This document shows, piece by piece, positions 1-64,000 of a DNA stretch of 64,000 nucleotides; positions within the stretch are counted from its first letter, which is position 1; the number at the start of each line of letters is the position of its first letter. Position numbers and translations under genes: made by a program. Below the pieces are notes generated by a model that saw nothing but the letters and a program-made list of their open reading frames with translations, was not told the origin of the DNA and did not search any database. This DNA comes from Frankineae bacterium MT45 (GTDB lineage Bacteria > Actinomycetota > Actinomycetes > Mycobacteriales > Jatrophihabitantaceae), in the NCBI GenBank assembly GCA_900100325.1, contig LT629697.1:186001-250000 (forward strand), written 5' to 3'.

Positions 1-766
1 GCACCGCCGCCGCCCACTCGACCTGCGCCCGGTTCTCACCATCGCTGGGTGACGGCTTCAGCGAGAGCACCAGCCGGAGAGGATCGCGGCCCCACCCGTC
101 GCCGAGCGCCCGGCGCAGCTGCGCCGGGGTGGCCGGGGAGAGCGCGATGGCGGGGTCGGCCACGATGATCAGCCCGTTCGTCCGTCGGGTGTCTCTGCGC
201 TGCAGGAACTCGGCCGTGATCGGATCGCGAACGGTGACGGCCGCCGATCGCGAGGCCAGCGACTGCAGCACGCGGCCGCTCAACTTCGGCATGTCCGGGT
301 ACGCGCCGAGGGACACGAAGATCACGTCACGCCCGACGCAGTTCAAGAGCAGACCGACGACCGGCAGCGCATGGAGCAGTCGCGGCATGCCGGAGCCGAA
401 CATCCCGCCACCGCCGATCGCCACCACGTCCGACGTTAGGAGCGCCTTTATGCCCGCTTTCGACTGCCGGTCCACGACGAGCGCCCGCTCAACCTGCTGG
501 AGGGGTGGTACTCGCGCGGCTTCCTTGGCCAGGACCCGGAGCGGGGTCCCGGCCGGCAGCAGCTCGGCGATGCCGGCCAGGATCGCCTCGTCGCCGGTGT
601 TGCCGTTGCCGTAGTTCCCGATGATCGCGATACTCCGCACGCCACCACGAGCTCGTCCGCGAAGGACGTAGGCCAACTGCGACTGGAGGTCCCCGAAGTT
701 TTCGGGAGCGGCTCGCTCTGAGCGACGCTGACTCCGGCCACTCGTGATTCGCGACTTGATGCCCAC
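1..766 (-). CDS. Polysaccharide pyruvyl transferase family protein (3' end cut by window edge)
   Basis: About 255 residues are visible; the C-terminus lies off the left edge. The N-terminal half carries GNYGNGNTGDEAIL (residues 50–63) and a later GGGGMFGSG (about 118–126). Both fit the CsaB/WcaK pyruvyl transferase family (PF04230), which transfers pyruvate from phosphoenolpyruvate to sugars as a ketal. The GTG start at 766 follows AAAGGGA. An in-frame GTG at residue 43 is a possible shorter start, and the first 40 residues look disordered. It lies 19 bases after the GT4 gene on the same strand, so it is probably in one operon and decorates the glycan made here. The family call is firm; the acceptor sugar is unknown. 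Confidence 0.82.
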   Translation of the reverse strand, partial: MGIKSRITSGRSQRRSERAAPENFGDLQSQLAYVLRGRARGGVRSIAIIGNYGNGNTGDEAILAGIAELLPAGTPLRVLAKEAARVPPLQQVERALVVDRQSKAGIKALLTSDVVAIGGGGMFGSGMPRLLHALPVVGLLLNCVGRDVIFVSLGAYPDMPKLSGRVLQSLASRSAAVTVRDPITAEFLQRRDTRRTNGLIIVADPAIALSPATPAQLRRALGDGWGRDPLRLVLSLKPSPSDGENRAQVEWAAAV

Positions 767-785
767 TGTTCGTCCCTTTCCGGGG

Positions 786-1964
786 TTATCTGCTCCACCG
801 GCGTACCGGTGCTGGTCGCGCCGCCGACTCGCGGCGCTCGGTGTTTGGCTCGGCGAGGAGGCCGGCCACCAGCCGTCGGTAGGCGCCGCTTGTGCCGCGG
901 CTGCTCTCGACGGCGAAGGCTCGGGCCTCGGCGCCCAACTCCTCCCGCAGCACGGCGCTGCCGGAGAGCTGCTTGAGGGAGTCGGCCATAGCCTCGACGT
1001 CGAAGCTGGGGACTCGTATTCCGCAGCCCTTCGGAATCCAGGCCAGCTGCGGAAGGTCGAAGTGGATCACCGGTACGCCGTAGGACATGGCCTCCAGCGC
1101 CGCCAGGCAGAAGCTCTCCTCACGGGAGGAGACGACGAGGTAGGCCGCGTTGCGCAGCAGCGACGCCTTCTCATCGCCCGCCACCCGCCCCACCCACCGG
1201 ATGCCGAGCGGCCCATTGGCGAGGAGGCGCTCAAGCTTGCGGTTCTCCGAAGCGGCGCCAGCTCCGGCAATAACCAGGGGAAACGCGGCATCCCCAGCTA
1301 ACTGATACGACTCGAAGAGCAGATCGATGCCCTTCTGGTAGACATCGATCCGGCCGAGGAAGAGCCCGTACGGGTGGAGCTGCGTTCCGCGTACCGGCAA
1401 TTCACGCGGCACCTCGACGGTGTTGCGGATCAGGTGGACACCGGTCTTCGGGCTCGCCAGTCGCACCTGCGCCTCGTCCGACTCGTTCAGCACGACGATG
1501 TGGCGGTAGGTCGTCAGTAGTCGGCGCTCGATCTTCACCGGCAGGCTGGTCCGGTAACGCTGGGCCATGGCTCGGCCGGAGAGAGCCTGGGCCACGCCGA
1601 GGACGGGACGGCGGGTAACCAGCGGGAGGCAGTTCGACGAGACCGGCGGCGTGAAGCTCTCGACCCAGAGGTCGAAGTCGCTGAAGATCGCGACGAATGG
1701 GAGCGCCAGCGCCCAGAGCAACTGGCCCGCGCGCGGCCCACTCCACAGCACCGGCAGGAAGTGGTAGGCGATGCCGTCGCGGACCTCGACCCGGCGCCGG
1801 TTCCCTGCGGTCACGACGGTTACGTCGTAGTCGGACGCGAGTTCGGCGGCGATCCTCCTGATGACGGTCGGGCCGCCTCCGGCGTAGTACGGATTCTGCT
1901 CGTGGTCAAAGATCGAGAGAATAACCCGCGGCCGCGCCCGCAGCGGCCGTCGCCGCCTCCTCAC
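786..1964 (-). CDS. GT4-family glycosyltransferase
   Basis: A 392-residue retaining GT-B glycosyltransferase. The N-terminal Rossmann domain has a Gly-rich loop (YYAGGGPTVIRR). The C-terminal donor-binding domain contains LGRIDVYQKGIDLL and the family E-x7-E-type segment around EAMSYGVPVIHFD. It likely adds a sugar to a lipid-linked polysaccharide at the inner membrane face. The GTG start at 1964 follows GGGAG at good spacing. It lies 13 bases after the deacetylase gene and 19 before the pyruvyl transferase. It is clearly paralogous to the C-terminal half of the 7239–9779 protein (shared QKGIDLL, FVGRV/WVGRV, VPVI/TPVISFD blocks). Donor and acceptor cannot be read from sequence. Confidence 0.9.
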   Translation of the reverse strand: MRRRRRPLRARPRVILSIFDHEQNPYYAGGGPTVIRRIAAELASDYDVTVVTAGNRRRVEVRDGIAYHFLPVLWSGPRAGQLLWALALPFVAIFSDFDLWVESFTPPVSSNCLPLVTRRPVLGVAQALSGRAMAQRYRTSLPVKIERRLLTTYRHIVVLNESDEAQVRLASPKTGVHLIRNTVEVPRELPVRGTQLHPYGLFLGRIDVYQKGIDLLFESYQLAGDAAFPLVIAGAGAASENRKLERLLANGPLGIRWVGRVAGDEKASLLRNAAYLVVSSREESFCLAALEAMSYGVPVIHFDLPQLAWIPKGCGIRVPSFDVEAMADSLKQLSGSAVLREELGAEARAFAVESSRGTSGAYRRLVAGLLAEPNTERRESAARPAPVRRWSR

Positions 1965-1977
1965 TGCGGCACTCCCA

Positions 1978-2721
1978 TCACGGCGCCGCAGCCAAGTAGA
2001 GCTCCGGAAGTTCCGGAATTCCCTGGGGAAATAGGGCTGCGACCTGGGTACCGTAACTGCGCAGCGCCTCCGCCTTCAGCGCCTGATCTCCCCGGAATTC
2101 GATGGCGTTCACATGGGGTGGCGTCCGATCTTCGGCGCCACCGTGTAGCGCATAGGGCTGATCGGCGTAGTAGACGATCTCCTCGGCCGCGAAGGCAGCC
2201 TCCACCGCCCGGCGCGTCAGGACGTGGTCGACGTGGCCGCCGATGCCGAGCGGACAGAGAACAACCACCCGCCCCGGCGTGCGGTAGCGGCGCAGGGCTT
2301 CGGCGGCGACTCGGAGCGTGGAGTCGTCAGCGCCGGAGACCTTGCCGGCGCTGACGTGCCACCGGTAGGTCGGGTAGACGGCAGCAAACTCGGGTACGAC
2401 GGTCGATAGCAGGCCCAGCGCCCGGTTGGCCGGGACGGGCTTGCGGCGGTACAGCGCCTCGACCAGGTTCAGGTGCGCTGCCTCCACCCCGAGCGAACGT
2501 GCCGCGGCGATGTCCTCGGCCCGTCGGGCCTCGTAGAGAGTGCCGACGTCAGAGAAGGCGCATTGTCTGGCGAATTGACGACCGGAGAGCGTGGAGAGGT
2601 CGCCACCTTCAGAGAAGAGTGTGACGACGGATACCGGCATCACCCGGCGCAGCTCCCGCATCAGCGCGGCGCAGGAGAGGAACGCATCATCAAGGTGCGC
2701 CGACGCCACAATCAGGTGCAT
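1978..2721 (-). CDS. PIG-L/LmbE-family deacetylase
   Basis: From the ATG at 2721 the protein has 247 residues and opens MHLIVASAHLDDAFLSC, matching the Zn-binding AHPDDE-type motif at the N-terminus of LmbE-like de-N-acetylases. A second metal-ligand motif is GGHVDHVLT. Family members remove acetyl groups from GlcNAc-containing lipids, glycans or mycothiol precursors. Here a polysaccharide substrate is likely, given the flanking glycosyltransferases. The frame stays open upstream: an ATG at 2844 and a start at 2997 are possible, but homologous sequence begins at 2721. Asp replaces Glu of the usual DDE, with Ala–Phe following, so activity deserves checking. It is first in the minus-strand operon. 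Confidence 0.78.
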   Translation of the reverse strand: MHLIVASAHLDDAFLSCAALMRELRRVMPVSVVTLFSEGGDLSTLSGRQFARQCAFSDVGTLYEARRAEDIAAARSLGVEAAHLNLVEALYRRKPVPANRALGLLSTVVPEFAAVYPTYRWHVSAGKVSGADDSTLRVAAEALRRYRTPGRVVVLCPLGIGGHVDHVLTRRAVEAAFAAEEIVYYADQPYALHGGAEDRTPPHVNAIEFRGDQALKAEALRSYGTQVAALFPQGIPELPELYLAAAP

Positions 2722-3347
2722 TCCCTCAATCTGACTGCCGGTCCTCCCGCGGCCGCCGACCGGTTGACTGGCCGCCATCAGATCGAGTTCCGCGAGCGCG
2801 GCAATGGCCGTGACGATTTCAGTAGCTGGCCCCGTGACGTTCATATCATTGCCGGCAACGAGGCAGGCGAGCGAAACGCGCACGCGGCCCGCCGGACATG
2901 GATAACACGATGAGACCTGACCCCCCGAAGTCTGGATACGGTCGAGAGCGTAACAGCAAGAACTACGTCCAAACGACGGTCGAAAGTGCGAGATCATTCA
3001 TGCGGGAAAGTGAGCCCACGATCACAAGCTTTCCAGTCGGTAACGAACAGTCAACGAATTTCCGATTGACAGGAATACCTGACTACTGCAATTCGTAAGT
3101 CGTAAACCTCACGGCAACCTGCCGGTCCCTCCTGTTCACCGCACGGTGAAGAATCACCCAGAGAATGCCGTCAAATCGGGCACCAGCCTTCGTCCGGCAA
3201 GGTGGTGTCGCGGATAGTTGAGAGCGTCATTCGACGCCCTTTTCGCATGTATTCTTCGGCTGAACGCGTCGGGGTTCGCCACTCGCCCGATCAACGAGAT
3301 GGCATTCAGCAGAGACAATTGCGGCTATCTAGGGGGATCGATTCGCT
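2722..3347. other. Divergent intergenic region of the polysaccharide locus
   Basis: This A+T-richer gap separates the minus-strand deacetylase operon from the plus-strand glycosyltransferase operon. If the deacetylase begins at 2844, its proximal part is coding. I see no convincing gene in 2998–3347. A TTGACA at 3066–3071 could be a -35 element, but no good -10 follows at 16–18 bases. The strongest element is the inverted repeat at 3135–3150, listed separately. A GGGGG just before 3348 is the likely ribosome-binding site of the GT2 gene. Confidence 0.6.
3135..3150. promoter_or_regulatory. 16-bp inverted repeat, candidate operator
   Basis: TTCACCG and CGGTGAA form perfect 7-base arms around CA. 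It lies between the two divergent polysaccharide operons, so a dimeric regulator bound here could control both. No regulator gene is adjacent. Confidence 0.45.
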
Positions 3348-4208
3348 ATGCCAGAAGCACTTCTGGAAGAGGGTTCAGCACTCCACATCGAGGACGCCGA
3401 ATTCAGCCTCGCTATCCCGGATCGATCGTCCGCGGCGCGCCGACCCAGGTATGCCCTCGCCGCCTCTTGCCAATATCGGCGGCGGGCCTATGACCTCGAT
3501 CTCATCATTCCCGCATTGAACGAAGCACAGCGAATTGGAAAGACGGTAGCGGCGATATCGCAGCAGCTGGAGACCTCCGGTTTCGCCTCCCGGATAACGG
3601 TGGTCGACAACGGCAGCGTGGACGCCACGGCGGCGGCTCTCGACCGACTGCACCTCGCGACTCCGGTACGAGTGATGAGCTGCCGCACCCGCGGCAAGGG
3701 CGCCGCCGTCCGGGCCGGCATCCTGCAGAGCACCGCCCGCTACGTCGGCTACTGCGATGCTGACCTCTCCACGCCGGTCGGATCGATTCCAGACGCGCTC
3801 ACCCGGTTGGAGGCGGGCGCCGCGGTCGTCATCGGCTCGCGGCGCTGCGCCGGCGCCGGCTACGAGGTCCCCCAGCCATTCGTCCGCCGCGTGGGCAGCC
3901 GGGTCTTCAACCGGGCGTCAGCCTCGCTGGTCGGGGGCCTCACCGACACCCAGTGCGGCCTCAAGCTGATGCGCGGCGACCTCGGACGGGAGATCTTCTC
4001 CCAGATGCAGATGGAGGGGTTCGCCTTCGACGTGGAGCTCATCGCCCGCCTGCTCCGCCGTGACACGGACGTCCACGAGCTGCCGATCCGGTGGTCGAAC
4101 GACGAAGCCTCCACCTTCAACGTCGTCTCCGATGGGGTACGGGCCTTTCAGGACGTCTTCCTGGTGCGGCGCATGCTGAGAAAGTCGCACAACTATGCCA
4201 ACCGGTGA
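3348..4208 (+). CDS. GT2-family glycosyltransferase (dolichol-phosphate-sugar synthase-like)
   Basis: A 286-residue inverting GT-A enzyme. After about 48 variable residues the domain starts DLIIPALNEAQRIG, followed by VDNGSVDAT, RGKGAAVRAGI and the metal-binding YCDADLST. This layout resembles polyprenyl-phosphate glucosyl/mannosyltransferases (DPM1/ALG5-like) that load a sugar on undecaprenyl phosphate for use outside the membrane. It fits well with the GT39-like membrane transferase two genes downstream. GGGGG lies about 10 bases before the ATG. Its end overlaps the next gene by 14 bases, suggesting translational coupling. The residues before the catalytic domain may include a mis-assigned start. 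Confidence 0.87.
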   Translation: MPEALLEEGSALHIEDAEFSLAIPDRSSAARRPRYALAASCQYRRRAYDLDLIIPALNEAQRIGKTVAAISQQLETSGFASRITVVDNGSVDATAAALDRLHLATPVRVMSCRTRGKGAAVRAGILQSTARYVGYCDADLSTPVGSIPDALTRLEAGAAVVIGSRRCAGAGYEVPQPFVRRVGSRVFNRASASLVGGLTDTQCGLKLMRGDLGREIFSQMQMEGFAFDVELIARLLRRDTDVHELPIRWSNDEASTFNVVSDGVRAFQDVFLVRRMLRKSHNYANR

Positions 4209-5667
4209 CCGCGCCACCCGACCGAATCCAGGCCGCGGCGCACCCGAGAACCGGCTACTCGTCATCACCAACTGGCGCGACCTGAAGCACCCGCAGTCCG
4301 GCGGGGCCGAGGTGGTCTGCGAGGAACTCGCGGAGTACTTCGCCAGACAGGGGCGAGACGTCCTGCTGCTGACGGCCCACGTGGCCGGGCAGCCCAAGTT
4401 CGAGCGCGTCAACGGCTACGCCATCCGCCGTAGCGGCGGGCAGTTCACCGTCTACGCCGCCGCGCTGCTCTGGCTGCTGCGCAATCGACGACGCATCTCG
4501 GCGGTCATCGACTCGCAGAACGGCATACCGTTCTTCACACCCCTCGCGCTGCCGCGGCGCACCCCGATCCTGCTGCTGCTGCACCACGTGCACCAGGAGC
4601 AGTTCGGCCAGTACTTCCCAGCCCCAGTCGCCGCACTGGGGCGCTGGCTGGAGTCGGCCGGCTCCCGTCTGGTCTACCGCCGCCGTTCGATCATCACAGT
4701 CTCGCCGTCGACCCGGCACCTGGCTCGCAAGCAACTGGCGTTGAAGGGCGAGATGCGGGTGATTCCGCCGGGTTCGCGGCCGGCTCCTGTCGCCGCGGTG
4801 CGTCGCCGAACCGACGCGCCCTCGATCGTCACGGTCGGCCGCCTCGTCCCGCACAAGCGCACGAACCTGGTCATCGCGGCCATGCCCGAACTGTTGCAGC
4901 GGCACCCCCGGCTGCGGTTGAACGTCGTCGGGGGCGGCCCGGAACTCGACGCGCTCCGCGCGGACGTAGAGCGCCTCGGGCTGCACGAATCGGTCACCTT
5001 CCACCCCGACTGCCCGAACCGGACCCGCGACGACCTCCTCTCCACCTCGTGGCTCTGCATCAACGCATCCTCCGGCGAGGGGTGGGGCCTGTCGGTGATC
5101 GAGTCGAACGCCCTCGGCACGCCCGTGCTCGCCTTCGACCGCCCGGGGCTGCGCGACTCCATTCGCGACGGCGCCACCGGCTGGCTGGCCGTCGAGGGGA
5201 GCTCGCTGGCCGACGCCGTCGACAAGGCCCTGGACGAGCTACGCGACGAGAATGCGAAGAGCGCGATCGAGCACACCTGCCGCTCCTGGGCGGCCAACTT
5301 CACCTGGGAGCAGATGGGCGAGAAGGTCGACCACGCCCTGCGGGCCGAGGCTGCCCGCCTCGCACGTGGACGCCACGACCGGCGGCGCTGGAGCGACCTG
5401 GGTGTCGTCGTCCACGTCCCGCGAGAGTGCATCCCGAACGGCTGGGTGCCGGTGCTGCGCCACGAGGACCGCGTCACCAGCAGCGCCGACGGTGTCGCGC
5501 TCTTCCTCGGCGGGGCGGACACCCTTAGTGTTCCGGCTATTCTCACTCGCATCGGGCTGCCGTCGAGCGACGAACGACCCGAGATCTCCATCCGGGTCGC
5601 CCGTGGACCGGACTTCATGGAGCAACTCCCCGCCGCGCCGGAAGTAGCCTCCGCCGATCGTGACTGA
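4195..5667 (+). CDS. GT4-family glycosyltransferase with C-terminal extension
   Basis: A 490-residue GT-B enzyme. N-terminal NWRDLKHPQSGGAEVV gives the acceptor-domain loop. VGRLVPHKRTNLVI and SSGEGWGLSVIESNALGTPV give the donor domain with its conserved glutamates. The catalytic fold ends near residue 385. About 100 further residues follow (from DLGVVVHVPRECIPNG) that are not part of a standard GT4 domain and look globular, with alternating strands. It overlaps its neighbours by 14 and 8 bases, so it sits in a tight operon. Role: sugar addition to the surface polysaccharide precursor; specificity is unknown. Confidence 0.88.
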   Translation: MPTGDRATRPNPGRGAPENRLLVITNWRDLKHPQSGGAEVVCEELAEYFARQGRDVLLLTAHVAGQPKFERVNGYAIRRSGGQFTVYAAALLWLLRNRRRISAVIDSQNGIPFFTPLALPRRTPILLLLHHVHQEQFGQYFPAPVAALGRWLESAGSRLVYRRRSIITVSPSTRHLARKQLALKGEMRVIPPGSRPAPVAAVRRRTDAPSIVTVGRLVPHKRTNLVIAAMPELLQRHPRLRLNVVGGGPELDALRADVERLGLHESVTFHPDCPNRTRDDLLSTSWLCINASSGEGWGLSVIESNALGTPVLAFDRPGLRDSIRDGATGWLAVEGSSLADAVDKALDELRDENAKSAIEHTCRSWAANFTWEQMGEKVDHALRAEAARLARGRHDRRRWSDLGVVVHVPRECIPNGWVPVLRHEDRVTSSADGVALFLGGADTLSVPAILTRIGLPSSDERPEISIRVARGPDFMEQLPAAPEVASADRD

Positions 5668-7237
5668 CCTTCGACCAGCCGACCTCAAGTTCAGCGCGCC
5701 CACTGAATCATCCGATAGATCAAGTGGATCGCGCGCTCCGCTGAGCTGGGCGGCGCCGATCTTCCTCGTCGCCCTGGTGCTGCGACTGCTTCATCTCAAA
5801 AGCGCCTACAACCTCTTCATCGACGAGGTCACCTACTCCGACATCGCCACCAACGTCGCCTCCGGTCATGGGGTGACCTCCTACGGCGCCCCCTTCGACC
5901 TGCACCCGCCGTTGGTCTTCCTCACGCTCGGCGGCGTGATTCGCCTCTTCGGAGTTCACGGGACACCGACGAACGCCATCCTCGCGCTGCGTCCGGTCTC
6001 GGTCGTCTTCGGATCGTTGACCGTCGTGATCTGCTTCCTGCTTGCCCGGCGCCTCACCTCCTCACGTCTGCTGCCGCTAGCGGTCGCCGCCGTCATCGCC
6101 TTCGATCCGTTTCAGATCTCCTTTGATAGCCGGGTGATGCTGGAGGCCGAGGCTCAGTTCTTCGTCGCCCTCACCGTGCTGCTGCTGGCCTGCCGCCACC
6201 AAGCCACGACACCGCGGTCGTCACAATGGTTCACGCTGCTGGCCGGGGTGAGCAGCGGGGCCGCCTTCTGCAGCAAGGAGACGTTCGGCCTCGTCCTGGC
6301 AGCCACCCTTCTGCTGGCGACCTTCACCCGGGCCGCCGGGCCGCGGCGCGTACCCGCCGCGGTCCTGGGCATCGGGGCCGCGATCTATGCGGTCTCCACG
6401 CTGGCGATCTGGCTGACCACCGGCTTCACCCCCTGGTGGAGCGCTCATACCAGCGGGCTCTCACGCCTGGTCGGGACGAAGCAGACAACCGGCTTCAACG
6501 CGGCGACCACCCATGTTTCATTGACGGACCGGCTCTTCGCCAATCTGGGCGACCTCGGCGGCACTTACCTGCTGCTGCTCTGCGGCGGCGTCGCGGCCCT
6601 GCTGCTGCTGTGGCGTCTGCGACTCTGGGAGCGGCGAGCGCCGGTCACGACCGGCGACTCCGCGCGGTCCCTCATCTGTGTCTGGGCGGTCGCCGCCTGC
6701 GGGTACCTGACGTACGCGATGGCCATCGGCTCCCTCGAGGAGCAGATGTACTACATCACCCTGGTGCCGTGCGTACTCTCCCTCGCCGCCGTCGTCCACC
6801 GTCCGGGAGGCAGTAGCCGACTGACCAGGAGAGCCCGCATTCTGTGGGTGTCGGCACTGGCTGCGCTGCTCCTCTTCGACGCAGCCGCCTGGACGCGCAT
6901 CCACTCCAGCGACAACAACCTCTACGCCCAGTTCTTCCAGTGGGAACCCAGCCACGTCGCTGCCGGCAGTCGGGTGTCGGTGACCGAGTACTCGGCCCAG
7001 TTCCTGCTGAAGGACGTCGTCATCGGCCGCTGGTCAACCATCGAGGCCCTCAAACAGAACCAGGCCGACTTCATCCTGCTCAACACCGAACTCGTCCGTC
7101 AGGGCTACGGCGAGGGGAGCCCGGCGTTCTTGAAGTACCTGCAGGAGAACGCCGATCCGGTCTTCACCGCCCACTCCCGAAGCGACGGCGACCTCATCCT
7201 CTTCGACGTGCGCCGGCTCACCGGCGAAGGCGGCTGA
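5660..7237 (+). CDS. Membrane glycosyltransferase, GT39/ArnT-like
   Basis: A 525-residue multipass protein with about ten hydrophobic segments. The first periplasmic-side loop reads LFIDEVTYSDIA, with the acidic pair typical of GT-C enzymes (PMT/ArnT/PF13231) that use polyprenyl-phosphate sugars outside the membrane. HPPLVFLTLGG follows as in the family. The hydrophilic C-terminus is probably extracytoplasmic. The GTG start at 5660 overlaps the upstream gene by 8 bases. It probably transfers a sugar supplied by the GT2 enzyme to a glycan or lipid. No polymerase (Wzy) is recognisable nearby, so a wider role cannot be excluded. Confidence 0.8.
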   Translation: MTDLRPADLKFSAPTESSDRSSGSRAPLSWAAPIFLVALVLRLLHLKSAYNLFIDEVTYSDIATNVASGHGVTSYGAPFDLHPPLVFLTLGGVIRLFGVHGTPTNAILALRPVSVVFGSLTVVICFLLARRLTSSRLLPLAVAAVIAFDPFQISFDSRVMLEAEAQFFVALTVLLLACRHQATTPRSSQWFTLLAGVSSGAAFCSKETFGLVLAATLLLATFTRAAGPRRVPAAVLGIGAAIYAVSTLAIWLTTGFTPWWSAHTSGLSRLVGTKQTTGFNAATTHVSLTDRLFANLGDLGGTYLLLLCGGVAALLLLWRLRLWERRAPVTTGDSARSLICVWAVAACGYLTYAMAIGSLEEQMYYITLVPCVLSLAAVVHRPGGSSRLTRRARILWVSALAALLLFDAAAWTRIHSSDNNLYAQFFQWEPSHVAAGSRVSVTEYSAQFLLKDVVIGRWSTIEALKQNQADFILLNTELVRQGYGEGSPAFLKYLQENADPVFTAHSRSDGDLILFDVRRLTGEGG

Positions 7238-7238
7238 G

Positions 7239-9779
7239 ATGACGTCGGATTCACCGGCCGCGTTGGCCGTCGGCGCCCGCTGGCTCACCCTCTCGACCTT
7301 CGCCGTCGGCGCCATCAACTACGGCTACTCGATCGCCCTGACCCGCCTGCTCGAACCGGCGCAGTACGCCACCTTCGCGGCCGGTCAGGCGCTCCTGCTG
7401 ACGGCGGGGACGATCGCCGTCTCCTCCATCCCGTGGATTCTGGCCAAGCAACTGGCTTCGACGTCACTCGATCGGGGTGGCCGTCAGCAGATCATCAAGT
7501 TCGCACTGGTGATCAACTCCGTGCAGGGTCTGATCGCCGGGCTCGTCCTGTACCTCATCGGGCGGACCTTCGCCGACTCCACCACCTCGCTGGTGCTGGC
7601 CGTCAGCGCCTTCTCGATCTTCGTCGCCTCCACCGCCGGAGGTTGGCTTCAGGGCACTCGCCGGTTCGGGGTGCTGGCGACGACGAAGGTGCTGGAACCG
7701 GCGGTCAAAGTCGCCTCCGGCCTCTCACTCATTGCGGCCGGTGCCGGTGCCGCCGGCGCGCTCGGCGGCTTCGGGATCGGCTCGGCGGCCGTCGTCGTCA
7801 CCGGGTTCGTGCTGATGCGTTCGGAGATCGGCCCGATCCTGCGCTCCTGGTCGATCACCGGTCTCGGCGTCTGGCGGGACGTCTTCGGGGTGGCCTCCAT
7901 CCAAGGTCTCGTCTCGGTGCTGGCCTCGGTGGATGTCGTTCTGGTCGCCGTTCTCCCGGTCCCGGCCGGCGCTGCCGCCAGCTACCAGGCCAGCATGATC
8001 CTCTCCCGGATCCCACTCTTCCTAGGGGGCGCGATCGCGATCGTCGCCTTCCCGCTCATCGCCCGGCGTGGCCTCACCGACGGCGACCTCCTTGGCGTCT
8101 CGGTGAGGCTGTACCTGCGCATCGCAGTGCCGTTCGCCTGCGTCGTTGCCACCCTCCCGGCCGGTGTCGTCGCGCTGATCTTTCCGGCCGGTTTCGACCG
8201 GGTCTCCAGCGTGCTGCCGTGGACGGCCGCCTCCGGGTTCTTGATCGGCCTGGTCGAGTTGGTCTCCACCTTCTATCAGGCGCAGGCCGTTTATCGACCG
8301 GCACTGGCCCGGCAGTCGGCCGGCCTGTTGGTGTCGCTGATCGCCGTCCCGCTGGGGTGGCATTGGGGCGGACTCATCGGCGTCGCGATCGGCGCCCTGC
8401 TCGGGGCGGCGGCCAGTGTGCTGCTGTTGGCGATCGACTCTCACCGCCGCTGGGGGGTGGCGCTGCTACCGTTGCGCGGGTTCTGGATCCCGGCCACGGT
8501 TCTGGCCACCACGCTCAGCGTTGGGCGCCTCAGCCCACCGGTCTGGATCGTGCTCAGCGGCCTGGTGCTCGGTGTGCAGGGCTACCGAACTTTCTTCCGA
8601 GCGGGTTCGGGCACAGCATCCCGTGACGCACCGAATCGGAATCCGCAGCACGATCCCCAGCAACCCGAAGAAGGCAGCGCGATGCAGATCCTGCACCTCG
8701 GCTTCGAGGACCACCGTCGTGAAGGCAGTGGCGGCGGCTCGCTACGCAACCGCGAGGTCAACCGGCGCCTGGCCGACCGGCACGTCATCACGGTCCTCAC
8801 GACGAACTACGTCGGGGCGGTCGAGCGCGTCGAGGACGGCGTCCGGTACGTGCCGATCGGGCTTCCGCTCGGCTACTTCCCCAGCCTGATGAGCTACTTC
8901 GCCGTGCTGCCGTTCGCGGCTCGCAAGTACCAGGCCGATCTCGTGGTGGAGGAGTTTGCTGCGCCACTGTCGAGCATCCTGATGCCGCTCTGGACCCGTC
9001 GCCCCACCCTGGCGCTCGTCCAGTGGCTCAACGCCCGCGAGAAGTCCAGGCAGTACAAGCTGCCCTTCTTCATCTTCGAATGGCTGGGCCTGCGCTGCTA
9101 CGACCGGTTCGTCACCGTCTCCGAGGACATGCGCACGAAGATCCTCGATTCACGGCCGAAGGCTCACGTGGACGTCATCGCGAACGGGGTTGATCGGGAC
9201 ATCTTCGCCTCCGAATACGCCACCGGTGCAGATGTCGTCTTCATGGGCCGCCTCGAGATCGCCCAGAAGGGCATCGATCTGCTGCTGGAGGCGTACGCCC
9301 TGATCGCCGACCGGATCAGCGGGCGCCTGGTTATCGCCGGCGTCGGCCCCGATCAGGGACGTCTGCAGGCGCTGGCCCAGTCACTGTCGATCGCCGACCG
9401 GGTGGACTTCGTCGGACGGGTCGACGGCCCGGCCAAGCACCGACTGCTCGGGGAGGCGCGGGTGGTGGCGATGCCATCCCGCTTCGAGACGTTCGGCATC
9501 GTCGCCGTCGAGGCGCTGGCCAGCGGAACTCCGGTCATTTCCTTCGACATTCCCTGCCTGCGGGCCGTCGTACCCTCTGACTGCGGAGTCCTCGTCCCGG
9601 CGTTCGACGTCGAACGCTTCGCCACCGAACTGCTGTCGCTCTACGGCGACTCCGACCGGGTGACGGCGATGGGCGCACGCGGACGTCACTTTGCCCGTCA
9701 ATTCGACTGGGACGCGATCGCGATCGACCAGGAGCGGGCGTACCTCAACGCACTCTCCGCGTCGCGGGGAGGGCGCTGA
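7239..9779 (+). CDS. Fusion of Wzx-like flippase and GT4 glycosyltransferase
   Basis: One uninterrupted 846-residue frame. Residues 1–about 445 are a polysaccharide flippase (MATE/MOP-type) with 12–14 hydrophobic helices, opening with GARWLTLSTFAVGAINYGYS. A Pro/Asn/Gln-rich linker (about 455–480) follows. Residues 482–846 form a complete GT4 enzyme (MQILHLGFEDHRREGSGGGS, MGRLEIAQKGIDLLLEAY, ASGTPVISFD). An internal ATG at 8682, preceded by GAAGAAGG, could also start a separate 365-residue enzyme, so both a fusion and a free transferase may be made. The stop of the preceding gene lies just before this start. The fusion would couple lipid-linked glycan assembly to export. The C-terminal half is a paralogue of the 786–1964 protein. 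Confidence 0.85.
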   Translation: MTSDSPAALAVGARWLTLSTFAVGAINYGYSIALTRLLEPAQYATFAAGQALLLTAGTIAVSSIPWILAKQLASTSLDRGGRQQIIKFALVINSVQGLIAGLVLYLIGRTFADSTTSLVLAVSAFSIFVASTAGGWLQGTRRFGVLATTKVLEPAVKVASGLSLIAAGAGAAGALGGFGIGSAAVVVTGFVLMRSEIGPILRSWSITGLGVWRDVFGVASIQGLVSVLASVDVVLVAVLPVPAGAAASYQASMILSRIPLFLGGAIAIVAFPLIARRGLTDGDLLGVSVRLYLRIAVPFACVVATLPAGVVALIFPAGFDRVSSVLPWTAASGFLIGLVELVSTFYQAQAVYRPALARQSAGLLVSLIAVPLGWHWGGLIGVAIGALLGAAASVLLLAIDSHRRWGVALLPLRGFWIPATVLATTLSVGRLSPPVWIVLSGLVLGVQGYRTFFRAGSGTASRDAPNRNPQHDPQQPEEGSAMQILHLGFEDHRREGSGGGSLRNREVNRRLADRHVITVLTTNYVGAVERVEDGVRYVPIGLPLGYFPSLMSYFAVLPFAARKYQADLVVEEFAAPLSSILMPLWTRRPTLALVQWLNAREKSRQYKLPFFIFEWLGLRCYDRFVTVSEDMRTKILDSRPKAHVDVIANGVDRDIFASEYATGADVVFMGRLEIAQKGIDLLLEAYALIADRISGRLVIAGVGPDQGRLQALAQSLSIADRVDFVGRVDGPAKHRLLGEARVVAMPSRFETFGIVAVEALASGTPVISFDIPCLRAVVPSDCGVLVPAFDVERFATELLSLYGDSDRVTAMGARGRHFARQFDWDAIAIDQERAYLNALSASRGGR

Positions 9780-9782
9780 CCA

Positions 9783-9836
9783 CTGCGGAGATGACGCCGC
9801 AGCAATGACAACTGCGGCAAATGAGAACTGCGGCGA
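9783..9836. repeat. Small hairpin plus imperfect 16-bp tandem repeat
   Basis: CTGCGG (9783–9788) pairs with CCGCAG (9797–9802). It is followed by two 16-base units at 9805–9820 and 9821–9836 that differ at two positions and share AACTGCGGC. They sit directly after the flippase fusion stop and before the promoter at 9848. They may be an operator array or a weak terminator. Confidence 0.45.
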
Positions 9837-9847
9837 TGACGTTCGAG

Positions 9848-9876
9848 TTGCTCGCGGTACCGCACGGTCATACATT
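9848..9876 (+). promoter_or_regulatory. Candidate sigma-A promoter for the secreted hydrolase-like gene
   Basis: TTGCTC (9848–9853) and TACATT (9871–9876) are separated by 17 bases, each matching four of six vegetative consensus bases. The predicted start, near 9883, leaves a leader of about 40 bases before the ATG at 9925. Confidence 0.5.
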
Positions 9877-9924
9877 TGAAAATCGGGGATGTCGCTGGGT
9901 TGAAATTGCACCAGAAGGGCTCCC

Positions 9925-11262
9925 ATGCTCCCCCGATCGCAGCCTCGATCGCCGGTCCGATCGCGGTGCCCTCTTTCTCACGACCTCGCTCGCACCGGGG
10001 TCGTCCTCGCCTGCTCGGCGCTCCTCGCGGTCGCGGCGCTCGCCGTCGGCTCCGCACACACGGCAGCCTCAGCCCTCACCTCCCCGACCACGACAGCCAT
10101 CGCGACTCCCGCACCGACACCGAAAGCCGTTACGACACCGACTACCACTACGACGACGCCCTGGTACGGGCTCCTCGCTCCGACCGACGACCAGGTGACG
10201 TCGCTGGCCCACGGCAGCGTGACCCGGATGACCCTTGGGCTGGGTTGGGACAACATCGAGCCCCAGTCCGGGGTCTTCAGCTCTTACGAGCTCGGACTGG
10301 TCGCCAGCCGCCTGAAGACGCTGCAGCAGGCGGGCTACCACGTCATCCTCGACCTGGGCCTGCAGTACCCGCCATCGTGGGTCTTCGGCCTGGCCGGGGC
10401 GACGCGCTTCGTCGACCAGTACGGAGACAGCTGGCACGGCCCGCTCTCCCAGGACGTCCCCAACGCCGTCTTCAACGTCGCCGTCCGGGCCGCTCAGGGC
10501 CAGTACATCGCCCGGGTCGCGGCCGCACTCGGCGCCAAGAACTTCGCCTCCATCCGAGTCGGCGGCCTCCTCTCCGGCGAACTGCGCTACCCACCGGCCA
10601 CCTACAACGGCCACTCCAACCTGCTCTGGGACTACGACCCGGCGGCCCGGGCCCAGGCGCCGTACCCGGATTGGCGACCCGCGACCGGGGCCGGGACGGC
10701 CTCAACCGAAGCGCCGCAGCAGATGCAGCAGGCGCAGGCCTCGCTCGCGTATTACTACAGCAGTCTCACCGGCTACCAGACCTGGCTGATGAAGACCGTC
10801 GCCGCCGCCTTCGGCACGACGAACCAGGAGGTCCTCTTCCCGTCGTGGGGCCTGCGCCCCGGTATGACCGAGGCCGCCATCGCCGCCGGGGACCGCGGCA
10901 CGACCAACGCCGAGATCAACGGGATGATCAGCTCCGGCCTGGACTGGCCGGCCCAGGTCGCCGCCATCGCGGCGGCCCACATCAACGGCACGGTCTACTG
11001 CACGTGGCTGGACGCTCCGGCCCAGGGGACGACCATTCAGCAGGTGACTCCCATCGACTACCTGGCCTCCCTCGCCAAGGAGTACGGCCTTCCGGTCGCC
11101 GGGGAGAACACCGGCGGGGGCGGCCCCGCCGCGCTGACCCTCTCGGTGAAACGGGCCAAGGCCGACGGGCTCACCGGCGTCATGTACATGTCGGGCTCGA
11201 TGGTGCAGCAGGGGCGCGCCGGGGTGACCATCTCGACCCTGCTGGCCGCACTCCGCACCTGA
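9925..11262 (+). CDS. Secreted TIM-barrel glycoside-hydrolase-like protein
   Basis: A 445-residue exported protein. A basic N-terminus precedes a hydrophobic helix (VVLACSALLAVAALAVGS), then a Thr/Pro-rich linker to about residue 78. The domain then resembles the start of GH42/GH5-type beta-galactosidase barrels: MTLGLGWDNIEPQSGVFSSY, then LKTLQQAGYHVILDLGLQYP. LSGELRYP and AGENTGGGG are candidate acid/base and nucleophile strands, but I cannot assign catalytic glutamates with certainty. Its own promoter is visible and a hairpin follows. The position after the polysaccharide genes suggests it trims or processes the exported glycan. A longer overlapping plus-strand frame here is not real. Confidence 0.72.
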   Translation: MLPRSQPRSPVRSRCPLSHDLARTGVVLACSALLAVAALAVGSAHTAASALTSPTTTAIATPAPTPKAVTTPTTTTTTPWYGLLAPTDDQVTSLAHGSVTRMTLGLGWDNIEPQSGVFSSYELGLVASRLKTLQQAGYHVILDLGLQYPPSWVFGLAGATRFVDQYGDSWHGPLSQDVPNAVFNVAVRAAQGQYIARVAAALGAKNFASIRVGGLLSGELRYPPATYNGHSNLLWDYDPAARAQAPYPDWRPATGAGTASTEAPQQMQQAQASLAYYYSSLTGYQTWLMKTVAAAFGTTNQEVLFPSWGLRPGMTEAAIAAGDRGTTNAEINGMISSGLDWPAQVAAIAAAHINGTVYCTWLDAPAQGTTIQQVTPIDYLASLAKEYGLPVAGENTGGGGPAALTLSVKRAKADGLTGVMYMSGSMVQQGRAGVTISTLLAALRT

Positions 11263-11295
11263 GTCTGCGGGCCTGCACCCCGATCGCTGGCCCAA

Positions 11296-11324
11296 GAGAG
11301 CGCCAAGAGGGATTGGCGGCTCTC
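11296..11324 (+). terminator. Hairpin after the hydrolase-like gene
   Basis: GAGAGCGCCAA pairs with TTGGCGGCTCTC through 11 base pairs with a one-base bulge and a 6-base loop. There is no T run, as is common in actinobacteria. It probably ends the polysaccharide transcript before the penicillin-binding protein gene. Confidence 0.55.
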
Positions 11325-11352
11325 AGGTTGGCCTCGGTAGCGTCGCTACGCG

Positions 11353-13707
11353 ATGAGTGATCACGAGGGGCCGACACAGCGACCGGCCGGCGGCACCAAC
11401 GGTGGCCACCCAAACGCTGACTTCGGCCCGACCACCCGAACCACGAGCGCGAAGACCCCCAAACCGCGCTTCTTCGACAAGTACCTCCCTGATGCCTGGG
11501 CCAATCGCCGGCTGCGCAACCGCCGACGTATCGCCGCGATGTCCCGCCCTCGCCGAATCGGGCGTCGGTTCGGCGTCGTCGGCACCTGGATGCTGGCCGG
11601 CCTGGCGCTGCTGATGGTCGTCTCTGCCTTCGCGGTGTACCGCCTCAGCGACGTCCCCCGCCAGGAGAGCATCAACAACCAACTGGTGACTATCGAGTAC
11701 TCCGACGGCTCGGTCCTCGCCCAGTCCGGCACCAACCGGACGCTGGTGACGCTCGACCAGGTCTCGAAGAACGTCCAGTGGGCCGTCATCGCGGCTGAGG
11801 ATCGCAACTTCTACAGCGAACCGGGCGTCTCGATCAGCGGAATCGGGCGCGCGGTGCTCAACGACATCAAGGGTGGCGACACCCAGGGCGGCTCCGGACT
11901 GACCCAGCAGTACGTCAAGAACGCCTACCTCAACAGCGACCGGACGCTGAGCCGCAAGCTGCGCGAGATCGCGATCTCGGTGAAGCTGGCCCGTAACTAC
12001 ACCAAGGACGAGATCCTCGAGTACTACCTGAACACCGTCTACTTCGGCCGGGGCGCCTGGGGCGTCGAGGCCGCGGCGAAGGCCTACTTCAACACGACGG
12101 CGGCGAATCTCAATGTCGCCCAGAGCGCGCTCCTCGCGGCCGTCCTCCGGGCCCCGACGTACTACGACCCGGCCAACAATCCGACCGAGTCCAAGGCCCG
12201 CTGGGACTACGTCATCGAAGGCCTCGTCGAGACCAAACACCTCGACACGCAGACCGCGGCGGCCACCAAGTTCCCGGCCACCGTGCCCCCGTCGGACAAG
12301 ACGTTCAGCGGCCCGAATGCCCTCATCGCTCAGGCCGTCACCGAGGAGGTCGAGGCCCACGGTCTCAGCGCCGAGCAGGTCCAGGCCGGTGGGCTGGTCA
12401 TCAAGACGACGATCGACAAGAACGCGCAGGCCGCGGCCGTCAAGGCGATCAACACGACGTTCAGCCACCTGACCGCCAAGCAGAAGAACATGAAGAACGC
12501 CCTCGTCGCCATTAATCCCGCCAACGGCGGAGTACTGGCCTACTACGGCGGTCCGAACGGCACCGACTACGCCGGCGCCCAGGACAGCTACGACTGGGCC
12601 GGCCAGGGGCTGCGCCCGCCGGGCTCGACGTTCAAACCGATCGTGCTGGCGACTCAGCTCTCGCAGACGCTGGCCGGCACCGCCACCCCACCGGTGGCGA
12701 TCAACTCCATCGTCAACGGCAGTTACAAGGTGGTGATCCCGGGCGCGGGCGTCACTATTAAGAACGACCCGAGCGACCAGTACAAGAGCAGCCCGCAGAT
12801 CCCGGTGGCCACCGCGATGAAGTACTCGCTGAACACCACTTTCGACCTGATGGCGAACAACATCGGCCCGGACAAGGTCGCCGAGACGGCGCACAACCTC
12901 GGTGTGGCCCGCACCGTGGGCAGCACGAACACGCTGCAGGATCCGAACGGGACGACGAACTTCGGCATCGGCATCGGCGACTACCCGGTCCGCCCGATCG
13001 ACATGGCGGCCAGTTACGCGACACTGGCCGGCGGCGGCAAGGCCAACTCGCCGTACTTCGTCACCAGCGTCACCGATCTGGCCGGCAACACGCTCTACAA
13101 GCACAGCAGCAACGCCACCCAGGCCGTCGATTCCAAGGTCGCCAACGACGTGACGATGACGCTGGAGCCGATCGCCTCCTACAGCGGGTTCGCACTCTCG
13201 GACGGGCGCCCGTCGGCGGCCAAGACCGGCACCGAGGGGAACAACAGGGGCGTCAAGGGTCTGGACAACTCGGACGCCTGGACCGTCGGCTACACGCCGC
13301 AGGTCAGCGCCGCGGTCTGGGTCGGGAGTGGGGACAGCGGGTCGATCTACAACTCGGCGGGCAACCCCGAGTACGGCTCCGACCTTCCGGGGAAGACCTG
13401 GAAGGCCTTCATGGACACCTACCTGCAGGGGAAGCCGAAACTCCCGCTGGCTAGCACGCAGCAGATCAGCGAGTCGGGCGCGATCCCGGCCAGCACCCCG
13501 ACGCCCACTCCGGCCCCGTCGACCACCCCGAGCGTCTCGCCGACGCCGACCCCGGCCACCCGGGCGACCCCGACGCCGGTCCCGACCCAGGAGCCGGTAG
13601 TGACCCCGACGCCCAAGCCGGCCGCCACCCCGAAGCCGACGCCGCAGCCGACGCCCACCCCGGCCGGGCCGACCGGCGCTCAGCAGACCGTGGGCGCCGG
13701 CGGGTAG
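11353..13707 (+). CDS. ponA: Class A (bifunctional) penicillin-binding protein
   Basis: A 784-residue peptidoglycan synthase. A charged cytoplasmic tail (about 75 residues) and one membrane helix (about 78–98) precede the GT51 glycosyltransferase domain, with [12 protein letters not shown] (catalytic Glu149) and [12 protein letters not shown]. The transpeptidase domain has STFK (Ser425), SLN (492–494) and KTGT (624 on). The tail from about 715 is Pro/Thr-rich and likely spans the wall. Length and order match PonA1 of mycobacteria. It is followed at 65 bases by the GT87 gene, as in the Rv0050–Rv0051 pair. A long minus-strand frame opposite this gene is a shadow. Confidence 0.95.
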
Positions 13708-13772
13708 CCGACCGGCTGACCAAGTACTAGCTGCTGCGCCGCCACCCCAGCTCCTCGTGGGACGATGCGAAG

Positions 13773-15425
13773 GTGACGATCCCTGCCGCCGGTGACACCT
13801 CGCGGGCCGGAGAGACGAGGCTGACTGGAGAGACGACGCCGGCTGGAGAGACGACGCCGGAGCTCTCCGAACTGGGTGAGGCAGCCGGAGCGATCGATAC
13901 CACCGAGCCGGACGAAGCTTCTGCGGCGGTTGAGCCACTTCCCAGTTGGATCGACGCCACGGTGGCCAAGGCCAGCGGCGCGATCGGTGGCCCCTGGGGC
14001 CGGCACGCCGGGAACTCCGGTTGGTGGTCGCCGATCCGGGTGCTGCTGCTGCTGGCCTCGATCACGCTGGTACTGGGCTTCGTCCAGAAATCACCCTGCG
14101 CGAGCGGCAACTGGACGAGCAACCTCCAGTACACGCACGCCTGCTACAGCGACGTCATCCCGCTGTGGAGCACCGAGCGATTCGACGTGCACGCCGTGCC
14201 CTACCGCGATCAGGTGAACGAATACCCGGTCCTCACCGGCGCCTTCATGTATGTCACCGCGCTACTGACCTACGCCGTGCACAACATCGTGCCGAACAAC
14301 GCGGAGAGTTCGCTCTTCGGCCTGCTAACCGCGCTGCTGCTCACCGCCTGTGCCCTGCTCGCCGTGGCCGCGACGGCCCAGGCCGCGGGGCGGAGACCCT
14401 ACGATGCAGCGATCTTCGCACTCAGCCCACTGCTCGTCTTCCATGCCTTCACCAACTGGGACCTGCTGGCAATCACCTTCGCCAGCTGCGCCCTCTGGGC
14501 CTGGTCGCGGCGACAACCGGCACTGGCCGGCGTGCTCATCGGCCTCGGCACCGCGGCCAAGCTCTACCCGGTACTGCTGCTGTTGCCCATTGTTGTGCTG
14601 GCCATCCGCACTCGTCGCTACCGGCCGGCCGCCTGGGCCACCGGCGCCGCGGCCGCCGCCTGGCTCGTTGTGAACCTGCCGATCGCCATCGCCTACAACA
14701 CCGGGTGGCGCGGGTTCTTCGACTTCAACATGGAGCGCTCCACCGAGGCGGACACGCTCTGGTACATCATTCATCACGCCATCACGGCCGGCTTCGATCC
14801 GTCCTATCAGGATTGGAAGCCGCCGGGGCTGCTCGTTGCGGTCGTCGTGCTGTTGGGTCTGGCCGCCGTCGCCGCCGTCGGCCTGCTCGCACCGCGGAAG
14901 CCGCGGGTGGCCCAGCTGGCCTTCCTGGCCGTCGCGATCTTCCTGCTCACCTCGAAGATCTGGAGCCGGCAGTACTCGCTCTGGTTGCTGCCCCTGCTGG
15001 CACTGGCCCGGCCGCGCTGGCGGGCCGCGCTGCTCTGGCAGTTCAGCGAGATCGCGGTCTGGATCAGCTTCCTGCTCTGGCTGATGGGGACGAACAACAA
15101 GGGCATCGACTACGGCCCGCTGATGACGCTGGTGCTGGTTCGCGACGCCGCCCTCATCGCGCTGATGGGCTTGGTGGTGCGGGACATCCTGCGCCCGGAG
15201 CACGACGTGGTCCGCCGGCACGGTCTCGACGACCCGGGCGGCGGGGTCTTCGACGGTGCCCGGGACTACTGGGCCGACGGCTTCGCCCTGCGCAGCTACC
15301 GGGAGCGGGCGGCAGCTCGGGCCCTGGTTCGCGCCGAAGCCAGTGCCACGGCCCGGGCTCAGGCCCGGGACGACTCCAGCGCGGATTCGCGCGCCGACTT
15401 CAAGAACCCGATGTCCTCGGACTGA
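13773..15425 (+). CDS. GT87-family membrane mannosyltransferase
   Basis: A 550-residue multipass protein. A disordered N-terminus of about 85 residues contains a short repeat (GETTPA/GETTPE). About ten membrane helices follow, with DQVNEYPVLTG after the first helix and GTAAKLYPVLLLLP, both characteristic of polyprenyl-phosphate-mannose-dependent alpha-mannosyltransferases (PF09594/GT87). It corresponds to Rv0051 downstream of ponA1. The likely role is extracytoplasmic mannosylation of envelope lipoglycans. The GTG start at 13773 has no clear Shine–Dalgarno sequence. The last 67 bases overlap the 3' end of the convergent endonuclease IV gene. Confidence 0.85.
   Translation: MTIPAAGDTSRAGETRLTGETTPAGETTPELSELGEAAGAIDTTEPDEASAAVEPLPSWIDATVAKASGAIGGPWGRHAGNSGWWSPIRVLLLLASITLVLGFVQKSPCASGNWTSNLQYTHACYSDVIPLWSTERFDVHAVPYRDQVNEYPVLTGAFMYVTALLTYAVHNIVPNNAESSLFGLLTALLLTACALLAVAATAQAAGRRPYDAAIFALSPLLVFHAFTNWDLLAITFASCALWAWSRRQPALAGVLIGLGTAAKLYPVLLLLPIVVLAIRTRRYRPAAWATGAAAAAWLVVNLPIAIAYNTGWRGFFDFNMERSTEADTLWYIIHHAITAGFDPSYQDWKPPGLLVAVVVLLGLAAVAAVGLLAPRKPRVAQLAFLAVAIFLLTSKIWSRQYSLWLLPLLALARPRWRAALLWQFSEIAVWISFLLWLMGTNNKGIDYGPLMTLVLVRDAALIALMGLVVRDILRPEHDVVRRHGLDDPGGGVFDGARDYWADGFALRSYRERAAARALVRAEASATARAQARDDSSADSRADFKNPMSSD
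13825..13860 (+). repeat. Exact 18-bp tandem duplication in the GT87 N-terminus
   Basis: The unit CTGGAGAGACGACGCCGG occurs twice in direct succession and a decayed third copy precedes it. It adds whole codons, so it only lengthens the disordered tail. Unit number could vary between strains. Confidence 0.8.
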
Positions 15426-16198
15426 CCCTCGACCGGGGTCTCGACCAGCACATCGCAGCCGGCCGCCGTCACGATGGCCGCGAGCTGGGCCGGGTCGATG
15501 CTCCCGGATCCGAAGTTCGCGTGCCGGTCGGCGCCCGAGTCAAAGGCGTCCCGGCTGTCGTTCGCATGCACCAGATCGATGCGGCCGGTGATGCCCAGCA
15601 CCCGCTCGACGATGCCCTCTAGGTCCTCCCCACCGGCGAAGGCGTGGCAGGTGTCCAGGCAGAACCCGGGGTTGAAGTCGCCGATCGCGTCCCAGAGCCG
15701 GGCCAGGCGGTCGAACCGCCGGGCCACCGCGTTCGAGCCACCGGCGGTGTTCTCGATCAGGATCGGCAGCGGGAAGCCGCCGTTGTCGTCCTGGGCCTGG
15801 ACGAACGCCTTGCGCCAGTTGTCGACACCGATCGCCGGGTCCTCGTCCTTGCCCAGGTGGCCACCATGCACGATGAGCCCCTTCGCGCCGATCGCCGCCG
15901 CCCCGGCGGCGTGCTGCCCCAGAATCTTGCGACTCGGGATGCGGATGCGGTTGTTCGTGGTGGCCAGGTTCAGCACGTATGGCGAGTGGATGTAGACCGT
16001 CAGTTCGCTGGCCAGAATCTCGGCCTGCAGCTCATGCGGCTTCGGCGCCTTCCACCCCTGCGGATCGGCCAGGAAGAACTGGATCACCTCAGCGCCATTG
16101 GCTGCGGCTGCGGCCAGCGGATCAACGGAGTCAACGTGCGCACCGATGCCCGCCGGCCCGGCCGCCGCACCCGGATTCGTTGCAGTGCTCTCACTCAT
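15359..16198 (-). CDS. nfo: Endonuclease IV / deoxyribonuclease IV (AP endonuclease)
   Basis: A 279-residue TIM-barrel AP endonuclease of the Xylose-isomerase-like fold. Zn-site motifs are IHSPYVLN, VHGGHLG, LIENTAGG, CLDTCHAFAGG and LVHANDS. It cleaves DNA 5' of abasic sites in base-excision repair. Length is typical for the family. Upstream, TAGCCT lies 6 bases before the ATG with no Shine–Dalgarno sequence, which predicts a leaderless mRNA. Its 3' end runs 67 bases into the convergent GT87 gene, an unusually long 3' overlap that may cause antisense interference. Confidence 0.93.
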   Translation of the reverse strand: MSESTATNPGAAAGPAGIGAHVDSVDPLAAAAANGAEVIQFFLADPQGWKAPKPHELQAEILASELTVYIHSPYVLNLATTNNRIRIPSRKILGQHAAGAAAIGAKGLIVHGGHLGKDEDPAIGVDNWRKAFVQAQDDNGGFPLPILIENTAGGSNAVARRFDRLARLWDAIGDFNPGFCLDTCHAFAGGEDLEGIVERVLGITGRIDLVHANDSRDAFDSGADRHANFGSGSIDPAQLAAIVTAAGCDVLVETPVEGQSEDIGFLKSARESALESSRA

Positions 16199-16204
16199 AA
16201 CCCG

Positions 16205-16210
16205 AGGCTA
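16205..16210 (-). promoter_or_regulatory. -10 element of nfo (leaderless)
   Basis: TAGCCT on the minus strand is 6 bases before the ATG, so transcription should start at the start codon. Confidence 0.6.
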
Positions 16211-16252
16211 CTGCGCACCACCGACAGGAACTTCGCCCCGGCCCGACTGGTG

Positions 16253-17887
16253 TCAGGCGTTGGGCGCCGGGACGACGACCGGAGCATCCAGTCGAGCCAG
16301 GTGATCGGCCAGCCGCAGCGCCAGGGCGGCGATCGTCATCGTCGGGAAGTTGCTCCCGCCGGTGGGGAAGACCGAACTGCCGGCGATGAAGAGGTTCTGC
16401 ACTCCGTGCACCCGGCAGTCGCGGTCGACCACACCGAGTTCCGGTGATTCATGCATCCTCGTCGTCCCCATGTGATGCACGTGGTGCACCGTCCCGCTCA
16501 GCGCGCGCGTCCAGTCGGACTCCTCGAGCCCGTCGATATCGGCGACTCCGGCGCGGGCCAGAGCCTCAGCGACCAGGGCGGCCGTCCGCCGGAGGGTTCG
16601 CTCAGCGGCCTCGCTGACCTCCCAGTCGACGTGCGCCCGCGGCACCCCGAGTGCGTCCCGGACGGCCGACAAGGTGACCCGGTTCCTCGGATCGGGTGCC
16701 TGCTCGGCGACGATCTCCAGGCGGGTCTCGCGGACCCGTCGCCGGCTCGTCGGAATCAGCCTCGACCCGGCGAAGGCCGCGGCCTCCGTCGAGCGAAGGA
16801 TCTGCGAGAGCTCCCTCAGGTCAGCCCTACTGACGCTTCGGGTGTCCCTGCGGACGCGGTAGAAGCGGGCCAGCGCCTCCTGCCCCTGCGTTCCTTCGCC
16901 GACCAGGTTCGTCCAGAAGGACGTGCGAGCGGAGAGAAGTTCCTCGCGGGCAAGGACTTCAGGGCTCAGCACGAACGCGGCGGCGACCGACGTCCCGTGG
17001 GCGGCAACGATGGACGATCGATTCTGATGCCTAACGTCGTAGAGCAGGTTGTGGCGATACCCGTCGCGGAGGCTGACCCGCCCGACGATCACCCGCGGGT
17101 GGTCCATGAAGTAGCGCCCGACGAGGTCGTTGCGGTTGCCGATGCCCTCCGGACGAGTCCTCGCTGAGGCGAGCAGCAGCCTGGCGTTCTCGATGCCCCC
17201 GGTCGCCAGCACATAGCGACGGGCCTGCGCGCGCACCTGCCGTCCCGACAATGTGCGCAGCACCAGGCCGGTGACCTGACCACCGTCGGGCGTCGTCTCG
17301 ATCTCGGTGAGGTTCGCATTGAGGAGCACCTGCACGCGAGGATTGCTGGCAACCTCGCTGCGGTGGTGAACCCCTAACTTCGGCTCGTAGGCGAACTGGT
17401 TGAAGGAGTCGCGCAGGCCGGTCTCGTCCAGCGGGGCCCGGCGCACCTGCGGGTGCTGAATGGACGTCTCCCAGAACTCAGAGCTGTAGTCCCACGGCCC
17501 GAGGCCGAGATACTCATGGGTCCGCTGGTAGTAGGGGAGAAGGTCGGCGTAGCCAATGGGCCACCCACTGTTGGGGATCCACGGTCGCACCGCGAAGTCC
17601 TCCGGTTCCAACGGACGGCAGTAGCCGGCCCAGCAGTTACTGCTGCCGCCGAAGAAGCGAGATCGGTGGTAGTGAGCGAACTCGTAACGGTCGCCGGCGC
17701 TCGATCCCATCGAGAGGGCGTCGGTCGCCGCCGAGCGCTTCAGGTCGCCGCTCTCGACGAGTAGGACCTGCTGTCCCGCCTTGGCCAGCTCCCGGGCAAT
17801 GGCGATACCGGCGACGCCGGCACCGACAACGCAGACCTCACTGCGCAGCTGGGTGCCCGAACTCAACGAATTCGCGTCGTCGAGCAT
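16253..17887 (-). CDS. GMC-family FAD-dependent oxidoreductase
   Basis: From the ATG at 17887 the protein has 544 residues. The N-terminal Rossmann segment VCVVGAGVAGIAIARELAKAG binds FAD. GGSSNCWAGY and YVLATGGIENARLLL follow, as in GMC enzymes. The C-terminus has HHVHHMGTTRM and SSVFPTGGSNFPTMTIAALALR, the latter carrying the usual active-site His/Asn region with Asn in the second place. These enzymes oxidise alcohols, sugars or sterols. A GGAGG inside the palindrome GGAGGCCTCC lies 6 bases before the ATG and supports this start over the longer open frame to 18046. The substrate is unknown. Confidence 0.88.
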   Translation of the reverse strand: MLDDANSLSSGTQLRSEVCVVGAGVAGIAIARELAKAGQQVLLVESGDLKRSAATDALSMGSSAGDRYEFAHYHRSRFFGGSSNCWAGYCRPLEPEDFAVRPWIPNSGWPIGYADLLPYYQRTHEYLGLGPWDYSSEFWETSIQHPQVRRAPLDETGLRDSFNQFAYEPKLGVHHRSEVASNPRVQVLLNANLTEIETTPDGGQVTGLVLRTLSGRQVRAQARRYVLATGGIENARLLLASARTRPEGIGNRNDLVGRYFMDHPRVIVGRVSLRDGYRHNLLYDVRHQNRSSIVAAHGTSVAAAFVLSPEVLAREELLSARTSFWTNLVGEGTQGQEALARFYRVRRDTRSVSRADLRELSQILRSTEAAAFAGSRLIPTSRRRVRETRLEIVAEQAPDPRNRVTLSAVRDALGVPRAHVDWEVSEAAERTLRRTAALVAEALARAGVADIDGLEESDWTRALSGTVHHVHHMGTTRMHESPELGVVDRDCRVHGVQNLFIAGSSVFPTGGSNFPTMTIAALALRLADHLARLDAPVVVPAPNA

Positions 17888-18011
17888 GGGAGGCCTCCGG
17901 GCTACTGTGAAGAGATAAGTCGCTGCACAGTAGCCGCAAAGCGGCCTCACCGCTTGGTGAAGTTCTGGTGAAAATCGATCGCCACGCAAGCGGTGGCGGG
18001 AGGTCGCGACG

Positions 18012-18515
18012 CTAGTCGCCGGCTCCCTCGCACTGGGCCTTCTCAATGCGGGCCAGAGTCTTCGCGTCGATCCGGCTCAGCACCCGCCGCGAGATCTCCG
18101 ACAGGGTCGCGATCTCCTCGGGCGTCATCACGTCGACGAAGACATCGCGCACCATCTCGACGTGTCCGGGCGCGGCCCGTTCGATAGCCGCGTGACCGGC
18201 CGGCGTCAGCGCGAAGATCGTGCCGCGAGCGTCGGTGGGACACTCCCGCCGTTCGACCAGCCCGCGCTCCTGCATCCGGCGGAGCTGATGCGAGAGGCGA
18301 CTGCGGTCCCAGCTGACCCCGCGGGCGAGGTCCCGCGCCCGGAGCCCCTCGTCGGTAGCCTCGGAGAGGGGCACCAGCAGTGCATAGTCGGCTCCGGAGA
18401 GTCCAGACTCGGCGCTCAACTGCTGCTCCACGACCTGATCGAGACGCATCCACATAAGCCGGAAGGATCGCCACATACAGGCCTCCTCTTCGTTCAGCCA
18501 CCTCGGTTCGGTCAT
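18012..18515 (-). CDS. MarR-family transcriptional regulator
   Basis: From the ATG at 18515 the protein has 167 residues with a winged helix: LSGADYALLVPLSEA, then RLSHQLRRMQERGLVERRECPTD, the recognition helix and wing typical of MarR. The C-terminal helices complete the dimer interface. TATAGT lies exactly 6 bases before the ATG, so the mRNA is probably leaderless. The frame stays open to 18581, but the extra residues would lie in the promoter. It is divergent from yceI, and two matching 18-bp inverted repeats between them are likely its operators. It probably represses itself and yceI; the ligand is unknown. Confidence 0.9.
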   Translation of the reverse strand: MTEPRWLNEEEACMWRSFRLMWMRLDQVVEQQLSAESGLSGADYALLVPLSEATDEGLRARDLARGVSWDRSRLSHQLRRMQERGLVERRECPTDARGTIFALTPAGHAAIERAAPGHVEMVRDVFVDVMTPEEIATLSEISRRVLSRIDAKTLARIEKAQCEGAGD

Positions 18516-18521
18516 GTGACA

Positions 18522-18527
18522 ACTATA
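18522..18527 (-). promoter_or_regulatory. -10 element of the marR gene (leaderless)
   Basis: TATAGT on the minus strand matches five of six consensus bases and ends 6 bases before the ATG at 18515. Confidence 0.65.
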
Positions 18528-18536
18528 GCCCGAATC

Positions 18537-18554
18537 TTGTTGACACGTCATCAA
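18537..18554. promoter_or_regulatory. Candidate MarR operator 1
   Basis: TTGTTGA and TCATCAA arms (six of seven positions complementary) flank CACG. It includes a perfect TTGACA (18540–18545) that can serve as the -35 of yceI. Binding here would block both divergent promoters. Confidence 0.65.
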
Positions 18555-18566
18555 TCTCGTGTAATG

Positions 18567-18584
18567 TTGTTGACAGATCAACTA
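18567..18584. promoter_or_regulatory. Candidate MarR operator 2
   Basis: TTGTTGA and TCAACTA arms (six of seven complementary) flank CAGA. It repeats operator 1 with the same spacing. The centres are 30 bases apart, close to three helical turns, so two dimers would lie on the same DNA face. Confidence 0.65.
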
Positions 18585-18658
18585 CAAAGCCTTCGAGCGG
18601 TCAGGCTCCGTCCGCTGCCCGACCGCCACATATCACCAACAACCACTCAGGAGAAGAA

Positions 18659-19216
18659 ATGACCAGCGCAGTGAACACCCCCACCATCACCGGCGACTAC
18701 ACGATCGACGCCTCGCACACCCGCATCGGCTTCGTCGCCCGCCACGCGATGGTGACCAAGGTCCGCGGCCAGTTCGAGTCGTTCGAGGGCAGCCTGCACC
18801 TCGACCTGGAGAACCCGGCCGCCTCAAGCGCCGAGATCAGCATCGACGTCGCGAGCGTCAACACCGCCAGCGAGCAGCGCGACGGTCACCTCCGCACCAA
18901 CGACTTCTTCGACGCGCCGACGTTCCCGAAGATCACCTTCAAGTCCACCTCGGTCGAGAAGGTCAGCGACTCCGAGTACAAGGTCACCGGCGACCTCACC
19001 ATCAAGGACGTCACCAAGTCCGTCACCGTGGACTGGGAGTTCAACGGTGTCGCCACCGACCCGTACGGCAACCAGCGCGCGGGCTTCGAGGGAAAGACCA
19101 CCCTCAACCGCAGTGACTACGGCATCAACTTCAACGCCGCGCTGGACGCCGGTGGCGTGCTCGTCTCCGAGAAGATCACCCTCGAGTTCGACGTCTCCGC
19201 CATCAAGACTGTCTGA
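18659..19216 (+). CDS. YceI-family polyisoprenoid-binding protein
   Basis: A 185-residue lipocalin-like beta-barrel of the YceI family (PF04264). It opens GDYTIDASHTRIGFVARHAMVTKVRGQF in family register, then RDGHLRTNDFFDAPTFPKITFKS and NRSDYGINFNAALDAGGVLVSEKI, both highly conserved. Family members bind polyisoprenoid quinone-like lipids; many respond to stress or pH. There is no signal peptide, so the protein is cytoplasmic, as in many actinobacterial members. CAGGAGAA lies before the ATG. It is divergent from a MarR regulator with operators in between. Confidence 0.92.
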   Translation: MTSAVNTPTITGDYTIDASHTRIGFVARHAMVTKVRGQFESFEGSLHLDLENPAASSAEISIDVASVNTASEQRDGHLRTNDFFDAPTFPKITFKSTSVEKVSDSEYKVTGDLTIKDVTKSVTVDWEFNGVATDPYGNQRAGFEGKTTLNRSDYGINFNAALDAGGVLVSEKITLEFDVSAIKTV

Positions 19217-19471
19217 TCGAGGCCGCAGCTAGCGGCTCAGTATCAGCCTCAGACGGGCCTGATCCTGTTCAGAACGCGCTCTCCGGGGGGTTTGTGCGGC
19301 GAACGGGGTCAGGCCCTTCTTGATTCCTGCTGCCTTGTCACCCCAACCGCTAGGACGGTATTCGCTCGTCTAGCGCAGGTACTAGATTTCGCTAGATCCG
19401 GCGATAGGCACCCGCAGACCCCAGCGATTTCGTGGATCGGCGGTGCTGCGGGTACCCTGTCAAGGTTGTTT

Positions 19472-19510
19472 GCCCGACGTCCGACCCCTGTGTCTGATCC
19501 AACGTCGGGC
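19472..19510 (+). promoter_or_regulatory. Leader hairpin upstream of rpsF
   Basis: GCCCGACGT and ACGTCGGGC form nine base pairs closing a 21-base loop rich in CCGACCC. Autoregulatory S6:S18 leaders occur in many bacteria and expose a CCG in a structured loop. This hairpin is in the right place, but I cannot confirm the motif. Confidence 0.45.
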
Positions 19511-19519
19511 ACCCTCCTG

Positions 19520-19536
19520 CCGCAGATCGTCTGCGG
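19520..19536 (+). promoter_or_regulatory. Second leader hairpin, near the rpsF ribosome-binding site
   Basis: CCGCAGA and TCTGCGG form a seven-pair stem with a TCG loop, ending 14 bases before AGGAGG. It could affect translation initiation of rpsF. Confidence 0.45.
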
Positions 19537-19562
19537 CCGACTAGCCCATAGGAGGCCGAAGT

Positions 19563-19895
19563 ATGGCAAGCCTTACGCGCCATTACGAAGTCATGGTCAT
19601 TCTCGACCCCAACCTTGACGAGCGCACCGTTGCCCCGTCGCTGGACACGTTCCTCAGCGTCGTTCGCAATGACGGTGGCACCGTCGAGAAGGTTGATATC
19701 TGGGGGAAGCGCCGCTTCGCCTACGAGATCAACAAGCACACCGAGGGCATCTACGCCGTCATCGATCTGCAGGCTGAGCCGGCCTCCGTGCTCGAGCTCG
19801 ACCGCCAGCTGAACCTCAACGAGTCCGTGCTCCGCACCAAGGTGCTGCGTCCGACTCCGCAGAAGCCGGCAAAGATCAAGGCTGCGGCGGTCTAA
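19563..19895 (+). CDS. rpsF: 30S ribosomal protein S6
   Basis: A 110-residue S6 protein: [18 protein letters not shown] at the N-terminus, then [19 protein letters not shown] and [20 protein letters not shown], all in family register. It binds S18 in the platform of the small subunit. AGGAGG lies 7 bases before the ATG. First gene of the rpsF–ssb–rpsR–rplI operon; ssb starts 2 bases after its stop. Confidence 0.98.
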
Positions 19896-19897
19896 GG

Positions 19898-20398
19898 GTG
19901 GCCGGCGAAACCGTCATCACCGTAATCGGCAACATCACCGCCGATCCGGAGCTGCGTTTCACCCCGTCCGGGGCCGCTGTCGCCAACTTCACGGTTGCTT
20001 CGACGCCTCGCACCCTCGACAAGGCCAGCAACGAGTGGAAGGACGGCGAAGCGCTGTTCCTGCGCTGCTCGATCTGGCGCCAGGCCGCCGAGAACGTCGC
20101 CGAGTCGCTCACCCGCGGCACCCGCGTCGTCGTCACCGGTCGGCTCAAGCAGCGTTCCTATGAGACGAAGGAAGGCGAGAAGCGCACGGTCGTCGAACTC
20201 GAAGTCGATGAGATCGGCCCGTCGCTGCGCTACGCGACCGCCAAGGTGAACCGCTCGTCGCGGGGATCCGAAGGTGGTTTCGGCGGAGGGTCATCCGGTG
20301 GCTTCGGCTCCGGTGGCGGACGCTCGAACGAGCCCGCCGACGACCCATGGGGTTCCGCACCGCCGGCCGGCGGCCTGTCGGACGAACCCCCCTTCTAA
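19898..20398 (+). CDS. ssb: Single-stranded DNA-binding protein
   Basis: A 166-residue SSB. The OB fold runs from [23 protein letters not shown] to about residue 110. A Gly/Ser-rich linker follows, and the acidic tip SDEPPF recruits repair and replication partners. The GTG start at 19898 gives the VAGETVIT N-terminus seen in actinobacterial SSBs. It is coupled to rpsF (2-base gap). SSB coats single strands during replication, in keeping with dnaB downstream. Confidence 0.98.
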
Positions 20399-20434
20399 AT
20401 CTCACTTCCCAGCAAGAATTAACGGAGAATCACC

Positions 20435-20671
20435 ATGGCAAAGCCACCCATTCGTAAGCCTAAGAAGAAGTCGAACCCGCTGGTCACGGCGAAGATCGGC
20501 TACATCGATTACAAGGACACCACCCTGCTGCGCAAGTTCATCTCCGATCGCGGCAAGATCCGCGCTCGTCGGGTGACCGGCGTCAGCTCCCAGCAGCAGC
20601 GCGAGATCGCCAAGGCAATCAAGAACGCCCGCGAGATGGCCCTGCTGCCCTACACCTCGACCGCGCGCTAA
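20435..20671 (+). CDS. rpsR: 30S ribosomal protein S18
   Basis: A 78-residue S18: [20 protein letters not shown] followed by [29 protein letters not shown], the diagnostic C-terminal block. I see no CxxC zinc motif, so this is a Zn-independent (C-minus) form. A second, Zn-containing paralogue might exist elsewhere in the genome. ACGGAG precedes the ATG. It is transcribed with rpsF, ssb and rplI. Confidence 0.97.
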
Positions 20672-20685
20672 GGAGGACGAACAAT

Positions 20686-21132
20686 ATGAAGCTCATCCTC
20701 ACTCGCGAAGTCAGTGGTCTCGGACTCGCCGGCGACATCGTCGAGGTGGCCGACGGCTACGGCCGTAACTTCCTCGTCCCGCGCGGCGCGGCCATCCTCT
20801 GGTCCTCAGGCGCCGAGAAGCAGATCGTCCAGATCAAGCGGGCTCGTGACACCCGGGAGATCCGCGACCGCGGACACGCCCAGGAGATCAAGTCCGACCT
20901 GGAGAAGCTCTCGGTCTCGCTGGTTGCCCACGCCGGCAACGGTGGCAAGCTCTTCGGTTCGGTCACCACGGCCGACGTCGCCGCCGCGGTGAAGAAGGCT
21001 GGCGGACCGCTGCTGGACAAGAAGCGGATCAACCTGCCGGGTCACATCAAGACGGTCGGCTCGCACGTCGTCACCATCGACCTGCACCCGGACGTCGTGG
21101 CCTCGGTGCCGCTGAACGTCACCGCCGGCTAG
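20686..21132 (+). CDS. rplI: 50S ribosomal protein L9
   Basis: A 148-residue L9. The N-terminal RNA-binding domain ([33 protein letters not shown]) is joined by a long basic helix to the C-terminal domain ([20 protein letters not shown]). Length is typical. TAAGGAGG precedes the ATG at ideal spacing. Last gene of the operon, followed directly by a strong terminator. Confidence 0.98.
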
Positions 21133-21159
21133 TCTCGCTCGGCACAGAGTTCCTCGACT

Positions 21160-21200
21160 CGGCCCGGCGCTCGCTCCCAGATGGGAGTGGCGCCGGGCCG
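21160..21200 (+). terminator. Strong terminator after rplI
   Basis: CGGCCCGGCGC (21160–21170) pairs perfectly with GCGCCGGGCCG (21190–21200). A second stem CTCCC/GGGAG lies inside with loop AGAT. TTTCGCGTTT follows, so this is a good intrinsic terminator. Confidence 0.9.
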
Positions 21201-21935
21201 TTTCGCGTTTCGTAGGCAGCCCTGCCGACCGCATATGTCCTGCACCCTGCGTACGCCCGTACCCCATGCGCAGGACCTTCACCGCGTGCCCTGGGGTGGT
21301 TTACCGCGCAACCACTCCGGGTATGCCTCAGGTGCTCGACCTGAGAGCCGATTAGACAGGTACCGATTCCGGTCTGAGACTGGCGATCTGGACGAAATGC
21401 ACCGAGATCGACCAACTGAAGAGAGTCGCCCACCGCCGCCCCGCAGCAGGAGCGACTCGACATTGCGCACCAGCATGATCCCCCACAGCAGTTGAATTCG
21501 GACACCGAATCTGGACCCGATTCAACACTTGTCAAATCGACATAAAATCTGTGTTAAGGAGATTGGGCTGGTTTTCGCCTGCCTCGATCAACACGCCGAA
21601 GTATTTTTCGTCCACACCCTGAGCAGAACGCAGCCCAGCAAATCCGGGGGCTCGTGGGAAAACTTTCTTGGCGTACACAGTGTTGTCCACAACCTGTTAA
21701 CAACGTGTTTGGAAGTTGCGCACAGTCCACCCACACCGTTATCCACAGCAGCGTTTCGCAAACTCGCGGTAGGGGCATAGCGTCCTCTTCGAGACAGCGC
21801 ACCTCCGAATGGCGCTTCCCCCGCTCACGCAGCCGAGAAATTGTCAGACCCAGCGCGTAGACCAATCTGTGTCCCACAGGTTGGCTGCGGCGCCGTGTCT
21901 GAGTGCCTCAGCTACATATCGAAAGGCCCGGCTAA
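21201..21935 (+). other. A+T-richer gap between rplI and dnaB with DnaA boxes and hairpins
   Basis: No convincing gene is present. Features seen: a hairpin CTCAGGT/ACCTGAG (21327–21345), a hairpin ATTCGG/CCGAAT with loop ACA (21496–21510), a cluster of DnaA-box-like 9-mers at 21608–21747 (listed separately), and a dnaB ribosome-binding site GAAAGG at 21921–21926. A 60-base sample from 21661 is 45% G+C, well below the rest of the window. Short open frames here lack coding character. Confidence 0.65.
21683..21747 (+). promoter_or_regulatory. Pair of consensus DnaA boxes
   Basis: TTGTCCACA at 21683–21691 and TTATCCACA at 21739–21747 are both exact DnaA-box forms, 56 bases apart on the same strand. 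A one-mismatch box TCGTCCACA lies at 21608–21616, and TTGCGCACA at 21716–21724 is weaker. They could mediate DnaA control of dnaB or titrate DnaA. dnaA and dnaN are not adjacent, so a replication origin is not claimed. Confidence 0.6.
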
Positions 21936-23342
21936 GTGGTTCTCGCTGACGACACCCGCGTGTCACCGTCCTCAGCGCAGGCGCCTCGTGGGCATGCACC
22001 CACCGAGTACGACCGGACACCCCCGCAGGACATCGCAGCCGAACAGTCGGCGCTCGGCGGCATGCTACTGAGCAAGGACGCCATCGCCGACGTCATCGAG
22101 GTGCTCCGCCCCACCGACTTCTACCGCCCGGCTCACCAGGTCATCTTCGACGCCGTCCTGAACCTCTACGGACGCGGCGAGCCCGCCGACGCCGTCACCA
22201 TCTCCGCCGAGCTGACCCGCATCGGGCAGCTCGCCCGGGTCGGCGGCGCGGCCTACCTGCACACGCTCATCTCGATGGTGCCGACGGCGGCCAACGCCGG
22301 CTACTACGCCCAGATCGTGGCCGAACGCGCCACGCTGCGCCGGCTCGTCACGGCCGGCACCCGCATCGTGCAGATGGGGTACGACACGGCCTCCGGCAGC
22401 GCCGACATCGTCGGCAGCGTCGACGAGGTCGTCGACCGGGCCCAGGCCGAGGTGTACGACGTCACCGAACGGCGCACCAGCGAGGACTACGTCGTCATCG
22501 GCAGCCTGCTGGAGGCCACCCTCGATGAGGCGGAGCGCATCCAGAGCTCGGGGGGCGTCGGCCTGGGCATCCCCACCGGCTTCGCCCGCCTGGACGAGCT
22601 CACCAACGGCCTGCACCCGGGGCAGATGATCACCCTGGCCGGCCGTCCGGGTAGTGGCAAGAGCACGCTCGCCCTCGACTTCGCCCGGGCGTCAGCGATC
22701 AAGCACAAAAAGCCGACGGTCATCTTCTCCCTCGAGATGGGGAAGCTCGAGATCATGATGCGGCTCTTCTCGGCCGAGGCCACCGTGCCACTGAACAACA
22801 TGCGCTCCGGGCACATGAGCGATCAGGACTGGACGCGGATGGCCCGCCGTTCGGGTGAGATGGCCGAGGCGCCGCTCTTCATCGACGACTCGCCCAACCT
22901 CACCATGATGGAGATCCGGGCCAAGGCGCGCCGTCTGAAGCAGCGTCACGACCTGCAGATGATCGTCATCGACTATCTGCAGCTCATGACCTCGGGCAAG
23001 CGCGTCGAGTCGCGTCAGCAGGAAGTCAGCGAGTTCAGCCGGGCCATCAAATTGCTGGCCAAGGAGCTCGAGGTGCCGGTGATCGCGCTCAGCCAGCTGA
23101 ACCGTGGTCCCGAGCAGCGCACCGACAAGAAGCCGATGCTCTCTGACCTTCGTGAGTCGGGGTCCATCGAGCAGGACTCTGACCTCGTCATCCTCGTGCA
23201 CCGCGAGGACATGTACGAGAAGGAGTCGGCCCGGGCGGGCGAGGCCGACCTCATCATCGCCAAGCACCGCAACGGCCCGACGCGAACCGTGCCGGTGAGC
23301 TTTCAGGGCCATTACAGCCGTTTTATGGATATGCCGGAGTAG
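21936..23342 (+). CDS. dnaB: Replicative DNA helicase DnaB
   Basis: A 468-residue hexameric replicative helicase. The N-terminal primase-interaction domain contains DIAAEQSALGGMLLS and PTDFYRPAHQVIFDAV. The RecA-like C-terminal domain has Walker A GRPGSGKST (236–244), Walker B IVIDYLQLM and SDLRESGSIEQDSD. The frame is continuous, with no intein. The GTG start at 21936 follows GAAAGG. DnaA boxes upstream suggest replication-linked control. A strong hairpin follows downstream. Confidence 0.97.
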   Translation: MVLADDTRVSPSSAQAPRGHAPTEYDRTPPQDIAAEQSALGGMLLSKDAIADVIEVLRPTDFYRPAHQVIFDAVLNLYGRGEPADAVTISAELTRIGQLARVGGAAYLHTLISMVPTAANAGYYAQIVAERATLRRLVTAGTRIVQMGYDTASGSADIVGSVDEVVDRAQAEVYDVTERRTSEDYVVIGSLLEATLDEAERIQSSGGVGLGIPTGFARLDELTNGLHPGQMITLAGRPGSGKSTLALDFARASAIKHKKPTVIFSLEMGKLEIMMRLFSAEATVPLNNMRSGHMSDQDWTRMARRSGEMAEAPLFIDDSPNLTMMEIRAKARRLKQRHDLQMIVIDYLQLMTSGKRVESRQQEVSEFSRAIKLLAKELEVPVIALSQLNRGPEQRTDKKPMLSDLRESGSIEQDSDLVILVHREDMYEKESARAGEADLIIAKHRNGPTRTVPVSFQGHYSRFMDMPE

Positions 23343-23709
23343 CTCTGCCCAAGGATGGGCGTTCGGGGACGCGACTGAAGAGAAGCCAGATGGCTGGGGT
23401 CAACTGGACTCTTCGGTCGTATGAACCGGTTCTGACTAGGGGAAATCTGGGGGTCAGGATCGGTTCGCTGGGGGTGATGGGCCGGAGAAGGGCGATGGGG
23501 ATCGCGCTTCTCCGGCCCAAACCACGTTCCGGGGGTCCGAGGCTCGTCACTCGTTGACCGGCCGATCATTGACAGCGGGAGTTTCACTCCTCACCCTGAG
23601 CGAGGGAGGCGCCGCAGGCCGGTCGCCGTCAGGCTAAGCACGTCCGGCTCCGCCGGAGCGCCCGCGCCGCCGCCAACCCCGATCTGGCGGGCTCAACGAG
23701 GTAGGCATC
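23343..23709 (+). other. Intergenic region after dnaB
   Basis: It holds the terminator hairpin at 23479–23518 and, at its end, GAGG 8 bases before the antiporter ATG. Nothing else is evident; short open frames here lack family resemblance. Confidence 0.55.
23479..23518 (+). terminator. Strong hairpin after dnaB
   Basis: GGGCCGGAGAAG (23479–23490) pairs perfectly with CTTCTCCGGCCC (23507–23518). Inside it, GCGAT and ATCGC form a second stem around GGGG. There is no T run, but stability is very high. It likely ends the dnaB transcript. Confidence 0.75.
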
Positions 23710-25245
23710 ATGACCGATACCCACGTAAGCGACACGCTGGCGCCGGAGTCAGGCCCGACCGCCAAACTCAGCATGCCGACGATGGCCATGATGGTCGTCG
23801 GGTCGATGGTCGGCGCCGGCGTCTTCTCACTGCCGCGCCGGTTCGCGCAGGAGACGGGGGTCGCCGGGGCCCTCATCGCCTGGGTGGTGGCCGGGGCCGG
23901 CATGCTGATGCTCGCCTTCGTCTTCCAGACCCTCGCCGTGCGCAAACCCGAACTCGACGCCGGGGTCTACGCCTACGCCAAGGCCGGCTTCGGTGAGTAC
24001 CTCGGGTTCTTCTCCGCCTTCGGCTACTGGGCCAGCGCCTGCGTCGGCAACGTGACGTACTGGGTGCTGATCATGTCGACCGTCGGCGCGATCGCCCCGT
24101 CACTGGGTGACGGCGACACGGTGCTGGCGATCGTGCTCTCCTCGGTCGGGCTCTGGGCGTTCTTCCTCTTCATCAAGCAGGGGGTGAAGGAGGCGGCGGC
24201 GATCAACCGCATCGTCACCATCGCCAAACTGGTGCCGATCATCGTCTTCATCATCATCGCCCTCTTCTATCTGGATCCCCACGTCTTCGCGGAGAACTTC
24301 CGCGGGGCTGACTACGCCGGCTCACTCTTCAGCCAGGTTCGCGGCACCATGCTGGCCACCGTCTTCGTCTTTCTCGGCGTCGAGGGGGCGAGCGTCTACT
24401 CCCGGCACGCCAAGCGCCGGGCCGACGTTGGGCGGGCCACCATCCTCGGCTTCCTGAGCGTCTTCTCGATCTTCGCCTCGGTCACCGTCGTCTCCTACGG
24501 CCTGCTGCCGATGAGCGAGATCGCCAAGCTCCGCCAGCCGTCGATGGCCGGCGTGCTGGAGTCGGCCGTCGGCACCTGGGGCAAGGTCTTCGTGAGCGTC
24601 GGCCTGATCATCTCGGTTCTCGGCGCGTACCTGGCTTGGACGCTGATGGCGGCCGAGGTGCTCTACGTGGCCGCCAAGGACGAGGACATGCCACGCTTCC
24701 TGCGACGCTCGAGCGCCGCCGACGTGCCGGTGCCGGCGCTGATCATGACGACGCTGCTCAGCCAGTGCTTCCTGATCGTGACCTACTTCTCCGACGATGC
24801 TTTCAACTTCGCCCTCGATCTGACCAGCGCCCTGTCACTGATCCCGTTCCTGCTCGCCGCGGCCTACGCGCTGAAACTGGTGCTGACCCGCGAGACCTAC
24901 AGCGACGAGGTGACGGTTCCGGCCACCGTCGGCGGGGGTGGGAGTACAGCCCCACCGACGGTGGACGATTCAAGCGCTCCGCCGGGCGCCAGCGGGTACC
25001 GCCGGGACCTCATCGTCGGCCTATTAGCCACGTTTTACACGGCATTCCTCCTCTACGCGGCCGGACTCAAGTTCGTGCTGGTCTCGTTCATCATCTACGC
25101 GCCGGCCACCGTCCTCTTCGTGATGGCCCGCCGCGAGCAGGGCCGAACCCTCTTCTCCAGTCGCGAGCTGCTGATCTTCGCGGTCTCGATCATCGGGGCG
25201 GTGGTCGGCATCGTGGCGCTGGCCGCCGGCTGGATCGACGTCTAG
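23710..25245 (+). CDS. APC-family basic amino-acid/polyamine antiporter (arginine:ornithine type)
   Basis: A 511-residue transporter with about twelve membrane helices. MMVVGSMVGAGVFSLPRRFA is the unwound-helix GSxxGxG motif of the APC superfamily basic amino-acid/polyamine antiporter branch. ELDAGVYAYAKAGFGEYLGF is also conserved. It lies 54 bases before arginine deiminase, so exchange of arginine for ornithine or citrulline is likely (ArcD-like). A hydrophilic Gly/Ser/Thr/Pro-rich loop occurs near residue 410. GAGG lies 8 bases before the ATG. Substrate identity rests on context. Confidence 0.85.
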   Translation: MTDTHVSDTLAPESGPTAKLSMPTMAMMVVGSMVGAGVFSLPRRFAQETGVAGALIAWVVAGAGMLMLAFVFQTLAVRKPELDAGVYAYAKAGFGEYLGFFSAFGYWASACVGNVTYWVLIMSTVGAIAPSLGDGDTVLAIVLSSVGLWAFFLFIKQGVKEAAAINRIVTIAKLVPIIVFIIIALFYLDPHVFAENFRGADYAGSLFSQVRGTMLATVFVFLGVEGASVYSRHAKRRADVGRATILGFLSVFSIFASVTVVSYGLLPMSEIAKLRQPSMAGVLESAVGTWGKVFVSVGLIISVLGAYLAWTLMAAEVLYVAAKDEDMPRFLRRSSAADVPVPALIMTTLLSQCFLIVTYFSDDAFNFALDLTSALSLIPFLLAAAYALKLVLTRETYSDEVTVPATVGGGGSTAPPTVDDSSAPPGASGYRRDLIVGLLATFYTAFLLYAAGLKFVLVSFIIYAPATVLFVMARREQGRTLFSSRELLIFAVSIIGAVVGIVALAAGWIDV

Positions 25246-25299
25246 GAACTCATCCCATCTCGAACCAATTCACCGATCTTCACACCCAAAGGACTTCCC

Positions 25300-26562
25300 A
25301 TGACAAGTAGCGATACGCGCCCGTCGGCCTCCTACGGCGTCCACTCCGAGGTCGGACGTCTGCGCAAGGTACTGGTCTGCGCACCGGGGTTGGCGCACCG
25401 CCGCCTCACCCCGACCAACGCCGACGACCTGCTCTTCGACGACGTCATGTGGGTGGAGAACGCCCAGCGCGACCATGGCGATTTCGTCAACAAACTGACC
25501 ACCCGCGGCGTCGAGGTGGTCGAACTGCACGAGCTGCTGGCCGCCACTGTCGCCGACACCGCGGCTCGCGACTGGCTGCTGGATCGCAAGATCACACCCA
25601 ATGAGGTGGGTCTTGGACTGGTCGACGACACCCGGGCCTACCTGGAGACGCTCGCCCCGCGGCAGCTGGCCGAGTTCCTGATCGGCGGGCTGGCGACCTC
25701 CGACCTGCCCGAGGACTTCCGCAAGGACTACGTGTCCCTGGCCCGCGAATCGACCGGGGTACGCGAATATCTGATGCCACCGCTGCCGAACACGCTCTAC
25801 ACCCGGGACACCACGTGCTGGCTCTACGGCGGTGTCACACTGAACCCGCTGTACTGGCCGGCCCGCCACGACGAGACCCTGCTGATGAAGGCCATCTACC
25901 AGTTCCACCCGGACTTCGTCGGCTCCACCGTGTGGTGGGGCGACCCGGAGCAGGAGTGGGGGCAGGCCACCTTCGAGGGTGGCGACATCATGCCCGTCGG
26001 CAACGGCGTAGTGCTAATGGGCATGAGCGAGCGAACGTCTCGCCAGGCCATCACCCAGGTCGCCAACGCGCTCTTCCAGCAGGGTGGTGCGGATCAGGTG
26101 GTCGTCGCCGGCATGCCGAAGCTGCGCGCGGCCATGCATCTGGACACGGTATTCACCTTTGCCGATAGGGACATTGTCACGCTGTACCCGACAATCATGG
26201 ATGCGGTGCACACGTTCACCCTGCGTCCCGGCGGCGACTCCGGCGGCGTGCATGTCACCGATGAGGGCTCGGCCAAGTTCACCGACGTGGTGGCCAAGGC
26301 GCTCGGGCTGACGTCGCTGAACGTCCTCGAGACCGGTGGCGATGTCTACGCCTCGGAGCGGCAGCAGTGGGACAGCGGGAACAACGCGGTGGCGCTGGAG
26401 CCAGGCGTGGTCTTCACCTACGACCGGAACACCGTGACGAATACCCTGCTGCGCAAGGCCGGCGTCGAGGTGATCACGATCGTCGGGGCGGAGTTGGGGC
26501 GCGGGCGCGGCGGCGGTCACTGCATGACCTGCCCGATCATCCGCGAACCAGTTGGTTTCTGA
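25300..26562 (+). CDS. arcA: Arginine deiminase
   Basis: A 420-residue guanidino-modifying enzyme converting arginine to citrulline and ammonia. Motifs in order: [28 protein letters not shown] (active-site Glu/Asp), MHLDTVFTF (catalytic His) and GGHCMTCP with nucleophile Cys408. Length matches the family. AAAGGA precedes the ATG. It pairs with the antiporter upstream. No ornithine carbamoyltransferase or carbamate kinase lies nearby, so ATP generation by the full pathway cannot be concluded from this locus. It may serve acid tolerance or citrulline export. Confidence 0.96.
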
Positions 26563-26615
26563 CTCTGAATTCCTCATCGAATCGGGGAAGACCCGGGAAG
26601 CGAGCTGAGCTGTAG

Positions 26616-27971
26616 ATGCCAATCGGACGGCGGCCCATCGTGTCGGAGCGGGCCGCGATCGGCCGCGGCGCGCGCCAGCGGGTCAAGCGATCGGCGCTCG
26701 GTCCCTGGGACGCCACGCACCGCACCCAGGACGCGTTGGCGATCATCCAGGCTCAGGACGCGACCCGGCTGCAGTCGCTGATCCCGATCCGGCACGCCCG
26801 GATGGCCGTCTCACCCTGGACGTACTACCGGGGCGCGGCCGGGGTGATGGCCGCCGACCTCGCCGCGACGCCGCACAGTGGCCTGTCCGTGCAGCTCTGC
26901 GGCGACGCCCACGTGCTGAACTTCGGCCTCTGGGCCACGCCGGAGCGCAACCTGCTCTTCGACCTCCGCGACTTTGACGAGACGCTCCCCGGCCCCTTCG
27001 AGTGGGACGTCAAGCGGCTGGCCACCAGCATCGTCGTGCTGGCCCGCGACAACGAGCTACCGGAGACGACGGCCCGGGAGGCCGTCCTCGGGATGCTCGG
27101 CGCCTACCAGCGGGCGCTCGCGCGTTACGGCACCGCGCCGGAGCTGGCCGTCTGGTACGACCGCGTCGACGTCACCGAACTGCTGAGCTTCTTCGAGGTG
27201 GAGGATCGGGCTCGCCTCGACTCGTTCATCCAGAAGCAGGCGAACCGCCGCACCAGCACGGGCGCCTTCGACAAGCTGACCGAGCTCCACGACGGGTCCC
27301 GTCGAATCGTCGAGAGCCCGCCGTTCCGGGTCGCGATCGACGATGCCGTCCACCTGAAGACAGCCCGTCAGGTCATTGACTCCTACCGCGGATCACTGCA
27401 ACCGCACCTGTGGCACCTGCTCAACCGCTTCTCCTACGTCGACGTGGTCCGTCAGATCGTGGGGGTCGGCAGCGTCGGAATGCAGGTGTACCTGGTCCTG
27501 CTGGACGGGCGCGGCGGGGACGACGATCCGCTCTTCCTGCAGCTGAAGCAGGCCGGGCCGTCGGTCTACGAGCAGTACCTCAGTCCAAGTGAGACGACCA
27601 ACCATGGGCAGCGGGTGGTGAACGGGAAGCGTCTGCTGCAGACGGCCACCGACATCTTCGCCGGTTGGGCCACCGCCGGCGGCTTCGACTTCTACGTACG
27701 CCAGTTCCGTGACATGAAGGTGATCCCGGACAGTCGGCGTATCGCCCCCCGGATCACGCAGTTCGCTACCGCGTGCGGTGAGGTGCTGGCCCGGGCCCAC
27801 GCCCGCAGCGGTGACGCGCTCGCGATCAGCTCGTACGTCGGCCGCAGTGACACTTTCGCCAAGGCGTTGCTGGCCTTCGCGACGAGCTACGCCGACCAGA
27901 ACGCAGCTGATCATGCCCAGTTGCGGGGCGCCATCGCCGACGGCCGGCTGGAGAGTGCGCTTGTCTTCTGA
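26616..27971 (+). CDS. DUF2252-family protein
   Basis: A 451-residue member of DUF2252 (COG4320). Conserved blocks: RMAVSPWTYYRGAAGVMAADLA, LCGDAHVLNFG, FDLRDFDETLPGPFEWDVKRLA, then LQLKQAGPSVYEQY and HGQRVVNGKRLLQTATDIFAGW. The GDAHxxNFG and DFDE segments recall the catalytic and metal loops of aminoglycoside-phosphotransferase/kinase folds, so a kinase-like activity is plausible but unproven. It overlaps the next gene's start, suggesting joint expression. The start is uncertain: a GTG at 26640 would shorten it by 8 residues. Confidence 0.85.
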   Translation: MPIGRRPIVSERAAIGRGARQRVKRSALGPWDATHRTQDALAIIQAQDATRLQSLIPIRHARMAVSPWTYYRGAAGVMAADLAATPHSGLSVQLCGDAHVLNFGLWATPERNLLFDLRDFDETLPGPFEWDVKRLATSIVVLARDNELPETTAREAVLGMLGAYQRALARYGTAPELAVWYDRVDVTELLSFFEVEDRARLDSFIQKQANRRTSTGAFDKLTELHDGSRRIVESPPFRVAIDDAVHLKTARQVIDSYRGSLQPHLWHLLNRFSYVDVVRQIVGVGSVGMQVYLVLLDGRGGDDDPLFLQLKQAGPSVYEQYLSPSETTNHGQRVVNGKRLLQTATDIFAGWATAGGFDFYVRQFRDMKVIPDSRRIAPRITQFATACGEVLARAHARSGDALAISSYVGRSDTFAKALLAFATSYADQNAADHAQLRGAIADGRLESALVF

Positions 27972-29034
27972 GACGGCGGCGGCGGGCGAGAAGCGGACTC
28001 GCCCGCGCTGGCGTACGGTGCTCGGCGCCGTCGTGAAGTACCTCATCTATCTCCTCTTCCTGTTCCTCTTCGTCCAGTTCGTGCGTCATATCGACTGGCA
28101 TCAGGTCTGGGCGGCGATCGGCGAGTTGACGATCTGGGAGGTACTCCTGCTGCTCGTGCTGGTCGGGATCCGGCAGGTCTGCAGCGCCCTCCCGCTGATC
28201 TGGCTGATCCCCGGTCTCGGGCTGCGCCGCTCGCTCGCCAACGACATGGCGGGCTTCATGGTCTCGGTGGTGGCACCGAACCCGGCCGACGTCTTCCTGC
28301 GTCAGCGGATGCTCGACTCCTGGGGCATCGACACGTCGCTGGGGATCGCCGGCATCATCGTCAACTCGCTCTTCTACTACGTCGCCCGCTTCACCGCGCC
28401 GATCCTCGGACTGCTGCTCTACATCTCCTTCTACGAAGAGAACGGCGCGTACACGGCCGCCGCTATCTCGGGGGCAGTGGTGGTGGCCGTCCTGCTGGTC
28501 GGACTGGTGATCGCGGCCAAGGGGCGGCGGATCGCGCTGGCCCTCGGCACCCGGGCCGGCGAGCTGGCCCGTCGGTCCGGGGCGAAGAAGGTCGACCCCC
28601 AGGCCTGGGGCGGGAGTTTCGCCGACTTCCAGAAGGCGGCGTCGACGCGACTCGTGCGGGCCAGCATCCCGTCGGCCGGAGCGCTGCTGCTGCAACTCGC
28701 CACGGACGCGGCGATCCTGGTCGTCTGCATCCGGTCGGTCGGCATCACCAGCGCCGAGCTCAGCCTGGTGGCGATCGTCGCCGCCTACCTCTGCGTCTAC
28801 CCGATCACGGCACTGCCGCTCGTCGGGCTGGGTGTGCTCGATGCGGCACTCATCGCCCTCCTCGCCGACCACGACCCCGGTGACACGTCCCGGCTCGTCG
28901 CCGCCCTGGTGGTCTTCCGGGTGATGACGCTCCTCGTCCCGATCGGGCTCGGGGTGGCAACGCTGCTGCACTGGCGGGCTCGCAGCGTTCTGACGCCCCG
29001 AAACGAAGGGACGTCACCTACCGCGCGCGACTAG
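27955..29034 (+). CDS. UPF0104/AglD-like membrane protein (lysylphosphatidylglycerol synthase TM family)
   Basis: From the GTG at 27955 the protein has 359 residues and about eight membrane helices, starting VLGAVVKYLIYLLFLFLFVQ. It belongs to the PF03706 family (MprF transmembrane domain/AglD), with FMVSVVAPNPADVFLRQRML in family register. Members are flippases or carriers for modified lipids. The frame is open back to 27778, but the earlier part overlaps DUF2252 coding sequence. The overlap is 17 bases (or 11 if the TTG at 27961 is used), so translation is probably coupled. The partnership is unexplained. Confidence 0.8.
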   Translation: MRLSSETAAAGEKRTRPRWRTVLGAVVKYLIYLLFLFLFVQFVRHIDWHQVWAAIGELTIWEVLLLLVLVGIRQVCSALPLIWLIPGLGLRRSLANDMAGFMVSVVAPNPADVFLRQRMLDSWGIDTSLGIAGIIVNSLFYYVARFTAPILGLLLYISFYEENGAYTAAAISGAVVVAVLLVGLVIAAKGRRIALALGTRAGELARRSGAKKVDPQAWGGSFADFQKAASTRLVRASIPSAGALLLQLATDAAILVVCIRSVGITSAELSLVAIVAAYLCVYPITALPLVGLGVLDAALIALLADHDPGDTSRLVAALVVFRVMTLLVPIGLGVATLLHWRARSVLTPRNEGTSPTARD

Positions 29035-29047
29035 TCACCCGCAGAGA

Positions 29048-30220
29048 ATGATCCGCTGGGACGCCGACGGAGAGAGTCTGTGGACTGTGACCTCACCGTC
29101 GACATCGAACGGTCCCGCGCAACCGGCCCCCGCCAACCGGCCGCCGGCCAGCCGCAGCTACCTCTACGTCGTCGCCGCGGCCGTGGTCGCGATCGTCGGC
29201 GGGGTCATCGGCGGGGTGGTCGTGCACCTCAACAGCAAGACCTCCAGCTCGGCCGTCCTCATCGGCACCCGCGCCACCGGGTGCCCCGCGGTGGCCGTCG
29301 CCGATGCCGTGCTCCCCACCGTCGTCACGCTTTCGGTGCGCACCAGCACCGGATCGGGTAGCGGCAGCGGCGAGGTCATCCGCAGCGACGGGTACATCCT
29401 CACCAACGACCACGTCATCTCCGCCGCCGCCACGTCCGGAGTCATCGACGTGCTCTTCAGCAGCGGCCACACCGAGCGGGCCACGCTGGTCGGTCGGTCG
29501 ATCGCCCTGGACCTGGCGGTGATCAAGGTGTCGGCCGACACGAGCCTGCCGACGATCGCCATCGGCGACTCCAATGAGCTGCAGGTCGGCCAGCCGGTGG
29601 TCGCGCTGGGTGCGCCGCTGGGGCTGGACGGCAGCGTCAGCGCGGGGATCGTCAGCGCGCTCGGGCGCGACGTCTCGGTTCCGGCCGACCAGGGGCAGAC
29701 GGCCGTGCTGACCGGGGCCATCCAGACGGACGCCGCGATCAACCCGGGGAACTCCGGGGGTGCGCTGGTCGACTGCGCCGGCCGGCTCGTCGGAGTGAAC
29801 ACGGCCATCGCTACCGTCCCCGGCGGCTCCGGGCAGAGCGACAGCAGCGGCAGCGTGGGTATCGGCTTCGCCATCCCGGTCAACCTGGCGAAGCTGGTGG
29901 CCGATCAACTGATCAGCGGTGGCCAGTTCAACCCGCCGTTCATGGGTGTCTCGACCGCCCCGATACCCGACGCGGTGGCCCAGCGCTTCGGGACCGCGGA
30001 CGGCCTCTACGTCCAGGCTGTCACTTCGGGTGGGCCGGCCGAGAAGGCGGGGCTGCAGCCCGGCGACATCATCACCAGCGTCAACGGACGCTCCACGACG
30101 ACGGCGAATGGAATCTTCCTGGCCCTGGTCAAGGCGAAGCCCGGCGACCAGGTCCCGGTCGAGTACGAGCGCAACGGGACGAAGGCCAGCACCACCGTCA
30201 CAGTCACGGCCCGGCCGTAG
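29048..30220 (+). CDS. HtrA/DegP-like membrane-anchored serine protease with PDZ domain
   Basis: A 390-residue S1C protease. A signal anchor (about 39–60) exposes a trypsin-like domain with catalytic His122 (TNDHVI), Asp155 (LDLAV) and Ser236 (GNSGG). A PDZ domain follows (about 285–385, GLYVQAVTSGGPAEKAGLQPGDIITSVNG split across the carboxylate-binding loop). Such proteases degrade misfolded envelope proteins, as mycobacterial PepD/HtrA does. A GTG at 29087 with GGAGAGAG upstream is an alternative start removing 13 residues. It is followed 31 bases later by the MarC-like gene. Confidence 0.93.
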   Translation: MIRWDADGESLWTVTSPSTSNGPAQPAPANRPPASRSYLYVVAAAVVAIVGGVIGGVVVHLNSKTSSSAVLIGTRATGCPAVAVADAVLPTVVTLSVRTSTGSGSGSGEVIRSDGYILTNDHVISAAATSGVIDVLFSSGHTERATLVGRSIALDLAVIKVSADTSLPTIAIGDSNELQVGQPVVALGAPLGLDGSVSAGIVSALGRDVSVPADQGQTAVLTGAIQTDAAINPGNSGGALVDCAGRLVGVNTAIATVPGGSGQSDSSGSVGIGFAIPVNLAKLVADQLISGGQFNPPFMGVSTAPIPDAVAQRFGTADGLYVQAVTSGGPAEKAGLQPGDIITSVNGRSTTTANGIFLALVKAKPGDQVPVEYERNGTKASTTVTVTARP

Positions 30221-30251
30221 CTTTTGCCGTGCGTGGCAGAGAGGCACCGAT

Positions 30252-30935
30252 GTGAGCAGTTCTGGCAGCTTCGCCGTCGACGATGCTGTCGTCCTCTTCA
30301 TCACCCTTGTCGCGCTCTACAGCCCGGCGGCGGCGCTCTCCTCCTACCTGCCGATCATCGCCCGGTTCAACGCCAAGGATCAGTTCCGGCTGGCCGTCTC
30401 GCTCTTCATCAACGTGCTGGCGATCTCCCTCACGGCCATCTGGATCGGCGAGTTACTGCTGGAGAAGGTCCTCGGGCTCTCGACCGACTCGCTCGTGGTT
30501 ACCGGGGGTATTGCCCTTATCTTTGAGGGCATTCATCTGATGACCGGCCCTGAGGATCAGTTCATCGTCAAGGAACCGGAGCCGGGCGCTGCGACGGAGG
30601 GGCCGGTCGAGGGGAGCTGGCGTTCGGTCGCGTTCATGCCGATCACGTTTCCGTTGACGATCGGCGGGACGACGTTCGGGATCCTGGTGGCGTTCCGGGC
30701 CGACGTCGGGAGCGTCCATGGTGCGGTCGGGCTGAGCGTCGCGGCTGCGCTGTACGCACTCGTCACCGGAGTCACCATCTACGCGGCCGGGCACGTGGCT
30801 CGGCGGGCCTCGCAGAAGGCGCAGATCGTCCTCGGCCGGCTGGCGGGAATCCTGCTGACGGCGATCGCGGTGACCCTGCTGATCAGTGGGGGCACCCGAA
30901 TGGTGCACAGCGTGCTCCAGTCCCTGGCCCACTGA
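30252..30935 (+). CDS. MarC-like integral membrane protein
   Basis: From the GTG at 30252 the protein has 227 residues and six hydrophobic helices. FITLVALYSPAAALSSYLPII, VVTGGIALIFEGIHLM and AFMPITFPLTIGGTTF match the layout of the MarC/UPF0056 family (usually about 200–220 residues), although the first motif normally reads FxxxxPxG. AGAGAGG lies 7 bases before GTG. The frame is open further upstream within the protease gene, but that is not coding here. Function of the family is unknown; earlier links to multidrug resistance were not upheld. Confidence 0.68.
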   Translation: MSSSGSFAVDDAVVLFITLVALYSPAAALSSYLPIIARFNAKDQFRLAVSLFINVLAISLTAIWIGELLLEKVLGLSTDSLVVTGGIALIFEGIHLMTGPEDQFIVKEPEPGAATEGPVEGSWRSVAFMPITFPLTIGGTTFGILVAFRADVGSVHGAVGLSVAAALYALVTGVTIYAAGHVARRASQKAQIVLGRLAGILLTAIAVTLLISGGTRMVHSVLQSLAH

Positions 30936-31003
30936 CTCTCGCACCGCGACGTCCTTCAGGTCAGCTGTCTAGCCGACCGTTGGACCGCCGGCGACTACCG
31001 GCC

Positions 31004-31234
31004 TTATTTTCGACCGCGTTTCCCGCCTCGGAGCGTTGAGATTGCGATGAGCCCGCATGCGACAGCAAGTACGGCCCAGACGACCCACAGGCCACCGTTG
31101 CGATACTGAATCGCCGCCTGAACTCCCGCGCTCGCCGCCATGAAGAGGTCGAGGCTCGCCGAGATTCGCGGACGATTGAGGAGGCGCGTAATCGGCATCT
31201 CGTCGCGGTCGGCGGGTTTTGAGTGCTCGCTCAT
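31004..31234 (-). CDS. Small membrane protein of unknown function
   Basis: From the ATG at 31234 the product has 76 residues. It has a hydrophilic N-terminus (MSEHSKPADRDEMPITRLLNRPRI), two hydrophobic segments and a basic tail (RGGKRGRK) that should face the cytoplasm. Its ATG overlaps the TGA of the upstream gene (ATGA), so translation is coupled. I do not recognise a family. Confidence 0.6.
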   Translation of the reverse strand: MSEHSKPADRDEMPITRLLNRPRISASLDLFMAASAGVQAAIQYRNGGLWVVWAVLAVACGLIAISTLRGGKRGRK

Positions 31235-31809
31235 GCGTAGACCCAGAACGGCCATCCGGCGGGCGCCGGACCCCAGCGCGGGTCAGGCATCCAACCGGCC
31301 GGTGGTGTCCAACCAACTGGCGGAGGGGGCCAGTTCGGTGGCGGATTGAAACGAACCAGTGGTGCGGGCCGGCCACGCCGGGGCTGCAGCAGCTGGCATC
31401 GCTGCGCGTAGCCCACAACGAAACCGACGTAGACGAACATCAAAAGCGTGGTGAACGTGCCAACGTAGTGAACGAACGGATTCAGCAACATGATAAGCAG
31501 CCAGCTCGCCGTACCGACTCCGAGCACCGTGAGATGAAGCCCCCGGCGGCGGCTCGACCGGTATCGCGCGACGATGTTCGGCAGAAACAACAGCTCCGGC
31601 CGAAGGTAGGCAATCGTCGTCGCCGCCGTGTAACAGAGGCCGAACGCGATGAGCGCGACGGCATCCCCCGGCGGAGAAGGTTCGGTCAGCACGAGAGCCG
31701 CAAGACTACACACCACTGTCGTCGCGAGAAGCGCTCGGCGGCGGCGCTTCACCCGGGCCGGTGAGAGCGGCAACTGAGGGCGACTCGCGTCGGCCGGCTG
31801 GTTGAACAT
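31231..31809 (-). CDS. Four-helix membrane protein with PxGW-rich C-terminus
   Basis: From the ATG at 31809 the protein has 192 residues with four hydrophobic helices. Its Pro/Trp-rich cytoplasmic tail contains PPAGWMPDPRWGPAPAGW. Such tails, akin to DUF2510-type GWxPDP motifs, occur on many actinobacterial membrane proteins, with unknown binding partners. TACGAT lies 6 bases before the ATG, predicting a leaderless mRNA. It is coupled to the 76-residue gene by an ATGA overlap. Confidence 0.7.
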   Translation of the reverse strand: MFNQPADASRPQLPLSPARVKRRRRALLATTVVCSLAALVLTEPSPPGDAVALIAFGLCYTAATTIAYLRPELLFLPNIVARYRSSRRRGLHLTVLGVGTASWLLIMLLNPFVHYVGTFTTLLMFVYVGFVVGYAQRCQLLQPRRGRPAPLVRFNPPPNWPPPPVGWTPPAGWMPDPRWGPAPAGWPFWVYA

Positions 31810-31815
31810 CGGCAG

Positions 31816-31821
31816 ATCGTA
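31816..31821 (-). promoter_or_regulatory. -10 element of the PxGW membrane protein gene (leaderless)
   Basis: TACGAT on the minus strand is 6 bases before the ATG at 31809. Confidence 0.55.
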
Positions 31822-31865
31822 CCCAACGTCCGGGGCGCTCGCGCGGCGCGCGAAGCCTGCGATTT

Positions 31866-32444
31866 TCAGCCAGAAGTCGGCAACTTGCGGGTGTTGCAGC
31901 CCTTCATGTGATCGTCGACCACCCCGACCGCTTGCAAGTAGGAGTAGACGATCGTCGAGCCTACGAATTTGAAGCCGCGCTTCTTGAGGTCCTTGCTGAG
32001 CTGGTCTGAGAGCGCGGTCGTTGCCGGCACCGAGGCACCGGCCGCTGGGGCGTTGACGATCGGCCGCCCATCCACCCATCCCCAGAGATAGTTGCTGAAA
32101 CTGCCGTGCTCACCCTGCACGGCGGCGAAGGCCTCGGCGTTCGTCACCAGCGAGCCCACCTTCCCGCGATGGCGGATGATCCCCGGATCGAGCAGGAGCT
32201 CGGCGAGACGCTCCTGGCTGTAGCCGGCGATCACCGACGGCTCGAAGTCGTCGAGGACCTCGCGGTAACGCGCTCGCTTGTAGAGCACGGTGGCCCAGGA
32301 GAGCCCGGCCTGCGCGCCCTCCAGCGTCAGAAATTCGAAGAGGTAGCGCTCGTCGTGGGACGGCACGCCCCACTCCTCATCGTGGTAGGCCCGCATGAGA
32401 TCAGAGCCCTCAGCCCATGCGCATCGCGTCAGCTTGGCCGTCAT
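31866..32444 (-). CDS. tag: DNA-3-methyladenine glycosylase I
   Basis: A 192-residue Tag glycosylase. RCAWAEGSDLMRAYHDEEWG and LFEFLTLEGAQAGLSWATVLYKR are the family's substrate pocket. The Zn site uses Cys near the N-terminus plus the late His and Cys of DDHMKGC. It removes 3-methyladenine from alkylated DNA, giving abasic sites that endonuclease IV could process. TAGCGT lies 7 bases before the ATG with no Shine–Dalgarno sequence, so a leaderless transcript is likely. Confidence 0.96.
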   Translation of the reverse strand: MTAKLTRCAWAEGSDLMRAYHDEEWGVPSHDERYLFEFLTLEGAQAGLSWATVLYKRARYREVLDDFEPSVIAGYSQERLAELLLDPGIIRHRGKVGSLVTNAEAFAAVQGEHGSFSNYLWGWVDGRPIVNAPAAGASVPATTALSDQLSKDLKKRGFKFVGSTIVYSYLQAVGVVDDHMKGCNTRKLPTSG

Positions 32445-32451
32445 GGCGGCA

Positions 32452-32457
32452 ACGCTA
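32452..32457 (-). promoter_or_regulatory. -10 element of tag (leaderless)
   Basis: TAGCGT on the minus strand is 7 bases before the ATG at 32444. Confidence 0.55.
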
Positions 32458-32625
32458 ACCCAGCGGTATGACAGGCGAGGGACAGCTGGATCAGGCGCCC
32501 GAACATCGGATCACCGGCGGCGCCAGCACCCCCTTCCGGTTCGCTCCCCGGTTGGCTAGGTTTGAACCAGCCTAGATGTGAGTCAGCTAACAGCCAGTTA
32601 ACGGTGCACAACAGTGGAGGCGGCA

Positions 32626-33051
32626 ATGAAGATCTCGGACATTCTGCGGTACAAGGGCTCCAATGTGGTGACGATCGAGCCCGGGTCGGACGTCCGGACG
32701 CTGCTGAGTGCATTGGCCGAACACAACGTGGGCGCCCTCGTCGTGAGCGTCGAGAACCGCGTCGTCGGAGTCGTCTCCGAGCGGGACCTCGTCCGCAAGC
32801 TCAACACGATGCAGGGTGAACTGCTGCAGGCCCACGTCGAAGACATCATGACCGCGAACGTCATCAGTTGCGGCAGCGACGACGCCCTGGACGAGGTGGC
32901 CCAGACGATGACTGAGCGCCGCATCCGGCACATGCCGGTGATCGACGATGGGGCACTGGTCGGCATCGTCACGATCGGTGACGTGGTGCTCAACCGCAGC
33001 CGCGAGCTCGAGCAGCAGCGCCGCGACCTGGAGCAGTACATCACCGGCTAG
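32626..33051 (+). CDS. Tandem CBS-domain protein
   Basis: From the ATG at 32626 (GGAGG 5 bases upstream) the protein has 141 residues made of two CBS motifs: ILRYKGSNVVTIEPGSDVR to VVGVVSERDLVRKL, then VEDIMTANVISC to LVGIVTIGDVV. Such stand-alone pairs bind adenosine nucleotides and act as energy or redox sensors. The C-terminal helix (RELEQQRRDLEQYI) resembles that of the plant and bacterial CBSX-like proteins. The partner is unknown. Confidence 0.92.
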   Translation: MKISDILRYKGSNVVTIEPGSDVRTLLSALAEHNVGALVVSVENRVVGVVSERDLVRKLNTMQGELLQAHVEDIMTANVISCGSDDALDEVAQTMTERRIRHMPVIDDGALVGIVTIGDVVLNRSRELEQQRRDLEQYITG

Positions 33052-33119
33052 CACCGTCCACAGGTCGGTTCGCCGTCCACAGGCGCCGAAATCCGCGGGC
33101 GGTCTCTACCCCGCGGCCC

Positions 33120-33125
33120 TAGAGT
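33120..33125 (+). promoter_or_regulatory. -10 element of the LysE gene (leaderless)
   Basis: TAGAGT is 7 bases before the ATG at 33133; there is no Shine–Dalgarno sequence. Confidence 0.55.
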
Positions 33126-33132
33126 CAGGTCC

Positions 33133-33771
33133 ATGGTTCCCACCGGTCACCTGCTCGCCTTCACGATCACCGCCTTCGCGCTGATCGCAGTCCCCGGGCC
33201 GAGCGTGCTCTTCGTGATCAGTCGTGCCCTCGTCATCGGGCGGCGGGGCGCGCTCGTCACCGTGCTCGGCAACGCGCTGGGGGTTTACGTCCAGGTCATC
33301 GCCGTGGCCTTCGGGGTAGGCGCCATCGTTGAGCGTTCGATCGCGGTCTTCACCCTCCTCAAATTGGCCGGCGCGGGCTACCTGGTCTTTCTGGGCGTGC
33401 AGGCCATTCGTCACCGTCGCGCACTCAGCACCGTCTTCGACACTGAGCCGGCGCCCCGCAGTCAGCTGCGAATACTGCGAGAGGGGTTCACCGTCGGGCT
33501 CGCCAACCCGAAGTCCGTTGTCTTCTTCGCCGCCGTCCTCCCGCAGTTCGTCGACCGGTCCCGCGGTCAGGTACCGGTGCAGCTACTGATCCTCGGGGCG
33601 ATCTTCTTTGCGGTCGCCCTCGTCTCCGACAGCATCTGGGCCGTCGTCGCCGGATCGGCCCGCACCTGGTTCGCCAGCTCTCCGAGGCGGCTGGCCACCC
33701 TCGGGGGCACCGGCGGGGTGCTGATGATCGGAATCGGCGCTCGACTGGCGCTGAGCGGCCGACATGACTAG
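33133..33771 (+). CDS. LysE-family amino-acid exporter
   Basis: A 212-residue membrane protein with six hydrophobic segments. FALIAVPGPSVLFVISRALV and LKLAGAGYLVFLGVQAIR, then FTVGLANPKSVVFFAAVLPQF, are the RhtB/LysE signatures. It exports amino acids or homoserine lactones; the exact substrate cannot be told. Expression is probably leaderless from TAGAGT. A small inverted repeat (33797–33812) follows the gene. Confidence 0.92.
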   Translation: MVPTGHLLAFTITAFALIAVPGPSVLFVISRALVIGRRGALVTVLGNALGVYVQVIAVAFGVGAIVERSIAVFTLLKLAGAGYLVFLGVQAIRHRRALSTVFDTEPAPRSQLRILREGFTVGLANPKSVVFFAAVLPQFVDRSRGQVPVQLLILGAIFFAVALVSDSIWAVVAGSARTWFASSPRRLATLGGTGGVLMIGIGARLALSGRHD

Positions 33772-33796
33772 GAATTGAGACCTAGATCACATTCGA

Positions 33797-33812
33797 CGCA
33801 TGGTGCCATGCG
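33797..33812. other. Short inverted repeat after the LysE gene
   Basis: CGCATGG and CCATGCG are perfect arms around TG, 25 bases past the stop codon. It could be a weak terminator or an operator for the GGDEF–EAL gene. Confidence 0.35.
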
Positions 33813-33980
33813 CACTTCGGAGCGTATCCGCCGGGGCTCGCAGGCGCAGCGAAGGTCTATACAACATCGGGCCGTAAGCGCTTTCGCGACAGTCCGGACG
33901 CGAGCGGCGGCCTGATTCGATCTCAAACTTTGTTTCACGCCGCTGCTAAGTTGCGGTGATGCAGCGTCGATAAACCCGAC

Positions 33981-36746
33981 GTGCATCGACTTCTCGTGAA
34001 ACCAACCGCCGACGGCGGAAGCCTGCGCGTCTGGCTCCTATCCCTGGTGATGGTCCCCATCATCGGCGTCGGGCTCGCGGCTGCCTCGGTCATCTCGGCC
34101 CACGCTTCGACCGTTCAGGCCGACAAGAAGGTCGAGAGCATCGTCCAGGGCTCGATCGAGCTCGACCACGTCCGCATGGGCCTGCAGGCCGAGCTCCTGC
34201 CGGCGATGACGAAGTCGATCCTCACCGATGTCGACATCCTTAAGCAGTTTCACCTCACCGCGGCCCAGGTCGCCCTCTTCGCCGGGAACCCCAGCGACGT
34301 CTCCGGCCTCCGCAAGACCACCGACGCGGCGCTGGACAAGGTCATCGCCCGCCCGGATCTCGGTGCCATCGGGCGCCAGTTCCAGGCCCGGTTGAAGTCA
34401 CTCCGCAACACCATCGACCAGGGCGCCCAGCTGCACAACACCTTCACTGAGGTGATGGCCGCGGTCTACGACCTCGCCGCGGTACAGAACAGCCAGACGG
34501 CGCTCGCCATGCACTACGGACTCGACGCCTCCACCACCAAGGCGTTGAAGGACCTCGACCTGGTGAGCCGTGCCGTCCAGTTCGGCGGGCAGCTCGCGGC
34601 CTACTTCGCCGCCGCCCAGTTCCCGGGCGCTGTGGCCCCGGCCGCCACCGCCCAGCAGAGCTGGGTCCAGAGCTGGGGTAGCTCCCGCTCGGGGTCGGAG
34701 TCGGTGACCTCGCAGGCTTCACCGGAGATCGCCGCCGAGTGGCAGCGGACCATGAACCTGCCGATCCCGAAAGAGCTGAACGCGATCTTCGACTCGACGG
34801 TCGTGTCGGCCAAACCGCTCGGCCTGGCCACCACGATCAAGGTCGTCATGAGCGACCCCAAGCGCGTGGTCGCCCTCTCCACCATCGAGGACACCACCGC
34901 GAACAAGGTGCTCGCCTCGGCGAAGCACCAGCAGAGCTCGGCCACCACGACCCTGCTGCTGGTCATCCTGCTCTGCCTCCTCGTCATCGCGATCAGCCTG
35001 CTGGCGGCTCGCCGGGCCCAGCGCGCCCTCACCGGACCGCTGAACCGGCTCGCCTTCCAGGCCGACAAGGTCAGCCAGGGCGAGCTCATCGACGTGGCCG
35101 TCAGTGGCCCGCGTGAAGTCCGCACGGTTGCCCGTGGCCTCGCGGCCGCCGTCAACAGCCTGCGCATGATCGAGTCCCAGGCCGCCGCAGTGGCCGACGG
35201 TGACCTCGGCGATCTGGAGAGCAGCGTCGTCGCGCAGCCCGTCCCGGGACCCCTCGGTGCCCTCATGCACGCCTCGGTCGAGCGGATCGTCAGTGCCCTG
35301 CGCGACCGCGAGCGGGCCCAGGAGGCGCTCGCCCACCGCGCCGCTCACGACCCGCTGACCGAACTTCCAAACCGGGCCCGCGCCCTGGCCCAGATCGACA
35401 GCGCCCTGCACCGGGCCCAGCGCACCGGCTCGATGACTGCGGTCATGTTCGTCGACCTCGACCACTTCAAGGCGGTCAACGACACCTTCGGCCACGCCGC
35501 CGGCGACACCGTCCTGCGCACCATGGCCCGCCGAATGCAGCAGATCATGCGCACCGGTGACACGGTGGCCCGCCTCGGCGGCGACGAGTTCGTCATCCTG
35601 GCCGAGGCCATCGAGGACGAGGGCGCCTGCTTCCACCTGGCCGAGCGGGTCGTCGAGGCGGCCTCCCTCCCCATCGAGATCGACGGTCGTGAAGTGCGCG
35701 TCGGCGCCAGCGTCGGTGTCGCACTCTGCCGGGAAGGGCAGCACGTCGACGCCAGCCGGCTGCTCCGCGAGGCCGACGCCGCCGTTTACCGGGCCAAGAG
35801 CGCCGGGCGCGGACGGATCGGCATCTACGACGACGACCTGCGCACCGAGATCGCGAACCGCTTCGAACTCGAGCAGGCCATCGTCAACGCGCTGGAGAAC
35901 GACGAGTTCCTCCTCTACTACCAGCCGGTCGTGGACCTGGTCAGCGGCACCGTGCACGGCATGGAGGCGCTGATCCGCTGGAACCGCCCCGGCTTCGGCA
36001 TGGTCCCGCCGGACGAGTTCATCCCGATCGCCGAGTACACGACGCTCATCAACGACATCGGCCGCTGGGTGCTGAAGACGGCGACAACGCAGCTCGCCGA
36101 GTGGATCGCGCTGGACCCCGATCTGGCCACGCTCACGATGTCGGTGAACATCTCTGGACGTCACCTGATCAGCCCGCAGCTGCCGGAGGAGGTCGCCGAC
36201 GCGCTGACCCACTCCGGCGTGGACCCGCGCCAGCTCGTCATCGAGCTCACCGAGACTGTGCTCGTCGACAACATCATCGCTAAGAAGAACATGCACCAGC
36301 TCCGCGAGCAGGGCGTGCTCATCGCCATCGACGACTTCGGGACGGGCTACACCTCCATCGGTCAGCTGCCGATGCTCCCGGTCGACATCCTCAAGATCGA
36401 CCGCAGCTTCGTCAGCTCCACCGAACCGGGCAACCAGGACCTGATGCGCCTGATGGTCGCCGCTGCGCACGCCTTCGACCTCAGTGTGGTGGCTGAAGGC
36501 ATCGAGTACGAGCACCAGGCCGACACCCTGCGCAACGCCAACGTCGAGATCGGGCAGGGCTACTTCTTCGCCCGTCCGTGCACGGCCGAGGACGTGCTCG
36601 GGTTCATCCGGGAGAGCGTGCACCGCGCGGACGCCGCTCCGCTGGCAGCGCTCAGTGACGCCGCGATCGATCAGGCCCGGATGACCTCGCACGCGTTGCG
36701 CTCAGTCGTCGACACGCCGCCGGCTACTGCTGAGCTCGCGCCGTAG
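33981..36746 (+). CDS. Membrane sensor with HAMP, GGDEF and EAL domains
   Basis: A 921-residue c-di-GMP enzyme. Helix 1 (about 15–40), a mostly helical extracytoplasmic sensor of about 280 residues with conserved-looking nitrate-sensor-type helices, and helix 2 (TTLLLVILLCLLVIAISLLA) lead to a HAMP linker. The diguanylate cyclase has RLGGDEF (531–537) intact. The phosphodiesterase has EAL (662–664), DDFGTGYTS and VVAEGIEYEHQ. Both activities are therefore possible, with the sensor choosing the direction. The GTG start at 33981 lacks an obvious ribosome-binding site. The 3' end overlaps the convergent tetR gene by 23 bases. Confidence 0.93.
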   Translation: MHRLLVKPTADGGSLRVWLLSLVMVPIIGVGLAAASVISAHASTVQADKKVESIVQGSIELDHVRMGLQAELLPAMTKSILTDVDILKQFHLTAAQVALFAGNPSDVSGLRKTTDAALDKVIARPDLGAIGRQFQARLKSLRNTIDQGAQLHNTFTEVMAAVYDLAAVQNSQTALAMHYGLDASTTKALKDLDLVSRAVQFGGQLAAYFAAAQFPGAVAPAATAQQSWVQSWGSSRSGSESVTSQASPEIAAEWQRTMNLPIPKELNAIFDSTVVSAKPLGLATTIKVVMSDPKRVVALSTIEDTTANKVLASAKHQQSSATTTLLLVILLCLLVIAISLLAARRAQRALTGPLNRLAFQADKVSQGELIDVAVSGPREVRTVARGLAAAVNSLRMIESQAAAVADGDLGDLESSVVAQPVPGPLGALMHASVERIVSALRDRERAQEALAHRAAHDPLTELPNRARALAQIDSALHRAQRTGSMTAVMFVDLDHFKAVNDTFGHAAGDTVLRTMARRMQQIMRTGDTVARLGGDEFVILAEAIEDEGACFHLAERVVEAASLPIEIDGREVRVGASVGVALCREGQHVDASRLLREADAAVYRAKSAGRGRIGIYDDDLRTEIANRFELEQAIVNALENDEFLLYYQPVVDLVSGTVHGMEALIRWNRPGFGMVPPDEFIPIAEYTTLINDIGRWVLKTATTQLAEWIALDPDLATLTMSVNISGRHLISPQLPEEVADALTHSGVDPRQLVIELTETVLVDNIIAKKNMHQLREQGVLIAIDDFGTGYTSIGQLPMLPVDILKIDRSFVSSTEPGNQDLMRLMVAAAHAFDLSVVAEGIEYEHQADTLRNANVEIGQGYFFARPCTAEDVLGFIRESVHRADAAPLAALSDAAIDQARMTSHALRSVVDTPPATAELAP

Positions 36747-37395
36747 CCACCGCACTCAGTAGCGACTGGGCGCAGAGTTCACGCACCTGATTGCGAGTGA
36801 GCGACGGTGCGGTCTGCGACTCGTCGTCCAGCCAATCCAGGCAGACGGCGATGATGAAGGCGAGCCAGCCGCGGACCGCCAGCCGGACCATCGCGCTGGC
36901 CCCGTCGGCCGACGTCGAGGCGTTGTCGCTGTCGTTGTCGCTGACACTGCCGTTGTCGTTGTGCAGAGCGAGCAGGATCCGCTCCTCCTGCACGCTCATC
37001 GCCTGGGCGATGATCCGGCGGATCTCCCGGTCGTTGGTCAGCGCGCCTTGATGCAGCATCCGGTAGGCCAGCCGGTGCTCCTCCACGTAGGCCAGGTAGA
37101 CATCCAACCCGTGATACAGCTGCTCGGCCACCGTCTGCCGGGGTTCGGTCTCGATCAGGGCGAGCATCTGAGCGCACTCATCACTGACCACGGCCGCCAC
37201 GAAGTCCCGTTTGGTCGGGAAGTAGTGATACAGCAGGCCCCGCGAGACGCCAGCACGCTCGGCCACCAGCTCCACCCAGACGTCGTCGTACGGACGTGTG
37301 GAGAGGAGTTCGACGCCGATCTGGACGAGCTGGCGGCGACGTGCCTCCACGCTCATCCGGGTCCTGGTTGCCACGTCCGGGATCTTACTTGACAT
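36724..37395 (-). CDS. TetR-family transcriptional regulator
   Basis: A 223-residue regulator. The N-terminal helix-turn-helix reads VWVELVAERAGVSRGLLYHYFPTKRDF. The C-terminal ligand domain contains a hydrophilic insert (NDNGSVSDNDSDNASTSADG) from a triplet-rich DNA stretch. It is divergent from the cytochrome P450 gene and a 15-bp palindrome covers its start codon, so it probably represses itself and the P450, released by a lipophilic substrate. Its end overlaps the GGDEF–EAL gene by 23 bases. Confidence 0.92.
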   Translation of the reverse strand: MSSKIPDVATRTRMSVEARRRQLVQIGVELLSTRPYDDVWVELVAERAGVSRGLLYHYFPTKRDFVAAVVSDECAQMLALIETEPRQTVAEQLYHGLDVYLAYVEEHRLAYRMLHQGALTNDREIRRIIAQAMSVQEERILLALHNDNGSVSDNDSDNASTSADGASAMVRLAVRGWLAFIIAVCLDWLDDESQTAPSLTRNQVRELCAQSLLSAVATARAQQ

Positions 37396-37403
37396 GGAGT
37401 CAA
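37389..37403. promoter_or_regulatory. Candidate TetR operator over the tetR start codon
   Basis: TTGAC and GTCAA form a perfect inverted repeat around ATGGA. The tetR ATG (minus strand, 37395–37393) is inside it, so binding would directly block initiation. Confidence 0.65.
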
Positions 37404-37425
37404 TAAGCCTTCATGCTGCTATTAG

Positions 37426-37438
37426 ATTGCGATTCAAT
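37426..37438. promoter_or_regulatory. Second, weaker operator-like repeat before the P450 gene
   Basis: ATTG and CAAT flank CGATT with the same 5-base spacing as the site at 37389–37403. Centres are 36 bases apart. It sits 40 bases before the P450 start. Confidence 0.4.
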
Positions 37439-37477
37439 ATCGCGGCATCCCGCGCCGCCACCCGATCTGGAGCTGAC

Positions 37478-38938
37478 GTGACCGCCTCCCCCAAGACCGA
37501 TGCCACCGCCGTCAACCTGGCCCGGGCCAACCCGCCCTCCCGGCCGCAGCGCACCACGATCGACACCTCAACGATCCCGCACCCGCCGCGCCGGGTGCCC
37601 TTCCTCGGCGACATCCTCGGTGTCTCGATCCGCACGCCGGTGCAGGATTCGATGCGCATGGGGCGCGCACTCGGCCCGATCTTCACCCGCCGAGTGCTCG
37701 GCCGGGACATCGTCTTCGTCGCCTCGGCCGCGATAAGCGGCGAACTGGCCGACGACACCCGCTTCGCCAAGCACGTCGGGGTTGGCCTCGAGCAGTTGCG
37801 TCCACTCGCCGGCGACGGGCTCTTCACCGCGTACAACGCCGAGCCGAACTGGCAGCGGGCGCACAACATCCTGATGCCGGCCTTCACGCAGAGCGCCATG
37901 CACGGTTACCACCCGACGATGCTCGGCGTGGCCCGGGAATTGGTCGCGAGCTGGGACCGGAGCGCGGCACAGCACGCTCCGGTGGACATCGTCGGGGACA
38001 TGACCAAGCTCACTCTGGAGACCATCGGGCGCACCGGATTCGGTTACGAATTCGGGTCATTCGAGCGCGACGAGGTGCACCCGTTCGTCACCGCCATGGT
38101 CGGCACCCTGCGCTTCGCCCAGCAGGAGACCTTCCTGCTGCCGTTCATGGCCAAGCTGCGGCGACGCTCCATCGCCCGCAATAAGCGGGACATCGAGTAC
38201 ATGTCGGCTGAGGTCGACCGGGTGGTGCAGGCCCGGCGCAGCAGCGGCCAGACGAGCGACGCCGACCTGCTCGGGCTCATGCTGCAGGCCGCAGATCCGC
38301 AGACCGGTGAGCGTCTGGACGAGGTGAACATCCGCAACCAGATCATCACCTTCCTCATCGCCGGGCACGAGACGACCTCCGGCGCGCTCGGCTTCGCGCT
38401 CTACTACCTGCTCAAGAATCCGGCCGCGCTGGCCCGGGCCCGAGCCGAGGTGGATGAGGTCTGGGGCCCGGATCGGGACGCTGATCCCACGTACCAGCAG
38501 GTGACGAAGCTGCGCTACGTGCGGCGGGTGCTGGACGAGTCACTCCGCCTCTGGCCGACCGCGCCCGGGTATGCCCGCGAGGCGCAGGAGGAGACCCTGC
38601 TGGACGGAAAGTACCGTGTTCGTAAGGGAGAATGGGTGCTGGTGCTACTGCCGATGCTGCACCGCGACCCGGCCGTCTGGGACGACCCGGAGGCCTTCGA
38701 ACCCGACCGCTTCCTCCCCGAGAACGTGCGGGCCCGACCCGGCCACGCCTTCAAGCCCTTCGGCACCGGCGAGCGGGCCTGCATCGGGCGTCAGTTCGCG
38801 ATCCACGAGGCGATGCTCGTCCTCGGGATGCTGCTCCACCGCTACAACTTCCACGACACCGAGAAGTACGACCTGCGGGTCACCGAGCTGCTCACCATCA
38901 AGCCGGACGGCTTCACCATGACGGTCTCACCTCGGTAG
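37478..38938 (+). CDS. Cytochrome P450 monooxygenase (CYP102-like heme domain)
   Basis: From the GTG at 37478 (GGAG 5 bases upstream) the protein has 486 residues. IPHPPRRVPFLGDILGV opens the domain as in the P450-BM3 heme domain. The I-helix AGHETTSG, K-helix ExxR (Glu354–Arg357, ESLRLWP) and heme loop FGTGERACIGRQFA with Cys435 are intact. No reductase domain is fused, so a separate electron-transfer partner is needed. Similarity to fatty-acid hydroxylases suggests a lipid substrate. The divergent TetR gene is its likely regulator. The frame is open upstream but is not coding there. Confidence 0.94.
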   Translation: MTASPKTDATAVNLARANPPSRPQRTTIDTSTIPHPPRRVPFLGDILGVSIRTPVQDSMRMGRALGPIFTRRVLGRDIVFVASAAISGELADDTRFAKHVGVGLEQLRPLAGDGLFTAYNAEPNWQRAHNILMPAFTQSAMHGYHPTMLGVARELVASWDRSAAQHAPVDIVGDMTKLTLETIGRTGFGYEFGSFERDEVHPFVTAMVGTLRFAQQETFLLPFMAKLRRRSIARNKRDIEYMSAEVDRVVQARRSSGQTSDADLLGLMLQAADPQTGERLDEVNIRNQIITFLIAGHETTSGALGFALYYLLKNPAALARARAEVDEVWGPDRDADPTYQQVTKLRYVRRVLDESLRLWPTAPGYAREAQEETLLDGKYRVRKGEWVLVLLPMLHRDPAVWDDPEAFEPDRFLPENVRARPGHAFKPFGTGERACIGRQFAIHEAMLVLGMLLHRYNFHDTEKYDLRVTELLTIKPDGFTMTVSPR

Positions 38939-38993
38939 CTCTCCCCCGTCCCAGCGGCCTCGGCGCCGTCGGGGGTGAAACCACGGTGTTTTG

Positions 38994-39010
38994 CGGCCGG
39001 TCGCCGGCCG
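38994..39010. terminator. G+C-rich hairpin between P450 and patatin genes
   Basis: CGGCCGG and CCGGCCG pair perfectly around TCG. It lies 56 bases after the P450 stop and 10 bases before the patatin -10 element, so it may end one transcript or modulate the next. Confidence 0.45.
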
Positions 39011-39019
39011 ACGGTGCTC

Positions 39020-39025
39020 TAAAGT
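39020..39025 (+). promoter_or_regulatory. -10 element of the patatin-like gene (leaderless)
   Basis: TAAAGT is 6 bases before the GTG at 39032. Confidence 0.55.
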
Positions 39026-39031
39026 CTTAGC

Positions 39032-39865
39032 GTGAGTCGCGCACTGGTCCTCGGCGGAGGCGGCACCGCCGGAATCGCCTGGCAGACCGGGCTGCTGGCC
39101 GGCCTCGAGTTCGCCGGCACCAACACCCTCAACGCCGACATGATCCTCGGCACCTCGGCCGGGGCCACGGTGGCGGCTCAGATCACCAGCCCGATGTCGC
39201 TCACCGAGCTGATGCGACGCCAGACTGACCCGGCCTTACAGGTCGCCGAGCTGAAGCCGCCGATCCCGGTCGCCGACGTACTCACCCGCATCGGCGAGCT
39301 GGCCGTGCAGTACCCGGAGCAGACGGCCCTGCGCCGGGCCATCGGCGTCTTCGCCCTCACCCAGTGGACCGTCGACGAGCCGACCCGCCGCGCGGTGATC
39401 GCCGAGCGCCTCCCGTCCCACGATTGGCCGTCGACCCCGCTGTACCTGGTAGCGGTGCGGGCCGACAACGGTGAGACGGCGATCTTCGGGCAGGGCAGTG
39501 GGGTGCGTCTGGTCGACGCGGTCGCCGCCAGCTGCGCCGTCCCCGGGGTCTGGCCGCCGGTGACGCTCGGCGCGCACCGCTACATCGACGGCGGGGTGCG
39601 GTCTGGGGCCAACGTCGACCTGGTCGGCATCCACGACAAAGTGCTCGTCATCGCCCCGATGGCGCCCGACCTCGACGTGGCGTTGAACCTGCAGATCGCG
39701 GCCGTCTCCTCGACCTCGGCGGTGCACCTCATCGTTCCGGACGCGGCTTCGCGTGAGGCCATCGGGCCGGATCCGCTGAACAGCTCGGTGCGGGCGGTGA
39801 CGGCACGGGCCGGCTTCGCCCAGGGGCAGCTGATCGCCGAATCGGTGCGGAATTTCTGGGGCTGA
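39032..39865 (+). CDS. Patatin-like phospholipase
   Basis: A 277-residue acyl hydrolase. LVLGGGGTAGIAWQTG is the oxyanion-hole loop, GTSAG the nucleophile elbow with catalytic Ser, and YIDGGVRSGANVDL carries the Asp of the dyad (DGG instead of DGA). It hydrolyses acyl esters of phospholipids or neutral lipids. The GTG start is preceded by TAAAGT at 6 bases, indicating a leaderless mRNA. It follows a lipid-type P450, but no operon link is evident. Confidence 0.92.
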   Translation: MSRALVLGGGGTAGIAWQTGLLAGLEFAGTNTLNADMILGTSAGATVAAQITSPMSLTELMRRQTDPALQVAELKPPIPVADVLTRIGELAVQYPEQTALRRAIGVFALTQWTVDEPTRRAVIAERLPSHDWPSTPLYLVAVRADNGETAIFGQGSGVRLVDAVAASCAVPGVWPPVTLGAHRYIDGGVRSGANVDLVGIHDKVLVIAPMAPDLDVALNLQIAAVSSTSAVHLIVPDAASREAIGPDPLNSSVRAVTARAGFAQGQLIAESVRNFWG

Positions 39866-39939
39866 ACTGCGGTGCGGGTTCGATGCTGCGAGCCGACCCC
39901 TGATGAGGTCACGAATCCTGGATGCGGTGAACTGTTGAG

Positions 39940-41361
39940 ATGAGCGAACTACTCCCGGCGACCCGCCACGCCCTCACCCACCGCGTCGCCACCGGGCAGG
40001 TCGCCGGACGCGCGCCGTCCCTCGTCGCCGGAGTGGTCCGGGGTTCGTCGCTGGCCTGGGCCGGCGGACACGGCTTCCTCAGCGACCCGCTTCACGACGA
40101 CGTGCCCCCGGACGCCGACACCCAGTACCGCATCGGTTCGATCACCAAGACGTTCGTCGCCGTGCTCATCATGCGACTACGTGACGAGGGGCGGCTGGAC
40201 CTCGGCGACCGGCTGAGCACCTTCCTCCCCGAGACCGCCGCGACCGCCGGGGTCGGCTCGGCGCGCATCGGTGAGCTGCTCGCGCACACCACGGGCATCG
40301 CCTCCGAGACGCCGCCGCCCTGGTGGGAGCGGGCCCACGGCTCGGCCCGCCCCGAACTTGCCGATATTTACGGCGATTCGCCGCAGAAGCTGGCCGCCGG
40401 CCGTCACTTCCACTACTCCAACACCGGGTTCGGACTCCTCGGAGCGCTGGTCGGGGTGCTGCGTGGAGCGAGCTGGCTGGAGGTGGCGCAGTCGGAGATC
40501 CTGGCCCCGCTCGGCATGACCCGGACCACCCCGATGCCGCAGCCGCCACATGCGCTGGGCTGGGCCGTCCACCCGTGGGCTGACCTGCTGATGCCGGAGC
40601 CGACCCCGGACGCCGAGCTGATGGCCCCGGCGGGCCAGCTCTGGTCGACCGTCGAGGACCTGGCCCGCTACGCCGCCTTCCTGCTCAACGGTTCGGACGA
40701 CGTCCTGCCGCTGTCGACACTGGCCGAGATGCGCACGCCCGCCTCACCACCGTCGTCGACGCCCACCGGACCGAGCTGGGACTCAGGCTTCGGCCTCGGC
40801 CTGCAGCTGGCCCGGGTGGATGGGCGGAGCCTGGCCGGACATACCGGTTCGATGCCCGGCTTCGTCGCGACGCTCTGGACCAGCCCGGCCGACGGGCTGG
40901 CCGGCCTCTGCCTGGCCAACGCCACCTCCGGCCCCCTCGTCGGAGCGATCGCGGCCGACATGATTTCCCTGGTCGCCAAGCACGAGCCGACGATCCCGGC
41001 GCCCTGGCGTCCGGCGGCGAGCTTCGATCCGCAACTTCTGGAGCTCACCGGCCCCTGGTACTGGGGAGCGACCGCGATGGCGCTGCGCCTGTGCGAAGGG
41101 GGCGATCTGGAGCTGGTCTCGCTGAATCAGCTCGGCCGCACCTCCCGTTTCACGGCCCGACCGGACGGCACCTGGCTCGGCCTGGACGGGTACTACCTGG
41201 GGGAGACGCTGCAGGCCGTCCGCGGCACTGACGGCACGGTGAGCCACCTCGATATCGGCAGCTTCATCTTTACCCGGCAGCCCTACGAGGCCGGACGCAG
41301 CGACGACCCGGTGCCCGGCGGCGTCGATCCGCGGGGGTGGCGCGGGAGCGCGGACCTCTAG
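39940..41361 (+). CDS. Serine hydrolase of the class C beta-lactamase/esterase family
   Basis: A 473-residue protein. The first 350 residues hold the fold: GSITKTFVAVLIMRLRDEGRL with SxxK (Ser–Ile–Thr–Lys), FHYSNTGFGLLG with YxN and LAGHTGSMPG with HTG in place of KTG. The last 110 residues form a second, beta-rich domain (GPWYWGATAMALRL) like those of DD-peptidase-related esterases. No signal peptide is visible, so it is probably a cytoplasmic esterase or peptidase rather than a lactamase. Its stop is 44 bases from the convergent GNAT gene. Confidence 0.88.
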   Translation: MSELLPATRHALTHRVATGQVAGRAPSLVAGVVRGSSLAWAGGHGFLSDPLHDDVPPDADTQYRIGSITKTFVAVLIMRLRDEGRLDLGDRLSTFLPETAATAGVGSARIGELLAHTTGIASETPPPWWERAHGSARPELADIYGDSPQKLAAGRHFHYSNTGFGLLGALVGVLRGASWLEVAQSEILAPLGMTRTTPMPQPPHALGWAVHPWADLLMPEPTPDAELMAPAGQLWSTVEDLARYAAFLLNGSDDVLPLSTLAEMRTPASPPSSTPTGPSWDSGFGLGLQLARVDGRSLAGHTGSMPGFVATLWTSPADGLAGLCLANATSGPLVGAIAADMISLVAKHEPTIPAPWRPAASFDPQLLELTGPWYWGATAMALRLCEGGDLELVSLNQLGRTSRFTARPDGTWLGLDGYYLGETLQAVRGTDGTVSHLDIGSFIFTRQPYEAGRSDDPVPGGVDPRGWRGSADL

Positions 41362-41365
41362 GCCC

Positions 41366-41412
41366 GTCCGTGGCTAGGGCCGTCCGTGGCTAGGGCCGTC
41401 CGTGGCTAGGCC
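41366..41412. repeat. 16-bp tandem repeat, three copies, at convergent gene ends
   Basis: The unit GTCCGTGGCTAGGGCC occurs at 41366–41381 and 41382–41397 exactly, and at 41398–41412 with one base missing. The third copy contains the GNAT stop codon (CTA at 41406–41408). Each unit carries CTAG, so unit loss or gain preserves a stop. Confidence 0.85.
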
Positions 41413-42095
41413 GGCGCGACCAGGCCGCGGAAGCTGATCTCGCGTCGCTGGGTGAAACCGAGCGCGGTGTAGAGCCGGATCGCGTTCTCGTTGGAGGCGG
41501 CGGCATGCAGCAACGGCTTCTCGCCGCGAGCCTGCATGCCCAGCACGATCGCCAGCACCAGACGCGCACCCAGCCCCTGGCCCCGGAACTCGGGGTCGGT
41601 GCAGACGGCGCTGATCTCAGTCCATCCCGCCGGCCGGAAGCGCTCGCCGGCCATCGCCACCAGCGCCCCGCCGCGGCGCACCCCGAGGTAGTTGCCGAGC
41701 GCGATCGTCCGTGGCAGGAACGGACCGGGGCGGGTCCGCTCAACCAGGTCGAGCATCTCCGGGACGTCCGCGTCGGTGAGTCGCACCGCCTCCGGTTCAG
41801 CCAAGCCGGCGACGGCCTCCCCGACGAGCTGCACCCCCGGGATGTCCATCGTGACCTCCCACCCGGCCGGTGGCGCCTGCTCGAGTCCGGCCATCACCAC
41901 GAAGCCCGCAGCTCCGACCAGCGTCGCCAGGTCCCGCCACTGCTCGTCGTCGCCGGAGTCCGGACGGGCAACAAAAGGCGACACATCCTTCGGGTAGCGC
42001 CGAGCTGTGCCGTGCGACTCGGCCAGCTCGGCCTGCGGGCCGAAGAGGGCGGAGCGCACGGGATTGTCCAGGGGATGCGCTGAATTGGTCGTCAC
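41406..42095 (-). CDS. GNAT-family N-acetyltransferase
   Basis: A 229-residue protein. The C-terminal half is a FR47-like GNAT domain: ISAVCTDPEFRGQGLGARLVLAIV binds acetyl-CoA (Q/RxxGxG/A loop RGQGLG), followed by LHAAASNENAIRLYTALGF. The N-terminal half is a degenerate second lobe. The acceptor is unknown. It starts with GTG 7 bases after the LCP gene stop, so the two are co-transcribed. Its stop lies in a tandem repeat. Confidence 0.9.
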   Translation of the reverse strand: MTTNSAHPLDNPVRSALFGPQAELAESHGTARRYPKDVSPFVARPDSGDDEQWRDLATLVGAAGFVVMAGLEQAPPAGWEVTMDIPGVQLVGEAVAGLAEPEAVRLTDADVPEMLDLVERTRPGPFLPRTIALGNYLGVRRGGALVAMAGERFRPAGWTEISAVCTDPEFRGQGLGARLVLAIVLGMQARGEKPLLHAAASNENAIRLYTALGFTQRREISFRGLVAPA

Positions 42096-42102
42096 AAGAG
42101 CG

Positions 42103-43308
42103 TCAGTTTATGCAGTCCGATGACGAGTAGGAGCGGGGAGCACTCGCCGGAGCGGTCGACGGGGTCGGCGAAGTCGCCGGGCGGGGCGACGGGGTGGACG
42201 GCGCCGATGACGAGGTCGCGGTTGGTGAGGCGGGGTGCACTGCCGGCGTGCCTGTCCCGACGATCGACTTGATGAAGGCCGGGATCGCCGGTCGGTTGAC
42301 CTCGACGATCGAGACCGGTGTTCCGTCGACGTAGATCGTCGGTGTACCGGTGGTCGGGATCGTCGCCGACCGGAGGTTGCCGGCCTGCAGGTTCTCCATC
42401 TGCCGGGCGAACTGCAGCAGCCCGTCCCCGGTGTAGTCGGTCTCGAGGTTGGAGCTGACCGCAGCGAGAAGGTTCTGCAATTTCAAGGGATTCAGCAGCG
42501 TTCTGGCCGAGGCGATCTTGCTGAATGCCTGCGAGAGGAAGTACTGCTGCCGGATCTCCCGGCCGAGGTCGCCCCCGTCGAGGTTGTGCCGCTGCCTCAC
42601 GAAGGAGAGTGCCTGCTTGGCGTCAAGCGTGGAGTGGCCGGGCGGAAGGTTGGTACCCGAGAACGGGTCGACGGCGGCGTGCTTCAGGCAGATCGGAATC
42701 GGGCCGAGGACCTTTGCGATCTGATAGAAGCCGACCAGCGAGACCCGCACGAAGTGGTCGATCCAGAGGCCGGTGAGGGAGCGGATGGTGTCCACCAGCA
42801 GCCGCGAGCCGCCCTTGTCACCGCCACCGTTGCGGGAGCCGAGCGAGAAGGCAGCGTTGAGCTTGTTCATGCCGTGCCCCGGAACATTCACCCACGAATC
42901 TCGGGGAAACGACACCAGCGTCGCCCGCGATCCGTCGGCCGGCACGTGCATCACCATCATCGTGTCGGTGTTCGTGCCGCCGCCGTCCAACTGCGTGCTC
43001 AGCTCAGCCAGCAGGGCCGGCGACGCGTTGGCCGGGCGATGATCGTCCCCGACGAGAAGGATGTTCTGCGCCTTACCGTCGAGGTCAGCCCGCTTCGCAC
43101 CGGTGGTGGAGTTGTCGATCGCGTCGACGTGGGTGACGTTCGCGGTGAAGTTGCGATAGGTCGCCCACGCGTAGCCGCTGCCGAGCACGATCGCCACCGC
43201 CAGCACGGCGGCGATCAGGCGGGACCCGACGGCGAAGCCGGTGCTCAGTCGACCAGCGAAGCGATTCGTACCGGAACGCTCGGAGTGACGCTCGGAGTGT
43301 TGAGGCAT
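42103..43308 (-). CDS. LytR–CpsA–Psr (LCP) family glycopolymer ligase
   Basis: A 401-residue membrane-anchored enzyme with a short cytoplasmic tail, one helix (about 28–48) and the LCP domain: NILLVGDDHRP, TNTDTMMVMHVPADG, LVSFPRDSWVNVPG and the basic motif LSFVRQRHNLDGGDLGREIRQQ. It attaches polyprenyl-pyrophosphate glycopolymers (arabinogalactan- or teichoic-like) to peptidoglycan. The C-terminus is Ser/Pro/Thr-rich wall linker; LytR_C is absent. TACGGT 7 bases before the ATG predicts a leaderless transcript. It may serve the polysaccharide made by the 1–10 kb cluster, but that is inference. Confidence 0.93.
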   Translation of the reverse strand: MPQHSERHSERSGTNRFAGRLSTGFAVGSRLIAAVLAVAIVLGSGYAWATYRNFTANVTHVDAIDNSTTGAKRADLDGKAQNILLVGDDHRPANASPALLAELSTQLDGGGTNTDTMMVMHVPADGSRATLVSFPRDSWVNVPGHGMNKLNAAFSLGSRNGGGDKGGSRLLVDTIRSLTGLWIDHFVRVSLVGFYQIAKVLGPIPICLKHAAVDPFSGTNLPPGHSTLDAKQALSFVRQRHNLDGGDLGREIRQQYFLSQAFSKIASARTLLNPLKLQNLLAAVSSNLETDYTGDGLLQFARQMENLQAGNLRSATIPTTGTPTIYVDGTPVSIVEVNRPAIPAFIKSIVGTGTPAVHPASPTATSSSAPSTPSPRPATSPTPSTAPASAPRSYSSSDCIN

Positions 43309-43315
43309 GATTGCG

Positions 43316-43321
43316 ACCGTA
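43316..43321 (-). promoter_or_regulatory. -10 element of the LCP gene (leaderless)
   Basis: TACGGT on the minus strand is 7 bases before the ATG at 43308. The identical hexamer precedes the pentapeptide gene. Confidence 0.55.
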
Positions 43322-43378
43322 TCGACGCCAACCCATGATCTTCCTGAGGATTCGGTGGATGCGGAATCGAACCCGAAT

Positions 43379-44005
43379 CTAGCGCGCGAGCACCCGCAGC
43401 CCCAGCGCCTCGGCGATGGCGACCGCCTGCTCGGGCAGGATCTGCGCCTCCCGCACGTCGGTGGCCTGCGGATCGAGCGAGCTCAGATCGCTGCCGCGCA
43501 GGTCGGCCCGGGTGAAGTTCGCCCCGCGCAGTTGGGCACCGGAGAGGTCGACGTCGGCGAAGGTCGTATCGCTGCAGTTGGCCCCGCCGAGGTCGACTTC
43601 GCGCATCCGGACGCTCTGGAAACTGCCGCCCCGCAGGTCGGCGCCGCGTAGCACGACGAACGACCAGTCGCCGCCGACGATCCGTAGCGGGCGCAGTGCC
43701 GCCGACTGCTCGAACGTGCTGCCAAGCAGCTTGCAGCCGCTGAACTCCGCGTCGAAGAGGTTGCAGCGGCGGAACGTGCAGCCGAGATAAGCCGAATCGA
43801 TGTGCCGCGAGGCGTTGAAGCTGACGTTGCCGAAGGTGCAGTTGGTGAAACTGCAGTTGCGCAGGACGGCCTCGGTCAGCTCGATCTGGTGGAACTCGCA
43901 GTCGACGTAGCTGCGGCCGACGAACTCCTCGGCGTACCAGTCGTCGCGGCGGAACGTGACACCGGTGAAGCTCTCCCCGGGCGGAACAGAAAGGCTCTCG
44001 GTCAC
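43379..44005 (-). CDS. Pentapeptide-repeat protein
   Basis: From the GTG at 44005 the protein has 208 residues, almost all A(D/N)LxG-like repeats: SFTNCTFGNVSF, CTFRRCNLFDAEFSGCKLLG, VVLRGADLRGGSF, VDLGGANCSDTTF, ADVDLSGAQLRGANF. The right-handed quadrilateral helix is interrupted near the middle, as in Qnr/McbG proteins that protect DNA gyrase. Gyrase protection is possible but unproven. TACGGT lies 6 bases before GTG. A longer upstream reading is rejected, as it reads backwards into the FilP gene. It is followed by the LCP gene after 70 bases. Confidence 0.88.
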   Translation of the reverse strand: MTESLSVPPGESFTGVTFRRDDWYAEEFVGRSYVDCEFHQIELTEAVLRNCSFTNCTFGNVSFNASRHIDSAYLGCTFRRCNLFDAEFSGCKLLGSTFEQSAALRPLRIVGGDWSFVVLRGADLRGGSFQSVRMREVDLGGANCSDTTFADVDLSGAQLRGANFTRADLRGSDLSSLDPQATDVREAQILPEQAVAIAEALGLRVLAR

Positions 44006-44011
44006 CGGCCC

Positions 44012-44017
44012 ACCGTA
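44012..44017 (-). promoter_or_regulatory. -10 element of the pentapeptide gene (leaderless)
   Basis: TACGGT on the minus strand is 6 bases before the GTG at 44005. Confidence 0.55.
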
Positions 44018-44057
44018 GCGGAGCCGATGACCGAGAGCCTGAAGTGGATCTGCGGCG

Positions 44058-45134
44058 CTACCGGGAAGCCTTGACGGCCTTCTCCTCGGACGCCTCGTCG
44101 GCCGACTCGTCGGAGGTCTCGGCCACCGCCTCCTCGCTGGCGTCGTCGCTGCTCTCCTGGACCGGCGCGACCTCCTCCTCGGAGACCTCGTCAACCGGCA
44201 CCTCGACCGTCTTGGCCGGGGTCTCGTCCGCCGTCACCGCGGCACCGCCGAGAGTGGCCAGCATGCCCCGGACGTTGGCCAGCTGGGCGTTGATGCTGTC
44301 CCGACGCTGGGTGGCGGCGGCGAGCTCACGCTCGGACTCCGACCGGATACGGTCGGCCCGGGTGCGGGCCTCGGAGACGATCTGCTCCGCCTTCTGCTGG
44401 GACTCCGCGGTAAGCGCGGCGGCCTTGCGGGCGGCGTCGGCGGAGGCCTGCTCGGTCTCAGCCCGGAGCTGGGCGACGTGCTCCTGGGCCTGCGCGAGCT
44501 GGTTCTCGGCGAGCGCGGTGCGCTCCTGGAAGACCTGCTCGGCCTTGTCCCGTCGCTCGGCGAGCGTCTGCTCGAAGTCGGCGGCGGCCTTGGCCGCGTG
44601 CGCGCGCTGACGCTCGTAGACGGCCTCGGCCTCGGCCCGGCGGGCAGTGGCCTGCCGGTCGGCCTCGTCGAGGATCTGGTCGGCGTTGCGCTTGGCGTTC
44701 TCCATCACCCGAGCCGCCTCACGCTCGGTCTGGGCCCGCATCTCACCGGCGTACCGCTCGGCCTCGGAGCGAAGCTTCGCGTTCGCCTCTTCGAGTTCGG
44801 CCAGCTTCTGGTCGGCGTCGGCGGTGGCCGAGGCGCGGATCTCAGCCGCCTCCTGCTCGGCCAGGCTGAGGATCTGACCGACCCGGTCACCGAGGTGGTC
44901 GAAGTTGGCGACCACGGGGGCCGCCGGGGCGGCCTTGGCGGCGTTCACCGCGGCGGCGGCCTTCTTCTTCTCCTGCTCGACGGCCGCGGTCAGTTCCTCG
45001 ACCTGCTTCGCGGCGTCGTTGGCGTACTGATGCGCGGAGGCGGCCGCCGTGGAGAGCTCGGCGATACGACGGTCGACCTCACTCGGCTCGTAGCCGCGCA
45101 TGACAGTTCGGAAAGTTGTGGTGGTATCGCTCAT
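44058..45134 (-). CDS. filP: FilP-like coiled-coil cytoskeletal protein with DivIVA-type N-terminus
   Basis: A 358-residue protein. FRTVMRGYEPSEVDRRIAEL is the membrane-curvature-binding DivIVA-type head. A long Ala/Glu/Arg coiled coil follows (about 85–300). The end of the coil, ESERELAAATQRRDSINAQL followed by NVRGMLATLGG, matches my memory of Streptomyces FilP very closely. The tail is acidic (SEEEV, SDDASEE). FilP forms a cytoskeletal network behind growing tips and supports DivIVA-based polar growth. The partner gene upstream fits the scy–filP order. The gap is 56 bases, so co-transcription is likely. Confidence 0.85.
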   Translation of the reverse strand: MSDTTTTFRTVMRGYEPSEVDRRIAELSTAAASAHQYANDAAKQVEELTAAVEQEKKKAAAAVNAAKAAPAAPVVANFDHLGDRVGQILSLAEQEAAEIRASATADADQKLAELEEANAKLRSEAERYAGEMRAQTEREAARVMENAKRNADQILDEADRQATARRAEAEAVYERQRAHAAKAAADFEQTLAERRDKAEQVFQERTALAENQLAQAQEHVAQLRAETEQASADAARKAAALTAESQQKAEQIVSEARTRADRIRSESERELAAATQRRDSINAQLANVRGMLATLGGAAVTADETPAKTVEVPVDEVSEEEVAPVQESSDDASEEAVAETSDESADEASEEKAVKASR

Positions 45135-45190
45135 TCGACTCTCATCATCTCGGTTGGTGCGGATATCGGCGGAAAGCGGGCTGATCGGTG

Positions 45191-46750
45191 TTACGAGTCG
45201 GAGACCGGGCTTCGGTTCTCCTCATCGGCAGCCGCCGTCGACCCGTGAGTCGCCGCGGATGCTGCCTCTGGAGTTTGCTCTGAAACGGGCTGAGCTAAGT
45301 GGGGTTGAGCGATAGGCGGTGGAACGACATCCGGCACCGCAAGTGCCTCGATGATTCCGGAGAGATTACCCAACTCACTTGCGATGGTGTCACGCCGCTC
45401 GGCGAGCGTCACCACCTCGGCCCGGGCATCGGCCAGCAGCTGCCGGGCCAGGGTGCGGAGCTCGTCGGCCTCGGCCCGCGCATCGGCGATGATCCCGGTC
45501 GCCTCGACCTTGGTGTTGCGGCGGAACTCGTGCAGTTCGCGCTGTGAGCGTGAGGTCTCCTCGGCGACCCGTTCCCGCACCGCACGGGCCCCGGACTCAG
45601 CCTCCTCCAGGCGGCGATCGGCCCGGGAGATACGGGCCGACGCGACGTCCTCGGCCTCCGCGATCGCCTGATCGGCCTCGACCCGGGCCTGTTCACGGAT
45701 CTGGATCGCGTCCGACTTGGCCAGCAGCAGGGCCTGCTCCGCCGCTTCGGTGAGGGCCGTCGCATCACCCTCGGCCGCGGCCTGACGGCTGCGCCGGGCC
45801 TCGCCGGAGGCCTCCAGCAGCGCGCTCAGCCGAGTACGCGCCTGACGGGCGACCGCGGCCGCGTCCAGGTGCGCCGACTTGCGGATCCGCTGCGCGTCGA
45901 GCTCGGCGGCGGCGATGAGGCCGGCCACCACCTGCTGCGCCCAGGCCGTCTGCTCTGCCGCCGTCGACATCTCGGCCGCAGCGTCGGCCCGCGCCGACTC
46001 CAGCAGCATCCGCGCCTCCTTGCGGGCGTCGGCGCGCATCATGTCGGCGTCCACCGTCGCGTCGGCGTGCTCCCGCTTGGCCGCGGCGAGCAGCTGCTCG
46101 ACCCGGGCGTGCGTCTCGGCGTGCCGGTCGACGAAGTCCTGCTCGGCCTCCTCGGCGCTGCTGCGCAGCTCGGCGGCCAGTGCCTCCCGCTCGGACTGCA
46201 GGATCGCATCGTGTTCGTGGCGCTCGGCGGCCAACTCTTCGGCCAGCCCGAGGTGGGCATCGGAGCGGACGGTCTTCGCCTCGGCCAGCAGCTGGTCGGC
46301 CTGGTCGCGGATCACCTGGGCGTCGGCGTTGGCCCGGGCGACGATCTGCGCGGCCTCCTCCTCGGCCTGGGGCATCAGGCTCTCGGCGGCGAGCTCGGCG
46401 CTGCGGGCGATCATGCTCGCCTGCTCCAGCCCGTCGGCGATGATCGCCTGCGCCTCGTCGTGGGCTTCACTCAGACGGGTCTGAGCCGCGGCCAGCTTGT
46501 GCCGGGCGGCGAGGAGGGCGTCATGGACGTCGGCCGGCATGCTGGAGCCCTCGATGAGCCCAGTTCCGTCCGGTCCGCTCAGCGCATCGGAGAGGCCGAG
46601 ATGGTCGATCTGCGGCCGGGCCGGCGGTGGATCGAGCGGCTTCTCAGCTGGTAGATCGGCCTGGAGATCCAGCTGGGCGAAGTTCTCAGTTTCGTGGACA
46701 GCGCGACTCAACTCATCCACTTCACCGGAGTGCGGCACGTGAGTCCCCAT
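45191..46750 (-). CDS. Scy-like coiled-coil protein, shortened
   Basis: From the ATG at 46750 (GAGGTG upstream) the protein has 519 residues. A disordered N-terminus of about 75 residues precedes a nearly continuous Ala/Glu/Arg/Asp coiled coil (about 80–460). It ends in LAERRDTIASELGNLSGIIEAL, a clear variant of the FilP end motif, and a Pro/Ala-rich tail. Position directly upstream of filP matches Streptomyces scy (about 1,300 residues), but it is far shorter. It may scaffold polar growth. The frame is open upstream to 46891, without coding character. Confidence 0.75.
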   Translation of the reverse strand: MGTHVPHSGEVDELSRAVHETENFAQLDLQADLPAEKPLDPPPARPQIDHLGLSDALSGPDGTGLIEGSSMPADVHDALLAARHKLAAAQTRLSEAHDEAQAIIADGLEQASMIARSAELAAESLMPQAEEEAAQIVARANADAQVIRDQADQLLAEAKTVRSDAHLGLAEELAAERHEHDAILQSEREALAAELRSSAEEAEQDFVDRHAETHARVEQLLAAAKREHADATVDADMMRADARKEARMLLESARADAAAEMSTAAEQTAWAQQVVAGLIAAAELDAQRIRKSAHLDAAAVARQARTRLSALLEASGEARRSRQAAAEGDATALTEAAEQALLLAKSDAIQIREQARVEADQAIAEAEDVASARISRADRRLEEAESGARAVRERVAEETSRSQRELHEFRRNTKVEATGIIADARAEADELRTLARQLLADARAEVVTLAERRDTIASELGNLSGIIEALAVPDVVPPPIAQPHLAQPVSEQTPEAASAATHGSTAAADEENRSPVSDS

Positions 46751-46960
46751 CTGGCGCACCTCGCTGCGTGGTCGGCCCAACGCCGACCATCGACAACGCG
46801 GATTCGCCGCGCCTACGCACATAGTCGCAGATGTGCGGTCAGAATTCTTGTTTAGCGGGTACCCAGAGTACTGGGCTTGGGTGCGCGCCAAGTCATTCTT
46901 GCATTTGCCCGGCTAATGCGGTGTTACGCGTCGGTTTCAGTCAGCTCGTGCAGCGTCGCG

Positions 46961-47911
46961 CTAGGGCGTCGTGCTGGGGACGCTAGGTCGTCGCGCGCGG
47001 CGGGCAGGGCCGTCGCGCAGCAGCAGGAGGAGCCCGAAGATGAGCGCCGTCACCGAGACGATGCCGAATCCGCCGCCGGCGTAGGCGACGAGTTCACTGC
47101 CCCGCCCCAACTGCGTCGGGACCCCGGCGGCTGGCAGCACCGACGCCGTGCGCAGCAGCGCCCAGCCAGCGGCGAGACCGGCGACGACCACGACGGCGAA
47201 GCAGACGGAGAGCGCGAGCCGGTAGCCACTGGGCCGCTGGGTCGCGGACGCACCCGGAGGTTGGAAGGTCGCGACCAGCGCGGCCAGCGCACCCCAGAAG
47301 CCGACGACGAGTAGGGCACAGACGACGTCGCTCGGCCGGTGCCAGCGGCCGGTGAGCGTCGAGACACCGACGGCCGCGGCGTAGGCGGCGCCCAGTAGCG
47401 CGGCGGCCGGGCGCCCCCTTCGCGGCGTGAAGAGCATCGCCGTGACGGCGGCCGAGGCGGCCACCGTCGTGTGCCCGCTGGGCAGGGAATTGGCCAGCTC
47501 GGTGTAGGCACCCAGCAGGTTCGGTCGCTGGAGCACGACGAGCTTGAGCAGTTCGGTGGTAAGGGAGGCCCCGCCCATCACCAGCGCGGCCTGTACGGCC
47601 AGTAGCCAGCGGCGGCGCAGCGCGGCGATCGCAATCGCGATCAGCAGTGCGGTGAGGACGATCGACATGGTGTCGAGGACCCGGTGCCCGAAGCGCCACA
47701 ACAGCGTCTGCCCGTGGATCGCGCCGGCGAAGGCGGCCGTGTCGAGCTGCTGGCCGACCACCGTGTGCAGGGCGATGGCCCCGACGACGCCGGCAGCGAC
47801 GACGACCCCCACCATCACGGCGACGCAGCCCAGCCGCCACCACCGCAGGCGATCGGGGGGTGCGGTGGCCGACTGAGCTGGCGCGCGATCGAGGGTCTGC
47901 GGGCGGCTCAC
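46961..47911 (-). CDS. PAP2-family membrane phosphatase
   Basis: From the GTG at 47911 the protein has 316 residues and about seven hydrophobic segments. The PAP2 motifs are KLVVLQRP, PSGHTT and GRWHRPSD, all with their catalytic residues (Lys/Arg–Pro, His, Arg–His–Asp). Likely substrates are undecaprenyl pyrophosphate or phosphatidic acid, freeing carrier lipid for wall synthesis. TACCTT lies 7 bases before the GTG, a leaderless arrangement that favours this start over the open frame to 47980. Confidence 0.88.
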   Translation of the reverse strand: MSRPQTLDRAPAQSATAPPDRLRWWRLGCVAVMVGVVVAAGVVGAIALHTVVGQQLDTAAFAGAIHGQTLLWRFGHRVLDTMSIVLTALLIAIAIAALRRRWLLAVQAALVMGGASLTTELLKLVVLQRPNLLGAYTELANSLPSGHTTVAASAAVTAMLFTPRRGRPAAALLGAAYAAAVGVSTLTGRWHRPSDVVCALLVVGFWGALAALVATFQPPGASATQRPSGYRLALSVCFAVVVVAGLAAGWALLRTASVLPAAGVPTQLGRGSELVAYAGGGFGIVSVTALIFGLLLLLRDGPARRARRPSVPSTTP

Positions 47912-47918
47912 CTGAGGA

Positions 47919-47924
47919 AAGGTA
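47919..47924 (-). promoter_or_regulatory. -10 element of the PAP2 gene (leaderless)
   Basis: TACCTT on the minus strand is 7 bases before the GTG at 47911. Confidence 0.5.
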
Positions 47925-47988
47925 GCGGTCGCGCCTGTGGCTTCACGGCCCAGTCTCAACCCGCCCTCATTCGGCGTCACGCCAGAGT

Positions 47989-48522
47989 TCAGAAAGTGCT
48001 GTACCTACCGCGACGATGAACCAGCGGCTCATCACCATCGCGCTGCGCAGCGAGTTGGATGTGCTCGACCTGCAGCTGGACGGCGAGCCCCCAGCCGAGG
48101 GGGGGCGGTGGCTCGGCCGCGAGGCGGCAGCCGGCCCAGGAGGTGGCCTCCAGGGCGGGACCCCACGGGGTCTGCGTCCAGTCACCCTGCCGGAACGGCC
48201 CACCCGGTGCCGGCGCCACGTAGCCGAAGAGATCGGCCAACCCCCGCTGCTCCCAGCCCAGGAGATTCACCACTGCTACCTGCGATACCTGCAGCACGTC
48301 CCAGAGATCGGAGAGCGGATCGATGACGCCGACCACGGCGCCCGGCTCGCCGTCCGCCACCAGGAACGACGAGACGGTGAGCCCAGCCGGCTCCGCCGTC
48401 CCGTCCGTCGCTGCCTGCGCGGTCCAGATCGACACCGGTGAGGGGAGTCGTCCCCGGAACTGCCGGAGCGGGCTGCGGGAACCCTCCTCCGGCTGGAACG
48501 GGTGCGCGCTGTGGATCGTCAC
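47989..48522 (-). CDS. Flavin reductase-like (FMN-binding split-barrel) protein
   Basis: A 177-residue protein with the compact flavin reductase-like layout: FRGRLPSPVSIWTA, AGLTVSSFLVADGEPGAVVGVIDP, then QVAVVNLLGWEQRGLADLFG and a terminal DEPLVHRRGRY. The GLTVSS segment is the usual FMN-phosphate loop, and HRRGRY at the end is typical. It may be a flavin-using reductase or a cofactor-binding protein. GAGG lies 8 bases before the GTG. It lies 77 bases from the PAP2 start. Confidence 0.75.
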   Translation of the reverse strand: MTIHSAHPFQPEEGSRSPLRQFRGRLPSPVSIWTAQAATDGTAEPAGLTVSSFLVADGEPGAVVGVIDPLSDLWDVLQVSQVAVVNLLGWEQRGLADLFGYVAPAPGGPFRQGDWTQTPWGPALEATSWAGCRLAAEPPPPLGWGLAVQLQVEHIQLAAQRDGDEPLVHRRGRYSTF

Positions 48523-48679
48523 CTAGCCATCCTCGCCGGTAGCGGGGTATGCGTCGACTAGCATGCAAATCGGCAGACGATGGGTTGAACCCCAATCCGG
48601 TCGCTGTCTTGCCCGGGTGGCCGCCGACCAGCGACACCGGGGCCCTCATTTGCTGGCAGAACTAGCGGGGGTATTAAGC

Positions 48680-48988
48680 ATGGATTTCACGGTGACAACG
48701 GCGATCGAGGCTGGGCGTTTCTCCCTGCACGTCGCTGGCGAGCTGGACCTGGCGGCGCGCGACGAACTCGTGGCCGAAGGGCAGCGGGCATTGACCGATC
48801 CGGCCTGCACCGAACTGGTGCTGGATATGGCCGACGTGACGTTCATCGACTCCAGCGGCGTGGGAGGCCTGGTCGCGCTGCGCACCGAGGCGATCCAGCG
48901 TGACCAGCAGGTCACCATCGTGAACCCGTCCGGCCGGGTGCAGCGGCTGCTCGAGCTCACCGGCCTCGAGTCCGTCTTCCTCGGCTAG
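48680..48988 (+). CDS. STAS-domain anti-sigma factor antagonist
   Basis: From the ATG at 48680 (GGGGG upstream) the protein has 102 residues: FSLHVAGELDLAARDELV, then MADVTFIDSSGVGGLVALR with the phosphorylatable Ser of SpoIIAA/RsbV-type antagonists. Unphosphorylated, such proteins bind an anti-sigma kinase and free an alternative sigma factor. No kinase or sigma gene is adjacent, so its partner is elsewhere. The frame extends upstream, without family match. It lies 19 bases before the next gene. Confidence 0.92.
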   Translation: MDFTVTTAIEAGRFSLHVAGELDLAARDELVAEGQRALTDPACTELVLDMADVTFIDSSGVGGLVALRTEAIQRDQQVTIVNPSGRVQRLLELTGLESVFLG

Positions 48989-49007
48989 CGGCAGAGCAGA
49001 CCGTCAG

Positions 49008-49745
49008 ATGGCGCCACGACGCAAAGCCGGACTCAGCGACGAACAGTTGGCCGAGCTACGCGGCAAGAGCGAGGGTGGCGGCCGGCCGCGAGTTGTCCTC
49101 TCCGGTTCCCAGTTTCCGGCCGACACCGTCGGCACCGTGGTGCGGGTCGGCAGCGTGGAGGCCGACGGCGATGACTTCATCACCGTCCGGGTGAAGGTCG
49201 ACGGCGTCACCGACGAACTGGCATTCTCGCCCACCGAGTTGACCCTCCCCGGGCAGAAGCCGCCGACTCGCCCGGCCCGGAAGGCGGCGCCGCGCACGTC
49301 GCGACCGACCCCAACCGCCGCTGCCCCGGCTGCTCCCACGCCACCACCGGTCGCGGCGGCCGCACCGGTGGCACCGGCCGCAGCTCCGCCCGCTGCCGCC
49401 AAGGCGTCGCCAGCTAAGCCGGCGGCTGCGAAATCGACTCCGGCGCCCCGCACCGGGGCCGCCAAGAAGGCCGGCAGCACGCCGAAGGTCGTCATCACCC
49501 TCACCTCCACCGGAGCGACCTGGAGCGTCACCGCCCAGCGCGGCGCCCGTGTGGTCAGCAAGAACCTGGCCGTCACTCCGGGTGCGGTCGCGGCCATCGC
49601 CGAGCTCCTCGGTGACGCCGCCGTCGGCGAAGCGGTCGCCGCCGTCAACGACACCGCCCGGGAAGAGGCGCAGGCCCGGGCCGAACAGCTGCGGGTCGAG
49701 CTAGCCGAACTCGAAGCGGTCCTGGCCAGCCATCGCGCTCCGTGA
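49008..49745 (+). CDS. Conserved actinobacterial protein of unknown function (DUF6319-like)
   Basis: A 245-residue protein of three parts: an N-terminal domain (about 1–85, GRPRVVLSGSQFPADTVGTVVRVG), an Ala/Pro/Lys-rich linker (about 86–155) and a C-terminal domain (KVVITLTSTGATWSVTAQRG, ending in a coiled-coil helix). The linker resembles histone H1-like tails, so nucleic-acid association is possible. The DUF6319 name is from memory and tentative. It is probably co-transcribed with the STAS gene. Confidence 0.65.
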   Translation: MAPRRKAGLSDEQLAELRGKSEGGGRPRVVLSGSQFPADTVGTVVRVGSVEADGDDFITVRVKVDGVTDELAFSPTELTLPGQKPPTRPARKAAPRTSRPTPTAAAPAAPTPPPVAAAAPVAPAAAPPAAAKASPAKPAAAKSTPAPRTGAAKKAGSTPKVVITLTSTGATWSVTAQRGARVVSKNLAVTPGAVAAIAELLGDAAVGEAVAAVNDTAREEAQARAEQLRVELAELEAVLASHRAP

Positions 49746-49817
49746 CCGTGCCCCTGCTCCGCGAAACCGAATAGGCTGGTCTCAGAGGAATAGGCTGGAT
49801 TCGAGAAGGGAGCACCA

Positions 49818-50735
49818 GTGCAGGATCCTCGCGGATTGTTCGAGTTCGCCGAGTCGGTGCCCGACCTCGGTCAGCCGGTGCTCGTCCAGGCGATGGAAGG
49901 GTTCGTCGACGCCGGCGGCGCCGCGCGACTGGCCCGCGCCCACCTGCTGGAGACGATGCGCTCCGAGCTGATCGTCACCTTCGACGTCGACCAGCTCTTC
50001 GACTACCGAGGCCGGCGGCCGGAGATGATCTTCGCGACCGACCACTGGGAGAGTTTCTCCGCTCCCAAGCTCTCCATCCATGCCGTCTGGGACAACGCGG
50101 GGGTGCCGTTCCTGCTCCTCGACGGACCGGAGCCGGACTTCCAGTGGGAGCGCTTCGTCGCGGCCGTCGAACTCATCATCGAGACCTTCGACGTGCGTCT
50201 GCTGATCGGTCTGAACGCCATCCCGATGAACGTCCCGCACACGCGCCCGACCGCGGTGATCGCCCACGGCAGCCCGATCGAACTGATCAACGGTTACACC
50301 AACTGGCTCGGGACGGTTCAGGTGCCGGCCAGCGCCGGGCACCTGCTGGAGTTCCGGATGGCCGAGTCGGGCTTCAATTCCATGGGGTTCGCGGTGAACG
50401 TGCCGCACTACCTGGCCAACGTCGACTACCCACAGGCCGCCATCACGCTCCTCGACTGCATCGCGACCTCCGGCGAACTGCTGATCCCGACCGAGGCGCT
50501 CACCGAGGCATCGGCGGCCGTGCTCAGCAACATCGACGCCCAGGTGAGCGCGTCGGAGGAGATCGCCGGAGTGGTGCGGGCACTGGAGAAGCAGTACGAC
50601 GAGATCACCGCCGGACGGGCCAACAGCCTGCTGGCCGACGGTTCCCGGCTCCCCACGGCCGATGAGATCGGTGACGAGTTCGAGCAGTACCTGCTGCGGC
50701 AGCCCGGCTCCGGCGAGAATCCCGAGTCGCTGTAA
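49818..50735 (+). CDS. PAC2-family protein (proteasome assembly chaperone-like)
   Basis: A 305-residue PAC2 (PF09754) protein: LVQAMEGFVDAGGAARLARAHL, DQLFDYRGRRPEMIF, FLLLDGPEPDFQWERFVAAV and the C-terminal ATSGELLIPTEALTEAS. Actinobacterial members are conserved with no firm role; in archaea and eukaryotes related folds help proteasome assembly. AGGGAGC lies before the GTG start. No proteasome gene is in the window. Confidence 0.9.
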   Translation: MQDPRGLFEFAESVPDLGQPVLVQAMEGFVDAGGAARLARAHLLETMRSELIVTFDVDQLFDYRGRRPEMIFATDHWESFSAPKLSIHAVWDNAGVPFLLLDGPEPDFQWERFVAAVELIIETFDVRLLIGLNAIPMNVPHTRPTAVIAHGSPIELINGYTNWLGTVQVPASAGHLLEFRMAESGFNSMGFAVNVPHYLANVDYPQAAITLLDCIATSGELLIPTEALTEASAAVLSNIDAQVSASEEIAGVVRALEKQYDEITAGRANSLLADGSRLPTADEIGDEFEQYLLRQPGSGENPESL

Positions 50736-50827
50736 GCGCTGGCCGCGATGCCGTCTCGGCGACCGGCACGGATACGTGTCGCCGTCAGCCTGCGGCATTG
50801 TGGCGTCGAGTCTGATCGAATGTAGAG

Positions 50828-51196
50828 ATGCTTGATCACATCTCACTGCAGTGTTCGGATCTAGAGGCCAGCTCCGCGTTCTACAGCAGCGTGCTCCCGA
50901 CAGTAGGCATGCACCTGCTCGTCGACAACGAAAATGTGCTCGGCTACGGCGAGGGGACTCCGACGTTCTGGATCGGGATCCACCGCTACGGCGAGGGCTT
51001 CCGCGAATCGCATATCGCCTTCACGGCGGCGAGCCGGAGCAACGTCGACGCGTTCTTCGCCGCTGCGGTCGCTCTCGGCGGCGAGACACTCAACGCGCCG
51101 AAGGTGTGGCCGCAGTACCACCCGGACTACTACGCGGGCTTCGTCCGTGACCCCGACGGCAACAACATCGAAGCCGTCTGCCACCACGCCGAATAG
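50828..51196 (+). CDS. VOC-family (glyoxalase/dioxygenase fold) protein
   Basis: A 122-residue single VOC module: MLDHISLQCSDLEASSAFYSSVL carries the first metal-ligand position (His4) and VRDPDGNNIEAVCH the last (Glu). It fits the small glyoxalase-like dioxygenase group of unknown substrate. A hairpin terminator follows 20 bases after the stop. Confidence 0.88.
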   Translation: MLDHISLQCSDLEASSAFYSSVLPTVGMHLLVDNENVLGYGEGTPTFWIGIHRYGEGFRESHIAFTAASRSNVDAFFAAAVALGGETLNAPKVWPQYHPDYYAGFVRDPDGNNIEAVCHHAE

Positions 51197-51215
51197 CTGG
51201 TCCGCTTGAGCGAGG

Positions 51216-51240
51216 CAGGTTCTCGTTGGTCGAGAACCTG
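51216..51240. terminator. Hairpin after the VOC gene
   Basis: CAGGTTCTCG and CGAGAACCTG form a perfect ten-pair stem around TTGGT. There is no T run. It lies 20 bases past the stop and probably ends this transcript, and possibly the opposing HEPN unit. Confidence 0.7.
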
Positions 51241-51345
51241 AGGCATGCCGTGTCACTACACGACAGGCACGACAACTTCGCATGTCCGCACAAGGGCGCG
51301 GCGGACCAAGTGGGGAACCCCTATCGAGAACTCGACAACTCTGGT

Positions 51346-51771
51346 CTATGACTGCTGCGACGAAATGATCGCCCGTGTCTCGTTGAGTCCGACGCAATGC
51401 TTCTTGATGTCCGCCCACTGCCGAAGAAGCATCTTGTAGGCGAACTCGCCACCAAGCTGGGCGATGTCGTAGCGGGTGCGTCGCGACATCTCGAAGAGGC
51501 TGATGTACTGCGTGTGCACATTCGGGTAGAGATCGCGAACGAGTTGGTTCGTGCCCCGACCACCATGTTCGCTCCCGGCCTTCGCGGTGTGCTTACGCGG
51601 GTGGCGCTCATCCTTCACCAGTCGAGACTCGTCCGCCAGCGAAGAGTGGATGTACATCATCGCGCTGTAGAACAGGGCTACCGCAGCCCAGTCAGGGTGT
51701 TCCTCCTGCAGAAAGTCGGCAACGCGCTTATGGTGATCCGCGCGTGCCACGTGCCAGCCGCGTGCACCCAT
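51346..51771 (-). CDS. HEPN-like protein
   Basis: A 141-residue all-helical protein: ARADHHKRVADFLQEEHPDW, VALFYSAMMYIHSSLADESR, ERHPRKHTAKAG, then LFEMSRRTRYDIAQLG. This order (His-rich first helix, DWAAVALFYSA, SH/KH segment, SRxxRY) matches a family of small HEPN-like proteins. Many HEPN proteins are RNases or nucleotide-modifying toxins using an Rx4–6H motif. No such motif is clean here, so activity is uncertain. Its ATG overlaps the stop of the upstream small gene (TAATG), so it is translationally coupled. Confidence 0.65.
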   Translation of the reverse strand: MGARGWHVARADHHKRVADFLQEEHPDWAAVALFYSAMMYIHSSLADESRLVKDERHPRKHTAKAGSEHGGRGTNQLVRDLYPNVHTQYISLFEMSRRTRYDIAQLGGEFAYKMLLRQWADIKKHCVGLNETRAIISSQQS

Positions 51772-52058
51772 TAGGCTTCGGCGAACTCGTCGCTCTGAAC
51801 TGGTTCCAACGGCACTATGTCGAATTCAAGCGCGAACTCGTCAGCGTGGTCTCGTTCGAACGCGAGAAGCATTTCCAACACCGACAGGCGATTTTCCCAC
51901 GTGTAATCGTCAAGCATGAACCCGACGCGGACGATAGCGGGAGCTGGCTCCCACCGGATGCTCACGTGGTTTTTCGTCTCGATTTCTAGTTTCGCGAATC
52001 GCCCTTCTAGCTCGTACTGAAGCGTGGCGGTGGAAATCACGATGGGCCCCTCTTCCAT
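51771..52058 (-). CDS. Small acidic protein coupled to the HEPN-like gene
   Basis: From the ATG at 52058 the product has 95 residues, strongly acidic, with a predicted beta-rich first half (ISTATLQYELEGRFAKLEIE) and a helical middle (NRLSVLEMLLAFERDHADEF). I do not recognise a family. TACAGT lies 7 bases before the ATG, predicting a leaderless transcript; a GTG at 52067 is an alternative. It precedes the HEPN-like gene with a one-base stop/start overlap, the usual order for an antitoxin or immunity partner. The DNA is about 55% G+C here, below neighbours. Confidence 0.55.
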   Translation of the reverse strand: MEEGPIVISTATLQYELEGRFAKLEIETKNHVSIRWEPAPAIVRVGFMLDDYTWENRLSVLEMLLAFERDHADEFALEFDIVPLEPVQSDEFAEA

Positions 52059-52065
52059 GGATGGC

Positions 52066-52071
52066 ACTGTA
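52066..52071 (-). promoter_or_regulatory. -10 element of the small acidic protein gene (leaderless)
   Basis: TACAGT on the minus strand is 7 bases before the ATG at 52058. Confidence 0.5.
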
Positions 52072-52180
52072 GCCCATTACAGACCTGGGGTACGACAATT
52101 GTTCCCATTCCGGGACAGCAATCTGATCGGCAGTGCCACCCAACCTTCACTCAATCCTGACTCGCTACCAAGTAGCCAGG

Positions 52181-52708
52181 TCAGACCGCCGCGGCGATCC
52201 AGCTGTTGAGCGACCTTAGCGTCACGCTGCTGCCGGGGGTACTGGCCGCGACGAGCTGACGGGCCAGCTCCGCCCGTAGCGCCTCATTCGGTTCGGTCGG
52301 AGTGATCTCCACCCGGAACATCCGGCGGTGATGCGCCGGTTTGAGGAAGACGGTCGACTTCTTGCGGCCGTTGAAGACCGTCACCTTCTTCACTTCCGAG
52401 ATACGCGTCCAGCGGCCGCGGGCCAGCGCGCCTTCGCGTAGGTAGAACCAGTCCGGGCCGATCGCGGCGAAGCGGCGGCGGTGGGCCAGGACCTGCCGAA
52501 GCGCGGCTGCGGTCAGGATGAGCAGGCCGAGGATTCGTGGCGGCGCCGGGTGCAGCAGCACCATGACGTCGATGACCCCGACCAGCGCCAGGCCGATGAG
52601 CATGGCCCGCGACGGGCGGTTCTCCGGCCGGACCGCCGCGATCGGCGCCCCGAGTTCGGCCGCCGGTGGCAGTGTCGGCGGCCTACCCCGCCACGGTTCC
52701 CACGTCAC
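52181..52708 (-). CDS. Membrane protein with PH-like domain
   Basis: A 175-residue protein. Two hydrophobic helices (SRAMLIGLALVGVIDVMVLL and RILGLLILTAAALRQVL) precede a region (about 80–150) with the beta pattern of bacterial PH-like domains: FAAIGPDWFYLREG, WTRISEVKKVTVF. Such proteins are common in actinobacterial envelopes and have unknown roles. The start is a GTG at 52708 without a clear ribosome-binding site. Confidence 0.65.
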   Translation of the reverse strand: MTWEPWRGRPPTLPPAAELGAPIAAVRPENRPSRAMLIGLALVGVIDVMVLLHPAPPRILGLLILTAAALRQVLAHRRRFAAIGPDWFYLREGALARGRWTRISEVKKVTVFNGRKKSTVFLKPAHHRRMFRVEITPTEPNEALRAELARQLVAASTPGSSVTLRSLNSWIAAAV

Positions 52709-52808
52709 GTTCTGGCCGCGCTCCTCATCTCGTCGTCGCTCGTTCCTTCATTCTGCCAGGATTCGCCGGCTCCGGTTCCGGACCGCTGCAGAGGCTAAGA
52801 GGACGGGG

Positions 52809-54398
52809 CTAGAGGAGACGGCGCAGGGCGACCCGGTCCAGCTTGCCGATGCTGGTCAGCGGGATCTGATCGATCAGCCGGACCTCGCGGGGATACTTCA
52901 CCGCCGACAGGTGCTCCTTGGCGAAGGCCTTTAGCTCCGCGTCGGTGATGGCCTCTACCCCGGGACGCAGCTGCACGAAGGCCACCACCTCCTCGCCATG
53001 TTCGCGGTCGGGGCGCCCGATCACGCCGCAGACGGCGACGGCGGGGTGGCGCATCAGCACCTCCTCGACATCGCGCGGATAGACGTTGAAGCCGCCCCGG
53101 ATGATCAGATCCTTGAGCCGGTCGACGATGTAGAGGTACCCGTCGGCGTCCAGGTGCCCGATGTCCCCGGTGTGCAGCCAACCACCGCGCAGCGCGGCGG
53201 CGGTGCCGTCCGGGTCCTGCCAGTAGCCACTCATCACCGACGGCGTGCGCAGGCAGATCTCGCCGTCCTCGTCGGTGGCGACCGCCCCGCCGTTCGGGGC
53301 CTCGACCCGCACCTCGACGCCGGGCGCGGCCACCCCGACACTCCCCGCTCGCTCAGCATGCGGTGGCGTCGACGTGGCCAGGGCAGCCGTCTCCGAACAC
53401 CCGTACCCCTCGACGACCTCGACCCGCGGGACTCGCCGGGCCCACTCGGCGCGGACCTCGGCCGGCAGCGGGGCGCTGCCACTCACCAAGCGCCGCAGCC
53501 GGGAGAGGTCGTAGGACTCCAGCGGCGCTGCGGTGAGTAGCCGCAGCATCGTCGGCACGACGGCACCGGCCTCGACACGCTCGTCCTGGGCCAGCGTCAG
53601 CCAGGCGGTCGGGTCGAACCAGCGCATCAGCACGGCCCGCGAAGGCTGCACCGCATGCAGCCCCATCGACGAGACCATCAGCCCGTAGACATGGGCCAGT
53701 GGCAGCGGCAGCAGGGTCACCGCGTAGTGATCCTCCACCCCGGCTAGCGTCGCCGACCAGGCCGCGGCCGAGAGCGCGTCGTGACTGAGGACGACGCCTT
53801 TGGCCCGTCCGGTGGTGCCACCGGTGAAGAGCAGGGCCGCCATCTCGTGGGAGTCGACGCGGACCAGGCCGGCCTCCGCCCCAGCGCAGAGTTCGTCGAA
53901 GGAGAAGGTGTCCGGGGAGCGCTCGGCTGGCCCGCCGGCCACCACGCAGCGCACCGTCAGCCCGACCGTCGCCGCCTGGAGTTTGGGGAGAAATTCGGGG
54001 GTCGTGATCGCCACCTTGGCCCCCGACTCGACGATGGCGTGGCGCAGCTCGTCCTCGCTGAGCAGGAAAAGTAAGGGAGTTACCGCGGCACCCATCCGCC
54101 AGATCGCCCGGTAGGCGACCAGCACTTCTGGGCAATTCGCCATACAGACGACAACCCGGTCACCCAACCGGATCCCGATGTCGGCCAGCCCGGTCGCCAG
54201 CCGTCGGGCCTGCGCGGCCAGCTCGGAACTGCTGCGAGCCACCCCTTCGTAGACGACGGTGCTGGCTTCCCCGAACCGCTCGACGGCGACGTCTTCGAGT
54301 ACGCCGAGCGACGATCCGTGGGGACGGGTCAGCATGCGGGAATCGGCCAAACTGGTGGTGATACGCACCTCCGGAACAGGCTGTGACAGGCTCTTCAA
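52809..54398 (-). CDS. AMP-dependent acyl-CoA synthetase/ligase
   Basis: Up to 529 residues. ANL-superfamily motifs: [18 protein letters not shown] (A3), [11 protein letters not shown] (A5), [20 protein letters not shown] (A7–A8) and SIGKLDR with the catalytic Lys (A10). It activates a carboxylic acid, probably fatty or aromatic, as AMP ester and then CoA thioester. The adjacent divergent hotdog thioesterase suggests a shared acyl-CoA pathway. The start is uncertain: 54398 is TTG. GTG at 54368 and ATG at 54335 are alternatives, none with a good ribosome-binding site. Confidence 0.92.
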
Positions 54399-54400
54399 AC

Positions 54401-54883
54401 ATGAGTGGACGAACCCTTCGCAACCTAGGTGAGGAGCGGGCGCGGCGCAATACCGTCCCCGGGGTCTGGCGCACGCTCGGCTACGAGCTGCAGAGCTGGG
54501 AGGTCGGGCGCGCGGTCATCGGGTGGACGGCGGGCGAGGAGTACGGCTTCGCCACCGAGAGCGGCTACGTGGTGCAGGGTGGGCTCGTCACCTCGGTCCT
54601 CGACGCGGCGATGGGGAGTGCCTGCTGGACCGTGCTCGATCAGACGCAGATCTTCCTCACCGCTGACCTGCGAGTCGAGTTCCTCCGCAACACCCGGGTC
54701 GGTGCATTGACGGCCACCGGCGTGGTGGTGCGGTCGACCCCGCGGGTCATCTTCTGCTCGGGCGAACTGCACGACTCCGACGGCACCCTGCTGGCGGCGA
54801 GTCGCTGCACGCAGGTGGTGCTCCCGGCCGACCATCCGACGTCGCGCTCGCTCAGCCCGAATGACCCGGAAAAATCTAGCTGA
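54401..54883 (+). CDS. PaaI-family hotdog thioesterase
   Basis: From the ATG at 54401 the protein has 160 residues: VVQGGLVTSVLDAAMGSACW is the active-site helix (Asp in place of the family acidic residue). FLTADLRVEFLRNTRVGALTATGVVV follows in register, and GTLLAASRCTQVVLP ends the fold. It likely hydrolyses a small acyl- or aryl-CoA. It starts only a few bases from the divergent ligase, so regulation is shared. Its last 8 bases overlap the convergent lipoprotein gene. Confidence 0.88.
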   Translation: MSGRTLRNLGEERARRNTVPGVWRTLGYELQSWEVGRAVIGWTAGEEYGFATESGYVVQGGLVTSVLDAAMGSACWTVLDQTQIFLTADLRVEFLRNTRVGALTATGVVVRSTPRVIFCSGELHDSDGTLLAASRCTQVVLPADHPTSRSLSPNDPEKSS

Positions 54884-56144
54884 ACCGGATCGCCGACCAG
54901 GTCGCCCCGGCGTCTCGGCTCAGGTAGAAGGCAGTCTTCAGCAGCACCACAATCGCCTGCGTCGGCGTCGTGAAGCCCAGGTCGGCCCACTCCAGGCCTC
55001 CGCTCGGCGCGTTGATCCGGGCGTTGGTGAAGGTTGTGCCGTCGTTGGTCGTGCGCAGGATCTGACTGGCGCCACTGGAGGTGGCCATGAGTAGCACCCG
55101 CCGGGCGTTGTCGGCCAACCCGGAGAGACCGCTCGCCTCGATGTGCGACGGGCCCGATGCCGTCCAGTGCAGGCCGCCGTCCACCGAGCCGTAGAGCTGA
55201 TACCGGGCCGACCCGGCGGCGCCGTCGCTGATGCAGACCGCATCCAGGTGCGCGGAGTCAGCCACCGCGATCGTCGCCGTCGACGCGAAACCGTTCGCGG
55301 CCGGGCACGGGTTGGGGAGCGTCCTGCCTTGTTTTGCGGACGATCCGGTGAGGATCCCCTTCGTGGTGGGGAGGTACCAGGTCGTGTCATGCGCGACGAG
55401 GTTCCCGAGCGCTGGCGCCGACACTGCGGCCGAGATCGGTGTCCAGGTGTCGGAGCCGATCGGCGCCGAGTACACCGTCACCGTGTTCGGCGCGCAGGAT
55501 GCGGCCGTTGGCGCGCAGCGATCGACGGTCGCGTAGACGGCGCCACCGGCCGTCTCGAGGCCGGTAACGACCGACCCCTTGCTACCGATCGCTACGGCGT
55601 GCCAGGTGCCCCCACCGTCGTGGGTGGCGAAGAGCGCGCCGCCGGAGACCCAACCGTCGACGGCATCGGCGAAGCGCAGCGAATCAACCGCGGACGCGGT
55701 GCCGTTGCTGTACCGGGTGCCGATCGCGGACTTCGGCGCTGGAATGCCCCGCCAGGTCACGCCGCCATCCTCGGTGCGCACGATCGACGTGCAGGGCGGC
55801 GACGAGCAGGGTGCGTTCCCCAGCACCCAGCCGGTGTGGGCGGAGACGAAGGTGGCCGAGTAGGGCTGGAAGCCGCCAGGGACCGGCCCGCCGGGCGGCC
55901 CAGTCCGCCCGGCCGGAGCGACCGGGACGGCGGTTGGGGCACTTGACGCGGGCACCGATGGGGCCGGGGCGGATGTGGACGCCACCGCGGTGCTGGGCGG
56001 AGGCGAGGTAGGGGCGGCGGAGGCGTGGGCCTTTTTCGAGGCGGAACACCCAGCAATAAGCGGCAGAATCAGCACCGCGGCAATGCAGGCTCGAGCCGCG
56101 ATCGCCGGCATCCCGGTGCGCGTCACAGCTGGTTCTCTGCCCAT
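54876..56144 (-). CDS. Lipoprotein with BNR/YCF48-like beta-propeller
   Basis: A 422-residue exported protein. The signal peptide ends in lipobox LIAGC (Cys33 lipidated). A Pro/Ser/Thr-rich linker runs to about residue 90. The rest shows propeller blades with Asp-box-like repeats: TEDGGVTW, THDGGGTW, SVDGGLHW, TNDGTTFT and SRDAGATW. Such domains bind sugars or proteins; catalytic residues of sialidases are not recognisable. TATCGT lies 7 bases before the ATG (leaderless). It overlaps the thioesterase end by 8 bases. Confidence 0.85.
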   Translation of the reverse strand: MGREPAVTRTGMPAIAARACIAAVLILPLIAGCSASKKAHASAAPTSPPPSTAVASTSAPAPSVPASSAPTAVPVAPAGRTGPPGGPVPGGFQPYSATFVSAHTGWVLGNAPCSSPPCTSIVRTEDGGVTWRGIPAPKSAIGTRYSNGTASAVDSLRFADAVDGWVSGGALFATHDGGGTWHAVAIGSKGSVVTGLETAGGAVYATVDRCAPTAASCAPNTVTVYSAPIGSDTWTPISAAVSAPALGNLVAHDTTWYLPTTKGILTGSSAKQGRTLPNPCPAANGFASTATIAVADSAHLDAVCISDGAAGSARYQLYGSVDGGLHWTASGPSHIEASGLSGLADNARRVLLMATSSGASQILRTTNDGTTFTNARINAPSGGLEWADLGFTTPTQAIVVLLKTAFYLSRDAGATWSAIRFS

Positions 56145-56151
56145 GCAATCG

Positions 56152-56157
56152 ACGATA
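56152..56157 (-). promoter_or_regulatory. -10 element of the lipoprotein gene (leaderless)
   Basis: TATCGT on the minus strand is 7 bases before the ATG at 56144. Confidence 0.55.
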
Positions 56158-56183
56158 CGCAGCAGGTTGGCGCTGCGCGGGAT

Positions 56184-57491
56184 TCACCGTCCGGTTGAGC
56201 TCGGATCGATCTCTACCGGGACCGCACCCGACCCGGACGGCAGCGGCACGGCCGGCGGCGAACTCGGCAGCGAACCCGGCACCGAACCTGGCACCGAACC
56301 TGGCAGCGGGCGGAGCGCCGTCGCCACCATGGTCGCGATCGCCAGCATGACGGCCACCGCGGTGAGCGCGTGCAGCACGCCGACGCGGGAACCCAGGAAA
56401 CCGATCAGCGGCGGCCCACCGAGGAAGGCGAAGTAGCCGATGGAGGCGACCACGCTGACTCGCCCGGCGGCCGCCTTCGAGTCGTCGGCCGCAGCGCTCA
56501 TCCCGACCGGGAATCCCAGGGAGGTGCCGGTGCCCCAGAGCAGCGCACCCACGAAGGCCAGCGGCACATTCGGGCTGAAGACAAAGAGGATCAGCCCGAC
56601 AAGGGCCACCAGCGCCAGGCCACGCACCACGACCACGCGACCGTGACGGTCGAGCAGCGGCGGACCCACCCAGCGGGCGACCGTCATGGCGGTGAGGAAG
56701 ACGGCGAAGCCGAGCGTGCCGACCACGGCCTCGGCGTGGTAGCCGTCGATGAGCGCGACGCTGATCCAGTCGTTCCCGGTGCCCTCCGAGAAGGCGAAGG
56801 CCAGCACGAAGACACCGACGAGCAGCGTGCGCGGCTCACGCCAGCGGGCCAGCACGCTCGGTCGGGATCCGCCGGATTCCTCGTGGGAATCGGCATGATC
56901 CGGATCGGGGAGGAAGTGGCGCACCATCAGCGGCACCACGGCCGCGATTACCGCGGCGGCACCGAGCAGGTGCGCCGTCACCGGAACACCGAGCGCGATC
57001 ATCGCCGCCCCGATGAGCGCGCCGAAGACCGTCCCGAGGCTGAATCCGGCGTGATATCTCGGCATGATCGCCTTGCCGAGGTGCCGCTCGACGTCCGCCC
57101 CCTGGACGTTCATCGCGACATCCCAAGCGCCGTTGGCGAAACCGAAGAAGAATAGCCCTATCGCCACCGGGATCACGCCGAAGCGATACCCGACGGCGAT
57201 CACGCCGAGAGCGCCGGTGACCACGAGCGCCATGATGGTCACGGTGACCCGCGTGTTGAGCCGGTGCAGGATGAGCCCCGAGATCGGCAGAGCGATGACG
57301 GCGCCCACGGCCAGCGACAGCAGCACCAGGCCGAGATCGGCCGGAGTCAGATGCAGCCGGTTGCGCACCTGCGGAATGCGGGATGCCCAACTGGCGAAGG
57401 CGAAACCGGCTCCGATGAAGGCGGCGTAGGTGGCTCGGCTGGCGGCGGCGACCCGCTGAGTGGGGTAGGAGGTGACGGCCACGTCAGACAC
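56184..57491 (-). CDS. MFS transporter
   Basis: From the GTG at 57491 the protein has 435 residues with twelve helices. ASWASRIPQVRNRLHLTPADLGLVLL is the first loop of the FucP/YbjJ-like MFS branch. FFFGFANGAWDVAMNVQG and EGTGNDWISV are also conserved there. The C-terminal tail has a short PGSV repeat (LPGSVPGSVPGSLPSS). The start overlaps the DeoR gene by 8 bases (GTGTCTGA), so it is coupled to its probable regulator. A sugar or sugar-derived substrate is likely. Confidence 0.9.
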   Translation of the reverse strand: MSDVAVTSYPTQRVAAASRATYAAFIGAGFAFASWASRIPQVRNRLHLTPADLGLVLLSLAVGAVIALPISGLILHRLNTRVTVTIMALVVTGALGVIAVGYRFGVIPVAIGLFFFGFANGAWDVAMNVQGADVERHLGKAIMPRYHAGFSLGTVFGALIGAAMIALGVPVTAHLLGAAAVIAAVVPLMVRHFLPDPDHADSHEESGGSRPSVLARWREPRTLLVGVFVLAFAFSEGTGNDWISVALIDGYHAEAVVGTLGFAVFLTAMTVARWVGPPLLDRHGRVVVVRGLALVALVGLILFVFSPNVPLAFVGALLWGTGTSLGFPVGMSAAADDSKAAAGRVSVVASIGYFAFLGGPPLIGFLGSRVGVLHALTAVAVMLAIATMVATALRPLPGSVPGSVPGSLPSSPPAVPLPSGSGAVPVEIDPSSTGR

Positions 57492-58242
57492 GGTGCACTG
57501 CCACCCCGGCCGACTCCAGTTCGGCGACTGCCTCCGCCGGAGCCGTCGCGTCAGTGACCACGACGTCGAAGTCCGACACCGCAGCGACCACACCGAGTGC
57601 GGCCTGGCTGAACTTCCCGCCGTCCAGGACGAGGATGCTTCGCCGGGCGGAGGCCAGCAAGGCTTGTTTTACGGCCACATCGCCAAGGTCGTGCGCCGTC
57701 ACCTGCCCCTCCGGCGACACGCCGCAGCACCCGACCACCGCGGTGTCGAAACGCAGCGAGGCGATGCTGGCCAGGGCCAGCGGGCCGACCATGGCGAGTT
57801 CACCCGGCCGGGTCTCACCTCCGGGCATCATCAACCGGACCGACGACGAACCGGCCAGCGCCATCGCGGCGTGCAGCGACAGCGGCATGGCCACCAGCCG
57901 GCGCTGGGACAGCGCCCGGGCAACCTCGGTGACGGTGGTGCCGCTGTCCAGACCCACCGCCTCGCCGTCCTCAATCAGCCCGGCGACGCAGGCGGCGATG
58001 CGCCGCTTCGTCTGGACCGCATCGAGTTCCCGCATGGCGAAGGGGAGTTCCTCGCCTCGCATCAGCAGGCTCACTGCGCCGCCCCGTACCCGGCGAGCGA
58101 CGCCACGGTCGGCGAGCAGATCCAGATCCCGGCGGATGGTCATCTCGGCGGTGCCGAACTCAGCGGCGGCCCACGAGACGTCTATCCGTCCGTGACGTCG
58201 TAGTGCGTCGACGAGTCGGCTGCTGCGCTCTGTTGCGTCCAT
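57484..58242 (-). CDS. DeoR/GlpR-family transcriptional regulator
   Basis: From the ATG at 58242 the protein has 252 residues, opening MDATERSSRLVDALRRHGRI in family register. The helix-turn-helix EFGTAEMTIRRDLDLLADRGVARRVRGGA follows. The sugar-phosphate-sensing domain has LDSGTTVTEVARAL and VGCCGVSPEGQVTAHDL. It probably represses the coupled MFS gene until a phosphorylated sugar binds. TACGCT lies 8 bases upstream. Starts further up (58272 or 58278) are possible. Confidence 0.92.
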   Translation of the reverse strand: MDATERSSRLVDALRRHGRIDVSWAAAEFGTAEMTIRRDLDLLADRGVARRVRGGAVSLLMRGEELPFAMRELDAVQTKRRIAACVAGLIEDGEAVGLDSGTTVTEVARALSQRRLVAMPLSLHAAMALAGSSSVRLMMPGGETRPGELAMVGPLALASIASLRFDTAVVGCCGVSPEGQVTAHDLGDVAVKQALLASARRSILVLDGGKFSQAALGVVAAVSDFDVVVTDATAPAEAVAELESAGVAVHRV

Positions 58243-58319
58243 GGTGGCCAAGCGTACATGGTTGCTGTTCATACGCACACTTCAATTGTCCATTCACCAG
58301 CGGGCCGCACGCCCCAAAA

Positions 58320-58727
58320 TCAGGTCTTGGGGATCAGGGGCTTCTCGGCGCGAACCTTGAGCTGCTGAACGGCCCAGGAGTTGCCGTCCGGATCGTCGAA
58401 GCCGAAGAAGGTGCCGCCGTCGCGCTCGTCGAAGACGGTTATCTCACTCACCTCGACACCCCGGTCCATCAGCTCCTGACGGGCCTGATGCGCGTCGGAG
58501 ACCACCAACTGCACGCCCTTCAGCGTTCCCGGCGCCATCGTCTGCTGACTCGGCAGATCCCCGACGACGATCGAGCAACCGGACCCGGGTGGGGTCAGTT
58601 GGGCGACGTGCATGTGTTCGTTGGTGGTGTCGTGATCGAGGTGGAAGCCGACCTTGTCGCGGTAGAACTCAATCGCGCGGGCGATGTCGGAGACGGGGAC
58701 GATGACTACCTCAAGAGTCCAATCCAT
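58320..58727 (-). CDS. VOC-family glyoxalase-like protein
   Basis: A 135-residue single VOC module: LEVVIVPVSDIARAIEFYRDKVGF and FGFDDPDGNSWAVQQL, matching actinobacterial glyoxalase-superfamily proteins. Metal ligands are not all clear, since the usual first His is Glu or Val here. TAGATT lies 6 bases before the ATG (leaderless). The promoter faces that of the hydrolase gene across 40 bases. Confidence 0.88.
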   Translation of the reverse strand: MDWTLEVVIVPVSDIARAIEFYRDKVGFHLDHDTTNEHMHVAQLTPPGSGCSIVVGDLPSQQTMAPGTLKGVQLVVSDAHQARQELMDRGVEVSEITVFDERDGGTFFGFDDPDGNSWAVQQLKVRAEKPLIPKT

Positions 58728-58733
58728 AGGTCC

Positions 58734-58739
58734 AATCTA
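58734..58739 (-). promoter_or_regulatory. -10 element of the VOC gene (leaderless)
   Basis: TAGATT on the minus strand is 6 bases before the ATG at 58727. Confidence 0.6.
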
Positions 58740-58755
58740 GCCACCTATCCGCTTC

Positions 58756-58761
58756 TAGACT
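58756..58761 (+). promoter_or_regulatory. -10 element of the hydrolase gene (leaderless)
   Basis: TAGACT is 6 bases before the ATG at 58768. It lies only 16 bases from the divergent -10 of the VOC gene, so the two promoters must overlap. Confidence 0.6.
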
Positions 58762-58767
58762 GCGATC

Positions 58768-59748
58768 ATGGATTTCGAACCGCAGCACCGAATCGTCTCG
58801 GTCCCGGCCGGCCGGATTCACCTTGTGGAGCAGGGCGTCGGGCCACTGGTGCTGCTGGTGCACGGCTTCCCCGAATCGTGGTTCTCCTGGCGCCGGCAAC
58901 TGCCGGCGATCGCCGCGGCCGGCTTCCGCGCGGTGGCCATCGACGTGCGGGGCTACGGCCGGTCGTCGAAGCCGGACGCCATCGAGGCCTACCGCATGCT
59001 CGAACTCGTCGGGGACAACCTCGGTGTCGTGACGGCGCTCGGCGAGGAGACGGCCACGATTGTCGGGCACGACTGGGGTTCGCCGATCGCGGCCAACTCG
59101 GCGCTGCTGCACCCGGAGGTATTCACCGCCGTCGGGCTGCTCAGCGTCCCGTACTCCCCGCGCAGCCGTCACCGCCCGACCGAGTCCCTGGCCCGCCTCG
59201 GTGGAGACGAGGCCGAGTTCTACATCAACTACTTCCAGGCGCCGGGACGGGTCGAGGCCGAGATCGAACCGGACGTCCGGGGCTGGCTGGCCGGCATCTA
59301 CGCCGGACTCTCGGGTGACGTGGTCAGCGAAGCCGAGATCGGCCGTATTTTCATGGTGAAACGGGGCGGACGTATTCGCGACGGCTTTCCGCCGCCGGAC
59401 GTACGCCCGTCCTGGCTGAGCGACGCCGAACTTGACGCCTACGCCGGCGAGTTCGAGCGGACGGGCTTCACCGGCGCACTCAACCGCTACCGCAATATCG
59501 ACCAGGACTGGGAGGACCTCGCCGCCTGGGACGGTGCGGCGATCGAGCAGCCGTCACTCTTCATCGGCGGCCAACTCGACGCCTCCAGCACCTGGTCGGC
59601 TGAAGCGATTCGGCGCTACCGGACCACCCTTCCGGGCCTGGTGTCGTCACACATCCTCGATGGCTGCGGCCATTGGATCCAGCAGGAGCGCCCAGACGAG
59701 GTGAACCGACTGCTCATCGAGTGGCTACAGGGCCTTCCGCGCGGCTAG
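58768..59748 (+). CDS. Alpha/beta hydrolase, epoxide-hydrolase-like
   Basis: A 326-residue enzyme. VHGFPESWFSWRRQL is the oxyanion-hole HGxP, GHDWGSPIAA carries the nucleophilic Asp and GCGHWIQQERPDEVN the catalytic His of soluble epoxide hydrolases. A cap domain lies between (about 140–235). It opens epoxides to diols or dehalogenates; the substrate is unknown. A leaderless promoter is visible and overlaps that of the VOC gene. Confidence 0.92.
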   Translation: MDFEPQHRIVSVPAGRIHLVEQGVGPLVLLVHGFPESWFSWRRQLPAIAAAGFRAVAIDVRGYGRSSKPDAIEAYRMLELVGDNLGVVTALGEETATIVGHDWGSPIAANSALLHPEVFTAVGLLSVPYSPRSRHRPTESLARLGGDEAEFYINYFQAPGRVEAEIEPDVRGWLAGIYAGLSGDVVSEAEIGRIFMVKRGGRIRDGFPPPDVRPSWLSDAELDAYAGEFERTGFTGALNRYRNIDQDWEDLAAWDGAAIEQPSLFIGGQLDASSTWSAEAIRRYRTTLPGLVSSHILDGCGHWIQQERPDEVNRLLIEWLQGLPRG

Positions 59749-59762
59749 CGTGCGGCGGCAGG

Positions 59763-60221
59763 TCAGAATGCCGCCGGCTCGCGATCAGGTACACGATTGC
59801 TGCCGGCGTCCGAGCGATCAGCCGCCCGATTGGCCATCAATTTGGCCGCTCCGGCGGCGGCACCGATCGTGCCGACCACGACGAACGTCCAGAAGAGTTT
59901 GCCGTGTCCACGGCGTCGCCCCTGAGCGGTGGCGGCCACGTCGCTCGCCCGGCGGGCGGCCTCATCACTGAAGTCAGCGAGCAGGGTCGCCGCGTCACTG
60001 CGCGTCTTCGCGACCTGCTTACGCGCCCGGCGGTTCTGCACCTTGGCACTCTTGCGAGCCTTCTTGCTGGCGCGTCGCCCCTGGCGTCGGGCGGAGTCGA
60101 CGGCGTCAGTGACCACCTCAGAGACCGCGTCGGTAGCCGTGGCGACCGCGGATGTGACGGCGGCGGCGACATCGCTCGCGGCCTGCTTCGTGTCGCTCGG
60201 AATCGATTCCAACGTAGTCAT
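59763..60221 (-). CDS. Polybasic single-helix membrane protein of unknown function
   Basis: From the ATG at 60221 the product has 152 residues. An Ala/Thr/Val-rich amphipathic region is followed by a very basic stretch (RRQGRRASKKARKSAKVQ) and then one membrane helix (LFWTFVVVGTIGAAAGAAKL) near the C-terminus. The basic stretch could bind nucleic acid or the inner leaflet. A TTG at 60254 would extend it by 11 residues. I do not recognise a family. It converges on the hydrolase gene with 14 bases between stops. Confidence 0.65.
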   Translation of the reverse strand: MTTLESIPSDTKQAASDVAAAVTSAVATATDAVSEVVTDAVDSARRQGRRASKKARKSAKVQNRRARKQVAKTRSDAATLLADFSDEAARRASDVAATAQGRRRGHGKLFWTFVVVGTIGAAAGAAKLMANRAADRSDAGSNRVPDREPAAF

Positions 60222-60352
60222 TTCAGCAGTCTCGCTCTCTTGATCGTCAGGCAATATCGTCAGCGTGCCGCCGGCCTGCGCAGTGCAGCCGACCTACAAC
60301 TCCTATACCCCGGCCCCGCCGTTCCAAACCATCAGTCTCCACGTACGGCAGC

Positions 60353-61072
60353 ATGGGCGCCATGACCTCCGACGATGAACTCCCGCATCGCAGCACACCC
60401 GGGCATCGGGATCCGTCCGGAGAGGCACCCTGGGCGATGCAGCTGGTGGTGCGGGTCGAGAAGTCGCAGCCACCGACGCGCACAGCCGCCTTGGAGGCGT
60501 CGGCCCTGGCCACGGTGACGCTGTTGAGCGACGACCGGGCTCAGGAGGGCGCCGAGTGGTGCGCGTCGATCCAGCGTTGGCTGGATGGGCACATCCGCAA
60601 GCACGTCCGGCGAGCGCGGGGCGCCCAGTGGGAGCAGGCCCAGCAGCTGCCGGGGGTCACCGTCACCCATCGAGGGGCGCAGGTGCGGGCCTTCGTCCCG
60701 ATGTCGACCGGGTCGCTGCCGGCTGAGCTGCGCAAACTTCAGCTCTCCGGGACCGAGCTGGCCGATCCCGACCTGCGGGAGGCGGCCACCCCGCTGCCCG
60801 ACGGCCCGATCGTCATCGCCATCACCCCGCTGCCGGTGCTCCCCTTCGGCAAAGCGGCGGCGGCCGCTGCGCATGCGGCTCAGCTCAGCGCGATGAGCAT
60901 GTCGGCGCCGCGACGGCAGACGTGGGCCGACGACGGCTTCCCCCTGGTCGTGATCCAGCCCGGTCCGGCGGCCTGGGCGCGCTTCACCGCAGCGGCCCCG
61001 GTGACGGTGGTCGACGCCGGATTCACCGTCGTCGAACCCAACACCATGACCGCCGCAGCGACCTGGCGGTGA
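60353..61072 (+). CDS. Pth2-like peptidyl-tRNA hydrolase-family protein
   Basis: A 239-residue protein. WAMQLVVRVEKSQPPTRTAALEASALATVTLL resembles the substrate-binding strand and helix of PTH2 domains (PF01981), and LQLSGTELADPDLREAA the later conserved loop. The C-terminal 80 residues are extra. The canonical K(M/T)xxGKxAAQ motif of Pth2 is not seen in exact form, so enzymatic activity is uncertain. An ATG at 60362 is an equally good start. Actinobacterial homologues carry this name, from memory. Confidence 0.6.
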   Translation: MGAMTSDDELPHRSTPGHRDPSGEAPWAMQLVVRVEKSQPPTRTAALEASALATVTLLSDDRAQEGAEWCASIQRWLDGHIRKHVRRARGAQWEQAQQLPGVTVTHRGAQVRAFVPMSTGSLPAELRKLQLSGTELADPDLREAATPLPDGPIVIAITPLPVLPFGKAAAAAAHAAQLSAMSMSAPRRQTWADDGFPLVVIQPGPAAWARFTAAAPVTVVDAGFTVVEPNTMTAAATWR

Positions 61073-61145
61073 GCGGATATGGCCGTCAAATCGAGGGGTC
61101 TGCGATGCACCTCACTTGGCTCTGGTGATTGGCGGGTGGGCAACC

Positions 61146-61151
61146 TAGTCT
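61146..61151 (+). promoter_or_regulatory. -10 element of the aldehyde dehydrogenase gene (leaderless)
   Basis: TAGTCT is 6 bases before the ATG at 61158. Confidence 0.55.
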
Positions 61152-61157
61152 CGACGA

Positions 61158-62750
61158 ATGACTGAGTCACTGATCGTCGATCCCGAGAAGGACCCCACGG
61201 CAACCTGGTGCGTGAGCCCCTCGGTAGCTCGACGGCTCACCTCCCGCATCGTCGCCACCTCGGGCACCACCCGCACCACGACGAGCCCGGCCAATGGCGC
61301 GCCGATCGCCGCCGTCCCCGTCTCCAGCGTCGAGGATGTCCGCACCGCCTTCGCCACCGCCGCCGCCGCGCAGAAGCTCTGGGCTCAGCGGCCGGCGAAG
61401 GAGCGGGCCGCGATCATCCGCCGCATCGGTGAGATCGCCGTGCAGCGCCAGGAGGAGGGCCTGGACATCCTTCAGACCGAGACGGGCAAGGCCCGCGCGC
61501 ACGCCTTCGACGAGATCTTCGACGTCGCGGCGAACGCGGCCTGGATCTCGCGCAGCGGCCCCTCGGTGTTGAAGGAGAAGCGGCACTTCGGCGTGCTGCA
61601 GCTGGGCACCCCGGTGCGCGAGGTCTACCACGCCAAGGGCGTCATCGGCATGATCGCGCCGTGGAACTACCCGCTGATCCTCACCATCTCCGACGCGATG
61701 CCGGCCTGGATGTCGGGGAATGCGGTCGTCCTCAAGCCGGACAGCCAGACGCCGCTGATCGCGCTCTGGGCCGCCGAGATCGCGACCGCGGCTGGGCTGC
61801 CCGAGGGACTATTCCAGATCGTCTACGGGTCGGGCACCACGCTCGGACCGGAGATCATCAAGCTCAGCAACCACGTCTCCTTCACCGGATCGACGGCCAC
61901 CGGACGCACCGTCGCCGAGCAGGCGGCCCGTGATTTCAAGGGTGTCTCGCTGGAACTCGGCGGCAAGAACCCGGCCTACGTCGCGGCCGACGCGAACATC
62001 GAGCGGGCCGCCGAAGGCCTGATCCGGGACTGCTTCGGCAACACCGGCCACTCCTGCGTGTCGATCGAGCGCATCTACGTCCACCACTCCGTCTACGACC
62101 AGTTCCTCAAGGCGTTCGGGGCCCGGGCCGCGGCGCTGCGGATCGGGACGCGTCTGGACTGGTCCTACGACGTCGGCTCGATCTCCAATCAGTCCCAGTT
62201 CGACACCATCTCGGCCCACGTCGCCGACGCCACCGCCAAGGGCGCCCGGGTCGTCGCCGGCGGCAAGGCCCGGCCGGAGATCGGCCCACTGGCCTTCGAG
62301 CCGACCGTGCTCGCGGACGTGCCGGAGACGGCCGACTGCTACGCGGACGAGACCTTCGGCCCGCTGGTCTCCGTCTACCCGGTGGGCAGCGACGAGGAGG
62401 CGATCAGCCGGGCCAATGACACCATCTACGGCCTGAACGCCACCGTCTGGTCGGGGAGCGGGCGGCGGGGGCGGGAACTGGCCCGGCAGATCGAGTCGGG
62501 CACGGTCACCGTCAACGACGCGTTCACCGTGGTCTGGTCGGCCATCTCCAGCCCGATGGGCGGGCGCAAGCAGTCCGGGGTCGGGCGCCGGCACGGCGCG
62601 GTCGGGATCACCCGCTACACCGAGGTGCAGACGATCGCGATCCAGGCCGTCCCACTGAAGCCGCTGTACGACCGGGGTGGCGCGTTCTACGGCAAGTTCA
62701 TCACCTTCGCGGCGAAGGCCAGCCAGCGCACTCGCTTCCCCTGGCCGTAA
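61158..62750 (+). CDS. NAD(P)-dependent aldehyde dehydrogenase (succinate-semialdehyde type)
   Basis: A 530-residue ALDH. APWNYPLILTISDAMPAWMSGNAVVLKPD is the cofactor-binding block, SLELGGKNPA carries the general-base Glu and NTGHSCVSIERIYV the catalytic Cys. FGPLVSVYPVGSDEEAI ends the fold in register. It is about 40 residues longer than usual, the excess mostly at the N-terminus. It resembles actinobacterial succinate-semialdehyde dehydrogenases, but substrate choice is inference. A leaderless promoter is visible, and a long hairpin follows 7 bases after the stop. Confidence 0.93.
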   Translation: MTESLIVDPEKDPTATWCVSPSVARRLTSRIVATSGTTRTTTSPANGAPIAAVPVSSVEDVRTAFATAAAAQKLWAQRPAKERAAIIRRIGEIAVQRQEEGLDILQTETGKARAHAFDEIFDVAANAAWISRSGPSVLKEKRHFGVLQLGTPVREVYHAKGVIGMIAPWNYPLILTISDAMPAWMSGNAVVLKPDSQTPLIALWAAEIATAAGLPEGLFQIVYGSGTTLGPEIIKLSNHVSFTGSTATGRTVAEQAARDFKGVSLELGGKNPAYVAADANIERAAEGLIRDCFGNTGHSCVSIERIYVHHSVYDQFLKAFGARAAALRIGTRLDWSYDVGSISNQSQFDTISAHVADATAKGARVVAGGKARPEIGPLAFEPTVLADVPETADCYADETFGPLVSVYPVGSDEEAISRANDTIYGLNATVWSGSGRRGRELARQIESGTVTVNDAFTVVWSAISSPMGGRKQSGVGRRHGAVGITRYTEVQTIAIQAVPLKPLYDRGGAFYGKFITFAAKASQRTRFPWP

Positions 62751-62757
62751 CCCCTCT

Positions 62758-62805
62758 CGCTTTTGGCAGATTCGCACGCTGTGCCGTGCAGATCTGCCAA
62801 AAGCG
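62758..62805. terminator. 48-base palindromic hairpin after the aldehyde dehydrogenase gene
   Basis: CGCTTTTGGCAGAT (62758–62771) and ATCTGCCAAAAGCG (62792–62805) form fourteen perfect pairs. Inside, after one wobble and one mismatch, GCACG and CGTGC add five more pairs around a 6-base loop. It probably ends transcription in both directions. The high symmetry and A/T-rich ends also suggest a mobile palindromic repeat. Confidence 0.75.
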
Positions 62806-62825
62806 TGTTGGATGTGCGGGTGCCC

Positions 62826-63287
62826 ATGAATAGCCGCTCCTTCTCGACGGGTGACCTCCGGGTCGCACCGGCACGGGGGCTGCCCCATGGCCTCACCATC
62901 CCCGCGGCCGAACTCTCCGAACGGTTCAGCCGCTCCTCGGGCCCGGGTGGGCAGTCGGTGAACACCACCGACAGCCGCGTCGAGTTGAGCTGGAGCATCG
63001 CCGACTCCGAGGTCCTCAGCGACCAGCAGCGGGCGCGTCTCCTGGATCGACTCTCGACGCGGATCAGCGAGGGAGCAATCACCCTCGCCGCCTCCGAGCA
63101 GCGATCGCAACTACAGAACCGGATGCTGGCCCGGGCCCGGTTGAGCGAGCTGATCGCCGACGCGCTGGCGCCGGTGGCCGTTCGCCGCCCGACCCGTCCG
63201 TCACGGGCGGCCCGGCAGCGGCGGCTGGACGGGAAGAAGCAGCGCGGTGACATCAAGGCGACCCGGCGCCGACCCCCACCCGAGTAA
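62826..63287 (+). CDS. arfB: Alternative ribosome-rescue factor ArfB (YaeJ-like)
   Basis: From the ATG at 62826 the protein has 153 residues. ERFSRSSGPGGQSVNTTDSR carries the GGQ peptidyl-tRNA hydrolysis motif. The C-terminal tail is very basic (RPSRAARQRRLDGKKQRGDI), as needed to occupy the empty mRNA channel of stalled ribosomes. It releases stalled chains without tmRNA. The frame is open up to 62763, but that part overlaps the hairpin and is not family-like. Confidence 0.93.
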   Translation: MNSRSFSTGDLRVAPARGLPHGLTIPAAELSERFSRSSGPGGQSVNTTDSRVELSWSIADSEVLSDQQRARLLDRLSTRISEGAITLAASEQRSQLQNRMLARARLSELIADALAPVAVRRPTRPSRAARQRRLDGKKQRGDIKATRRRPPPE

Positions 63288-63319
63288 GCCTCAGTTGCGC
63301 GTCATCGGGAGGCGAAACC

Positions 63320-64000
63320 TTAGTAGGCGAGGCCGATCTGGCGGCGCACCTCGTCCATCGTCTGCATGATCTGCAGCGACTCCTGCAGGGTCAGGTCCGG
63401 GCTCTCGAGCAGGCCCGCCCGCAGGCATCGCTGCACCTCGGCCGCCTCGAACTGCATGCCGCGCCCCGGCGGGATCTCGTCCCAGCCGTCCAGCTCGGCC
63501 CCGTCTCGCCCGATCACGCGGAAGGTTGAGGGTTGGTAGAAGACTCCGGCGATCTCGAGCCGGGCCTGTGTGCCGGAGATGACCGCCGCACACGGCGTGA
63601 CGGCGTACGAGGTGGTGGTGAGCACCGCCTGGGTCACGCCCGGGTACTCCAGAATGATCGACGTCTGGGCATCGACGCCGCTGAAGGCCGGCGCACTCAC
63701 CGCGGTCACCCGGCTCGGGGCACCGAGGATCATCGACGCGAACGAGATCGGGTAGATACCGAGGTCAAGCAGCGCCCCGCCGCCGAGTTCGTGCTTGAAA
63801 AGACGGAAGTTCGGGTCGTGCCGGAACCACTGACCGTGGTCGGCGGTGACCGAGACGATCTCGCCCAGCACCCCGGAGGCGACGATCTCCCGGACCCGGA
63901 CGATGTGCGGCAGCCAGCGCGTCCACATCGCCTCCATCACAAAGACGTTCGCCGCCGACGCCGCCTCGATGATGTCGTTGGTCTGGAGTGCGTCCATCGC
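63320..64000 (-). CDS. Gfo/Idh/MocA-family oxidoreductase (5' end cut by window edge)
   Basis: About 227 C-terminal residues are visible; the NAD-binding N-terminus lies off the right edge. AANVFVMEAMWTRWLPHIVRVREIV, then GGGALLDLGIYPISFASMILG and MQFEAAEVQRCLRAGLLESP match the substrate domain of trans-1,2-dihydrobenzenediol dehydrogenase-like members. The ATG at 63997 is probably internal. It likely oxidises or reduces a sugar or cyclitol. It converges with arfB. Confidence 0.88.
   Translation of the reverse strand, partial: AMDALQTNDIIEAASAANVFVMEAMWTRWLPHIVRVREIVASGVLGEIVSVTADHGQWFRHDPNFRLFKHELGGGALLDLGIYPISFASMILGAPSRVTAVSAPAFSGVDAQTSIILEYPGVTQAVLTTTSYAVTPCAAVISGTQARLEIAGVFYQPSTFRVIGRDGAELDGWDEIPPGRGMQFEAAEVQRCLRAGLLESPDLTLQESLQIMQTMDEVRRQIGLAY

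Follow-up and report, generated by a model that had tools for sequence, protein, structure and literature searches.

A conserved, helically phased row of DnaA boxes upstream of dnaB in Actinomycetes suggests a DnaA-regulated promoter

Results and discussion

A row of DnaA boxes in the rplI-dnaB gap

The genome of Frankineae bacterium MT45 is contained in one contig of 4,228,602 bases, of which positions 186001-250000, a stretch of 64,000 nucleotides hereafter named the window, were analysed. In the window, rpsF, ssb and rplI lie 5' of an intergenic gap and dnaB lies 3' of it (Table 1). The gap measures 803 nt, from the rplI stop at 21132 to the dnaB GTG at 21936, in line with the more than 700 bases of the original prediction. 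The DnaA boxes announced within 140 bases, two exact and at least one with one mismatch, are indeed present: the exact ones at 21683 and 21739 and the one-mismatch box at 21608. All three are on the + strand and oriented toward dnaB. The G+C content over the boxes, first given as about 45%, is 54.3% (21608-21747) for 67.9% in the window; 1.1% of the 140-bp stretches of the window have an equal or lower value. An Rfam search of 20400-22400 matched nothing up to E 1, and a generic sigma-70 promoter and terminator scan of the locus returned neither. Further upstream, a 31-base A+T-rich stretch (21521-21551) is identical in the same-genus genome despite differing surroundings. No intein is seen in the 468-residue DnaB of the window; dnaB frames of about 1070-1220 aa in G006, G037, G042 and G044, and long frames in other relatives, suggest inteins there.

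Table 1 Features of the rplI-dnaB region (window coordinates)
Feature	Position	Strand	Basis or remark
rplI (ribosomal protein L9), upstream neighbour	20686..21132	+	ORF; NCBIfam TIGR00158, 114.8 bits
Distal one-mismatch DnaA box TCGTCCACA; next box 75 bp (6.9 turns) on	21608-21616	+	Kept in G001
Weak box-like 9-mer GCGTACACA, 3 mismatches, 12 bp before exact box 21683; speculative	21671..21679	+	Sequence; letters differ in G001
Exact DnaA box TTGTCCACA	21683-21691	+	TTRTCCACA match
Weak box-like 9-mer CTGTTAACA, 3 mismatches, 11 bp past exact box 21683; speculative	21694..21702	+	Sequence
Weak DnaA box TTGCGCACA, 2 mismatches, 33 bp (~3 turns) past exact box 21683	21716..21724	+	Kept in G001
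Weak box-like 9-mer CCACCCACA, 3 mismatches, 12 bp before proximal exact box; speculative	21727..21735	+	Sequence; letters differ in G001
Exact DnaA box TTATCCACA, promoter-proximal, start 39 bp before -10	21739-21747	+	TTRTCCACA match
P1 predicted -35, TTTCGC, 18-bp spacer; TTG here in many relatives	21754..21759	+	Class comparison
P1 predicted -10, TAGCGT (class motif TAnCGT)	21778..21783	+	Class comparison; kept in G001
Predicted second promoter P2, TTGTCAGAC-N8-TAGACC	21841..21863	+	Resembles RecA-independent/PafBC damage promoter; TTGTCAGAC kept in G001
dnaB (468 aa), replicative DNA helicase; listed start GTG	21936..23342	+	TIGR00665, 529.9 bits (cut-off 385.25)

The exact consensus TTRTCCACA occurs at two sites in the window, both upstream of dnaB. 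Shuffled windows contain 0.23 exact boxes on average and reach two in 4 cases out of 100, a comparison that ignores clustering and orientation. Allowing one mismatch, five sites are found in the whole window for 7.82 expected, that is, no enrichment, and three of these five are upstream of dnaB. Genome-wide, 22 exact boxes are observed versus 6 for a reversed control pattern. They form two close pairs: that upstream of dnaB and, at 753.6 kb, a pair of divergent boxes. The paired, co-oriented exact pattern has the dnaB upstream region as its sole match in the genome. Judged from the counts at this single locus, the excess of boxes is modest; it is the comparison of sequences with relatives that lifts the array beyond chance.

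The divergent pair (753562-753609; L025:5563-5610) lies between genes recognized by eye as encoding a TetR-like regulator and a membrane protein. It was considered as a sister site and dropped: no exact box is found in the counterpart upstream stretches of 19 further genomes, among them the same-genus genome, and one-mismatch boxes are found in two of the 19 (G008 and G035).

The array is anchored to dnaB throughout the class

Absence of the boxes from close relatives had been named as grounds for abandoning the original prediction. In G001, the sole other same-genus genome in the search, the three strong boxes are unchanged. Identity to G001 reaches 92% over 21671-21747 and 88% over 21600-21790, for 67% over 21133-21500; 21791-21935 is also 88% identical, equal to the array-bearing stretch, which counts against conservation specific to the array.

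The comparison was then widened with three sets. Within the order, 61 genomes were searched and 51 upstream regions were usable, the window's own included, ten with partial or weak dnaB matches being left out. Named records provided 80 loci, the best 80 of 593 candidates; for some of these, membership of the class is an assumption based on DnaB similarity (66-82%). At the level of the phylum, 142 genomes matched, from which the 30 best-scoring loci and 40 more, mostly one per family, were taken, giving 61 loci outside the class and nine inside. The class is called Actinomycetes from its named members, which include Mycobacterium, Amycolatopsis, Streptomyces, Arthrobacter, Nocardioides and Nonomuraea. 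The 140 class loci were reduced to 123 by dropping 17 that were near-identical or had less than 150 bases upstream. The 690 bases preceding dnaB were scanned for boxes with at most one mismatch, with 20 dinucleotide shuffles and the reversed pattern as controls.

In the 123 class loci, 358 boxes are found on the + strand and 90 on the - strand, 136 of the total being exact. The shuffles average 22.75 boxes (at most 30), 0.65 of them exact, and the reversed pattern gives 43. At least one box is present in 118 loci, and 101 loci have at least two + boxes, pointing toward dnaB, for a mean of 0.65 loci (maximum 3) in the shuffles. The five loci without any box are G002 (a short contig), L078, L080, L156 and L155, a Mycobacterium; among the four loci titled Mycobacterium, Mycolicibacterium or Mycolicibacter, the other three (L103, L110 and L153) have + boxes. 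Outside the class, where the rplI-dnaB gap is often short so that the scanned 690 bases often take in coding sequence, 19 boxes on each strand are observed, without strand bias (38 versus 7.35 in shuffles); a box is present in 26 of the 61 loci and at least two + boxes in five. This distribution indicates that the array of the window belongs to a class-wide feature of Actinomycetes.

Gene order provides the anchor of the feature. In 23 class loci, 13 of them from Streptomyces, the gap between rplI and dnaB exceeds 1200 bp; these loci have 94 boxes in the 750 bp next to dnaB and none beside rplI. In addition, boxes are still present in 47 of the 49 class loci without rplI in the flank examined. 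The array is anchored to dnaB, not to rplI.

Boxes follow the helical repeat

Consecutive + boxes are separated, with few exceptions, by steps of 11-12, 20-23, 32-34, 42-45, 53-56, 63-68, 75-76 bp and onward. For the 217 + box spacings of the class, the best period is 10.8 bp (R 0.79); none of 2000 spacing sets jittered by up to 8 bp was as good, and none exceeded R 0.35. Common ancestry inflates these numbers; however, the whole-turn steps differ between genera. Taking one locus per genus-level group (71 groups, assigned manually using record titles and genome handles; 50 random draws) gives R values of at least 0.77, about 0.80, with periods of 10.7-10.8 bp. Restricting the set to spacings longer than 25 bp gives R 0.74, and weaker boxes, with two mismatches or with three and a good matrix score, fall at the same phase. 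In the window, the spacing of the two exact boxes, 21683 and 21739, deviates by 0.19 turn from the ideal period.

The commonest spacings of the class, 11 and 12 bp (60 of 217), correspond start to start to the double boxes of E. coli, where DnaA is described as favouring paired boxes with 2 or 3 bp between them (PMC11317965). The E. coli account concerns pairs, whereas Actinomycetes have longer combs with several whole-turn steps, adjoining dnaB. In the window itself, no two good boxes lie 11-12 bp apart, the best partners at this distance having three mismatches.

A predicted promoter in register with the boxes

Downstream of the last + box, many class loci have a TTG at -35 distance and a -10 element of the form TAnCGT. 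This motif is found within 130 bases past the last + box in 66 of the 117 loci that have one, for 7.3 expected from mononucleotide shuffles, a count that is not an independent test since the motif, like that of P2 below, was picked by eye in loci later counted. In the same region, five control hexamers occur in 1-11 loci and the loose TANNNT in 98. TAnCGT is absent near the array in the other 51 class loci and, outside the class, is found in 2 of 12 loci for 0.9 expected. In the window, the predicted -35 is a poor match, and the proximal exact box ends six bases before it.

The last strong box starts 39-41, 51-52, 62-63 or 72-73 bp before the -10 element in 40 of 54 loci. The box-to-(-10) register has an R of 0.79 for the 54 loci and of 0.87 for 34 representatives of genus groups, likewise assigned manually, whereas 20000 random sets never passed 0.45 and 0.55, respectively; one of 16 Streptomyces loci was used in these counts, G083 and G161 being classed as Streptomyces by their box pattern. 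As at DnaA-regulated promoters, consensus boxes conserved in relatives are located near a promoter, itself predicted by conservation.

Comparison with the dnaA-dnaN region

The genome encodes DnaA; its gene lies at about 443-444 kb, and dnaN is located at 444.8 kb. These genes are surrounded, by eye among the reading frames, by rnpA, yidC, jag, rsmG, recF and gyrB, the classical gene order. The dnaB gene of the window, at 208 kb, is about 235 kb away from this locus, so the array lies outside the origin gene order. GC skew is negative on either side of dnaB and has no sign change there. Sampled sparsely from 100 to 4100 kb, the skew is weak, mixed from about 750 kb to 1.1 Mb and then mostly positive; its sign change is nearer to 750-1100 kb than to dnaA, so that skew does not mark the dnaA locus either.

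Within the order, the dnaA-dnaN (oriC) region shares with the dnaB array the 9-mer family, the presence of several boxes and some phasing. In contrast to the one-sided dnaB array, the region preceding dnaN, compared in 31 genomes, has boxes on each strand (57 on + and 73 on -), with weaker phasing (R 0.47 at 10.8 bp, best 0.49; 58 spacings). Phasing, also found at oriC, and box numbers above shuffles, also found outside the class, are therefore not exclusive to the dnaB array. The dnaA-dnaN gap of MT45 itself has four one-mismatch boxes and no exact one. Across 27 genomes, 118 boxes are counted in about 905 bases upstream of dnaN (exact ones in 18 genomes) versus 85 in the 690 bases before dnaB; that the dnaB boxes are the stronger ones does not hold in general.

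A DnaA-regulated dnaB promoter as the favoured reading

We consider it probable that the array serves a DnaA-regulated dnaB promoter, most likely an activated one. DnaA would bind the co-oriented row of boxes between 21608 and 21747, whose spacing by nearly whole turns would align the bound molecules on one face of the DNA. The strong proximal box would adjoin the -35 of P1 in a helical register common to other genera, from where the DnaA oligomer would probably contact RNA polymerase and raise dnaB transcription. Helicase supply could thereby track active DnaA. A DnaA-controlled dnaB promoter was among the original proposals, and it is now well supported by class conservation, phasing, register with the -10 and the DnaA binding described in mycobacteria (PMC7738170).

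In M. tuberculosis, five regions were pulled down by DnaA in vitro (IDAP-seq), one of them Rv0057 upstream of dnaB (Hicks et al. 2020, PMC7738170), and the homologous five regions are reported as DnaA-bound by ChIP-seq in M. smegmatis (PMC7738170). The expression evidence comes from one point mutant of M. tuberculosis DnaA, I282T, described as binding less there and under-expressing dnaB, with 113 genes altered (PMC7738170). The mycobacterial site corresponds to the array of the window in gene and position; binding is described there, with no mention of box layout, of phasing along the helix or of register with a promoter, and outside mycobacteria that account cites only Caulobacter (PMC7738170). 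In Caulobacter crescentus, which belongs to a different phylum, dnaB is part of the DnaA regulon and has predicted upstream DnaA boxes as here (Hottes 2005, as cited in PMC8203912 and PMC7738170). Control of dnaB by DnaA, and binding of DnaA in front of this gene, are thus already known in kind, and what is new here is the class-wide geometry: in the open-licence literature on DnaA boxes at dnaB, in Streptomyces or in actinobacteria, we found no account of a class-wide helical comb or of its promoter register.

Mycobacteria are described as having no identified homologues of known helicase loaders or DnaA regulators (PMC5720831), which raises the question of how helicase supply is matched to initiation in such bacteria. 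A DnaA-regulated dnaB promoter would account for the change of dnaB expression in the mycobacterial DnaA mutant and would show how DnaA oligomers act on RNA polymerase. Its conserved geometry is directly testable.

The opposite sign of control, in which DnaA represses dnaB from the array and limits helicase when DnaA is abundant, is unlikely. DnaA is known both as an activator and as a repressor, its own promoter being autoregulated (PMC8203912), and in 2 of the 54 loci the last strong box is close to the -10 (24 and 30 bp). In the other 52, however, at least 39 bp separate its start from the -10, which leaves the -35 unobstructed. With a start about 7 bases past the -10, the proximal box of the window would be centred near -48, also clear of the -35, a position that fits an activator better than a steric repressor. 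The dnaB under-expression of the poorly binding I282T mutant points away from repression as well (PMC7738170).

We also regard it as improbable that the array functions chiefly as a DnaA reservoir or nucleotide-exchange site, comparable to titration clusters, datA or DARS, and lies upstream of dnaB by happenstance. DnaA titration clusters near oriC have been reported in Streptomyces, which speaks for such a role, as does the presence of exact boxes at dnaB with none in the dnaA-dnaN region of the same genome. However, the 27-genome comparison does not generalize this difference, and a reservoir would have no need to be helically phased relative to the dnaB -10, or to stay with dnaB where the neighbouring genes differ. 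Titration, put forward from the start as one possible function, may be an additional role of the array; as its sole role it is unlikely, the register with the promoter not being predicted by it.

An accessory replication site, also suggested initially, was rejected on gene order, strand pattern and GC skew, and is very improbable: several boxes do lie in relatively A+T-rich DNA, but a dnaA-dnaN locus with boxes exists about 235 kb off, skew keeps its sign at dnaB, and the array is one-stranded, unlike the regions upstream of dnaN. That the boxes are merely box-like sequence arisen by chance is hardly credible, since class-wide conservation, orientation and phasing refute what the modest excess of exact boxes over window shuffles, the lack of one-mismatch enrichment and the non-conserved 753.6 kb pair could have suggested.

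A second predicted promoter and a possible response to DNA damage

Between P1 and dnaB, the predicted promoter P2 resembles the RecA-independent damage promoter used by PafBC, whose consensus was reportedly described by Gamulin in 2004. Sequences of the form YTGTCRG-N10-TA are found in 47 of the 123 class loci (0.2 expected) and in one of the 61 outside; the looser YTGTCR-N11-TA is found in 52 (0.9 expected) and in seven (0.3 expected), respectively, these counts carrying the same by-eye selection as those of TAnCGT. The genome also has two adjacent WYL-domain frames next to a Pup-ligase-family gene, a pair that is likely pafBC. Mitomycin C treatment of M. tuberculosis is reported to cause over-expression of dnaB, partly dependent on PafBC (PMC8151990).

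A broader picture can be drawn, which we put forward as tentative. The array would represent an ancient, class-wide element of Actinomycetes, in which a one-sided, phased DnaA comb stands in register with the dnaB promoter and a DnaA oligomer, probably of ATP-DnaA, acts as activator, helicase synthesis reading out initiator activity. In many genera, this element would be joined to a damage-type second promoter, so that dnaB would respond to DNA damage as well as to initiation.

LexA-like boxes (TCGAAC-N4-GTTCGA with no more than one mismatch) are absent from the window and occur near the dnaB promoter in 19 of the 123 class loci and in one of the 61 outside. They lie about 80-200 bases before the DnaB anchor in G011, G029, G030, G036, G043, L081, L088 and others.
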